Part shown: one piece after another, positions 1 to 37,462 of the stretch
How the letters are laid out: every line of letters starts with the position of its first letter
Numbering within the stretch: position 1 is the stretch's first letter
Source: a virus
Virus record (IMG/VR): IMGVR_UViG_3300044499_000007
Coordinates: 1-37,462 of that record
Reading direction: 5' to 3' (one strand)
Length of the DNA stretch: 37,462 bases
Notes under the pieces: model-generated
The model's database searches: none
The model's input: only the letters and a program-made list of their open reading frames with translations
Told to the model about the DNA's origin: nothing
Position numbers and translations under genes: made by a program

Positions 1-196
1 TGCATGCCGGTCTGCATGCCGGTCTGCATGCCGGTCTGCATGCCGGGAGGCGGCCTGTAGGTCCCCTGCATGCCGGGAGGCGGCATGCCGGGAGACGGTA
101 TGTAGGCCCCCTGCATGCCGGTCTGCATGCCGGTCTGCATGCCGGGAGGCGGCATGCCGGTCCCCTGCATGCCGGGAGGCGGCATGCCGGGAGGCG
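1..196. repeat. Short tandem repeat array TGCATGCCGGTC / TGCATGCCGGGAGGCGG
   Basis: The region is built from a 12-base unit TGCATGCCGGTC (three perfect copies at 1-36, more at 113-136) and longer units containing TGCATGCCGGGAGGCGG. On the minus strand these encode TGMQ and PPPGMQ. Unit lengths are multiples of three, so copy-number change keeps the reading frame. The matching array at the other contig end is 37350-37462. Confidence 0.9.
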
Positions 197-230
197 GACG
201 TACACCCGGAATAAGCCACGGATTTGCCAT
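1..230 (-). CDS. Pro-Gly-Met repeat virion-region protein, N-terminal part (cut by contig end)
   Basis: I do not recognise a family. The ATG at 230-228 follows AAGGAGATATAGT, a strong ribosome site that overlaps the stop of the upstream gene. The product begins MANPWLIPGVR and then consists of PPPGM, QGT, TGMQ and GAYIPSPGM units, so it is almost entirely Pro, Gly, Met, Gln and Thr. The frame is still open at base 1 and continues at 37462 (other half 37283-37462). Joining across the 99-base overlap gives a 95-residue protein ending in QARIAALRNNRPW; more units are possible. Low sequence complexity suggests an extended or disordered chain. Its position between head genes and the head-tail adaptor suggests a small virion or assembly protein, which is inference only. 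Confidence 0.75.
   Translation of the reverse strand, partial: MANPWLIPGVRPPPGMPPPGMQGTGMPPPGMQTGMQTGMQGAYIPSPGMPPPGMQGTYRPPPGMQTGMQTGMQTGM
24..122. repeat. Terminal redundancy, left copy (identical to 37364-37462)
   Basis: These 99 bases are identical to the last 99 bases of the window. The copy does not start at base 1: bases 1-23 are further TGCATGCCGGTC units, whereas the bases before 37364 are unique C-terminal coding sequence. It is therefore not a clean end-to-end overlap, and the repeat number at the junction is uncertain. Both copies are in the same frame of the Pro-Gly-Met gene, which fits a circular or permuted genome broken by the assembler inside a repeat. Confidence 0.9.
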
Positions 231-241
231 ACTATATCTCC

Positions 242-961
242 TTACTTAGAAGGCTTGACATTGGTCGACGGCTTAAGGTTATCCTGAAGCTCCGCCATCT
301 GGGCCTGCAACTTTCTAAGCGCATCCCGCGTCGCGGAAAGTTCCACGTCAGTTGCATGCTTTTCGGCCGCAATCTTCTCTGTAAAAGCGGCACTAGAGGC
401 GCCGTCAAGCCAGTGCTTCACGCGGGCCTGAAGCTGATGGATGCCCATGAACTTCTGGGCCACTTGGTCCGACAGGTCCGTAAGGGCCTCAGCCGTGTGA
501 ATGTTGAAGTAGGCCAACTCCTCCCGCATGGCAGAGTCAATGAATGGCACCTCCGCAATCGGTGTACCAATCATCCCGGCCGTGGTCTGCCCAGACTTCC
601 AGTCATCGTACCGGCGGGCAAAGCGCTTCTTGTCGTCGGGCTCAATTGGACGCTCGATAATACTGTTGCGGTCACCCGGAGTGATAATTCTGACAAACTC
701 CACCTCTCGGCAGATAAGGCGCCCGGCTGGCTCTACAACAAAATGGTCGTCCTCCGTGGGAAACGCCTTGATATATGCCTTCATCGATGTCTTTCGCTCC
801 TGAAGCTCTTGAAGCCGAGGGTGCCGGACGGAAATAAGCCCACCATCCGTCAATAGCTCATCCCTGACCGCCTTTTTGTAAAACTCCACAAGAAGATGGT
901 CATCTGCGGTACGCGCCTCGTCTGGCGTCATGGTGCCAAGTGCATAGTCGAAACTAGCCAT
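242..961 (-). CDS. Head-region protein of unknown function, 239 aa
   Basis: It lies just after the capsid and decoration genes and before the Pro-Gly-Met gene, so it probably works in head completion or is a minor head protein (inference). The segment GTPIAEVPFIDSAMREEL, about residues 132-149, followed by a Thr-Ala-Glu-Ala-Leu / Leu-Ser-Asp-Gln helical stretch, resembles a conserved block in unnamed proteins placed after the capsid gene in other phages (general recollection, not a search). The C-terminal 60 residues are a charged Ala/Gln/Leu-rich predicted coiled coil ending in STNVKPSK. The ATG follows TTTAGGAGCAGAATGTT, a good ribosome site directly downstream of a minus-strand terminator-like hairpin. 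Confidence 0.85.
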   Translation of the reverse strand: MASFDYALGTMTPDEARTADDHLLVEFYKKAVRDELLTDGGLISVRHPRLQELQERKTSMKAYIKAFPTEDDHFVVEPAGRLICREVEFVRIITPGDRNSIIERPIEPDDKKRFARRYDDWKSGQTTAGMIGTPIAEVPFIDSAMREELAYFNIHTAEALTDLSDQVAQKFMGIHQLQARVKHWLDGASSAAFTEKIAAEKHATDVELSATRDALRKLQAQMAELQDNLKPSTNVKPSK

Positions 962-980
962 AACATTCTGCTCCTAAAGG

Positions 981-1008
981 AAAAGGGGCCCGGTGCTCTG
1001 GGCCCCTT
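981..1008 (-). terminator. Intrinsic terminator or attenuator after the decoration gene
   Basis: Read on the minus strand, AAGGGGCCC (1008-1000) pairs perfectly with GGGCCCCTT (991-983) across an 8-base loop and runs straight into TTTTCCTTT. It sits between the decoration gene and the 239-aa gene. It should lower expression of downstream genes relative to capsid and decoration protein, or protect the 3' end of the capsid message. Confidence 0.75.
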
Positions 1009-1016
1009 GAGTGCTA

Positions 1017-1496
1017 TTACAGCGCGCCAATGTCTGGGTAATTGAGCCGGGCATCTGCCAGAACGCCCGCGCCAGCCGCAGCCGTATTAAGCTGAAGGCC
1101 AACGATGCCCTGACCAACAATCACATTGTCATCCACGGCGCCTGCCGCTGTAGTGACGTACAGCGCCACATCCGCCGCCGCCGCAGCCGCGCAGGACACC
1201 GGGCAGGACCCAGCCTTGACACAGTACCAGCCGTACTGGGAGGCGACGTTGGCCGACATTGCGATTGCCACGGGCCCCTTGGACGCCGAAACGCTTCGAA
1301 CGGTAATGCCGTCCTTAACGTCGTAGGTAACGAGGTCGCCGATTGCAGTAGCCGCAACGCCCTTCAGGTAGATGAATTCCGCAGTCCCATAGGTCGGGTC
1401 CGTGCCATAGACCCGGGTCCCAAGGGGGTGCTTCTGCGTGGTGGAGGTGTCGGCAATGTCCTGATAGCCGAGTGCTCCCGTAACGTGATATGCCAT
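1017..1496 (-). CDS. Capsid decoration / head-stabilising protein, DUF2190-like, 159 aa
   Basis: The protein has the pattern of DUF2190-type decoration proteins: an early FIYLKGVAATAIGDLVTY block (about residues 41-58), SKGPVAIAMSANVASQYGWY (about 73-92), a central Ala-rich stretch, and repeated Gly-Val/Ala beta-type segments. Such proteins bind outside the capsid and stabilise it against internal DNA pressure. The gene lies 15 bases downstream of the major capsid gene in the same unit and is followed by a terminator-like hairpin, fitting a protein needed in many copies. Family assignment comes from sequence pattern and position; another head-fibre family is possible. Confidence 0.75.
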   Translation of the reverse strand: MAYHVTGALGYQDIADTSTTQKHPLGTRVYGTDPTYGTAEFIYLKGVAATAIGDLVTYDVKDGITVRSVSASKGPVAIAMSANVASQYGWYCVKAGSCPVSCAAAAAADVALYVTTAAGAVDDNVIVGQGIVGLQLNTAAAGAGVLADARLNYPDIGAL

Positions 1497-1511
1497 TTCG
1501 TACCCTCGGAG

Positions 1512-2486
1512 TTAGTTGTTGTGCAGACGGCCCTGAAGCGCCGAGTTAGAAACGGTCATCTGGGACTGAAGGCCAATAAGCTGCACCTCCGCGTCCTGAT
1601 TGGTCGCGTACCTGCGGCCCGGGTTGAGCGGGGCGTAGTTCAGGTCCTTGTGCGGACGCATGAAAATGTAGTCCGTATTCAGGAAGAACATGGTGTTAGT
1701 GGGGCAGAATCCGCCCTGCCCACCATCCAGCACCACGTCCGCGCTCTGGAACTTCACCGTGGGGAAGCCAAGGTCGCCGGTCTTGACATCCACGAACCTA
1801 ATGAGATTCTGGAGGAAGGCCAGATACAGCTTCCACATGCCGTTGTCGGCAACGATGAGGTCCGGGTGCTCTGGGCCACGGGTACACTTCGTCCAAATGT
1901 CGTTCATGTGAACGTTGATGTTGGACGCCGTGATAACGCCCGCGCCGGGAGCCACAAGCTGCGGCTGCCAGAAGGGGAACGTCGCCCGGTTGATGCCGCC
2001 GTAGGTGCCAACGGTCGGAGCGGTCGGAACCGCCGCGTTGAGGCCGGTAAGCTGCTTACCGCCAAACGCCGTACCGTCAGAGTAAAGCGCCTGCGAAATC
2101 AGGTTCTTCAGGCTGATTTCACCAACCCTCATTCTGCCCTCCAGCAGGTTGAGCGTACGCTCCTTGCCAGAATTCTGGCGAAGTTCAAGTCCGTTGACCA
2201 CGATAGCTACAGCCGCCTCGGACCAGTTATACTGCGCCGCAGAAATAACGTCCTGTGCGGACACGTTCAGGAGGTCGTACCCGGAGAAGAACTGTGCGTT
2301 TGCGTTCTCAGCAAACATGAGGGTTTCGAGAATCGACTCGCCACCGTCCACGGTGCGAACGTTCCCCTTAGTAAACAGACGCCGATGCAGCGCATTGCTC
2401 TTGGACACGTTATCCGCATAGGTGGGCGACCGCTTCTGAATACTGGTCGCCAGCACGTCGGACCATGAAGGGTTTGCAAATGCCAT
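1512..2486 (-). CDS. Major capsid protein, 324 aa
   Basis: This is the expected shell protein, probably with an HK97-type fold. Support: length, place directly after the scaffold gene and before the decoration gene, and sequence features of phage capsid proteins, including an N-terminal MAFANPSWSDVLATSIQKRS arm, an INVHMNDIWTKC segment near residue 190, an EHPDLIVADNGMWKLY segment near 207, and a C-terminal part rich in Asn and aromatic residues that ends QGRLHNN. The ATG at 2486 follows AAAGGAACACACCT. A 111-base gap upstream separates it from the scaffold gene and could hold an extra promoter; I saw no convincing -35/-10 pair there. Confidence 0.88.
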   Translation of the reverse strand: MAFANPSWSDVLATSIQKRSPTYADNVSKSNALHRRLFTKGNVRTVDGGESILETLMFAENANAQFFSGYDLLNVSAQDVISAAQYNWSEAAVAIVVNGLELRQNSGKERTLNLLEGRMRVGEISLKNLISQALYSDGTAFGGKQLTGLNAAVPTAPTVGTYGGINRATFPFWQPQLVAPGAGVITASNINVHMNDIWTKCTRGPEHPDLIVADNGMWKLYLAFLQNLIRFVDVKTGDLGFPTVKFQSADVVLDGGQGGFCPTNTMFFLNTDYIFMRPHKDLNYAPLNPGRRYATNQDAEVQLIGLQSQMTVSNSALQGRLHNN

Positions 2487-2597
2487 AGGTGTGTTCCTTT
2501 ACATAGAGAATTGCGGTTGGTGGTTATCTGCCTGTGCGTGGACGGATAAGCCGTTCGCAATGCCTAGTGAAGTGGACCTAAACGAGGTTCCTCACAC

Positions 2598-3779
2598 CTA
2601 CTTGCCCATCACTTCGTCCAACGATTCGGCCAAGACCGCATGAAGGTCGTTCGGGTCAGCCGACTTCGGCGTGGTAATTGTAGTGCCGGGAGTGAGACTA
2701 ACCGATGCAGCCCGCGCTCGCGCCGTGGAGCCATCCGGCTTCGTCGCTTGCGCTAACGCCTCCCGCTGCCTGATATACTCCGTGAGGTCCGGGCGGAGAG
2801 CTAGAGCCATCTTATACGCCTCTTCATCGGAAATGTCAACCCCCTCTTGTTCCATCTTTACGGACACGATAGTAGCCATAACTGGACGAATTTCCTCGAA
2901 GAATTCATGCGTTTCTCCGAATTGTTCGTAGTGCTTGGTAAGCGTCTCCTGTACCCGCTGGGCCTCCTGTGCCTGCCGCTGCTGGTCATAATATGCCTGT
3001 TGCTGTTGCTGGGCAATTAGTTGGTCAACCCGAGGGTCGTACCCCTGCGCCCCTTGTGGGACCTGCGGCACCCCGCCAGTCTCCAAGGCCTGTGCCAGCA
3101 TGTCCACGTCAATACTATAGTTCTTAATGATAGTGGCCGCTATGAGGGCCTTCTGGCCCGGGGGCCCCATCTGGAGGGCCGCAGCAGTCTGCATCAGCCC
3201 CTGCACGGACTGAAGGGGGGTGTGCCCGTTCGCCGCAATGACAGGGGCGAACGGTTGGATAACCCGCTGGAACTCCTCATGAAACGACCGTGCCTCCTTG
3301 GTAGACTGGAGCGTAATGGTCACTTCCCGCTCCCGCCGGTGCAATTCCTCGCGCAGCACGCGCCCCTCCGGACCAAGCTTGTCGAGGGCGGCATAGGCCG
3401 TGCGCGCCTGTGGGCGCCACGACTGCGGGGGCCGTGCCAGCGGGTCGGCGCTAGGGGGCGGCGGCGTAAGCGGCTGTGGCGCACGCTGAGGCTTTGTGGG
3501 CGCTGTTCCGGGCGGCACCACTGCTGGCTTGACCACCTTGGCCGGGGCTAGGGGCGCAATCTCCTCCTCTCGGGGGAGGAACTTGCCGGTCTTAGGATTC
3601 CGGGCCCGCTCACCCAGTTGGGGCTCGTCCGCAAGTACCTCTGGTGCCCCTTCGTCCGGCGGTTCGTTCGGCTGAAGCTCCGGCACGCTCCCAGTCTCCG
3701 CCGTAACCTCGTTATATGCCTCTTCCACAGCGTTGTGTAGTTCCTCGATATCTGACTTCACTTTGGTTTCGATGCCCAT
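2598..3779 (-). CDS. Head scaffolding protein, 393 aa
   Basis: Scaffolding proteins guide procapsid assembly and then leave the shell. This protein has the expected make-up: an acidic N-terminus (IEELHNAVEEAYNEV), a long Pro/Ala-rich linker (about residues 75-125), a predicted coiled coil (about 140-180), a Gln-rich stretch with QQQQQAYYDQQRQ near residue 255, and a charged C-terminal part ending LAESLDEVMGK. It lies directly upstream of the major capsid gene. I see no protease motif, so capsid maturation may not involve a phage protease here. The start follows AGGAGCGAACC. Confidence 0.82.
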   Translation of the reverse strand: MGIETKVKSDIEELHNAVEEAYNEVTAETGSVPELQPNEPPDEGAPEVLADEPQLGERARNPKTGKFLPREEEIAPLAPAKVVKPAVVPPGTAPTKPQRAPQPLTPPPPSADPLARPPQSWRPQARTAYAALDKLGPEGRVLREELHRREREVTITLQSTKEARSFHEEFQRVIQPFAPVIAANGHTPLQSVQGLMQTAAALQMGPPGQKALIAATIIKNYSIDVDMLAQALETGGVPQVPQGAQGYDPRVDQLIAQQQQQAYYDQQRQAQEAQRVQETLTKHYEQFGETHEFFEEIRPVMATIVSVKMEQEGVDISDEEAYKMALALRPDLTEYIRQREALAQATKPDGSTARARAASVSLTPGTTITTPKSADPNDLHAVLAESLDEVMGK

Positions 3780-3803
3780 GGTTCGCTCCTAGGTATATAG
3801 CCC

Positions 3804-4229
3804 TTACTTGAAAAACGAAATGACCCCCAACTTGCCGACATATTCCCGCACACCCCAATCCTTTGGCGGAGACGTAACCGGCGGGCTAAAATAGTACGTA
3901 GCCCCCGGCATCGGGTTGGGCTCCAGCTTGAATAGCGCGGCACATGCCGCCTGTAGACACGTATCCCATTTTGCATCTTCTCTTGGGAACCACGTTAACT
4001 GAGGGTCGGATGGATGGGTCATGGAAGAAAACTGCTTAGGTGCGGCCAAAACCGCTAGAATACTATCACCCCACCAGTCCTTGCCGGGGCGTTCCGCTCG
4101 CGTGACGGCAACATAGGCTACGGCAAGTTTAACGGCAGGGTCCTCGTTCCGCACCTCCCGCCAGACCATTAGCGCCAGCAGGACAAGACGCCCAAAATGT
4201 GGCAGGGCCGCATTATATAGCTCTTTCAT
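3804..4229 (-). CDS. SleB-like (Hydrolase_2) cell wall hydrolase, endolysin, 141 aa
   Basis: The protein matches the SleB/CwlJ hydrolase pattern: an N-terminal L-x-x-x-x-W-R-E segment (ALMVWREVRNED, Glu25 as probable catalytic acid), a VAYVAVTRAERPGKDWWGDS helix, a PKQFSSMT block (about residues 64-71), a Cys-x-x-Ala-Cys-Ala-Ala helix near residue 92, and a GATYYFSP motif (about 109-116), the usual G-A-x-x-F-x of this family. SleB-type enzymes cleave peptidoglycan glycan strands. There is no signal peptide, so a holin should release it; the holin candidate lies immediately upstream. It is the last gene of the lysis cluster, before the scaffold gene. Confidence 0.8.
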   Translation of the reverse strand: MKELYNAALPHFGRLVLLALMVWREVRNEDPAVKLAVAYVAVTRAERPGKDWWGDSILAVLAAPKQFSSMTHPSDPQLTWFPREDAKWDTCLQAACAALFKLEPNPMPGATYYFSPPVTSPPKDWGVREYVGKLGVISFFK

Positions 4230-4442
4230 TTACTTCGCTCCCTTTGGGCCCAATAGGGCATTACGCAAATCGCGCACGTCGTCCCGAATTACCTGCAAAC
4301 TTTCTTGCACATTTTGCTGCGTAGCGGTCTGCTGAACCTCAATGGCAGTAACGCGGGAGCCGGTCGTATAGACCCAACCGCTAAGCCCAAGCACGGCCGC
4401 GGACAGCAAACTCATTACGACTTTTTCAAAATACTGATTCAT
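4230..4442 (-). CDS. Holin candidate, one membrane segment plus coiled coil, 70 aa
   Basis: The ATG at 4442 overlaps the upstream stop as ATGA and is preceded by GGAAGGTTGCCC; a TTG two codons earlier is less likely. Residues about 6-25 (FEKVVMSLLSAAVLGLSGWVY) form one hydrophobic segment, followed by a short linker and a charged helix ending VRDLRNALLGPKGAK. The stop abuts the endolysin start. Size, single membrane segment and position suggest a holin or a membrane anchor that times lysis. It could instead be an antiholin or a structural membrane protein, since a second small membrane protein lies two genes upstream. Confidence 0.6.
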   Translation of the reverse strand: MNQYFEKVVMSLLSAAVLGLSGWVYTTGSRVTAIEVQQTATQQNVQESLQVIRDDVRDLRNALLGPKGAK

Positions 4443-4921
4443 GGGCAACCTTCCGTCCCTCGTAGCGTGGCCAAGATGGCCGCCTCATCAAAACGTGGGT
4501 CATCCAGTGCGGAGTCTACATGATGTGGCAGGCCGTCTCCACCCGCGGCCAAAGATGCGGCGTGACCCCATTCGTGCATCGTCACGACTTCTGGGCACGT
4601 CGGGTATTGCACCCAAATGTCTACCCGCTTGGTACCGGGGTTCGTTAGGCCCCACAACACTCCGCCGAACCAAAGTTGTGGGCCATATCCGTGGACCACA
4701 ACCGTCCAACCCGCAATAGCCGTAGGCGCCGTGTTCCAGTGGGTGGCGGATGCCTTAAATGCTGGCCCAATCCGTTGACGCACCTGCGGGGGTGCGTCAA
4801 CGGCATAAAGCACACAGGCCCCGTAAACCTCGTGACAAGGATTTGCGGGAGGCCCAACCCGCAAACCAACGCATCCGGCTACAGTTACCAAAAGCGCAAT
4901 AGTTGGCAAAGTCGGGCGCAT
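4439..4921 (-). CDS. Lipoprotein with HExxH metallopeptidase motif, 160 aa
   Basis: The N-terminus MRPTLPTIALLVTVAGC is a lipoprotein signal with a lipobox (VAGC, Cys17), so the mature protein should be lipid-anchored in a bacterial membrane. The core has short beta-type segments (WTVVVHGYGP, VDIWVQYP), and then MHEWGHAASLAAGG (His-Glu-Trp-Gly-His at about 116-120) followed by GLPHHVDS. HExxH is the zinc-binding motif of many metallopeptidases, and the later HH pair could supply a third ligand. Mature Cys residues (PCHEVYGAC, TCPE, EGCP) suggest disulfides outside the cytoplasm. It sits inside the lysis cluster, between two small membrane proteins. I do not recognise a named family. Possible roles are envelope degradation during lysis or modification of the infected-cell surface. 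Confidence 0.7.
   Translation of the reverse strand: MRPTLPTIALLVTVAGCVGLRVGPPANPCHEVYGACVLYAVDAPPQVRQRIGPAFKASATHWNTAPTAIAGWTVVVHGYGPQLWFGGVLWGLTNPGTKRVDIWVQYPTCPEVVTMHEWGHAASLAAGGDGLPHHVDSALDDPRFDEAAILATLRGTEGCP
4772..4803. repeat. Perfect 13-bp inverted repeat inside the lipoprotein gene
   Basis: CCGTTGACGCACC (4772-4784) and GGTGCGTCAACGG (4791-4803) are perfect inverted copies around a 6-base loop. The element is within codons of the HExxH lipoprotein. There is no T-run beside it, so it is not a classic terminator. A stable mRNA hairpin or a protein-binding site are both possible. Confidence 0.85.
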
Positions 4922-4930
4922 CTTTCCTCC

Positions 4931-5287
4931 TTACTTCTTGGTGTCGACAATTGCCTTGAGCGCCGCCAGCACTTCTACCGGGATTCCGGATGCTGTCAAC
5001 GGAACAAGCGGCACGTCCAACGACGTGAGCGGCGCCCGCGCATCCGTCGGAATTCCAGATGTAGGCGGCGGCGGGGCAACAGGGGCCGCAAACTTTCCAG
5101 CCGTACGCGATACAATATACGTCACCACAAAGACAACCAGACTGGTGACAACCGTCGTCACCTCAACCGGGTCAAGGCCAAGGCCCAGTTTCTTGTTGAA
5201 CACCGGGATAAGCAATGAAGCGAGGAAGCCACCAATCACGGCCAGCACTCGGCGAGACGACAGTAGACCAATGAGAGTTTCCTTCAT
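4931..5287 (-). CDS. Small membrane protein, two membrane segments, holin-like, 118 aa
   Basis: The start is the ATG at 5287 (MKETLIGLLSSRR), preceded by GGAAAGGATATATAAT; an upstream in-frame extension has no ribosome site. Two hydrophobic segments lie at about residues 15-31 (LAVIGGFLASLLIPVF) and 42-60 (VTTVVTSLVVFVVTYIV), followed by a Pro/Ala-rich linker (PVAPPPPTSGIPT) and an amphipathic C-terminus. Two short membrane segments near a lysis cluster fit a class II type holin, but the long C-terminal tail is atypical. It may be the holin with the 70-aa protein as its regulator, or the reverse. Confidence 0.6.
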   Translation of the reverse strand: MKETLIGLLSSRRVLAVIGGFLASLLIPVFNKKLGLGLDPVEVTTVVTSLVVFVVTYIVSRTAGKFAAPVAPPPPTSGIPTDARAPLTSLDVPLVPLTASGIPVEVLAALKAIVDTKK

Positions 5288-5288
5288 A

Positions 5289-5690
5289 TTATATATCCTT
5301 TCCGACAATATAACTTCGCACAACCGCCGCCTTATCCTCATCCACTTCAGGTCTGGATGGCGGCTTGTATCCCGCCCGGACCTTTTCATACGCACTGTTT
5401 AAGTCCTCTGCCAGTCCTATATCCCGCCCGCCAAGCCCCATAGCCTCGCGCTCTTTAGCCTCTTGCCGGTCGGTAAACGTCTTCTCATAATCCTCGTACA
5501 GCGCGACGTTGTGGTCCTTCATATACTGCCGGTGTCGCTTGGAGGTATTAACTGGCGTACCGTCCGTGGCCCTCAGGCCTTCGTAATGTGCGCCAGTCTG
5601 AATATGCACCCTCGGCTTTGGGGTGTCTCGTACAAGGCCGACCTCAATGACCGCGCGCATAACTTCATCGTACCTATACCGGCGTCTCAT
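5289..5690 (-). CDS. Conserved-type phage protein of unknown function after the portal gene, 133 aa
   Basis: I do not recognise a function. The start follows AAGGGGGTTAAGTAA and lies directly after the portal stop. The N-terminus is very basic (MRRRYRYDE); the middle carries IQTGAHYEGLRATDGTPV followed by NTSKRHRQYMKDHN, which looks like a short nucleic-acid or portal-binding segment; the C-terminus is acidic and charged. No membrane segment or Cys pair is present. The place between portal and lysis genes suggests a head-assembly accessory role. Confidence 0.72.
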   Translation of the reverse strand: MRRRYRYDEVMRAVIEVGLVRDTPKPRVHIQTGAHYEGLRATDGTPVNTSKRHRQYMKDHNVALYEDYEKTFTDRQEAKEREAMGLGGRDIGLAEDLNSAYEKVRAGYKPPSRPEVDEDKAAVVRSYIVGKDI

Positions 5691-7685
5691 TTACTTAACC
5701 CCCTTCGGACGACCAAGGGCTGCCTGCGTTTTTACCGCCTCGACTTCGCGAGTTTCTTGCACGTTTTGAACGCGCTGGATATTCTGTTGACGCTCAGTAA
5801 GCATGGCCTCTGCATCCATTTCCTGCAACTTCAAAGTATGCTGTAAATTCAATTTCGCCATATCCGCTTGCGCCTTCTGCTGGTCGCTCGCGGCCTTGAC
5901 CTGTGCAGCTTGCGCCTTCGGGTCTGGTTTGGCTGCTTGCGGATTTTGCATCTGCTGTGCGATAAGCTGCTGGGCTTGGTCAATCATCTTGTCAAAGACG
6001 CCCTCAATTTCTGACGTGCCACGCATGCCAGCCATAGTCCACTTGAGGAGATTTAATCCGATGACGCTGGCCAACGGTCCCGCCGTCTGTACAAGGGGGG
6101 CCGTAGCCATCATGACGCCAGATGCCGCCTGTAGAAGCTCTACGCGGTCTTGCTTCAGCGCGGCAAAGTCCTGCGCCGCCATTGTCTCAGACCGAATCAG
6201 GATTCTGTAGGCTGGAAACTCCTCCCGCAGAAGCCGCACTGCCTGAGAAATAACTCCCGGGTCCTCTTCAAGATATTGCGCGTTTGCCCGCTTTAGAATT
6301 GTCTCCTCGTCGTACAGTTTTGTGATGAGTTCCGCACGAAGCTGTTGAAGCCCGGTGGCAAACTGCGCAAAACGGTCAGAAATATCCTGAATTCGGACGC
6401 TACCATACCGGACCTTTGCCGCGGAGGCAGTAGCGGACTCCCCACCCTTCATAGCGGCCCCGCGGACAAGGTCAGACTGCCCAGTTACCTCATATAGCAA
6501 CTGTTGGGTCTCGTGCTCCTGTCCACGAAGATTAACAAGCGTCTCCGCAATGTCGCGCAATGGCAGAAACTGAATAACTGAATCTATTCCGCCCTTCTCT
6601 TGGAACTTTCCCCAACCAGTGACAGGAATAAGTTTGTTTTCCGCTTCACCATTAACCAAATTCTCCAGAAGATGACCGGCTTCTTGGTCATAAATACCGG
6701 CCACCCGTAGCGCCTTTTCCAACAGGCTGATGCGTGTCTGGAGGCGGTTGACCTCGGTATACAGGTCCCGGGCCATATAATAATCTGGCTTTGGGACAAA
6801 CTTGGAGGTTGAAACATTTGCCATCATCGGCTCGGGAAATGGAAAGAACCCTTCCAAGGTATATGGGTCATCCTTGCGCTCTAGCGTGTCGGGGTGGCCC
6901 TCGACGTACCAGTAAACAGCCTTCTCGGTCTTGTCCCAAATCTCCCACACCCATGCGCGCTGCCACGGGCTCGCGCCGCCGGGGTCCTCCGTCGCCTTGG
7001 TGCCTGCATCGGTCGTAGTGGCGTCGTACGGAATCTTGTCCGCCACCTTGTCGCCCCAACGCTTTGCTATCTGGTCCTTGGTCATCGGAGTGCGGAACGC
7101 CCACCATGAAAGCCAGTCGAACGTTCGACACGGGCTAAAAAGTTGGTCTTCCCAGTAAATGTAGTCCGTGTAAACATTTTCGCCCACCTTGACCTTTGAA
7201 CGCTGTTTGATACCATTCCCTAGGTCAAACTCCTTTTCCCCAAACTTGGCCTCATAACGCACCCGCGCAAAACCGTACCCCACGATGCGGAAGTCCCGGA
7301 GCGAATTCCCAAGCGCTCGACAAAATCCGTCGTTCGGCCTCTTGACGTCCCCATTTAGAATGCGCTGGAGCAAAATTGGCCCGGCCACGCGCGCAGGTTC
7401 GTCCTTGTGGTCTGCATATTCCCGGTCAACGACAACGGTCGGCGCGCGGTTATACATCAACGCCTGTTGCATGGTGACGTTAGCCCAAAACAGGTTAATA
7501 CGCTGTTCGGTATCATGGTCCTTCCGGTCATCCTCGTACGCGGCCAAACTATCCTTGGCCTGTTCGTGCCAGTCCTTTAGAAACTTCCGGGCCGCCTCAA
7601 ACTCGACCCCCCAGCGCTTTGCCCAACCGGCAGAGTCTTGCTGAAATTGCTTAGGTGACGATTCGCCATTTTCGGTCTTGGCCAT
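5691..7685 (-). CDS. Portal protein, P22-like, 664 aa
   Basis: The portal is the dodecameric ring at one capsid vertex through which DNA enters and leaves. The start chosen is ATG 7685 (MAKTENGESS), preceded by CAGGGGTAATC; an in-frame ATG at 7718 would overlap the o-spanin gene and lacks a good site. Length and motifs fit podovirus portals: INLFWANVTMQQALMYNRAP (about 63-82), a Trp-rich WEDQLFSPCRTFDWLSWWAF block, a LYEVTGQSDLVRG block in the DNA-channel region (about 412-424), and a Gln/Ala-rich coiled-coil C-terminus like the P22 barrel. It lies downstream of the large terminase, separated only by the spanin pair. Confidence 0.9.
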   Translation of the reverse strand: MAKTENGESSPKQFQQDSAGWAKRWGVEFEAARKFLKDWHEQAKDSLAAYEDDRKDHDTEQRINLFWANVTMQQALMYNRAPTVVVDREYADHKDEPARVAGPILLQRILNGDVKRPNDGFCRALGNSLRDFRIVGYGFARVRYEAKFGEKEFDLGNGIKQRSKVKVGENVYTDYIYWEDQLFSPCRTFDWLSWWAFRTPMTKDQIAKRWGDKVADKIPYDATTTDAGTKATEDPGGASPWQRAWVWEIWDKTEKAVYWYVEGHPDTLERKDDPYTLEGFFPFPEPMMANVSTSKFVPKPDYYMARDLYTEVNRLQTRISLLEKALRVAGIYDQEAGHLLENLVNGEAENKLIPVTGWGKFQEKGGIDSVIQFLPLRDIAETLVNLRGQEHETQQLLYEVTGQSDLVRGAAMKGGESATASAAKVRYGSVRIQDISDRFAQFATGLQQLRAELITKLYDEETILKRANAQYLEEDPGVISQAVRLLREEFPAYRILIRSETMAAQDFAALKQDRVELLQAASGVMMATAPLVQTAGPLASVIGLNLLKWTMAGMRGTSEIEGVFDKMIDQAQQLIAQQMQNPQAAKPDPKAQAAQVKAASDQQKAQADMAKLNLQHTLKLQEMDAEAMLTERQQNIQRVQNVQETREVEAVKTQAALGRPKGVK

Positions 7686-7687
7686 GA

Positions 7688-7945
7688 TTACCCCTGTGTG
7701 GGACCACAGCGAATCCACACGCTGTCAATCCAATTCTTCATGTCGCGCACGTTACGTTGTAGCACTTTCGCCCCGTCCAAGTCAAGACAGACGGTCAGCC
7801 CGTCCGGACAGGGCAGGAACGGCAACGCTTCCGTCACCGGGGGCGGCTCATTGACGCAACCCACCCGTACCGGCTCTGGCTTTGTTTTAGCGTGCGAGCA
7901 GGCGGTTAAGGTCAGCACGCACGCTGTCAGGAGTAGCCTTGTCAT
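7688..7945 (-). CDS. Outer-membrane spanin subunit (Rz1-like lipoprotein), 85 aa
   Basis: MTRLLLTACVLTLTACSHAK is a lipoprotein signal with two possible lipobox Cys (C9 and C16; C16 in LTAC is more typical). The mature chain is short and has proline-rich PEPV and NEPPPV segments, typical of o-spanins. The gene starts inside the 3' end of the i-spanin gene in another frame (59-base overlap), the classic Rz/Rz1 arrangement. With the i-spanin it would join inner and outer membranes and disrupt the outer membrane at the end of lysis. Two extra Cys pairs in the mature part (VGCVN, PCPDGLTVC) are more than usual. Confidence 0.72.
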   Translation of the reverse strand: MTRLLLTACVLTLTACSHAKTKPEPVRVGCVNEPPPVTEALPFLPCPDGLTVCLDLDGAKVLQRNVRDMKNWIDSVWIRCGPTQG

Positions 7946-8162
7946 CTAGTGCCTCATAGGTCGCGGAAAGCTCCTTGCGGAGCGCAGCGGTTTCCTTCTC
8001 GTACCGAACTACATAATCCTCGTGCGCAGTCCGGTCCTGTTCAATTTTGCTGGTCAACAGTGTCAGTGCGGCCCGGGCCATAACCAGCTTACCGACAACC
8101 GCGCGCCACAACCCGTACAGGACCGCCAACGCAATACCCTCTGCTAAAACTAGATACCACAT
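7887..8162 (-). CDS. Inner-membrane spanin subunit (Rz-like), 91 aa
   Basis: One N-terminal membrane segment (about residues 3-20, YLVLAEGIALAVLYGLW) is followed by a periplasmic-type charged coiled coil (SKIEQDRTAHEDYVVRYEKE, ETAALRKELSATYEAL). This is the i-spanin plan. It overlaps the terminase stop by 13 bases, and an embedded lipoprotein gene overlaps its own 3' end. The start follows GCGGAGGACTTC. Its place between terminase and portal, away from the holin/endolysin cluster, is unusual for a spanin pair. Confidence 0.72.
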   Translation of the reverse strand: MWYLVLAEGIALAVLYGLWRAVVGKLVMARAALTLLTSKIEQDRTAHEDYVVRYEKETAALRKELSATYEALDDKATPDSVRADLNRLLAR

Positions 8163-9625
8163 GAAGTCCTCCGCTTCCGGCTTTGCTTTGCCATTTCGGC
8201 GAAAAGTTCCTTGACGGTTCCGAGGGTCGCCCCGTCAGTGGCGGTAATAATCTTTGGTGCCTTCGGCGCTGTAACACGTTGTGCCATGAGGGTCTTGAAT
8301 TTCTGCGTAATCTTTATAACGGTCGCTGCATACCGAAATGCGTCGGCCGAATGTGAAGCCCAGTCATGCGCAGGCGTGTTTGAGAAGACGCGCTTATCCT
8401 CATCATACGCCCTGTGGTACTGCCGCAGGGCCTCCATGCCGTCGTACTTTTCACAGCGCGCGTGAAACCGAATATCCTGCTGGAGAAGCCACCGCGCACC
8501 CTGAATACCATCAATCGGGTCGAGCTTCGGCACAATTTCGACCTGTGCAACGGAATACCGGCTAATGGTCTGCTCCATGACAGTATTGTCTGTCATGTGA
8601 TGCTGCTTTGCATCATGTGGCAGGAATATCTTGACATACCGCAGTCCTAGCGTCCGGGCAAAATCGTCTAGAACGGTAAAGTAATGGTCCATGCCCTTCG
8701 AGTGGTTTGAATAGTGCGCAATGAAATCGATTCCGCCCGGGCGAAGTTGAAACAGCCAAATAGCCGTGGAGTCATTATATCCTAGGTCGAATACCGCATA
8801 CGTATCGACCTCCTCCAACGTAAACTCGTCAATGGCCCCGGCCATGTCAAGCGTATTAATCAAGTCGCCCCAGTAGCTACCAATGAGCGCTGCGGACCAG
8901 CTACACAGGTACTCCTGTTCCAGCAGCTCCTCCAGCATCCCCTCGGAGCGCTCCTCTTCTAGAATCTGGTCGGCCTCGACCTTGCTGTAGCGCCCCGCAT
9001 TGTAAATTGTACGGTGGGAGACGAACGCCTTGCCATTCTCCGCCTGAATCTTCAGCCGCTCGTACAGCCGGTAGGCGTGGTTTCGGCCTCGGGGCGTCGT
9101 GAGGTAGGCGGCCCAGCCGCGCGACTCACGAAGCATCGGGCGAATCAGGTCAATTGCGGAGGGGCGCCATAGCGCAAACTCGTCTGCGTTCAGACCGACC
9201 GGGCCCGCGCCGACGATGGTGTCAATCATATCCGAACCAATAAACTGGATGAGGGACCCGTTATTAAGTTCAACCAGCATTTCTGCGCCCGGAGAGAACT
9301 CCGTAGGCCGACGACGCACCTCCCGGGGAAATACGTTGTCCATCAGCCGCTTGCCCGTATCAGTACGGAACGCCGTCCAGCAGGATTTGCGGGCCTGTTC
9401 ATAGGACGGCAGCCCGTGCCAATACATCCCCACCCGGTCGTGGGCCTTTGCCAACATGCCGAAGAGGGCGGTAAGCCCTTTGCCATGGCGGCGGGGCCAG
9501 ACGCACATGGCGCGGGCTGGCCGCTCCTTCGTGTGCGTGTCCATGTAGTTCAGGAAGTCCAGTTGGTACCTGAATGGGGTGAAGGGGTCTGGCTCCCCGG
9601 GCTTTGCGAATACACTATACGCCAT
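8150..9625 (-). CDS. Terminase large subunit, 491 aa
   Basis: This is the DNA-packaging motor. ATPase half: Walker A-type PRRHGKGLTA at about residues 44-53, and Walker B with catalytic Glu in GLNADEFALW (Asp148, Glu149). RNase H-like nuclease half: FDLGYNDST (Asp280, Asp285), FLPHDA (Asp338) and a C-terminal HDWASHSADAFRYAA (Asp421, Asp428). The length is normal and all key residues are present. It follows the small terminase candidate after three short genes. The start ATG at 9625 directly follows the upstream stop. The packaging mode (headful or site-specific) cannot be read from the sequence; permuted ends would favour headful. Confidence 0.95.
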   Translation of the reverse strand: MAYSVFAKPGEPDPFTPFRYQLDFLNYMDTHTKERPARAMCVWPRRHGKGLTALFGMLAKAHDRVGMYWHGLPSYEQARKSCWTAFRTDTGKRLMDNVFPREVRRRPTEFSPGAEMLVELNNGSLIQFIGSDMIDTIVGAGPVGLNADEFALWRPSAIDLIRPMLRESRGWAAYLTTPRGRNHAYRLYERLKIQAENGKAFVSHRTIYNAGRYSKVEADQILEEERSEGMLEELLEQEYLCSWSAALIGSYWGDLINTLDMAGAIDEFTLEEVDTYAVFDLGYNDSTAIWLFQLRPGGIDFIAHYSNHSKGMDHYFTVLDDFARTLGLRYVKIFLPHDAKQHHMTDNTVMEQTISRYSVAQVEIVPKLDPIDGIQGARWLLQQDIRFHARCEKYDGMEALRQYHRAYDEDKRVFSNTPAHDWASHSADAFRYAATVIKITQKFKTLMAQRVTAPKAPKIITATDGATLGTVKELFAEMAKQSRKRRTSCGI

Positions 9626-9889
9626 TTATCGCCACTGCGGCCAGACAAAATGGCCTGTCAGGACACCGAGAGTGAACCCACCAATCAGGGCGGGGAGAAA
9701 GGCCCAGATGGGTTCAGACCGGGCAAGGTCGGCGATGACGCGCGACGCGCTGGCGCCGCGCAGTCCACCAGAGAAAATAAGCACAAGGTCCCGAATACCA
9801 AGTACCAGAAGGGACGCAATGACACCGGTAGCGAAGACGGCGGCGGCCACTTTCACCCACGTCAAAGACTCGCTATACATGTCCGTCAT
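9626..9889 (-). CDS. Two-segment small membrane protein upstream of terminase, 87 aa
   Basis: The ATG at 9889 (MTDMYSESLTWVK) follows AAGGAGACACG and overlaps the end of the previous gene by 17 bases; a longer frame starting at 9997 has no such site. Two hydrophobic segments are clear: about residues 11-36 (VAAAVFATGVIASLLVLGI then LVLIF) and 61-83 (AFLPALIGGFTLGVLTGHFVW). The function is unknown. It could be a holin by topology, and so is a third candidate besides the two near the endolysin. Confidence 0.72.
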   Translation of the reverse strand: MTDMYSESLTWVKVAAAVFATGVIASLLVLGIRDLVLIFSGGLRGASASRVIADLARSEPIWAFLPALIGGFTLGVLTGHFVWPQWR

Positions 9890-10067
9890 CGTGTCTCCTT
9901 GAAAGCGCCCCGCCAAAGGACCCATGCGCCCGCATTGTAGGGTCATTCGCACTGGAATCCACATGGCGGAGCATTTCGTGTCGTCCTTCGGAGTCAACCA
10001 TCATAGCGTCCGTGTCCCCGGCAACGGCGTCTTCAATATCGTCGGTATCATCGAACAGGAAGGCCAT
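9873..10067 (-). CDS. Small acidic protein of unknown function, 64 aa
   Basis: The product is rich in Asp and His (MAFLFDDTDDIEDAVAGD, and ending SRRHDDGHV). The ribosome site is weak, but the gene is tightly placed after the 138-aa gene and overlaps the next start, suggesting translational coupling. No motif is recognised. Confidence 0.55.
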   Translation of the reverse strand: MAFLFDDTDDIEDAVAGDTDAMMVDSEGRHEMLRHVDSSANDPTMRAHGSFGGALSRRHDDGHV

Positions 10068-10069
10068 GA

Positions 10070-10486
10070 TTAATCCGCGGTACTCGAAATGTCAGGACCC
10101 CTATGAGTTCGTCGGCCGTAGACGCTCATCGTCGCCGTGATGCCAACGCCGAACGCGGGGGTGGTAATCGTTATCTGCGCCGGGAGCGGCGCGGCCATCG
10201 TGGGCCCGTCACCGTCTCCGAGCCCTCCACACCCCGTGCCCCACGACCCCGAGTAGAACCCGGCGCCTGTCGCGACGGTAGCGAATTTGGAATTGACGAG
10301 ACTGACCCCGTCCGTGTCATAACCGTTTATATTGGCGATCAGCGCCGCGGGTGCCACTCCGCCGGTCAGTTGCACGCGATAGCCGATGGATTCGAAGTCC
10401 GACACGTCAATGGCCGGAGTAGTGAAGGCCGTATTCGCCGCGCCGGTCTCCGTGTGAAGCAACACATACTTGCTAGGCATTGACAT
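10070..10486 (-). CDS. Beta-rich putative virion protein, 138 aa
   Basis: I do not recognise the family. The start follows CCAAGGAGAAACTA. The sequence alternates Gly/Ala/Thr with hydrophobics in beta-type runs (SIGYRVQLTGGVAPAAL, PAQITITTPAFGVGITATMS) and contains a GTGCGGLGDGDG loop. This resembles small head or decoration proteins more than enzymes. It is in the packaging part of the late unit, between the small and large terminase genes. Confidence 0.7.
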   Translation of the reverse strand: MSMPSKYVLLHTETGAANTAFTTPAIDVSDFESIGYRVQLTGGVAPAALIANINGYDTDGVSLVNSKFATVATGAGFYSGSWGTGCGGLGDGDGPTMAAPLPAQITITTPAFGVGITATMSVYGRRTHRGPDISSTAD

Positions 10487-10500
10487 TAGTTTCTCCTTGG

Positions 10501-10884
10501 CTAAATAAGGTCTTCACTCCTAAAGGCCGGTACCACTTCTGCATCAACAGCCTCTGGCAGTGCAGGGGTTTTCGTGGAATTTAACACTTCCACCTCCGGG
10601 GCCTCCCCGTAGAACCGCCTCTCCAACACCTGCACGCCGCCATGCAGGTCAATGTCGGTCTTGGCCAACTTGGGCATCGTGTATTCCGCCAACTTTGCCA
10701 GCGCCTCCAGCGCCCGGGCGGGGTTCTTTTGCGCGGTGCGTTCCAGCCAGCGCTTGCCATTGGAGAGACCATATTCAACGATGGCCATCATGAGCTTCTT
10801 GGTATCGACTGTGACCCTGTTCTGCGTGCCCGTTGTGCGACCGCCGGTCTTGGGCTTTCCCTTTTTAAATCCCGGTCCCGGCAT
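10501..10884 (-). CDS. Putative terminase small subunit, 127 aa
   Basis: The N-terminus GFKKGKPKTGGRTTGTQNRV is the basic Gly/Arg/Lys motif seen at the start of many small terminase-like proteins (the x-G-G-R-x-x-G-T-x-N pattern). The middle helix block ARALEALAKLAEYTMPKLAK (about 56-75), followed by TDIDLHGG, is also characteristic of this group. The small subunit recognises viral DNA and loads the large subunit. The protein has no wHTH that I can see by eye. Assignment is by pattern and position near the large terminase. Confidence 0.68.
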   Translation of the reverse strand: MPGPGFKKGKPKTGGRTTGTQNRVTVDTKKLMMAIVEYGLSNGKRWLERTAQKNPARALEALAKLAEYTMPKLAKTDIDLHGGVQVLERRFYGEAPEVEVLNSTKTPALPEAVDAEVVPAFRSEDLI

Positions 10885-10886
10885 GA

Positions 10887-11117
10887 TTAGTTCTTATACC
10901 GTGGGTTCGCGTGGGGCTGAATGTGAATAGTCTCGACCACCGTGGATGCCATGTGCACATCCTCCACGTGGTCCTTGCACACGTCCACGAACGGGAGCTT
11001 TTCCCCATTATGCATTACGGTGCTGACCGAACAGCCACAAGAGGCGGTCAATACAAGCTTGTCATCCTCGGCACAACGTATAAGCATGACGCGAAGGTGT
11101 TCTGGAATGGCCGCCAT
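10887..11117 (-). CDS. First gene of the late unit, unknown function, 76 aa
   Basis: It begins MAAIPEHLRVMLIR, contains a Cys-Gly-Cys (SCGCSVSTVM) and a second Cys in VDVCKDHVEDVHM, and ends with a His/Pro-rich tail. The Cys/His content could bind a metal. It is the gene closest to the divergent control region, with GAAGGACGG as a probable ribosome site. A 17-base inverted repeat (11144-11160) lies just upstream and may control it. Confidence 0.65.
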   Translation of the reverse strand: MAAIPEHLRVMLIRCAEDDKLVLTASCGCSVSTVMHNGEKLPFVDVCKDHVEDVHMASTVVETIHIQPHANPRYKN

Positions 11118-11143
11118 TTAGTACCGTCCTTCAGCATAAACAT

Positions 11144-11160
11144 TTTTAGTATTTCTAAAA
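11144..11160. promoter_or_regulatory. Inverted repeat upstream of the first late gene
   Basis: TTTTAG and CTAAAA arms separated by five bases (TATTT) form a 17-base dyad 27 bases before the first late start codon. It could be a small operator or an mRNA 5' hairpin. CTAAAA resembles, but does not match, the CTAAG core of the distal operator array. Confidence 0.4.
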
Positions 11161-11257
11161 TCGTGGTGTGTAATAGGAGATTCCGTATTCTATGGTTCCG
11201 CGCCTGTGTGGGGCCCACCTACCTCCTCATCACGATGGGACCCGCTGGCAACGTTCA

Positions 11258-11269
11258 CCCCCCGGGGGG
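11258..11269. repeat. C6G6 palindrome in the control region
   Basis: A perfect 12-base palindrome of six C then six G lies in the GC-rich late-side half of the control region. It may act as a protein site or block extension; no function can be assigned. Confidence 0.5.
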
Positions 11270-11389
11270 CCTAGCGTACGGCGACCCGCGCTCCCCACTG
11301 CCAGCGCGCCGCGCCTGCCCAGCGTGCGGGGTGCATGCATGCGTCGTGCTAATATCCAATCAGCAAACGCCATGCCATGTTGCGTAAAA

Positions 11390-11432
11390 GCAAGGGGGGT
11401 ATATCGGGTGTAAATCATTTACTCCCCCTTGC
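11390..11432. promoter_or_regulatory. GCAAGGGGG inverted repeat next to a possible promoter
   Basis: GCAAGGGGG (11390-11398) and CCCCCTTGC (11424-11432) are perfect inverted copies 25 bases apart. The right arm overlaps TTGCAA (11429-11434), which lies 16 bases before TATATG (11451-11456), a plausible weak plus-strand promoter. A protein bound at the repeat could control that promoter. Confidence 0.4.
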
Positions 11433-11760
11433 AAATGCAGCAGCCATTAATATATGCAAGCGGCATGCTAACATAATCCCGTTTAGCTCTAGGGGCAGCG
11501 CCGCAGCGCGGGAAACAGGGGGCCGTGGCCCAAGGCTTGCTTGCATTACTATCCATCTATCTTACCCACCCCGTATTAGTAAAAACCCTTGGCATATCAT
11601 GTGCATACATGTTTGCCAACTTCATTCCTCTACCTAATTACATGCATCACGTATACCATTTCCCGTCATGTTCGACTAGGTTCTAGGGGTATCACATCTG
11701 CAAATGCAAGTCAAGAGCCATCCGCACCCCTCCAGCCTCGCAGGGGGTCTTCTTCTTCTA

Positions 11761-11965
11761 CTACCACCTTAGCGTACCAGTATGATATCCTTGGACTATT
11801 TGCTAAGATGGTAGCTACCACCTTAGGCGGTTCCATCCCCCTTTCCGGGTATATACTAAGATGGTAGCTACCACCTTAGCAAAACCCTAATGGTTATAGG
11901 GGGTTGTGCTAAGATGGCAGTTCCCCCGGTGTGTGACCATCTTAGCGCCTCCACTGCTATCTTAG
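11761..11965. promoter_or_regulatory. Array of five CTAAGATGG-type operator sites
   Basis: Two identical 24-base near-palindromes at 11803-11826 and 11856-11879 have the form CTAAGATGG, TAGCTA, CCACCTTAG. A third dyad has perfect arms CTAAGATGG (11909-11917) and CCATCTTAG (11937-11945) but a 19-base gap. Single half-sites lie at 11761-11772 (CTACCACCTTAG) and 11956-11965 (GCTATCTTAG). The two full sites start 53 bases apart, about five helical turns. The layout fits a dimeric regulator binding cooperatively, or initiator-protein sites at an origin. Confidence 0.75.
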
Positions 11966-12141
11966 CCTCCCGTGACACTTCCATGACATACTTTGACCCA
12001 CCCCTAACCGGGGGCCTTCGTCGTCGTCCCGCTTGGGTTATGGTGGGTTTTCGCGGCAAGAGCCCTTGCATTCGTGCTCTGCTTGTATTAGTGTCTGTCT
12101 TCTGATTCTGGCGTTTGTCAAAGAGTAGCCCCTTTAAGGGC

Positions 12142-12169
12142 TTGCATTTAATCGAAGGCGTGTTATATT
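12142..12169 (+). promoter_or_regulatory. Early promoter candidate, sigma70-type with extended -10
   Basis: TTGCAT (12142-12147) and TATATT (12164-12169) are 16 bases apart, with TG at 12161-12162 giving an extended -10. Transcription would start near 12176, just before the AAAGGA ribosome site of the first early gene at 12193. The phage encodes no RNA polymerase, so host polymerase should read it. Confidence 0.55.
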
Positions 12170-12192
12170 AGGATTAGAAAGGAATTAACACC

Positions 12193-12393
12193 ATGACCCG
12201 TCGCGATTACATCCTGATTGCCCAAGTCCTGAAGTCGCAGAAGCCGCACCCAAACACCGGGCTCGTGGGCGAATGGCGCGCCTGTGTCCGTGCATTCGCC
12301 GATGCCCTCGCCAACGAGAACCCCCGATTCCAGCGCGACCGGTTCTTGGACGCCTGCGATGTCGCCTCTGGTACAAAACGACGGGCGTGGTGA
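12193..12393 (+). CDS. First early gene, small phage protein, 66 aa
   Basis: The ATG follows AAAGGAATTAACACC. The pattern YILIAQVLKSQKP near the start and ENPRFQRDRFLDACDV near residues 42-57 matches a widespread small early phage protein of unknown role in which a helix with Asn-Pro-x-Phe-x-x-x-x-Phe-x-x-x-Cys is conserved. No catalytic motif is visible. It heads the early unit directly behind the best promoter. Confidence 0.78.
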   Translation: MTRRDYILIAQVLKSQKPHPNTGLVGEWRACVRAFADALANENPRFQRDRFLDACDVASGTKRRAW

Positions 12394-12420
12394 CCGCTAG
12401 CCATAAAGGGAGCCTAGGTT

Positions 12421-12540
12421 ATGACCGCTAGCAGACTCGTTGCAACCCTTGCATTCATCGTGGTTCTTGTGATACTCCTTGACGCGGCGTGGACCTACAT
12501 CCGCCCCGTCATGGATTCACTGACGCGGCGTATTTACTGA
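12421..12540 (+). CDS. Single-pass membrane peptide, 39 aa
   Basis: Too short for ordinary ORF cut-offs, but it has a good site (AAAGGGAGCCTAGGTT before ATG) and sits cleanly between two early genes. MTASRLVATLAFIVVLVILL gives one strong membrane segment, then DAAWTYIRPVMDSLTRRIY with positive residues at the C-terminus. Function unknown; early expression suggests an effect on the host membrane or a host membrane protein. Confidence 0.6.
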   Translation: MTASRLVATLAFIVVLVILLDAAWTYIRPVMDSLTRRIY

Positions 12541-12552
12541 AAGGGGTAAGAC

Positions 12553-13200
12553 ATGACTCGGAAGGAGATTTTGGATGTCATAGCCTGTGGCGGTAACCTG
12601 CGCGGGGCAGACCTGCGCGGGGCGGACCTGCGCGAGGCGGACCTGCGCGGGGTGAACCTGCGCGAACTGGACCTGCGCGGACTGGACCTGCGCGGGCTGG
12701 ACCTGCGCGGGATGAACCTGCGCGGACTGGACCTGCGCGGACTGGACCTGCGCGGGGCGGACCTGCGCGGGGCAGACCTGCGCGGGGCGGACCTGCGCGG
12801 GGCGGACCTGCGCGGGGCGGACCTGCGCGGGCTGGACCTGCGCGGGGCCTCCGGGCTGCTGATGCTAGCGACTCCGCCGGAGGAAGACAGCTTTATCGCC
12901 TATAAGAAGGTCGACGGGGTGGTGCTCACTCTCAAAATCCCCGCTGGCGCAAAGCGCACTGGCAGCTACGTCGGCCGCAAGTGTCGGGCGGAATACGTCA
13001 TCACCCTGACGCCCGGTGTCCGGGGCCTGCTGTCGGCCTACGACGAGGATACGACCTACACGACGGGCGTGGTGACCAAGGCGGATTCATACAATGATGA
13101 CCCGCGCTTGGAGTGCACAAACGGCATTCACTTTTTCATGACACGCCAAGAGGCGGAGGGCTGGGGATGCCTGCATGCCATTCTGGCGGCTCCTTCATGA
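12553..13200 (+). CDS. Pentapeptide-repeat protein with DUF5758-like domain, 215 aa
   Basis: After a 14-residue leader, residues 15-99 are 17 consecutive pentapeptides of the type D/N-L-R-G/E-x, which should fold as a right-handed beta-helix. Residues about 106-200 (FIAYKKVDGVVLTLKIP, GAKRTGSYVGRKCRAEYV) match the DUF5758 domain that often follows such repeats. Some pentapeptide proteins mimic DNA and act on gyrase, but here each repeat carries both Asp and Arg, so a DNA-mimic role is not implied. The last codons after the MTRQEAEGW block come from a 70-base inverted copy of polymerase sequence, so the original C-terminus seems to have been replaced. The ATG follows AAAGGGGTAAGAC. Confidence 0.85.
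   Translation: MTRKEILDVIACGGNLRGADLRGADLREADLRGVNLRELDLRGLDLRGLDLRGMNLRGLDLRGLDLRGADLRGADLRGADLRGADLRGADLRGLDLRGASGLLMLATPPEEDSFIAYKKVDGVVLTLKIPAGAKRTGSYVGRKCRAEYVITLTPGVRGLLSAYDEDTTYTTGVVTKADSYNDDPRLECTNGIHFFMTRQEAEGWGCLHAILAAPS
12595..12849 (+). repeat. 15-base tandem repeat coding for 17 pentapeptides
   Basis: Seventeen in-frame units close to GACCTGCGCGGGGCG. The five units at 12745-12819 are nearly identical at DNA level, whereas earlier units vary at the fifth residue (Ala, Val, Leu, Met). This points to recent expansion of the later units by slippage. Confidence 0.92.
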
Positions 13201-13232
13201 TTCGCTCGAATTCGGACAACGCATCCTTTTGG
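13163..13232 (-). repeat. 70-base inverted copy of DNA polymerase 3' sequence
   Basis: These bases are the exact reverse complement of 21873-21942. In the polymerase gene the sequence encodes normal protein; here it is antisense and straddles the end of the pentapeptide gene, supplying its last residues and stop. This copy is therefore probably the secondary one. Confidence 0.92.
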
Positions 13233-13286
13233 TTAGCTCCAGCACTGAAAACCCTCAGCGAAGCGCACGCGGTTTTCGGAGGCTAT

Positions 13287-13523
13287 ATGGTTACGGTGGA
13301 CGCGGTAGCACGTAAGCCGGATAACCGCCCGGCGGACCACGAGGCACTACGGGGCCGCGGGCGGGCCCCAAGCGACCCCACGGGCTGTCCAGAATCCTAC
13401 CACATTGGTCAAGGCGGGACGGTGCTTTGTACCAGAGACGACGGCCATGCGGGGCACCACATGCATGCAAACGAGGCAAGTCTGATTACGGCTGAATGGT
13501 GGTTCACTGCGCGGGATGAGTGA
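13287..13523 (+). CDS. Small Cys/His protein of unknown function, 78 aa
   Basis: The ATG at 13287 follows TTCGGAGGCTAT, a strong site. An in-frame ATG at 13197 overlapping the upstream stop would add 30 residues, but those come largely from the inverted polymerase copy, so the shorter form is preferred. The sequence has GCPESYHIGQ and TVLCTRDDGHAGHHMHAN, a Cys plus clustered His pattern that might bind zinc, and ends AEWWFTARDE. The Cys-x-Gly-His-x-Gly-x-His type tail occurs in unnamed small phage proteins. Confidence 0.65.
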   Translation: MVTVDAVARKPDNRPADHEALRGRGRAPSDPTGCPESYHIGQGGTVLCTRDDGHAGHHMHANEASLITAEWWFTARDE

Positions 13524-13753
13524 GGTACCAATTGTGCGCTGACTGTGACAAGCTGGAAGCAAAGCGCAATACCGGCACACTGCGCGACGTTGCGGCGCGG
13601 GCAATGGCAGACTACATTGCCGGGGCATTCGGTAATATACGACAGGCGGACCGGGAGAGGCACTGGGATAAGGTTGTAGTTACCTTTAACAGGCTGACAG
13701 GCGGAGGGCCGTCAAACGAGCTTGTAGTTCTTACGCCCCGTAGGCCTAATTAG
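13520..13753 (+). CDS. Small protein with one CxxC, unknown function, 77 aa
   Basis: A GTG start overlaps the upstream stop (GTGA), so translation is probably coupled. The N-terminus has CADCDKLEAKRNTG, a single Cys-x-x-Cys; the middle is an amphipathic helix (LRDVAARAMADYIAGAFG), and the C-terminus has LVVLTPRRPN. The start is not certain because no strong ribosome site is seen. Confidence 0.5.
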   Translation: MRYQLCADCDKLEAKRNTGTLRDVAARAMADYIAGAFGNIRQADRERHWDKVVVTFNRLTGGGPSNELVVLTPRRPN

Positions 13754-13777
13754 GCCATTCACGTTGACAGGGCCTAA
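13743..13777. promoter_or_regulatory. GGCCTAA/TTAGGCC dyads around a TTGACA box
   Basis: GGCCTAATTAGGCC (13743-13756) is a perfect 14-base palindrome overlapping the stop of the upstream gene. A third half-site GGCCTAA follows at 13771-13777. TTGACA (13764-13769), a perfect -35 box, lies between. No good -10 is found at 16-18 bases, so a promoter is not proven; an operator or mRNA hairpin is possible. Confidence 0.4.
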
Positions 13778-13791
13778 CGGATGTAAGTAGG

Positions 13792-13829
13792 AGTCACATT
13801 CACAGGTGGCACTAAAAAGGACGGACACA
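13792..13829 (+). promoter_or_regulatory. Leader element shared with the gene at 15038 (copy 1)
   Basis: AGTCACATTCAC, then GGCACTAAA, then AAGGACGGACACA leads to the ATG at 13830. The same order of blocks precedes the ATG at 15038. The two leaders look like duplicates that keep the ribosome site and an upstream box, and may share control of translation or transcription. Confidence 0.5.
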
Positions 13830-14954
13830 ATGACGAATACCACGCTGAATCAGGCGCACACGCAGTGGGCGGACCGGCCGGATGACGAACGGTTTACTTC
13901 CTTGACCACCATGGCCGAGGTGCTGGCCGACCTTCGACGCCACAGCAAGGCGGTCGTGCTCCCTACCCGAGCACTGCACGCGGAACCCGTCCGGGAGGAT
14001 GACGCGCGGGGGCTTGTAGTCATTGGGCCGGACGGGAGCCCGGCGGACGTGAGCCATTACGCCTTTGGGCAGTTGGCCCAGCGGGCCGGAGCCCCGGCAG
14101 GATACTTGCGTACGCTTCCAGCCCCTCTCGTGGCGGATTGCGTCAATGTGGGGCTGGCCCAGCGCCCGGTTGAGGAGCTAGGCATCCTGTTGCGCAACCG
14201 TGTGGGGGGTTCGGCTGACATCCCGACGCTTGCGGCCGCCACTGGCCCGCAGTACGGCCGTGTTTGGAACGCGGATGTTGTGACCGCCATGTGCCAGAGG
14301 TTCGGGGACGGCGTGACGGGGCATTTCCGGGTGCCCGGCATCAGGGGCACGGCGCTGGCCGAGGTGACAAAAGAAAACACGACGCTTTACGCTGGCGACC
14401 GGGACATGTTCCTTTTCCTCGCGGATGAGGAGCGACGCATTGAAGTGCCCAATCGGCGGGACGGGGAACCCGGGAGTCTGGCCAGAGGGTTCTTTGTGTG
14501 GAATTCCGAGGTGGGGAGCGCCACGTTCGGGGTTGCCACCTTCTTGTTTGATTTCGTCTGTCAAAACCGAATTGTTTGGGGCGCGGATGAGTACCGGGAA
14601 ATCCGGATTCGCCATACTTCGGGTGCGCCGGACAGGTGGATTGGGGAGGTCGCCCCAGCACTGGAGCGCTACGCGGCGTCCAGTGACGCCAGCGTGGTAA
14701 AGGCGCTGGAGTCTGCCCGGAATACCCGAATTGGCGACGGGACGCCCGACGCGGTTCGTAAGGTGCTCGAAACCCGCTTCACGAAGTCGCAGACTGGCGC
14801 CATCCTCACGGCGCACGCATTAGAGGAGCACCGACCTATTGAGACGCTTTGGGATGCGGCGGTTGGGGTGTCGGCCTATGCGCGCGGCGTCCCCTACCAG
14901 AATGACCGTGTAGAGCTTGAGCGCGCCGCTGGCGCGCTCATGGCAGGGCGCTAG
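13830..14954 (+). CDS. DUF932 (phage/plasmid-like) protein, 374 aa
   Basis: The ATG at 13830 has AAAAGGACGGACACA upstream; a GTG eight codons earlier is less likely. The sequence fits DUF932: N-terminal YAFGQLAQRAGAPAGYLR (the ligand-choice helix typical of the family), LLRNRV, a central TALAEVTKENTTLYAGDRD block, and the conserved FVWNSEVGSATFGVATFLFD followed by VCQNRIVWG (about residues 228-256). DUF932 proteins occur on many phages and plasmids with no established activity. Expression in the early unit suggests a role in takeover or replication. The shared leader with the next gene suggests joint regulation. Confidence 0.88.
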   Translation: MTNTTLNQAHTQWADRPDDERFTSLTTMAEVLADLRRHSKAVVLPTRALHAEPVREDDARGLVVIGPDGSPADVSHYAFGQLAQRAGAPAGYLRTLPAPLVADCVNVGLAQRPVEELGILLRNRVGGSADIPTLAAATGPQYGRVWNADVVTAMCQRFGDGVTGHFRVPGIRGTALAEVTKENTTLYAGDRDMFLFLADEERRIEVPNRRDGEPGSLARGFFVWNSEVGSATFGVATFLFDFVCQNRIVWGADEYREIRIRHTSGAPDRWIGEVAPALERYAASSDASVVKALESARNTRIGDGTPDAVRKVLETRFTKSQTGAILTAHALEEHRPIETLWDAAVGVSAYARGVPYQNDRVELERAAGALMAGR

Positions 14955-14961
14955 TGGTGCG

Positions 14962-14990
14962 GCCCGGACCGGTAGCTTACCGATCCGGGC
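14962..14990 (+). promoter_or_regulatory. Hairpin after the DUF932 gene
   Basis: GCCCGGACCGGTA (14962-14974) pairs with TACCGATCCGGGC (14978-14990), one mismatch, 3-base loop. No T-run follows, so it is more likely an mRNA stability or processing hairpin than a terminator. It lies just before the duplicated leader. Confidence 0.5.
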
Positions 14991-14993
14991 GCA

Positions 14994-15037
14994 AGTCACA
15001 TTCACGGCCCTACTGGGCACTAAACAGGATGGATACA
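14994..15037 (+). promoter_or_regulatory. Leader element shared with the DUF932 gene (copy 2)
   Basis: AGTCACATTCAC (14994-15005), GGCACTAAA (15016-15024) and CAGGATGGATACA repeat the blocks upstream of the DUF932 gene with a 6-base insertion. The same start-codon context follows. Confidence 0.5.
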
Positions 15038-15577
15038 ATGCCGCTGACAATAGTAAATGAGGGTGTCAGTAAACAGGCGGAACGGGTGGCTTGGGCAACG
15101 GCCAGAGCACTGGGACTATTTTGCCGGGTCGTGCTTCGCCCAATGGATGAGCACCCTTTATATTATGCCCGTGCGTGGCCCGACCACAAGTGTACCAAAT
15201 ACATAATTGAACTTGGCCCACAGGCGGAGGAAGCGGATATTGTCCGTGCGCGCACGGTGGCACATGAAATGCGCCACGTATTCCAGTGGGAGACCGGGCT
15301 ATTCGAGTCGATTGTAGACGCCAAAGACCCGACGATGTATATAGCCGCCCGCTGGCACACTTGGTCGGCATTCCTTTGGTTTACAAACCCCGACGTTACG
15401 CCAGAACTAGCTTTTTATACCTACACGTATACACTTAGACCGTGGGAAGTGGATGCGCGGCAGTGGGCAGAAACGTATACCCTTGGCCTAGGTGACGCGG
15501 TGCACAAGGTTGAAAAGAAGGAACTGGGGGCGTTCCGTCAAGACGTTATTGACGTATATTACCCAAAGGAGGGGTAA
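15038..15577 (+). CDS. HExxH zincin-like protein, 179 aa
   Basis: The ATG at 15038 (MPLTIVNEGVSKQ) follows CAGGATGGATACA. TVAHEMRHVFQWETG (about residues 70-84) holds an HExxH zinc-binding and catalytic motif, and LRPWEVDARQWAE (about 147-159) can supply the downstream Glu/Asp ligand, as in small phage zincin-like proteins with a P-x-E-x-D-A motif. No signal peptide or membrane segment is present, so it should act in the cytoplasm. The substrate is unknown. It is separated from DUF932 by a hairpin and shares its leader. Confidence 0.72.
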   Translation: MPLTIVNEGVSKQAERVAWATARALGLFCRVVLRPMDEHPLYYARAWPDHKCTKYIIELGPQAEEADIVRARTVAHEMRHVFQWETGLFESIVDAKDPTMYIAARWHTWSAFLWFTNPDVTPELAFYTYTYTLRPWEVDARQWAETYTLGLGDAVHKVEKKELGAFRQDVIDVYYPKEG

Positions 15578-15579
15578 CC

Positions 15580-15861
15580 ATGACTAACACATATAAAGAC
15601 GCACTGAAATGTGCACTCCATCAGGTACGCGAGGCGGAAATCCGATTGGAGGAAGAGGAAGACATATATGCGGCGGCTTCACATGAAGAATGCACCGTTC
15701 ACAATAACATGTTGCGCGCCGGTGCGGACCAGATGGACGAACAACTGCGGCATGAGGAAGAGATTACTCAGCTACGCGCGCCCTTGGATGCTGCTCGGGC
15801 GGTTTGCTCTGACGCTATCAATAGCTATTGGCGCGCTTATAGACGACCAGACAAGGAGTAG
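15580..15861 (+). CDS. Coiled-coil protein of unknown function, 93 aa
   Basis: A very strong ribosome site (AAAGGAGGGGTAACC) precedes the ATG, two bases after the upstream stop. The chain is charged and helical (VREAEIRLEEEEDIYAAA, then a second helix MDEQLRHEEEITQLRAPL), suggesting a coiled-coil hairpin. No catalytic motif is seen. Confidence 0.72.
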   Translation: MTNTYKDALKCALHQVREAEIRLEEEEDIYAAASHEECTVHNNMLRAGADQMDEQLRHEEEITQLRAPLDAARAVCSDAINSYWRAYRRPDKE

Positions 15862-15867
15862 TACGCA

Positions 15868-16131
15868 ATGGCACTACATTTGACAGTAGAAGGGCGGAGG
15901 ATATTAGGTAGCGGGGCGGACCGGGTACAAGCCACGCTCGACAGGTTGGAGGACGCGCTCCCACAACCAAGCGATGAGGAGGCCGATTTTGAGGATTTTC
16001 TTGCACTGGGCGCCCTCTGGTATTACGTCCTGTCGGACTTGCTACTTCAAAAGGACGATAGGGACCTGTCGGAACTGCACCGCGAGGCCCAGTTGCTCTC
16101 GGGCCTCTTGACAAGTGACTCAGAAATGTGA
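15868..16131 (+). CDS. Helical protein of unknown function, 87 aa
   Basis: It starts MALHLTVEGRRILGSG and continues with acidic helices (QPSDEEADFEDFLALGALWY). It lies six bases after the coiled-coil gene, after AAGGAGTAGTACGCA. No recognised motif. It is probably co-translated with its neighbours. Confidence 0.68.
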   Translation: MALHLTVEGRRILGSGADRVQATLDRLEDALPQPSDEEADFEDFLALGALWYYVLSDLLLQKDDRDLSELHREAQLLSGLLTSDSEM

Positions 16132-16144
16132 TAAGGAGACCACC

Positions 16145-16366
16145 ATGAAGGCATACCACGGGGATAAGAAGGGTTCGTTGGAGTTTTTGAGTGGCCATGC
16201 GGGTGCGTGCCGCCTCTGGAGGTCTCCCGGGAATGGCCAGAAGGGCGGTTACGTCACGGGGCACGGGGGCCTGTCGAAAAAGCCCAGCAAGGCCCTCATT
16301 TTCAACGGCTCGGGCGGGGCCATCAACATGGCCCAGCGACTTGGGTTTGCCGTTCTTAGCTGGTAA
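16145..16366 (+). CDS. Small Gly/Lys-rich protein of unknown function, 73 aa
   Basis: The ATG at 16145 follows ATAAGGAGACCACC; a longer frame from 16115 has no such site. The chain is basic and Gly-rich (GNGQKGGYVTGHGGLSKKPS), with INMAQRLGFAVLSW at the end. No family recognised. Confidence 0.68.
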   Translation: MKAYHGDKKGSLEFLSGHAGACRLWRSPGNGQKGGYVTGHGGLSKKPSKALIFNGSGGAINMAQRLGFAVLSW

Positions 16367-16378
16367 ACAGAGGGCATT

Positions 16379-16669
16379 ATGAGCAAGTCCGTCCGCAGTC
16401 AGGTAGAGAGCGTTTTGGCGTCCGCGGGTATCAAGAAGGGCAAGAAGTCTGGTGGCAAGAAGTCTGGCGGGATGAGGAAGTACGACCGCGAGCGCAAGCG
16501 CCATGCCAGTGCCATGCGATACACGTCTGAAAAGCGCTGGGCCACGAATCGGTTGCGCCGCATTCGGCGCCACCTGAAGCGCAACCCGGGGGCGCGGGAC
16601 GCCCGGTCCATTCTGGCCGCCGAGGGCACGGCGGCGGACCACGCCATGCTGGCCAAGCTGCCCGCGTAG
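16379..16669 (+). CDS. Highly basic small protein, probable nucleic-acid binder, 96 aa
   Basis: Lys/Arg-rich throughout: GIKKGKKSGGKKSGGMRKY near residues 17-35, then RERKRH and NRLRRIRRHLKRNPGARD near 57-74. The middle looks like a basic helix. The charge suggests binding to DNA or RNA; no named fold is recognised. It precedes the 76-base structured repeats. Confidence 0.68.
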   Translation: MSKSVRSQVESVLASAGIKKGKKSGGKKSGGMRKYDRERKRHASAMRYTSEKRWATNRLRRIRRHLKRNPGARDARSILAAEGTAADHAMLAKLPA

Positions 16670-16685
16670 CCGCAATGCATAATTC

Positions 16686-16837
16686 TCCTCCCGGCCGGAG
16701 GCCCGCGCTGGACGCGGGCATGATGTACGACCGGCCGACGGTAGGCGGAACCTACCGCGCGTCCTCCCGGCCGGAGTCCCGGGCTGGACGTGGGCATGAT
16801 GTACGACCGGCCGACGGTAGGCGGAACCTACCGCGCG
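16686..16837 (+). repeat. Two tandem copies of a 76-base structured element
   Basis: Copy 1 is 16686-16761 and copy 2 is 16762-16837; they differ at only a few bases. Each ends with a hairpin CGGTAGG, CGGAA loop, CCTACCG (first at 16739-16757) and contains CATGATGTACGACCGGCC. The period is not a multiple of three, so it is not a protein repeat. An RNA element or protein-binding region between two early genes is likely. Confidence 0.82.
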
Positions 16838-16839
16838 GC

Positions 16840-16870
16840 GCCCGGCGCGATAAGTCCCCGGGCACTTTTT
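16840..16870 (+). terminator. Weak intrinsic terminator or attenuator
   Basis: GCCCGG (16840-16845) and CCGGGC (16858-16863) form a six-pair GC stem with a 12-base loop, followed by AC and TTTTT. It lies directly after the 76-base repeats and before the next gene, so it could reduce read-through inside the early unit. Confidence 0.5.
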
Positions 16871-16889
16871 AAACAGAGGAGCGCAAGTG

Positions 16890-17072
16890 ATGGACGGGCC
16901 CGCCCGAAAGCGCGTCAAGGTAATCCGGCAAGAATTGGAGTTTGCCCCGGAGCCCGAGCTTAGAGCGCGCTACCTCGAAATTTACGGGGCCACTGCCGCG
17001 ACCACCATCCCAACGGAGCGTATACGAGAAAGTCTTTACGAGGCATGCGACGAGTTATTGGAGGAACCATGA
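16890..17072 (+). CDS. Small charged protein of unknown function, 60 aa
   Basis: The start is ATG 16890 or GTG 16887, after CAGAGGAGCGCAAGT. The product begins MDGPARKRVKVIRQELEF and ends with an acidic helix (YEACDELLEEP). The stop overlaps the next start as ATGA. Function unknown. Confidence 0.65.
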   Translation: MDGPARKRVKVIRQELEFAPEPELRARYLEIYGATAATTIPTERIRESLYEACDELLEEP

Positions 17073-17197
17073 GCGCGCTTTACTTTCTAGCCGTTGTGGG
17101 CGCCGTCCTATTGGTGGACATGTATATTAGTTGGCGTATTCGCCGGTCGCAGGACAGGGGGCCAAAGGTCCACGACGCGGGTACGTGGCTGGGCTAG
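17069..17197 (+). CDS. Single-pass membrane peptide, 42 aa
   Basis: The ATG overlaps the upstream stop (ATGA). MSALYFLAVVGAVLLVDMYI is one membrane segment, followed by a basic SWRIRRSQDRG stretch, so the C-terminus should face the cytoplasm. It is one of four tiny membrane peptides in the early unit. The stop is followed at once by GGAGG. Confidence 0.58.
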   Translation: MSALYFLAVVGAVLLVDMYISWRIRRSQDRGPKVHDAGTWLG

Positions 17198-17343
17198 GAG
17201 GTACTGGCGTTGGCGCTGCCGGGCGGTCTTAGAGCGGCTAGGCCACGCTTGGGTGCTAGCGGCTGTGTTACACGGAAAAGCCGGAGTGTTAGAGGTGCAG
17301 TTAAATCGACTGAACGGGTTACTTAACGTGGAGGTAGAAAACC
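17198..17343 (+). other. Gap with an unassigned ribosome site and unclear short frames
   Basis: GGAGG at 17197-17201 is eight bases before a TTG at 17210 that would open a 38-codon frame ending at 17326. Another frame through the same stretch (to 17366) reads more like protein near its end (VLEVQLNRLNGLLNVEV), but has no ribosome site. I cannot decide whether a gene is present, or one has been broken here. Confidence 0.35.
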
Positions 17344-17880
17344 ATGGCAGGCCATACAAAGAGTGACGTATCGGCGGAGGACAGAGCGGCAATTGCGTTG
17401 GAGCGAATTGCCATTGCGGTTGAACGGTGGACGAAGGGGGATACTACTACTACTACACGTCCTACTGGGCATATCGCGGAGAGCACTTCTCCGGAGAAGG
17501 AGAGTGCCGCGGGTACGCTTAACCCGCCTAGCGGACCTGTCCCAACATATGAGCCCCCGAGTGTCAAGGAACCCGTTGGAACCCTGAAGGAAGAGACCGC
17601 CAAGCTGCACGCGGCCGTTGGGGCTGCGGCCCCGGACCCTGTGGCGGACCTGTTGGGCGAGACCACTCCGGAGCGACTGGCCACCTTCGAGGAGGCCCGA
17701 GCGGCACTCATGAGCGCCGCACAAGACCCGCCGAAGGGCATTGGCCCGGAGAAGGTTCTTGGGGTGCTCAAGAGCGCCCTGTCCGTGGACCGCCTGTCGA
17801 AGATTCCAGTTACAGATAAGGCCGCGTTTGGCCGGTTCCTGACGGCTATCGAAGCGGCTACCGGCGGCAGGAGAGAGTAA
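17344..17880 (+). CDS. Protein of unknown function before the DUF2800 nuclease, 178 aa
   Basis: The ATG follows GTGGAGGTAGAAAACC. An N-terminal helix (EDRAAIALERIAIAVERW, about 11-28) is followed by a long Thr/Pro/Ser-rich linker (about 33-80) and a C-terminal helical part (VLGVLKSALSVDRLSKIP). The stop overlaps the DUF2800 start, so the two are co-translated and it may assist that nuclease. No known motif. Confidence 0.75.
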   Translation: MAGHTKSDVSAEDRAAIALERIAIAVERWTKGDTTTTTRPTGHIAESTSPEKESAAGTLNPPSGPVPTYEPPSVKEPVGTLKEETAKLHAAVGAAAPDPVADLLGETTPERLATFEEARAALMSAAQDPPKGIGPEKVLGVLKSALSVDRLSKIPVTDKAAFGRFLTAIEAATGGRRE

Positions 17881-19031
17881 TGGCAAGCCCTCCGCCATTC
17901 CGGACGGGCCCCGGACACGCCAAGCTGTCTCCATCCAAGGCGCGCACATGGATGGAGTGTCCGGGGTCCGTCCGGATGGCGGAGGGCTTGCCGGACGAGG
18001 CCGGTGACGCCGCGCGAAGTGGCACGGCCTGCCATATGCTACTGCACGACCTATTGGAGGGGCGCCCCGGCCACTCACAGTATTTAGTAGACGAAGCGGT
18101 AACGGTTCCTATTACGTTTGAAATGCGGGAACATGTAGGCGAAGTGGCCGAATGGGTCTGGGACTATTTACGCTCCGACATAAACGCAAACGCCCAAAGC
18201 GAGGTCTTGGTCCAAATTTATGGACAAGACGTGTGGGGAACGGCCGACGTTATAATCAGCAGCCCGTACGAATTGGTGGTAGTGGACGCCAAGTTTGGTT
18301 TTAATGAGGTTGAGGCAAAGGATAATCCACAGCTATTATCCTACCTGCTTGGTGCCCGGCTTCAGCGTGCCGACCTGCGCACCATGCGCGTCGTAATCCT
18401 CCAGCCCCGGTGTGGTCGGCCGAAAGAAGAGATTGTGACACGGGCGGAGCTAGATAGTTTCTCGGACAGGCTTATAGCGGCAGTCAAGGCAACGCAAGAC
18501 CCGGACGCGCCGCTGCGTGCCAGCGCCGGGGCATGCCATTGGTGCCCTGCGGCGGCGGTGTGCCCTGAGAATCAAAAGCTCACGTTGGCGATTGCGCGTA
18601 ATGAGTTTTCCATTATCCCAGAGCGTCTTACGCCCGCGCAGTTGAGCGAGATTCTTTTCAAGGCCAAAGCTATTCGACAGGCGGTAGCGGCTGTAGAGGA
18701 ATACGCACTTCAAATGCTGGCCGTGGGACGTGACCTTCCGGGCTGGAAGCGGGCGATGCCAAACACTCACCGGCAGTGGCGCGACGGGGCGGAGCAGGAA
18801 CTAATAAAGGCGGTGCCCCTACTTGACATTGACTCAAAGTTGTTGTATACAGTACCGGAGCTAAAGTCACCCGCACAGGTGGAAAAGGTACTGAAGATGA
18901 AACCGGGCGGATTATCCGAGTATACCTGCAAGCCCGAAGGGAGCCCGGTTTTGGTGCCGGACTTAGACCCGAGGCCAGCCATTTCGGCTGACTTTGGGGT
19001 TGTAGCGGATATAAACAGTGAAAAGGAGTAG
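17880..19031 (+). CDS. DUF2800 PD-(D/E)XK nuclease (RecB/Cas4-like), 383 aa
   Basis: The N-terminal LSPSKARTWMECPGSVRM (Cys27) is the classic opening of DUF2800. The nuclease core GTADVII (Asp123) and VVVDAKFG (Asp136, Lys138) gives the PD-(D/E)XK catalytic set. CHWCPAAAVC (Cys219, 222, 228) with Cys27 is the four-Cys iron-sulfur cluster pattern of Cas4/AddB-type nucleases. Such proteins are encoded with DUF2815 and a family A polymerase, exactly as here, and are thought to act in phage recombination or replication. All key residues are present. Confidence 0.9.
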   Translation: MASPPPFRTGPGHAKLSPSKARTWMECPGSVRMAEGLPDEAGDAARSGTACHMLLHDLLEGRPGHSQYLVDEAVTVPITFEMREHVGEVAEWVWDYLRSDINANAQSEVLVQIYGQDVWGTADVIISSPYELVVVDAKFGFNEVEAKDNPQLLSYLLGARLQRADLRTMRVVILQPRCGRPKEEIVTRAELDSFSDRLIAAVKATQDPDAPLRASAGACHWCPAAAVCPENQKLTLAIARNEFSIIPERLTPAQLSEILFKAKAIRQAVAAVEEYALQMLAVGRDLPGWKRAMPNTHRQWRDGAEQELIKAVPLLDIDSKLLYTVPELKSPAQVEKVLKMKPGGLSEYTCKPEGSPVLVPDLDPRPAISADFGVVADINSEKE

Positions 19032-19033
19032 TC

Positions 19034-19210
19034 ATGGCATTCAAGTTCAAGACGACGGTTGATGAGAAGGGCAGCACGATTCACCACGGTACGTGCGGAC
19101 ATGAGTACCCCGGGTCCGGCAAGCGTGGGCGGCCGTTTACGGAGTGCCCGAAGTGCCGCAAGGCCGCGGGCACCACGGGGGCAAAGCGCGCGGCCAAGTC
19201 TCTGGTCTAG
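19034..19210 (+). CDS. Zinc-ribbon-like small protein, 58 aa
   Basis: The ATG follows AAAAGGAGTAGTC, two bases after the nuclease stop. The sequence has TCGHEYPGSGKRGRPF then CPKCRKAAG, giving Cys/His plus Cys-x-x-Cys for zinc binding, with a basic Lys/Ala tail. It is wedged between the DUF2800 and DUF2815 genes, so it may bind DNA together with them. Confidence 0.72.
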   Translation: MAFKFKTTVDEKGSTIHHGTCGHEYPGSGKRGRPFTECPKCRKAAGTTGAKRAAKSLV

Positions 19211-19236
19211 TTCAACGCACAAGGAGGTTTAAAAGA

Positions 19237-19863
19237 ATGGCAAAGGTGGCAGAAAATCTGAATATGCCAACTGCGGTTGGCGTCTACGTGAACCTGTTTA
19301 CTCCGAGGGAGCCACCTCCGGCCAAGCTGGGGGAAAAGCCCAAGAAGCCGAAGTACCAGATTACCCTGCTGTACGACAAGCGGACGGCTCCAACGGTCCT
19401 GAAGGACTTTATGTCCGCTGCGGTTCGGGTGGCAGATGCCAAGTGGCCCGGCAAGGGCGCAGCCATTATCAAGGGAATGGTTTACCCGCTCCTGCGCGAC
19501 GGCGACGGTACGGCGCTGGAGGGTGGCCCCCTGCCGCCGGAGTTCCACGGCAAGTGGTTCATCAAGGTCCAGACAAACGCCGACCCGCGGCACAGGCCTC
19601 CGCAGATTGTGGATGGCCGAAAGCAGATGGTGCTCGACGATGATGGCGCATATAGTGGCTGCACGTTCAACGTGAGCGTTCGGCTGTACCCGTTTGGCGG
19701 GGAAGGTACCACCTACAAGCCGGGCGTTGGAATCGGCCTGAATAACGTTCAGGTCGTGGCGCGCGGCCCCCGACTGGACGGACGCAAGACGGCGGACGAG
19801 GAATTCTTGGAAGTTGAGGGTAGCGAGCCGGTCGCAGATGGCCCCTTCTCGGGTCTCGTCTAG
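19237..19863 (+). CDS. DUF2815 ssDNA-binding protein, 208 aa
   Basis: The ATG at 19237 (MAKVAENLNMP) follows CAAGGAGGTTTAAAAGA. The GVYVNLFTPREPPP opening, PKYQITLLYDKR strand, an aromatic GKWFIKVQTNADPRHRPP loop and CTFNVSVRLYPF fit DUF2815, a family linked to phage single-stranded DNA binding. A C-terminal acidic stretch (DEEFLEVEGSEPVADGPF) resembles the acidic tip of SSB proteins that recruits partners. It lies between the nuclease and polymerase genes, its usual neighbours. Confidence 0.87.
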   Translation: MAKVAENLNMPTAVGVYVNLFTPREPPPAKLGEKPKKPKYQITLLYDKRTAPTVLKDFMSAAVRVADAKWPGKGAAIIKGMVYPLLRDGDGTALEGGPLPPEFHGKWFIKVQTNADPRHRPPQIVDGRKQMVLDDDGAYSGCTFNVSVRLYPFGGEGTTYKPGVGIGLNNVQVVARGPRLDGRKTADEEFLEVEGSEPVADGPFSGLV

Positions 19864-19871
19864 AGGCGGCT

Positions 19872-20066
19872 ATGGCCAAGTGCAGTGCGTGCAACGGGAC
19901 GCCAAATGTGATTCACGTTTTTCCTAATGTGTCCCTGAATGACTATGACCCCGAGGTGAAGCTCAGTCCGTACCGGGGCCCTACCTGTTGCTCGCACTGC
20001 CGCGGTACTGGGATTGACCCGGAACCCGACCCAATCGAGGATTGTGACTGGGACAGTAATGACTAG
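19872..20066 (+). CDS. Double CxxC zinc-finger small protein, 64 aa
   Basis: CSACNGTP and CCSHCRGTGIDPEPDP carry two Cys-x-x-Cys pairs in the CxxCxG type of the DnaJ zinc finger. The acidic end (DPIEDCDWDSND) overlaps the polymerase start by eight bases. It may chaperone or bind DNA next to the polymerase; the function is not known. Confidence 0.72.
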   Translation: MAKCSACNGTPNVIHVFPNVSLNDYDPEVKLSPYRGPTCCSHCRGTGIDPEPDPIEDCDWDSND

Positions 20067-21984
20067 CTATTTCTATCTAGACTTCGAGACCCGTAGCGCG
20101 GTGAACCTGCGCCGAGTCGGGGCCTACCGCTATGCAGAGGACCCGTCAACGGAGCCTATTTGCGCCGGTTGGGCGGTGAATAGTGGCCCAGTTAACCTCT
20201 GGCGACAGGGAGAGTCATCTCAGTTTCTAAACCTGCTAAAAGACCCGGGGGTATTAGTTGTCGCTCATAACGCGGAATTTGAGCGGGAAATTCTTGCACA
20301 AAAGTTCCAGCTACGATTGCCGCCTAGTCGGTTTCGATGTACCGCCGCACAGTGCGCAAATATGAGCTTGCCACGCAAGCTTGAGACGGCCGGTACCGTC
20401 TTGCAGTTGGAGCACCTTAAGAAAGCGGAGGCCGGGCACCGGCTTATAAACAAGCTGTCCAAGCCGCGTCGGGCGTCCAAGGCCAATCAGGACCGGTTTT
20501 GGACGCCGGATACGGCGCCAGAGGACTTCTCCGAATTCGAGGACTACAACATCGGGGACGTGGAGGCGGAGCGCGAGCTACATCAGCTATTGCCAGCCCT
20601 GTCCGAGCGGGAGCAAAAGCTGTGGGAACTAACGGTCGAAATGAACGAGGCCGGTATTCGGCTCGACGTTGAGGCCGTAGGGTGGATGGAACGTGCGGCA
20701 GCGGAGGAATCGGCCAATCTGACCGTCGAGTGGATGCGCCTGACGGGGGTAAAGCCGGGCTCCAAGGGTGCGGCTAAAGCGGTCGGGCTGGAATCTTTGG
20801 CGAAGTTGGCAGTGCGACAAGCGCTCCGGCGCCGTGACCTTCCCCCGCTGGTTCGAGAGGCGCTAAGGGTCCGGCAAATGCTGGCACGCACATCGCTCCG
20901 TAAACTTCCGAGAATGCGGGCGCAATTGTGTGTGGATGGGAGGCTCCGGGGCGCCATGATTTACGGCGGGGCGGAGCGCACTTTGCGTTGGGCCGGAAGC
21001 GGAGTCCAGCTACACAACTTCCCCCGCGGGCTCGGGTCTGCACAGGCGGAAGCGTATGATGCACTGGAGCGCGGCGTGTTGCACCTGCTGTACGACGACG
21101 TGCTGCACACCCTGTCGGACATGCTCAAGGGGCTCATGACGGGCCCGTGGCTTATTGGGGACTTGGGCCAGATTGAGGCGCGTAACCTCGCATGGCTGGC
21201 CGGGGACAAAAAGCTCCTACAGGACTTTGCAAACGGGGTTGACATTTATTGTGACATGGCGTCCACCATCTATGGGCGGCCCGTGACAAAGGCCGACTAT
21301 GACTCTGTGTTGAAGGTGCCTAAACGACAATTAGGCAAGATGGCAATTCTGGGGTGTGGCTACGGCATGGGCGCAAATACGTTTAGAGAACAAGCGGAAA
21401 AGGATTATGACGTACTACTGGACGAGGATACGGCGAAAAAGGCAGTCTATTCCTACCGCAAGCGGTTTGTTCGTGTTCCGGCGCTTTGGTATCTTTTGGA
21501 GCGCGGCATGGTACGGGCCGTCGAGACTCGGGCAAACAGAATTGCCGTTGGTCCCGTCAAAATGGGCGTGCGGGATATCGGCGGGCGCCATTTCGCTTAC
21601 ATTGAGCTACCATCGGGACGGGCTGTTTACTACTTTAATCCCCGGGTAGACCGTGGCGAAGAGGGAGACGAACCTCCGCGCATCAGCTACGATGGGCGCA
21701 ACCGCTGGACGCACAAATGGGGGCGCATTGAGTCCTACGGCGGGTTCCTGACGGAGAACGTGGACCAAGCGGACGCCCGGGACCTGCTGGCGCATTCGAT
21801 GCTGGAGCTAAAGCGTGCCGGGTTTAGGATGGCGTGGACAGTGCATGACGAGAACGTGGCACATGACGACGGCCAAAAGGATGCGTTGTCCGAATTCGAG
21901 CGAATCATGAAGGAGCCGCCAGAATGGCATGCAGGCATCCCCCTGTCTGTTGATGCGTTCCAAAGTTGGAGGTATCACAAATGA
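20059..21984 (+). CDS. Family A DNA polymerase with 3'-5' exonuclease, 641 aa
   Basis: The start is ATG 20059 (MTSYFYLDFETRS). Exonuclease motifs: Exo I DFE (Asp8, Glu10), Exo II VAHNAEFERE, Exo III YNIGDVEAEREL. Polymerase motifs: A GDLGQIEARNLAWLAGD (Asp368), B KRQLGKMAILGCGYGMG (about 421-437), C TVHDENVAHD (Asp597). All catalytic residues are present, so it should be a proofreading replicative enzyme. The type is the one usually found with DUF2800 and DUF2815. The 70 bases at 21873-21942 recur inverted near 13200. The stop overlaps the next start (ATGA). Confidence 0.95.
   Translation: MTSYFYLDFETRSAVNLRRVGAYRYAEDPSTEPICAGWAVNSGPVNLWRQGESSQFLNLLKDPGVLVVAHNAEFEREILAQKFQLRLPPSRFRCTAAQCANMSLPRKLETAGTVLQLEHLKKAEAGHRLINKLSKPRRASKANQDRFWTPDTAPEDFSEFEDYNIGDVEAERELHQLLPALSEREQKLWELTVEMNEAGIRLDVEAVGWMERAAAEESANLTVEWMRLTGVKPGSKGAAKAVGLESLAKLAVRQALRRRDLPPLVREALRVRQMLARTSLRKLPRMRAQLCVDGRLRGAMIYGGAERTLRWAGSGVQLHNFPRGLGSAQAEAYDALERGVLHLLYDDVLHTLSDMLKGLMTGPWLIGDLGQIEARNLAWLAGDKKLLQDFANGVDIYCDMASTIYGRPVTKADYDSVLKVPKRQLGKMAILGCGYGMGANTFREQAEKDYDVLLDEDTAKKAVYSYRKRFVRVPALWYLLERGMVRAVETRANRIAVGPVKMGVRDIGGRHFAYIELPSGRAVYYFNPRVDRGEEGDEPPRISYDGRNRWTHKWGRIESYGGFLTENVDQADARDLLAHSMLELKRAGFRMAWTVHDENVAHDDGQKDALSEFERIMKEPPEWHAGIPLSVDAFQSWRYHK
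21873..21942 (+). repeat. Polymerase-gene copy of the 70-base inverted repeat
   Basis: It encodes normal polymerase C-terminal protein (SEFERIMKEPPEW), so it is the likely source of the antisense copy at 13163-13232. The two copies are about 8.6 kb apart and identical. Confidence 0.92.
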
Positions 21985-22130
21985 TTATTGTTGCGAAGGG
22001 TGCCCTTATCGTCGGCGCGGTCGGGTTCATGGTGGCCGGGTGGGCAGTGGCCCGTACTGGCCGGGTGACCCTCGGTATTGGCTACCTCGCAATTGCGGTG
22101 GCCAATCTGGCATTCGCTAGGAGCCTGTAA
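21981..22130 (+). CDS. Two-segment membrane peptide, 49 aa
   Basis: The ATG overlaps the polymerase stop and the TAA overlaps the next ATG. Hydrophobic segments are MIIVAKGALIVGAVGFMVAG and IGYLAIAVANLAFA, joined by a short WAVARTGRVT loop, so a membrane hairpin is likely. Function unknown. Confidence 0.6.
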   Translation: MIIVAKGALIVGAVGFMVAGWAVARTGRVTLGIGYLAIAVANLAFARSL

Positions 22131-22483
22131 TGGCAAAGCGCACAGACAGCCCGCTGGAATTAGCAATGGAGCGCAAAGCGGTTGAGTGGCTGGCCGACCA
22201 TGGCACAGACAGCCCGCTGGAATTAGCACTGGAGCGCAAAGCGGTTAAGTGGCTGGCTGACCATGGGTGCGTGGCGCTTAAGATGGGCAGTAACGGTTGG
22301 CCGGACCGGTTGGTGCTACTGGGGCACGACCTGCATTTTTGGGTTGAGTTCAAGCGGCCGTGTGGACGTTTGACACGGGCACAACGGCTGGTCATACCAA
22401 GACTGGAAAAGATGGGGGAAACAGTGGTGTTGGCAGTGTCGCTGGACGAGGTAATACAGGCGTACCACGTAACCAAGGACTAA
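22130..22483 (+). CDS. VRR-NUC nuclease with duplicated N-terminal helix, 117 aa
   Basis: The VRR-NUC core is present: ERKAVKWLADHGCVALKMGS, GWPDRLVLL, and FWVEFKRPCG (Glu and Lys of the PD-(D/E)XK set), then LTRAQRLVIPRLEKMG. Stand-alone VRR-NUC proteins in phages are nicking or Holliday junction-type nucleases. The N-terminus carries two near-identical 21-residue units (TDSPLELAMERKAVEWLADHG-like), where one helix is normal. This is a recent 63-base tandem duplication, in frame. It follows the polymerase group and should act in DNA processing. Confidence 0.85.
   Translation: MAKRTDSPLELAMERKAVEWLADHGTDSPLELALERKAVKWLADHGCVALKMGSNGWPDRLVLLGHDLHFWVEFKRPCGRLTRAQRLVIPRLEKMGETVVLAVSLDEVIQAYHVTKD
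22141..22266 (+). repeat. 63-base tandem duplication in the VRR-NUC gene
   Basis: 22141-22203 and 22204-22266 differ at only three bases by eye. The unit is 21 codons, so the frame is kept. Confidence 0.9.
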
Positions 22484-22485
22484 TT

Positions 22486-22917
22486 ATGAGAATCTATGTC
22501 GGAGCGAAGTTTGAGAATAAGGACGCCGTACGGCAGGTCCACAGGCGGTTGCGTGACGTGGGGCATGAAGTCTCCTACGACTGGACGCCACACTCGGTGC
22601 AGGGGTACGTGAATACTGCGCTGGTTGACAAAATGCGCTATGAGGCCGAGGAGGACTATGTTGGGGTGTTAAGCGCTGACGCCATTATTTTCCTGCACGA
22701 CTCCAATTGTCAAGGCGGGTTTATTGAGCTTGGCATTGCACTCGGGATGGGCAAGGTGGTCTGCGTGGTTGGCGGGCGCCCGGACGGTCAACGCTTCCCG
22801 ATTTTCTATTTCCATCCCCGCGTGCAAATGTTCGACACGGTGGAGGCCGCGATTCGGTTTCTGACATGGACCGACGGGGCCTTTGCCCGGCCTACCGAGA
22901 CTACCTATGACCGCTAA
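22486..22917 (+). CDS. Nucleoside 2-deoxyribosyltransferase-like protein, 143 aa
   Basis: The start is ATG 22486 (MRIYVGAKFENKDAV). The sequence has the family layout: an N-terminal IYVGAKFE strand-loop, a GHEVSYDWTPH segment, VLSADAIIFLHDS and the GGFIELGIALGMGKVV block with the expected catalytic Glu. Relatives cleave or transfer the base of deoxynucleosides, and some phage members act on nucleotides. It overlaps the next gene (DUF5664), which also handles deoxynucleotides. Confidence 0.8.
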   Translation: MRIYVGAKFENKDAVRQVHRRLRDVGHEVSYDWTPHSVQGYVNTALVDKMRYEAEEDYVGVLSADAIIFLHDSNCQGGFIELGIALGMGKVVCVVGGRPDGQRFPIFYFHPRVQMFDTVEAAIRFLTWTDGAFARPTETTYDR

Positions 22918-23437
22918 GAAGACGCTGCCGGAAGATGCCACGGAGCGCAAGGCCCTGCCGCTCCAGTCGGGTGTGCTGGACTATTTCCCTGCGGCACTGA
23001 TTGAGGTTGCCAAGGTATCCAAGGTTGGCAACGACCAACACAATCCCGGGAAACCTCTGTACTGGGCCCGGGGTAAGAGCAACGACCACGCGGACGCGCT
23101 CCAGCGGCATCAGCTTGACCACGGTGGCGTGGACAAGGATGGGCTGCTGCACTCGGCCAAGGTGGCATGGCGGGCACTGGCACAGCTTCAGGTGGAGCTA
23201 GAGGCCGCAGGGGCCCCGCTAGCGCGCGGCGCGCAGGGGCCCACCGCGGACCGCTCGGTAGCATCATGTGTCATGACGTGTGAAGAGTATTGGGACGCAC
23301 GCGCCACCTTGCGTAATCAGGGCCAGTTGGCGGTTCATGCCGTGGGCGTGTGCTCCCTGTGTGACACTATGCATATTAGTCTTCCGGAGAATTACGATAT
23401 TGTGGTCCCTTACCCGCCGCATTTTGCGAAGCAGTAG
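22907..23437 (+). CDS. DUF5664 dATP/dGTP diphosphohydrolase-like protein, 176 aa
   Basis: The start is ATG 22907 (MTAKKTLPEDATERKALPL), overlapping the previous stop. The block ERKALPLQSGVLDYFPAAL, then VGNDQHNPGKPLYWARGKSN and HADALQRHQLDHG, is the DUF5664 (dGTP_diPhyd_N) signature, a family related to the dATP/dGTP hydrolases of phages with modified purines. The C-terminal about 60 residues (EEYWDARATLRNQGQL, CSLCDTMHIS) are additional and have a Cys-x-x-Cys. It may adjust the host dNTP pool. No PurZ-type synthetase is present in the window. Confidence 0.8.
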   Translation: MTAKKTLPEDATERKALPLQSGVLDYFPAALIEVAKVSKVGNDQHNPGKPLYWARGKSNDHADALQRHQLDHGGVDKDGLLHSAKVAWRALAQLQVELEAAGAPLARGAQGPTADRSVASCVMTCEEYWDARATLRNQGQLAVHAVGVCSLCDTMHISLPENYDIVVPYPPHFAKQ

Positions 23438-24888
23438 TGCGCCCTCGTTCCGCACTATGGCCCTCACAAGTGGCCGCAATTGAGCGGGCCAAATGCCTGC
23501 CCCTAGTCGCGTTGATGGACGTGGGGTACGGTAAGACAGCCATTGCAGAAACGGCCCTGTCCGACCTTGGCATATTTCCGGCACTGGTTGTTGCCCCGGC
23601 CGCCGTGGTCGAGACGGATATTTGGGGTGAGGAGGCCCAGCAGTGGGAGCATTTGTCCGACCTTGTGGTGACCCCAGTGCGGGGCACGGCAAAGGAGCGG
23701 CTACGCCGGTTGAAGACAGATAGTCAAATATTTACCTTGAGCTATGATAGCCTGATTTGGCTCAATTCCCTCTTAGGCACAAATAAGCTTTCTCGTCTCT
23801 TCAAGTCCGTCGTATTTGACGAGGTACAGCGCATGAAGACTCCGGGGTCGAAGCGCTTCCGCCGAATGCGCGCCCGGGTGGACGTGCCAGCGCTGGGGCT
23901 GACCGCCACACCTGTAGGCAACCACCTACTCGACTTATGGGCGGAAATGTTCATCGTGGCCGGGAAAGCTCCACTGGGGCCTACGTTTACTAGCTACAGA
24001 GACCAGTATTTTGAATCAATAGACTACTGGGGCCGTGTGTGGCGGCTTAAGTGTTGCTCAGAGTGTAGGTCCGACAGGGATGGATGCGTGCCGCGGCACG
24101 GCTCCAGACCCTACCTCGACTGTGCGTGCCATCGGGCCCAGTTGGCGGACCTGCGACGGCGTATCGCCCCGTACGTCTACCAGTCTTCGACTCCCCCGAA
24201 GGTGCTTGGTATCCCGCCGGTCCACATCAACCCCATTCGGGTACCCATGCCGGGGGCAGTCCTGCGGCTAGAAACTGACCTTGTAGGCCAGTTGTGGGCC
24301 GTCCTGCCCTCTGGGGCTGAGCTAGAGGCCCTAGAGGCCAGCACGGTGGCCCAGAAGCGTAGACAAATCGCCGGAGGGGTCGTCTACACCGGGGCGGCCG
24401 GAGACGCCGAGGCTTGGGAGATTGTCCACACGGCCAAGCTTGACGCGCTGGACGCGCTGCTAGACCAGCTACAAGGCCAGCCCGCCATCGTCTACTATTG
24501 GTACCACCATGAGGCACTAGCCATCAAGAAGCGGCTGGCGGGCCGGGCGTGGCGGGACTTGATGACGTACACGGACATGCCCGGGGCGGTCCGAGAGTGG
24601 AACGAGGGGCGGCTGGAGGTATTGCTGGCGCAACCCAAGACCGGCGGCGCCGGGCTCAACTTGCAAGGAGGGGGGCATCATGTGGTATGGTACACCCTCC
24701 CGTGGAGCGCGGAGGTCATGCACCAAGGCAACGGCCGAGTGGCGCGACCCGGGCAAGCGGCTGAACGGGTAGAGTCTCACTGGCTCATGTGCGGACCCAT
24801 GGATGACCGGGTAGCAGAGGTCTTGCTAAGGAAGCTAGACACGCAACGTGAAGTTATGCGGTCTCTGACCGCATATGATTTGGTATGA
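23437..24888 (+). CDS. SNF2/DEAD-type helicase, 483 aa
   Basis: A GTG start overlaps the upstream stop (TAGTG). Motif I is MDVGYGKTA (usual MGLGKT), motif II is DEVQ instead of DEAH/DEFH, motif III LTATPVG, and the C-terminal lobe has AQPKTGGAGLNLQGG and QGNGRVARPGQ (motifs V and VI). It should be an ATP-driven DNA translocase or helicase. Between the lobes, at about residues 206-233, is a Cys-rich insert (CCSEC, DGC, DCACH) that could be a zinc finger; this is not part of the usual core. It follows the nucleotide genes and precedes a phosphoesterase. Confidence 0.88.
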   Translation: MRPRSALWPSQVAAIERAKCLPLVALMDVGYGKTAIAETALSDLGIFPALVVAPAAVVETDIWGEEAQQWEHLSDLVVTPVRGTAKERLRRLKTDSQIFTLSYDSLIWLNSLLGTNKLSRLFKSVVFDEVQRMKTPGSKRFRRMRARVDVPALGLTATPVGNHLLDLWAEMFIVAGKAPLGPTFTSYRDQYFESIDYWGRVWRLKCCSECRSDRDGCVPRHGSRPYLDCACHRAQLADLRRRIAPYVYQSSTPPKVLGIPPVHINPIRVPMPGAVLRLETDLVGQLWAVLPSGAELEALEASTVAQKRRQIAGGVVYTGAAGDAEAWEIVHTAKLDALDALLDQLQGQPAIVYYWYHHEALAIKKRLAGRAWRDLMTYTDMPGAVREWNEGRLEVLLAQPKTGGAGLNLQGGGHHVVWYTLPWSAEVMHQGNGRVARPGQAAERVESHWLMCGPMDDRVAEVLLRKLDTQREVMRSLTAYDLV

Positions 24889-24915
24889 CGCCAAACAAGA
24901 AGTAAAGGAGACACT

Positions 24916-26061
24916 ATGGCCCGTGACATGGATAAGAAGCGAGAGGCAGATATGCTGCGCCAGCGCGCTATAAGGCGGTTGGCCAGCGGAAATGACGGCT
25001 ACAAGGAGCTTACTCAAATTCATCACAGGACTCTCCGGGAACTGGAAAATGCCCGACGGGAACTGTTGGCCTTCCAGCATAAGGCCAAGACAGAGGCCGC
25101 GCTGGCGCAAGAGATTGTGGACGCGCCCATGCAAAAGTGGCTGGAGGAAGGTGGGGCGCCGAAGGGAGGTCCCGGCGTTCCGACGCTGCTGCTGTCCGAC
25201 TGGCATTGGGCGGAGCGGGTTCGCGCGACCGAAGTTGGCGGCGTTAATAGCTTCGACTTGCCTATCGCTCGGGCCAGTGCGGTGCGCACGTTCAACGGCG
25301 CAATTGACCTTGCTCTGCATCATATGGTGCGTCCAGAGTACCCCGGCATTGTGGTGCCGCTGGGCGGGGACTTTATTGATTATCTGCTGGGGGTCCAGCA
25401 CACGTCGGAAGAGCCAAATGAGCTTCTTGTTCGAGACTCAATCCGAGATTTGGCCGGGTACATGGTTGCAGGAATTTCCAAGTTGGCCGACGCTTTTGGG
25501 CACGTATTTATTCCGGCGGTGCCGGGAAATCACGGGCGCCTGACCAAGCGCATGCCGACGAAGAATACCGCGGCCACGAATCTAGACACTCTGTTTTATG
25601 ACAAGCTGGAGGACCGTCTTGCGCACGACAAGCGGATTTCTTTCGCAATCTCCCGTGGGTCAGATATACGGTATAAGGTGTATAACCACCGTTACCTTCT
25701 TACACATGGGTATAACTTCAGAGGGGGTGACGGCATCATCGGGGCTATTGGGCCAATTATACGTGGGGATAAGAAGTATCGGGCTCGTAACAGTCAGATT
25801 AATCGAGACTACGACACCCTCCTTATTGGTCACTTTCATCAATTCATGCCCCTACCCGGTATCATTGTCAACGGCTCTTTAAAGGGCTACGACGAATTCG
25901 CCTACCAAAACGGGTTCCAGTACCAGTCACCGATGCAAGCCTTCTGGTTCACTCACCCGGAGCGCGGCATCACCTGCTATTGGCCGATTCAATGCCGCGC
26001 CAAGGTGAAGGCGCCAGCGGGGCCGTGGGTGGCCGTTGACGCCCTCTACAAGGAGGTGTAA
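24916..26061 (+). CDS. Calcineurin-like metallophosphoesterase, 381 aa
   Basis: The metal-binding motifs are in order: LLLSDWHWAE (D-x-H type), LGGDFID (GD), VPGNHGR (GNH), LLTHGYNF (His) and LIGHFHQF (GH-x-H). The N-terminal about 75 residues form a charged coiled coil (READMLRQRAIRRL, RELENARRELLAFQHK). The family includes SbcD/Mre11 nucleases and other phosphatases; no capping domain is clear, so substrate is open. The start follows AAAGGAGACACT. Its place between helicase and primase favours a DNA role. Confidence 0.86.
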   Translation: MARDMDKKREADMLRQRAIRRLASGNDGYKELTQIHHRTLRELENARRELLAFQHKAKTEAALAQEIVDAPMQKWLEEGGAPKGGPGVPTLLLSDWHWAERVRATEVGGVNSFDLPIARASAVRTFNGAIDLALHHMVRPEYPGIVVPLGGDFIDYLLGVQHTSEEPNELLVRDSIRDLAGYMVAGISKLADAFGHVFIPAVPGNHGRLTKRMPTKNTAATNLDTLFYDKLEDRLAHDKRISFAISRGSDIRYKVYNHRYLLTHGYNFRGGDGIIGAIGPIIRGDKKYRARNSQINRDYDTLLIGHFHQFMPLPGIIVNGSLKGYDEFAYQNGFQYQSPMQAFWFTHPERGITCYWPIQCRAKVKAPAGPWVAVDALYKEV

Positions 26062-26136
26062 GTGTTGACAGCACTTGGTTTCGTCATTCTGATTATTGGC
26101 GTCTATGTTATTGGCCTACTACGAGAGAGGAATTAA
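26062..26136 (+). CDS. Single-pass membrane micropeptide, 24 aa
   Basis: GTG at 26062 directly follows the phosphoesterase stop, with AAGGAGG ending five bases before it (a TTG at 26065 is an alternative). The product is one membrane segment (TALGFVILIIGVYVIGLL) plus RERN. It fills the whole space between two genes, and the next ribosome site lies in its last codons. Confidence 0.45.
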   Translation: MLTALGFVILIIGVYVIGLLRERN

Positions 26137-26138
26137 AT

Positions 26139-26333
26139 ATGGAAAAGACTTATAGTATTGTGTTCAGCATGAGCGACTTGCGAATCCTGTCCGCTGCCCT
26201 TCACGAAATGCCGTACCGCGTGGTCAAGGAGCTACTTGAGGGAATGGCGGCCCAAACCGCTGCGCAGGATGCGGCCGATTTGGCCAAGCTCCCCAACGCG
26301 CCGAAGGTCACGCTTGCGGACGACGTACAGTAA
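26139..26333 (+). CDS. Small helical phage protein, 64 aa
   Basis: It begins MEKTYSIVFSMSDLRILSAA and continues LHEMPYRVVKELLEG. This strand-then-helices plan is common in small unnamed early phage proteins. The start follows AGAGAGGAATTAAAT. Function unknown. Confidence 0.72.
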   Translation: MEKTYSIVFSMSDLRILSAALHEMPYRVVKELLEGMAAQTAAQDAADLAKLPNAPKVTLADDVQ

Positions 26334-26774
26334 ATGATTAGCGCACTAATACTGGGGCTACTTATGTCACAACCTATAGACCTGACCGTACCGGACCCTG
26401 CGAAGGACCCAAATAGCGCCCTTCGCACCCTCATCCTTCAGCCCCCACCAAAGGAGCCAAAGGCCAACCGCTGGCATTGGACGACCGGCGATACCCTGCG
26501 CGAGCTAGCTACCCTTGGGTTAATTGGGATGGATTGGCATCAGACCCGGGATTTTCGGGCCGATGGGGTTGAGGAATTGAACCCTGTTTTGGGTGCGCGC
26601 CCGTCTAGGGCTCGCGTCAATACGTTAATTGGCGCGGCCATGCTTGGTCACCCTATCGTGGCACGGCTATTGCCAAAGCCATGGCGTGACGTATTCCAGT
26701 ACGGCACCATAGGCGCGGAAACGGTCGCAGTGCTCCATAATCGCAAGGATGGGTACGAACCGCTGCACCTGTAG
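26334..26774 (+). CDS. Conserved phage protein of unknown function with membrane helices, 146 aa
   Basis: It starts at the base after the upstream stop. After a short hydrophobic start and a Pro-rich linker, residues about 52-135 carry LRELATLGLIGMDWHQTRD, EELNPVLGARPSRARVN, and a C-terminal FQYGTIGAETVAVLHNRKD block. This D-W-x-Q-T, E-x-N-P-x-L-G pattern is seen in small phage membrane proteins of unknown role. It precedes the primase gene. Confidence 0.75.
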   Translation: MISALILGLLMSQPIDLTVPDPAKDPNSALRTLILQPPPKEPKANRWHWTTGDTLRELATLGLIGMDWHQTRDFRADGVEELNPVLGARPSRARVNTLIGAAMLGHPIVARLLPKPWRDVFQYGTIGAETVAVLHNRKDGYEPLHL

Positions 26775-26795
26775 GTGAGAGGAGGGCATCCCGCA

Positions 26796-28739
26796 ATGCC
26801 CATCAAGAAGCTACCGGTTACAGAATGGCATAAAAACATCCCGTTCGGGATGCGCGCTGTGCCACACTGGGTTGGGCACCGCAATAAAAAGCCTATATCC
26901 ATCGTTACTGGGCTAGCGGCCAAGGTCAATGACTCTTCCACATGGGGCTCGTTTGAAGAGGCAAAACGGTTTTATGAGCAAACGCTAGCAGACCCGTTGG
27001 CCGGGGTTGGCTTCGTTTTCGACGGGTCTGAGGGTATGACGTTTATTGACCTTGACCACGTAATAGCTGATGGCAAATGGACCGGCCCGGTAGAGCTTCA
27101 GTCGCTCATGGCTGGAGCATCCGGAGAAACCTATGCAGAAATAAGTCCCAGTGGGACGGGTATACACGTCTTCGGGTTGGCCGTCCTTCCGCTGGTTGCT
27201 AAACACTCTATCAAGGTGGAAGGCGCAGGACTTGAAGCATATTCTTCAGGGCGGTACTCAACCGTTACCGGTTTACGTATTAGCGCGGCTCAACTCGGCG
27301 CCATCCAATCACGCGTTAATAGGGTTGCTGAGGCCCTTGGGCACAGTGGCCCGGAAGAAACGCCTATTGAAGCGCCGGAGCCGGAGCGCGCCGAAGAGAT
27401 AATTTCCGCCCTATCCCACCTTGACCCGGACATGCCGTATGTCGATTGGCTTAGGGTTGGCATGGCTCTGCGGGCCGGGCTGGGGGCCGCCGGGCGTCAG
27501 GTGTGGCTTGCATGGTGTCGAGACGGCGAGAAGTACCACCCGGGCGAGCCGGAAGAGAAATGGCGCAGCTTCCAAAAGGGTGGTGTCGGCCTTGGCACCT
27601 TGCTTCAGATGGCGCAGGATGCGGGCTGGGAGGCCGGTAACCGCCCAACGGCCGCGGACGACTTCGCCATCTTGACAGGGGCGGCAACTATCCGTGGTCT
27701 TGATGGCGGCGGCCTGAAGCTGATACCGTTGGCCGAAGTGAAGCCGGAGAAAATCGACTGGCTGTGGAAGGGGTATATTGCCCTTGGGCACTTAACCCTA
27801 GTGGCCGGGGACCCGGGCCTCGGCAAGTCTATCATGACCCTAGACCTTGCGGCCCGCCTGTCGCGCGGCGTCCCGCTGCCCGGGGACCCTACTATCCGGC
27901 CGCCAGCCCGGGTGCTCCTATTAAATGCGGAGGATGGGCAGGCGGACACCCTGCGCCCCAGAGCTGGAGCAGCCGGAGCAGACCTATCCAAGGTAGTCGT
28001 GCTGGATATTCTGCACGGGGGCCGTCCCCCACAACTGCCAGACGACGTGCACCTGCTGGAAGACTACATCAAGCAGGTTGGCAACGTCAGTATGGTGGTG
28101 CTGGACCCCCTCAACGCCTGCGTGCCGGTCCGGCTGGATTCACACAAGGACCAGCACGTACGACAAGCGCTCCAGCCGTTGGTTGAAATGGCCATGCGAC
28201 TGAAGGTGGCCGTAGTCGTTGTGGTGCATCTTAATAAGACGGCGGACGCGGGCGCGCTCCTGTACCGCATTTCCGGGTCAATCGGCATCGGTGCTACCGC
28301 ACGGTCTGCCCTGTTCGTTGGGAACCACCCTGAGAACGAGGGTGAGCGCGTGGTAGCACAGGCTAAGCCGCAGATGGGCCCAGCGCCCGCTTCGCTCTCC
28401 TTCCGCGTGGACCCGAGCGCGGCTGACCCGGATATCGGTGTGGTCAATTGGTTAGGCGAGTCTGAAATGGACGCGGGCGACATAGTAATGAAGAAGGAGC
28501 ACCCGGAGCCCCGGGGGAAGCTCGACCAAGCCGCCATGTGGCTGGAGGCGCGGCTGGCCAACGGCCCGGTACCCGCTGCGGAGGTGTTGGCGGAGGCACA
28601 GGCCGTCGGGTTCGGCCCCAAGACGCTGCGGGCGGCTCACAACAAACTCGGCCCAGACCTGCGGAAGCGGGAGGGTGGAGCGGGCGCCAATGGGCGTTGG
28701 GTGTGGTACGGACCGGAGCCGTTCGTGGAGATTAAGTAA
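26796..28739 (+). CDS. Primase-polymerase / RecA-type ATPase fusion, 647 aa
   Basis: The ATG at 26796 (MPIKKLPVTEW) follows GAGAGGAGGGCATCCCGCA. Domain 1 (about 1-190) is a phage NrS-1-type prim-pol: FIDLDHV (Asp85, Asp87), SPSGTGIHVFG (His124). Domain 2 (about 195-265), ALSHLDPDMPYVDWLRVGMA through WCRDGEKYHPGE, is a PriCT-2-like linker. Domain 3 is a RepA/RecA-like helicase ATPase with Walker A GDPGLGKS (about 338-345) and VVLDPLNAC as Walker B. The C-terminal 80 residues look like a winged-helix domain. It should start and unwind replication. No separate primase or DnaB-like helicase is present. Confidence 0.9.
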   Translation: MPIKKLPVTEWHKNIPFGMRAVPHWVGHRNKKPISIVTGLAAKVNDSSTWGSFEEAKRFYEQTLADPLAGVGFVFDGSEGMTFIDLDHVIADGKWTGPVELQSLMAGASGETYAEISPSGTGIHVFGLAVLPLVAKHSIKVEGAGLEAYSSGRYSTVTGLRISAAQLGAIQSRVNRVAEALGHSGPEETPIEAPEPERAEEIISALSHLDPDMPYVDWLRVGMALRAGLGAAGRQVWLAWCRDGEKYHPGEPEEKWRSFQKGGVGLGTLLQMAQDAGWEAGNRPTAADDFAILTGAATIRGLDGGGLKLIPLAEVKPEKIDWLWKGYIALGHLTLVAGDPGLGKSIMTLDLAARLSRGVPLPGDPTIRPPARVLLLNAEDGQADTLRPRAGAAGADLSKVVVLDILHGGRPPQLPDDVHLLEDYIKQVGNVSMVVLDPLNACVPVRLDSHKDQHVRQALQPLVEMAMRLKVAVVVVVHLNKTADAGALLYRISGSIGIGATARSALFVGNHPENEGERVVAQAKPQMGPAPASLSFRVDPSAADPDIGVVNWLGESEMDAGDIVMKKEHPEPRGKLDQAAMWLEARLANGPVPAAEVLAEAQAVGFGPKTLRAAHNKLGPDLRKREGGAGANGRWVWYGPEPFVEIK

Positions 28740-28749
28740 AAGACAACCT

Positions 28750-28778
28750 CGGCTTCAGCGTGCGGGCGCGAGAAGCCG
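28750..28778 (-). terminator. Weak minus-strand terminator candidate for the late unit
   Basis: CGGCTTC (28750-28756) and GAAGCCG (28772-28778) form a seven-pair stem with a 15-base loop. Read on the minus strand it is followed, about seven bases later, by CTTTTA. The stem is short and the T-run offset, so support is weak. The late fibre gene ends at 28829 and would need a terminator here. Confidence 0.3.
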
Positions 28779-28784
28779 GGGCCG

Positions 28785-28823
28785 GACCCCAGCCGGGCAA
28801 CGCTCCCCGGCTGGGGTCTTTTT
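28785..28823 (+). terminator. Strong intrinsic terminator of the early unit
   Basis: GACCCCAGCCGGG (28785-28797) pairs perfectly with CCCGGCTGGGGTC (28806-28818) across an 8-base loop and is followed by TTTTTCTT. It is 45 bases after the last early stop and just before the convergent late unit. Confidence 0.92.
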
Positions 28824-28828
28824 CTTGT

Positions 28829-30052
28829 TTACATGTTTGCGATACCAATAAGCTCTACAAAGCTATTCGCAAGAACCGTAACTGCCGACGCGTCCACTTC
28901 TGACAAGAGGCATAGCACAACGGTGCCTGCGGTATTTGCGGTAAACTGCGCGTAGAATTCGACGATTTGCGCGGTAGCCTCTGTAGTCCCAAACGTGCCA
29001 GTAGTACGGGCTGGCGTATCGGTTATTGCCACGGCTTTTATATATTCAACAGTACCGGCTGCATTTCGCGCGGACATGACCGAATGAAACCCTATCATAG
29101 ACGGCCCTCCGGTACTCCTAATGCCAAGGCCGAACCCAGTTGTTGAGGCCGCGGCATAAACCAACCCATTAAAGCGCACACGGTAATTTATACCTGACGT
29201 GACCTCAAAAGAGGTTGTCGGCAGGTCTACCGCCACAGTAGTGGACGAACATACGGCGTTCGCAGACTGCCTTCGCCCATGCCACATGGCATAATACCTC
29301 TCTATCGACAAACCTGCCAGCCCGGTTAGCTCTCCGGCGCCGGTAATTTTTAGCTTACTGATAGCTACGTTAGCAAAATCAAACAGGGTCGCCGCATTGC
29401 CAACGATAGATGGTCCGTTGCTTAGAGTGACGGGTCCGCCGTTGAAAGTTAGATTCGTACCGCCCATCGTGACGAATCCGGCCGTATCAACCTTAAATCT
29501 ACTCGTACCGTTATTCTGTACGTTGAACAAGCTGCCTGCGGTCCGCGTATTGATGGTATTGAGAGTAAAATCGACTCCCGCACCAGCCGCTGCCTGCTGG
29601 GACGTACCAACAAGAAGGCCCGGGGCCACAATGTTTAGTACATCGGCAGTGGCATTCTGAACCTTGAACAAGCTGCCTGCGGTCCGCGTATTGATGGTAT
29701 TGAGAGTAAAATCGACTCCCGCACCAGCCGCGGCTAATGTGGAAATAAACAGCGTGGATGCCGTCATTTTTAGCCGGTCTGTTCCGGCAACGGTAAAACG
29801 TGCATCATTAGCCCCGGCTCGGTACCATCCGGTTGTCGGCTCCAAGGAGAACGCCAGTCCCGGGGCGCCAACTGCGCCGGAAGTCAGCAAAAGCGGGGCC
29901 AGCATGGCGCCCTTACCGGACCGCGACAGGCTGTCCGTCACCTCTGGGCCGAGGTCGTTCAAAGTCGTATTCGCCCATGACGCCTGAATTGTAGTTCCCG
30001 GAACAACATTTGGCAGCGGGAGCGAATAGGTGCCACTAACGTTGCGTGCCAT
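28829..30052 (-). CDS. Tail fibre or receptor-binding protein, 407 aa
   Basis: The N-terminal MARNVSGTYSLPLPN and ASWANTTLNDLGPEVTDSLS are typical of podovirus fibre N-termini that attach to the tail. The middle is beta-repeat rich and has two copies of AGVDFTLNTINTRTAGSLF, 47 residues apart, and the C-terminal half (YRVRFNGLVYAAASTTGFG) is a Thr/Ala/Val-rich beta domain that probably binds the receptor. The start overlaps the previous stop (TAATG). It is the last late gene. I see no intramolecular chaperone or enzymatic motif. Confidence 0.82.
   Translation of the reverse strand: MARNVSGTYSLPLPNVVPGTTIQASWANTTLNDLGPEVTDSLSRSGKGAMLAPLLLTSGAVGAPGLAFSLEPTTGWYRAGANDARFTVAGTDRLKMTASTLFISTLAAAGAGVDFTLNTINTRTAGSLFKVQNATADVLNIVAPGLLVGTSQQAAAGAGVDFTLNTINTRTAGSLFNVQNNGTSRFKVDTAGFVTMGGTNLTFNGGPVTLSNGPSIVGNAATLFDFANVAISKLKITGAGELTGLAGLSIERYYAMWHGRRQSANAVCSSTTVAVDLPTTSFEVTSGINYRVRFNGLVYAAASTTGFGLGIRSTGGPSMIGFHSVMSARNAAGTVEYIKAVAITDTPARTTGTFGTTEATAQIVEFYAQFTANTAGTVVLCLLSEVDASAVTVLANSFVELIGIANM
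29523..29731 (-). repeat. 68-base direct repeat in the tail fibre gene
   Basis: 29523-29590 and 29664-29731 are identical, 141 bases (47 codons) apart. The frame is preserved. It could let the fibre gain or lose a module by recombination. Confidence 0.92.
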
Positions 30053-31977
30053 TATGTACCACCCTTCTTTGCGTTCTTTGCCCTTAGAAGCATTGCACGA
30101 AGCTCCGCGGCCCGGCGCAGAATATCCGGGTTGGCAGACGCCCTCTGAGGGGCCGGAGGGGCCGGAACCTCTTGGCCTCTTATAGTCACAGCCCGCAGTA
30201 GTGCCTCTCGTTGTGCCTGTGAAAGCTCTCGCTGCATGTCCTCTACGCCACGCCTAGGTGGAGGTACCGCCCTTGAAGGGGAAATGGTCAGTGCTGGCCC
30301 CTCTGTGGGAGGGGTCCAGCGGGTGAACCCCGGCGCGGGCTCCTGCACCGCCCCCGGTATGGCGAAGGTAGGCGACTCTCCGGGCGGTATCGGGCCGACG
30401 GCCAGCAGGCGTCCCGGACCCTGCGGCGGGCCCCCCTGTGGCGTCTGCGGCAGGCCACCCTGTAGGCGCACTGGCACACCGCCCGGAGCAGGCTGGACCC
30501 CTATGTTGGACACCCGGCGCAGGGCATCTCCCAGCCCTTGCCGAACGCGAGTGTTCATAGCCGTCAAATAGCGACCCGGCGTCTTAGGTGGTGGCATATA
30601 GGCCACCGGCTGGACCTTCATGCCAATCATGCGGGCCCGAAACGGTAGTTTTGGCTCCGGGGCATATACGCCGCGGTTGACGTTTCTAAATCCTTCTTTT
30701 GAAAGGTCAATAATGCTTTCATTACGGGCATAGGCGGAATTTACACTCTCCCACTGCGGCCGTAGACCTTTATCCCCAATGGCGGCGCTCAATCGGCCGT
30801 CAAGGGCGCGACGGGCATCAGTAATAAGCGGGCGCAATTTGCCGGACATTTTACCAAGAGCGTCATCGCCAACGCCAAAGATATTAAGGTCAAGTTGCTG
30901 GCGCAGTTTGTGTGCATCGGTGGCCGTCAAAGTGCCGGCGCTGGACCGCTCCAGTGCCGCATTCAGCAGGTATTCCTGTGCCTTTGTCACGTAGGGCTTG
31001 ATTGCCGGGTCCTTGGTCATTACGTCCGGGAGCCTATTTGTGAAGTCGTCAATAATGTCAAGAATATCCACCTTGGCGCCGCGCTTTGTCGCCTCTGTAG
31101 TAACAGCCTCCACCGGCGGTCCGACAACTTTTCTATTGGCAAGCGCGGCGTTGTAAATGCTCTCTACGCCCTTTCGCAATTGTGCGCCGGGCAAACGAAG
31201 CCCCGTATCAAGCGTAGCCTGCTCCTCGGGCCGCCCAAGGTCAACAGCAAGGTCACCAACCTTGGAATTGCGCATAGCCCGACCAAAACCACGCCCCGCC
31301 AACCTGAGATATCGGTTGGCCATAGCGCCAGCCACGTCCTGTCCTGCCCGCCCGAGCCCAATCGCCCCGGCACCAAGCGCGGCAGTACCGGCTGCCCCAA
31401 TGGCTCCCGCCTTAACCGTCTCGCTAACCGCCTCTGGCAACGGTCGGCCGTCCTCCACCATTTCCGCGCCCCTGTAAAGGGCATTGTACCGGCCCCCAAC
31501 GTCGGACAGCGTGCGGGCGGTAGCCGCGCCGGCGGGGGCCTGTCCCATCATTGGAGCCGCCGCTCTGGCTGCACCAAGACCGCGCCCAACCGCGCCAGTG
31601 CCGAGGTACCCGGCCCCGGCGCCGACGACAGAGGCTACAGGCTGGTCCTTCCATGCCTGTGTTTGGCGTTGCTTGACTGCCGCAGCGGCCGTCGCACCCT
31701 CCGCAGCCGCCTGTCGCTCCAGCGCGGCGCCCTGTTCCGGCGTGAGACCAAGCCACGCTTCCTGCCCGGCGGGTGTCAGGACCTTGGCCGCCAGCTTGCG
31801 GCGACCCTCCTTTGAGAGCAAGCGCGCCCACGTGGAGTTGATGGTGCGGCCGAATGGTACGGCGCCCTCCAACTGAAGCAGCGCCGCTTCTACCGCCCCA
31901 ACAGGCCGCGGCTGAGGCTCCGCCATGTCCTTCTCCCACGGAACCTCAATTGGGTCATTTTCCCATGGAGTAGCCAT
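30052..31977 (-). CDS. Internal virion / DNA ejection protein candidate, 641 aa
   Basis: The N-terminus has repeated PWEND/PWEKD motifs, as in podovirus ejection proteins. Ala/Gly-rich hydrophobic stretches (VVGAGAGYLGTGAVGRGL near 117-134, AAGTAALGAGAIGLGRAG near 194-211) could insert in membrane during DNA ejection. The middle is helical and the C-terminus Pro-rich (PQGGPPQGPGRL) and then helical. It is one of three consecutive large proteins between the nozzle and fibre genes, the usual place for ejection proteins. The start overlaps the upstream stop as TAATG. Confidence 0.68.
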   Translation of the reverse strand: MATPWENDPIEVPWEKDMAEPQPRPVGAVEAALLQLEGAVPFGRTINSTWARLLSKEGRRKLAAKVLTPAGQEAWLGLTPEQGAALERQAAAEGATAAAAVKQRQTQAWKDQPVASVVGAGAGYLGTGAVGRGLGAARAAAPMMGQAPAGAATARTLSDVGGRYNALYRGAEMVEDGRPLPEAVSETVKAGAIGAAGTAALGAGAIGLGRAGQDVAGAMANRYLRLAGRGFGRAMRNSKVGDLAVDLGRPEEQATLDTGLRLPGAQLRKGVESIYNAALANRKVVGPPVEAVTTEATKRGAKVDILDIIDDFTNRLPDVMTKDPAIKPYVTKAQEYLLNAALERSSAGTLTATDAHKLRQQLDLNIFGVGDDALGKMSGKLRPLITDARRALDGRLSAAIGDKGLRPQWESVNSAYARNESIIDLSKEGFRNVNRGVYAPEPKLPFRARMIGMKVQPVAYMPPPKTPGRYLTAMNTRVRQGLGDALRRVSNIGVQPAPGGVPVRLQGGLPQTPQGGPPQGPGRLLAVGPIPPGESPTFAIPGAVQEPAPGFTRWTPPTEGPALTISPSRAVPPPRRGVEDMQRELSQAQREALLRAVTIRGQEVPAPPAPQRASANPDILRRAAELRAMLLRAKNAKKGGT

Positions 31978-33422
31978 TATTGCCTCTTAGTCCGAACAAC
32001 GCCATTAGGGTCAACGTACTTGGTTCCGGCAGGGAGCGTGTTATACTCCTCAATTGACTTAATCTGTTTTGGTCCTGTGGTTTCCCCCGGAGCAAGAGTC
32101 CCGGCGGGGGCCTGTGCTGGGGCAAAGCCTGCCGCGCCGAAGCCGGGTCGCGGGGCACCGCCGGTTCGTGCCGCGCGTAGCCTAGCGGCTTGAGCGTTAA
32201 ACAGGTCGTACTCGGCCTCGTTGGTCGGAAGTTGCGCATCCAATTCGGCCAACCGTTCGCGCGCCGCGTCGGCCTCTGGGGTCCGGGCACCGTCAAGACC
32301 AGACTCAAGGTGTTTTACCATACGGTGAGTCTTATCTATATGCAACCATTTAGGCTCCCCACCAAGTGGAATCAATTCAGAATTAAGCTTCCAGTCCTCG
32401 GCATTAGGCATGTTCGCGCCGGTACGAATACGCTTGATTGCATCGGCAACGTCGCTCCATGCGGATGACCGGGCCGCGACGCCTTCTGGAACGAGACCCG
32501 GAGCACCATGTCCTGCAACAAAAACTCCAACGTTTTCCGCAGTACCCTTTATAGGCTCCGGAGACGGGAAACCCGCAAGAAACGCGGAGTCAAATGCATT
32601 TGTGCTCTGACCGACACGCTGGAGTGCAATTTGCTCAGAGGCCGTAGGCGGCTTGCCGCCAGCGGCCATGGTCTCCGCCCTACGTTGCGCCGCTGTGCGG
32701 CCCAGCCGGGCCCGTTCGTTCATCGCATTAATGGAGACCATCTGACGGTCCGTCAGGGCCTTCTGGACAGCCTCATCTTTGGCGGCCTGTGCCGTCGCCC
32801 GCTGGGCAGCCAGTTTTTCCCTGAGCGCCTGACCAGCCGCCACGCTCTGCCGCTGAGCGAGGGCCGCTCCGGCCCTCTGTAACCCGGGGTCATTGCTGAG
32901 CAATAGGGCCTGAATCTGCTGGTCCTCCGGGAGCCCGAGGGCTGCCTGTGCTACACGGGTCCGCACATCCTCACCCGGCATGGCTGCTTTCTTTTGCAGT
33001 CTTGCGCCCAGCATACGGCCAATGCTGGCTGATGCCATCTCTAACGGAGACGACGCCACGTAAACTGGCCCTACCTGCCTGCCCTGCGGCATTTCGGTAC
33101 CCATCAACGCTTGAGCACGTGCCGTCATGCCCGCTTTGGTCGGGTCCTGCGTTCCGGCCCGCAGTACGTCCAACATATTGGTGTCTGGCGGCGCGACTGG
33201 GCCACTGGGGCCCGGAACATTTGGGTCCGAGACATCAAGGCCCGTCTCGTCTGGCGCCGCTTCGTCGTCTGCACCAAACGACACGTCATCCTCGGGGGCA
33301 ACCACCCCAGCGGCCTGTAGCCGAAGGATGCGGGCCCGACGCGCAGCCGCCACCTGTCGCGGGTCCAGCATAGGCTGCGGGTTATTAGGGTCAGGGTAGA
33401 ATGCATCGTTGTAGAGTGCCAT
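31977..33422 (-). CDS. Internal virion / DNA ejection protein candidate, 481 aa
   Basis: The protein starts MALYNDAFYPDPNNPQP and is long, helical and Ala/Arg/Gln-rich (REKLAAQRATAQAAKDEAV near 206-224), with Pro-rich linkers at both ends and a DPNGVVRTKRQ end. This matches the low-complexity helical style of podovirus inner-core proteins. It is co-translated with the next protein (TAATG). No enzymatic motif such as a lysozyme is visible. Confidence 0.65.
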   Translation of the reverse strand: MALYNDAFYPDPNNPQPMLDPRQVAAARRARILRLQAAGVVAPEDDVSFGADDEAAPDETGLDVSDPNVPGPSGPVAPPDTNMLDVLRAGTQDPTKAGMTARAQALMGTEMPQGRQVGPVYVASSPLEMASASIGRMLGARLQKKAAMPGEDVRTRVAQAALGLPEDQQIQALLLSNDPGLQRAGAALAQRQSVAAGQALREKLAAQRATAQAAKDEAVQKALTDRQMVSINAMNERARLGRTAAQRRAETMAAGGKPPTASEQIALQRVGQSTNAFDSAFLAGFPSPEPIKGTAENVGVFVAGHGAPGLVPEGVAARSSAWSDVADAIKRIRTGANMPNAEDWKLNSELIPLGGEPKWLHIDKTHRMVKHLESGLDGARTPEADAARERLAELDAQLPTNEAEYDLFNAQAARLRAARTGGAPRPGFGAAGFAPAQAPAGTLAPGETTGPKQIKSIEEYNTLPAGTKYVDPNGVVRTKRQ

Positions 33423-33431
33423 TATAGCTCC

Positions 33432-34433
33432 TTACAGCATCATTAGGTACGGCGCGATGGATGCTGCACCCCCCATTAGACTCTGTAGTTGTGCCTGCTG
33501 GGCATTATATTGGTTTAGCTGGGCCCCGTACTGGTTCCCCATGGCCCCGAGATAATCCGGCGTTTGTGCCATGTTCGCTTGCGAAAAATTAGGCGACTGT
33601 GGCATACCGACTTGCGTACCACCTAGAAGGGCATTAATCTCGTTTAGCGTTGCGCCCCGCCGCTGGAGCATTTCTGCAACACCCTGTTGCCGCCCCTGAA
33701 GCCCGCGGCTAAACTCTCCAGCCGCCACCGGCTCCCCGGCCATGATGGATGACCGCATCGCGGTATCATAAGCATCCGTGCGGCTACGCTCAAATTCCTG
33801 CATGCGCTGGTCGTACCCTTGCATGCCGGGGCTAAGACCCTCGTTCAGCATTTGTGTGCGCAAGGCCTCGCCGCGCTGGTCCCACTGCGGATTAAGACGC
33901 GACTGGGCCTGTCCGTACGTGGCGTCAATAGCCTGTTGCCGGGCTCCAGCAGCATCAGGGGCCCCGGGCAGTCCCGCCCAATCCGGCGCGGCTCCAAGCT
34001 CCGTTTGGGCCCGACCAAACAGCGTTTCGCCTAGCCCGGACCTAGCGGCGCCAAGCCGCTGCTGCGCGTCGTACGCTGCCTGTGCCTCTGGGGATAACGC
34101 AACATTCACACCCCAACGACCGGGCTCCGGGTATCCCGTGCCTGTAGCTCCGGCGTCATCTGATAGTTGCGGGGGACCCCAAGGACCCAACAGGCCGGGA
34201 ACTGGTTGCACGGCGCCATCAGGGTCAGTACCAGTGGGGGCAGCAGTGCCCCCCGGAGAGGTATATTCGGGCGCCTCCCAAGTAATTGACCCCTGCGGCG
34301 TAGTAATGTCCGGCCTGTTGGCGTACGTCTGGTACTGCGTGTTATATAGGCTTTGCTGCCCCATTTGCGTTGCCGCGCCCATGTAGTCCGGCACGCCCGG
34401 GGCTCCCTTGCCTGCACTTCCGCCCGTTGCCAT
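33432..34433 (-). CDS. Internal virion protein candidate, 333 aa
   Basis: The N-terminal part is Gly/Pro-rich (TSPGGTAAPTGTDPDGAV); the middle WDQRGEALRTQMLNEGLSPG and QGYDQRMQEFERSRTDAY is a block found in unnamed podovirus proteins beside the tail genes. The C-terminus is Gln/Asn-rich with a short hydrophobic tip (GGAASIAPYLMML). Likely an ejection or inner-core protein. It contains SPGMQG, whose DNA resembles the Pro-Gly-Met repeat unit at the contig ends. Confidence 0.68.
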   Translation of the reverse strand: MATGGSAGKGAPGVPDYMGAATQMGQQSLYNTQYQTYANRPDITTPQGSITWEAPEYTSPGGTAAPTGTDPDGAVQPVPGLLGPWGPPQLSDDAGATGTGYPEPGRWGVNVALSPEAQAAYDAQQRLGAARSGLGETLFGRAQTELGAAPDWAGLPGAPDAAGARQQAIDATYGQAQSRLNPQWDQRGEALRTQMLNEGLSPGMQGYDQRMQEFERSRTDAYDTAMRSSIMAGEPVAAGEFSRGLQGRQQGVAEMLQRRGATLNEINALLGGTQVGMPQSPNFSQANMAQTPDYLGAMGNQYGAQLNQYNAQQAQLQSLMGGAASIAPYLMML

Positions 34434-34436
34434 ATA

Positions 34437-34901
34437 CTACCTCCGGTCCAGCCAGCGGCAGTCTTCACGCCGCATTGAAAACAGCACCAAATCAGTTGTA
34501 TCGTCCCAGCCCTGTTGAACACGATGCGTTTCAACAAACCCAAGTCGTGCACACATTGCGAGAGACTTAGCGTTACTGCTTATGACACCAATTAGGGCCA
34601 ACTTGCGATTTTGTTCAACGAACGGGTACTGAAAGGACGGTCCAAGTAGCGTGGCACCCACTTCCGCACGGTCGCTTGTGTCTTCCTCGTCTCCAGCCAC
34701 GTGCATTGTCACGCTGTTTGGTGTCCATGAGGAGTAACCCGTCATTGCTCTAATACGTCCATGGACTATGTGGCAATACGGACAGGACTCTTGCCTGTCG
34801 TCCAACACCTCAATGGCCCGAAAACCTTCTGTAAGCTCTGTGCCGGAACGCACGGCCAACCATATATAGTGCTGTGGCACGGAGGCCTTAACAATAAGCA
34901 T
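34437..34901 (-). CDS. GNAT-like acetyltransferase in the tail region, 154 aa
   Basis: The start is ATG 34901 (MLIVKASVPQHY), overlapping the upstream stop (TAATG), with GAGGGGG before it. The pattern ALIGVISSNAKSLAMCARLG followed by FVETHRV fits the C-terminal part of a GNAT fold (N-x-K-S-x-x-x-x-x-R-L-G-F). An early CPYCHIVHG Cys/His segment is unusual. Similar genes occur among podovirus tail genes, where their role is unclear; a virion or host-protein modifying role is possible. Confidence 0.68.
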   Translation of the reverse strand: MLIVKASVPQHYIWLAVRSGTELTEGFRAIEVLDDRQESCPYCHIVHGRIRAMTGYSSWTPNSVTMHVAGDEEDTSDRAEVGATLLGPSFQYPFVEQNRKLALIGVISSNAKSLAMCARLGFVETHRVQQGWDDTTDLVLFSMRREDCRWLDRR

Positions 34902-36496
34902 TAGAATACCCCCTCTTCCAGCCACATTACGTCATACCCGACCAGCAGCGCGTAATCCTGCGCCTGAAACGTCACACCAATAGCAACGTTTATTCCGCGC
35001 CCGGTTGTCCCCTGTACGACCTCTGAAGTAGCAAAAGTGCCAGCCCACAAAGACGTATCCCACACGGCGGCATCCCACAACGACCCGGAGCCAGTTGCAG
35101 CCCCGGACGAATCGCTGGCATCAGAAATGTCAAAATCGAATCTGGCCAAGGCCGACTGATTTGGCGAGACCCCGTGGGTAATAAAGCGGGGCGTAATAAA
35201 TGGCACTGTCTTATATCGCATACTGCCAAGAGTGCTGAACCCACCAATAGAAAAGCAGTTAATTGCCTTGATGGCGGATGTATCACCGGCAAGACGCATG
35301 TCGTCTACGTAGCCGCCCTGTTTACAGACTCGGCCATTACGTGTTCCAAAGTAAAGATTGCCGTTCCATACCCCCATACAAAGTATATCTAGTCCTTGCA
35401 GACGGCTCCAGCCTTTATTGGAGTAAGACATAGCAAACTGCTCTTGTAGGTCCCCCGGCACGCCCGGGGTGTTCACAATCAGATATCCACCTTTTGGATT
35501 CAGGTTCATTTCCCAACCAATACGTGAGCTTTGCTCGGCCATTGTCTGAACGAATAGCGGCTGTAGCGGCCGAGTAGCATATTGCGTCTCCCCAAGCGGC
35601 GAGGCTGTGCCCACAAGGTGAGAGATAGGCAACACCCCCTGTGTCGTAAGAAATAACAGGTCGCTTCCGTATGAAAATGCAAGTCTCCGTCCAACAGGGA
35701 CACCGCCCAGATTAAAAGTACCTACGAGGCGGAAGTCTGTCGCCGGGTTCGTACCAAGGTAAAGGGCCAACTCGCCTTGCGTTGTCAAAAACACAATATA
35801 GTCATCCATTCCCGCCCCGCCGTCTCGGCTCCACGACCAGATGCCAGCCAATTGACCGCCGTTTTTAAATATAGATTGCAAATCGAAAGAGGTAGCGGCA
35901 CCGGAAAACGTGCCTGCCGCAAGATACCATGCGCGCAAAGAGGCTGCCTCGACAAACCAGACACGGCTACCAAACGTGGTAACGAATCGTGCTTGTCCGG
36001 GCGCCAGTCCAGTCAAGGAGCCAACCGCCCAAGTGTCGGAAGATTCCGTATAAATGTGGTACCCGTTGGTCTCATCAGCGTACAGATAGAAATGGCCCGC
36101 GGCGGTTACAAATCCGCATCCGATACCGCGTCCGGAGTTCCCGTCATTTATGCCAAATGTAAGTTTCAGAGTAGGCGCAGCCGTCGGTACGCTAACGTCG
36201 TAAATGCCGTTTGGTGCACACGCAAACAGCCGATTTTGACCCCCCAGCGTCCCGTGATGCGCCAGAATAGACCGTACATCCTCGGCCGTAGTGCCGACAT
36301 TGGTCGCCTGTTCCTCATAGCCGGGGCGCGGCAACAGCCCACGAGGGCCTTTTACAAGATTTACAGTCGAAATAGCGTGGGTAGGCCCCAGCATAGACGC
36401 GGGGGAAATCAGGTCCATGCCCGCAACCGCGGCGGGAACGTGCGTGGTTTTTAGCTGTTCCTCTTGGGCAAAGTGCATGCGCCGACGAAGCATCAT
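34901..36496 (-). CDS. P22 gp10-like tail nozzle / DNA-stabilisation protein, 531 aa
   Basis: The sequence is a chain of beta blades typical of this group: SILAHHGTLGGQNRLFACAP, SGRGIGCGFVTAAGHFYLYA, VTTFGSRVWFVEAASLRAWY, FSYGSDLLFLTTQGVLPISH, ILCMGVWNGNLYFGTRNG. The repeating Gly-aromatic pattern suggests a beta-propeller. It closes the tail and keeps the DNA in. It lies after the adaptor gene with a TAATG overlap, the same gene order as in P22-like tails. Confidence 0.8.
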   Translation of the reverse strand: MMLRRRMHFAQEEQLKTTHVPAAVAGMDLISPASMLGPTHAISTVNLVKGPRGLLPRPGYEEQATNVGTTAEDVRSILAHHGTLGGQNRLFACAPNGIYDVSVPTAAPTLKLTFGINDGNSGRGIGCGFVTAAGHFYLYADETNGYHIYTESSDTWAVGSLTGLAPGQARFVTTFGSRVWFVEAASLRAWYLAAGTFSGAATSFDLQSIFKNGGQLAGIWSWSRDGGAGMDDYIVFLTTQGELALYLGTNPATDFRLVGTFNLGGVPVGRRLAFSYGSDLLFLTTQGVLPISHLVGTASPLGETQYATRPLQPLFVQTMAEQSSRIGWEMNLNPKGGYLIVNTPGVPGDLQEQFAMSYSNKGWSRLQGLDILCMGVWNGNLYFGTRNGRVCKQGGYVDDMRLAGDTSAIKAINCFSIGGFSTLGSMRYKTVPFITPRFITHGVSPNQSALARFDFDISDASDSSGAATGSGSLWDAAVWDTSLWAGTFATSEVVQGTTGRGINVAIGVTFQAQDYALLVGYDVMWLEEGVF

Positions 36497-37272
36497 TAGC
36501 TCCCGTACCCGGTATCCGGCACGTTGATGGGGCGCCGCGGGCCGCGACCATCAAGGCTAAGCACCCTAGCCGGGGTCTTGCTGACGAACACGCTAATAAT
36601 GTCGTCAAAGTCCTTTTGGGCCTGCGCCGTATTCTGTCCTGTCTTCTTTTTCCATTCCAATAGGAGGGCGGCTTCAATAACCGTTGGAGGAAAAAGAACC
36701 CAATCCCCAACGGCCTCGGGAGTGTCCCAGCCGGTTGGCCCAAGGGACTGGCCGTTGCCGAGCCCAGCGGCGGCTGGCCGCACCCATGCCCTGCTGTTGT
36801 ATGACAGGCGAATAGTCGTGTCCGGGAATGGAACTGGCATAAACCACACCTTGTTCGTGTCCTGTCTATATTCGACCCAAACAGTCATCCCAATAAGAAC
36901 AGTACGGTACACGTACTGTGCGTGGTTCAGCGAGTCACCAAGCGGCGTCTGGCCATCAACGTCCCAGTTAACGTCCCGCACTATGCTATCAAAGTCCGCA
37001 GGAACATAAAACTCGTCAAGAGCCGCGACTTGCGACCAGCCCGTAGGAACCACAGTCCACACACCAGTGGCCTTTATAAACACGGCGTCCTGAATAAGAT
37101 TTGGCCACGGGTATTCGGCGGCTAGGCGCGCGCCAATTGATGCAAGGTACGCTACAAGGCGCCGCCAAACAGTGTTTGACGACGCAAACGGGTTTACTAT
37201 ACTCCCGATGCCAGCCTCTATGCCAACTCGTTCCAGAATTTCCCCGGCGGTCTTGTAGCGTCCAAGCGACAT
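36496..37272 (-). CDS. Head-tail adaptor protein (P22 gp4-like), 258 aa
   Basis: The N-terminal TAGEILERVGIEAGIGSI, the RRLVAYLASIGARLAAEYPW helix (about 37-56) and the segment GWSQVAALDEFYVPADFDSI fit podovirus head-tail adaptors that bind under the portal ring. The C-terminal helix VIEAALLLEWKKKTGQNTAQ is also typical. It sits between head and nozzle genes. The start follows AAGGGGTAATCT. Confidence 0.8.
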   Translation of the reverse strand: MSLGRYKTAGEILERVGIEAGIGSIVNPFASSNTVWRRLVAYLASIGARLAAEYPWPNLIQDAVFIKATGVWTVVPTGWSQVAALDEFYVPADFDSIVRDVNWDVDGQTPLGDSLNHAQYVYRTVLIGMTVWVEYRQDTNKVWFMPVPFPDTTIRLSYNSRAWVRPAAAGLGNGQSLGPTGWDTPEAVGDWVLFPPTVIEAALLLEWKKKTGQNTAQAQKDFDDIISVFVSKTPARVLSLDGRGPRRPINVPDTGYGS

Positions 37273-37282
37273 AGATTACCCC

Positions 37283-37462
37283 TTACCAAGGCCTATTGTT
37301 TCTAAGTGCGGCAATGCGAGCCTGCCACGGCACCTGCGGTCCGCCTCTCGGCATGTAGGCCCCCTGCATGCCGGTCTGCATGCCGGGAGGCGGCCTGTAG
37401 GTCCCCTGCATGCCGGGAGGCGGCATGCCGGGAGACGGTATGTAGGCCCCCTGCATGCCGGT
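37283..37462 (-). CDS. Pro-Gly-Met repeat protein, C-terminal part (cut by contig end)
   Basis: Continuing from base 1, this half encodes TGMQGAYIPSPGM, PPPGMQGTYRP and TGMQGAYMPRG units, then a unique end PQVPWQARIAALRNNRPW with stop at 37285-37283. The frame agrees with the N-terminal half through the shared 99 bases, giving 95 residues in the shortest closed form. If bases 37462 and 1 are joined directly without overlap, the frame is lost, so the ends must overlap or lack bases. The adaptor gene starts 10 bases after the stop. Confidence 0.75.
   Translation of the reverse strand, partial: TGMQGAYIPSPGMPPPGMQGTYRPPPGMQTGMQGAYMPRGGPQVPWQARIAALRNNRPW
37350..37462. repeat. Pro-Gly-Met tandem array and right copy of the terminal redundancy
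   Basis: Units TGCATGCCGGTC and TGCATGCCGGGAGGCGG continue the array from the left end. The last 99 bases (37364-37462) are identical to 24-122. Confidence 0.9.

Follow-up and report, generated by a model that had tools for sequence, protein, structure and literature searches.

A podovirus-like phage genome has probably undergone a recent templated insertion, in which a double template switch placed a net 66 bp of antisense DNA polymerase sequence at the 3' end of a pentapeptide-repeat gene. The window analysed here spans an entire IMG/VR virus record (37,462 bases), and its protein families suggest a podovirus-like phage: the major head protein belongs to phrog_9953 and the portal to phrog_12082, the nearest named head proteins are those of Stenotrophomonas phage BUCT555 and the Myxococcus phages Mx8/Mx9, and a family-A polymerase is encoded together with an Enc34-type single-strand-binding protein. 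A near-identity search with the first 25 kb of the window against annotated phages gave no match. The mutation is of an ordinary kind, although this is an unusual and striking example of it. If real, it is a cleanly caught change of a phage gene's end by a long-distance, two-junction template switch, with the C-terminus of a protein renewed from the coding sequence of the phage's own polymerase, read in antisense.

The acquired copy occupies 13163-13232 on the plus strand and is the reverse complement of 21873-21942, with 70 of 70 bases identical and 8640 nt between the two arms. A 70-bp perfect inverted repeat cannot be attributed to chance, as the expectation for a 70-nt match in 37 kb is about 10^-33 by our own arithmetic, and the pair is the sole spaced inverted repeat of at least 20 nt in the window. 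The complete identity of the arms implies a recent event. Comparison of the flanks shows that the arms end exactly at 70 bp and cannot be extended on either side: the first copy, which begins with GGGGATGCC and ends in CTTTTGG, is preceded by GGAGGGCT and followed by TTAGCTCC, while the polymerase copy, read in antisense, has CAGACAG before the same bases and CCGTCGTC after them. The preliminary description of this DNA had reported the repeat, the natural reading frame of its polymerase copy and its contribution to the end of the pentapeptide gene, and all three are borne out: the polymerase copy reads QKDALSEFERIMKEPPEWHAGIP, and the other copy supplies the last codons of the pentapeptide gene and its stop, TGA at 13198-13200.

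The donor copy at 21873-21942 (plus strand) lies within the family-A polymerase gene (20014-21984, plus strand; Pfam PF00476), the product of which is 50-53% identical to the polymerases of two sister phages. It encodes near-C-terminal polymerase sequence (...QKDALSEFERIMKEPPEWHAGIPLSVDAFQSWRYHK) that aligns with the C-termini of relatives, for example RIMTQVPEWAEGLPL in a sister phage. Since the polymerase relatives align through the donor region, with endings RYRK, RYGK or KYEK, the polymerase copy is the donor, which has been retained, and the copy at 13163-13232 is the derived one. A miniature transposon with GGATGC/GCATCC ends was considered and ruled out, as the donor is conserved polymerase coding sequence.

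The recipient is a pentapeptide-repeat/DUF5758 gene of 215 aa (12553-13200, plus strand; Pfam PF00805 and PF19062), whose last 11-12 codons and stop derive from the repeat. The DUF5758 match is complete to the end of the Pfam profile and stops at residue 201, and DUF5758 homologues in about 60 viral loci end at about residues 203-206 in the numbering of the window protein, with endings such as EAEAWG, EAEDWV, EAEEW and EAEDY. The repeat begins at residue 204, beyond which the relatives extend by 0-5 residues. This comparison of C-termini, proposed as a check in the preliminary description, thus places the left edge of the repeat where the family stops; the window protein exceeds the family end by about 10-11 residues, all of them from antisense polymerase sequence. 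One paralogue group (L036/L037/L040) carries a natural 9-residue tail, so a longer tail is not abnormal in itself, and it is the coincidence of positions that carries the argument. When genome contigs were scanned with the pentapeptide protein, most matches were to the repeat domain and lacked the DUF5758 end, and no mention of DUF5758 was found in the literature searched. The pentapeptide region at 12585-12870 consists of near-identical 15-bp units (GACCTGCGCGGGGCG) and is slippage-prone.

The repeat has GGGG at its left edge and GG at its right, so that anything from zero to four G may have stood at the ancestral join. Of the five resulting readings of the empty site, two give an immediate in-frame stop: EAEGC-stop with one G and EAEGWG-stop with four. 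The latter is favoured, with a net insertion of 66 bp and microhomologies of 4 nt at the exit and 2 nt at the return, since EAEGWG-stop fits the family and no base is lost. The protein relatives end at the insertion point, and one join of the flanks yields the expected family ending. The restored stop is supportive only, as it would arise by luck about one time in five among five readings by our own estimate. The left junction, GGCTGGGG at 13159-13166 (plus strand), contains the GGGG common to target and donor, at which a nascent strand could switch template. At the right junction, GGTTAG at 13231-13236 (plus strand), the GG is possibly shared, and if the empty site had four G, TTAG would contain the in-frame TAG with which the gene originally ended (GGT TAG). 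The acquired copy would be flanked or overlapped by the GGGG at the exit and, under the four-G reading, by the GG at the return; with so few bases, such microhomology is low in information. A short hairpin is possible at the favoured join, but it is a weak candidate for a strong replication-stalling target, since equal scores are reached by 3.5% of random joins and by 4.3% of contiguous sites.

The proposed course of events would begin during synthesis of the strand ending ...GAGGGCTGGGG at the 3' end of the pentapeptide gene, when the nascent 3' end would leave its template. Its GGGG could then anneal, 8.7 kb away, to the C run of the polymerase gene (about 21939-21943), where 66-70 nt of antisense polymerase sequence would be copied before the strand returned, through the GG microhomology, to within a few bases of its point of departure. 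With this net 66-bp insertion, the gene would have lost its original stop (EAEGWG-stop in the favoured reading of the empty site) and its product would have gained some 10 residues as a new tail, ...EAEGWGCLHAILAAPS-stop. A double switch in which the strand comes back to where it left accounts for the insert itself, for its orientation and edges, and for its perfect identity. The capture of antisense polymerase DNA by template switching, already suggested in the preliminary description, is therefore well supported by the anatomy of the repeat, the ends of the relatives and the microhomology at the joins.

A chimera formed during MDA or library preparation and fixed in the assembly at low coverage would produce some of the same features. 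MDA chimeras are inverted in 85% of cases, mostly join sequences less than 10 kb apart and are primed at 2-21 nt of complementarity (PMC1855051), and the first junction found here, inverted, 8.6 kb from its donor and with GGGG, fits this pattern. The window is also an IMG/VR virus record for which no corroborating record was found: exact searches of IMG/VR with the 70-mer and with the left flank gave no match and yielded no second isolate or strain with a filled or an empty site at the nucleotide level, in a database that may omit the window's nearest records. However, an artefact would need two junctions 66 bp apart, with a return to almost the same base, whereas the typical MDA chimera has one junction and a deletion, and the chimeric form would need to be more abundant than the true sequence to be the one assembled. 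The neighbouring genes stand in an order that matches the sister phages, and no comparable inverted repeat (at least 35 nt, more than 300 nt apart) occurs elsewhere in the window or among 228 related viral loci, some of them overlapping, with a combined length of about 3.35 Mb. An artefact is thus an unlikely though serious explanation; reads carrying GGCTGGGGTTAGCTCC would point to an artefact or to a mixed population. The repeat could alternatively be filler at a translocation or deletion junction, with polymerase sequence patching a join between a pentapeptide gene and downstream genes that were formerly not neighbours. The pentapeptide gene, found in neither sister phage, has the look of an accessory gene acquired by this phage, and the downstream ORF has no found relatives; nevertheless, one reading of the empty site restores the exact expected family ending and stop without loss of sequence, which makes filler quite improbable. 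Taking insertion and filler together, it is likely that the event is real, the remaining possibility being a library artefact.

The preliminary description had further proposed that recombination between the arms could flip the early segment between them. Inverted repeats do flank the segment, and identical inverted arms of 70 bp offer phage or host recombinases sufficient length to act on. Inversion of 13.2-21.9 kb, whether programmed or recurrent, is nonetheless scarcely credible in view of the sister phages IMGVR_UViG_3300037424_000696 (G001) and IMGVR_UViG_3300037483_000881 (L236). The second of these was recovered with a two-sequence polymerase alignment as the IMG/VR query; a single-sequence polymerase search of IMG/VR had given no match. 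In both, the genes of the interval (DUF2800, ssDNA-binding protein and polymerase; 16115-21984) and those of 22130-24888 are found in one order on one strand. The conserved genes inside the segment (at 16115, 17880, 19144 and 20014) and outside it (22130-24888) share one strand and are collinear in G001 and, where present, in L236; no flipped form was found, and the orientation of the conserved genes is constant in both sister phages. This implies that the present orientation is ancestral. As no DUF5758 gene was detected in G001 or in the 21.5 kb of L236 searched, neither sister has a left arm and the inversion system is not conserved. Nor is the inverted repeat itself a conserved phage element, given its absence from the 228 related loci. 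A simulated flip gives a polymerase of 651 aa ending in GIPSPPPLGVS in place of 656 aa ending in RYHK: SPPPLGVS replaces LSVDAFQSWRYHK, so that the last 13 residues, including the widely conserved RYxK-like end, are traded for 8 unrelated ones. Such an alteration of the polymerase C-terminus makes a functional switch unlikely. Most early genes would in addition face against the operon, and the segment would therefore not offer working genes in both orientations. Rare recombination between the arms is possible, but the product phage would probably be unfit, and the proposed flip is not supported. Long inverted repeats in environmental virus contigs are accordingly not necessarily invertible switches, and read-level checks are needed.

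The templated insertion can be compared with several known systems. In the four-point model of template-switch mutations by Loytynoja and Goldman (PMC7954356), as here, a reverse-complement copy is placed between flanks, exit and return lie near one point, and a perfect inverted repeat is made; the model deals with local switches inside a single replication fork, whereas the present copy of 66-70 nt comes from a donor at a distance of 8.6 kb. Quasipalindrome-associated template-switch mutations of E. coli (PMC7202029) likewise show that prokaryotic switching yields inverted-repeat sequence, but they arise at a local imperfect inverted repeat, in contrast to the weak target hairpin and distant donor of the phage. 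Templated insertions and microhomology-mediated break-induced replication (PMC8421209, PMC11724301) share the short copy from elsewhere, the switch or break and the microhomology; they are described in eukaryotic cells, while the present case concerns a phage genome. The resemblance to MDA chimeras (PMC1855051) in inversion, a distance below 10 kb and a few bases of microhomology is offset by the clean two-junction insertion, where these chimeras normally have a single junction and a deletion.

The insertion is most likely a neutral passenger. If the antisense copy were instead kept for a function, an early transcript would bear a 70-nt perfect antisense of the 3' region of the polymerase mRNA, and pairing in cis or trans would lead to RNase III processing or to lowered polymerase expression; we regard this as very improbable. 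The RNA fold of the inserted region is no better than that of shuffled sequences (z -0.66), and promoter and terminator scans remained at or below chance level. The repeat had also been credited with a possible start for the next gene at 13197, a claim that now appears weak. No ribosome-binding site is visible at 13197, while the next ORF (13287-13523, plus strand), for which a search for relatives found none, has a likelier start outside the repeat at ATG 13287, with GGAGG at 13278-13282. The start of the next gene was therefore probably not created by the repeat.

Several other features of the genome were observed. The primase/helicase gene (26775-28739) lies at the end of the early block in the window, upstream on the same strand in G001 and upstream on the opposite strand in L236, so that its place differs in each of the three related phages. 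The ends of the record (1-221 and 37353-37462) share 99 identical bases within a 12-bp tandem repeat array (TGCATGCCGGTC); instead of a true terminal repeat, this may be the trace of a circular or permuted genome that assembly broke within the array. Within the minus-strand late gene 28829-30052, an 81-nt stretch is repeated at 29513-29734 with a spacing of 141 bp and 96% identity. Two recent-looking tandem duplications of 95-96% identity, of 76 bp (16686-16837) and 63 bp (22140-22265), imply that other copying errors have occurred in the lineage; the 63-bp duplication repeats 21 residues near the N-terminus of an endonuclease/Holliday-resolvase-like protein.
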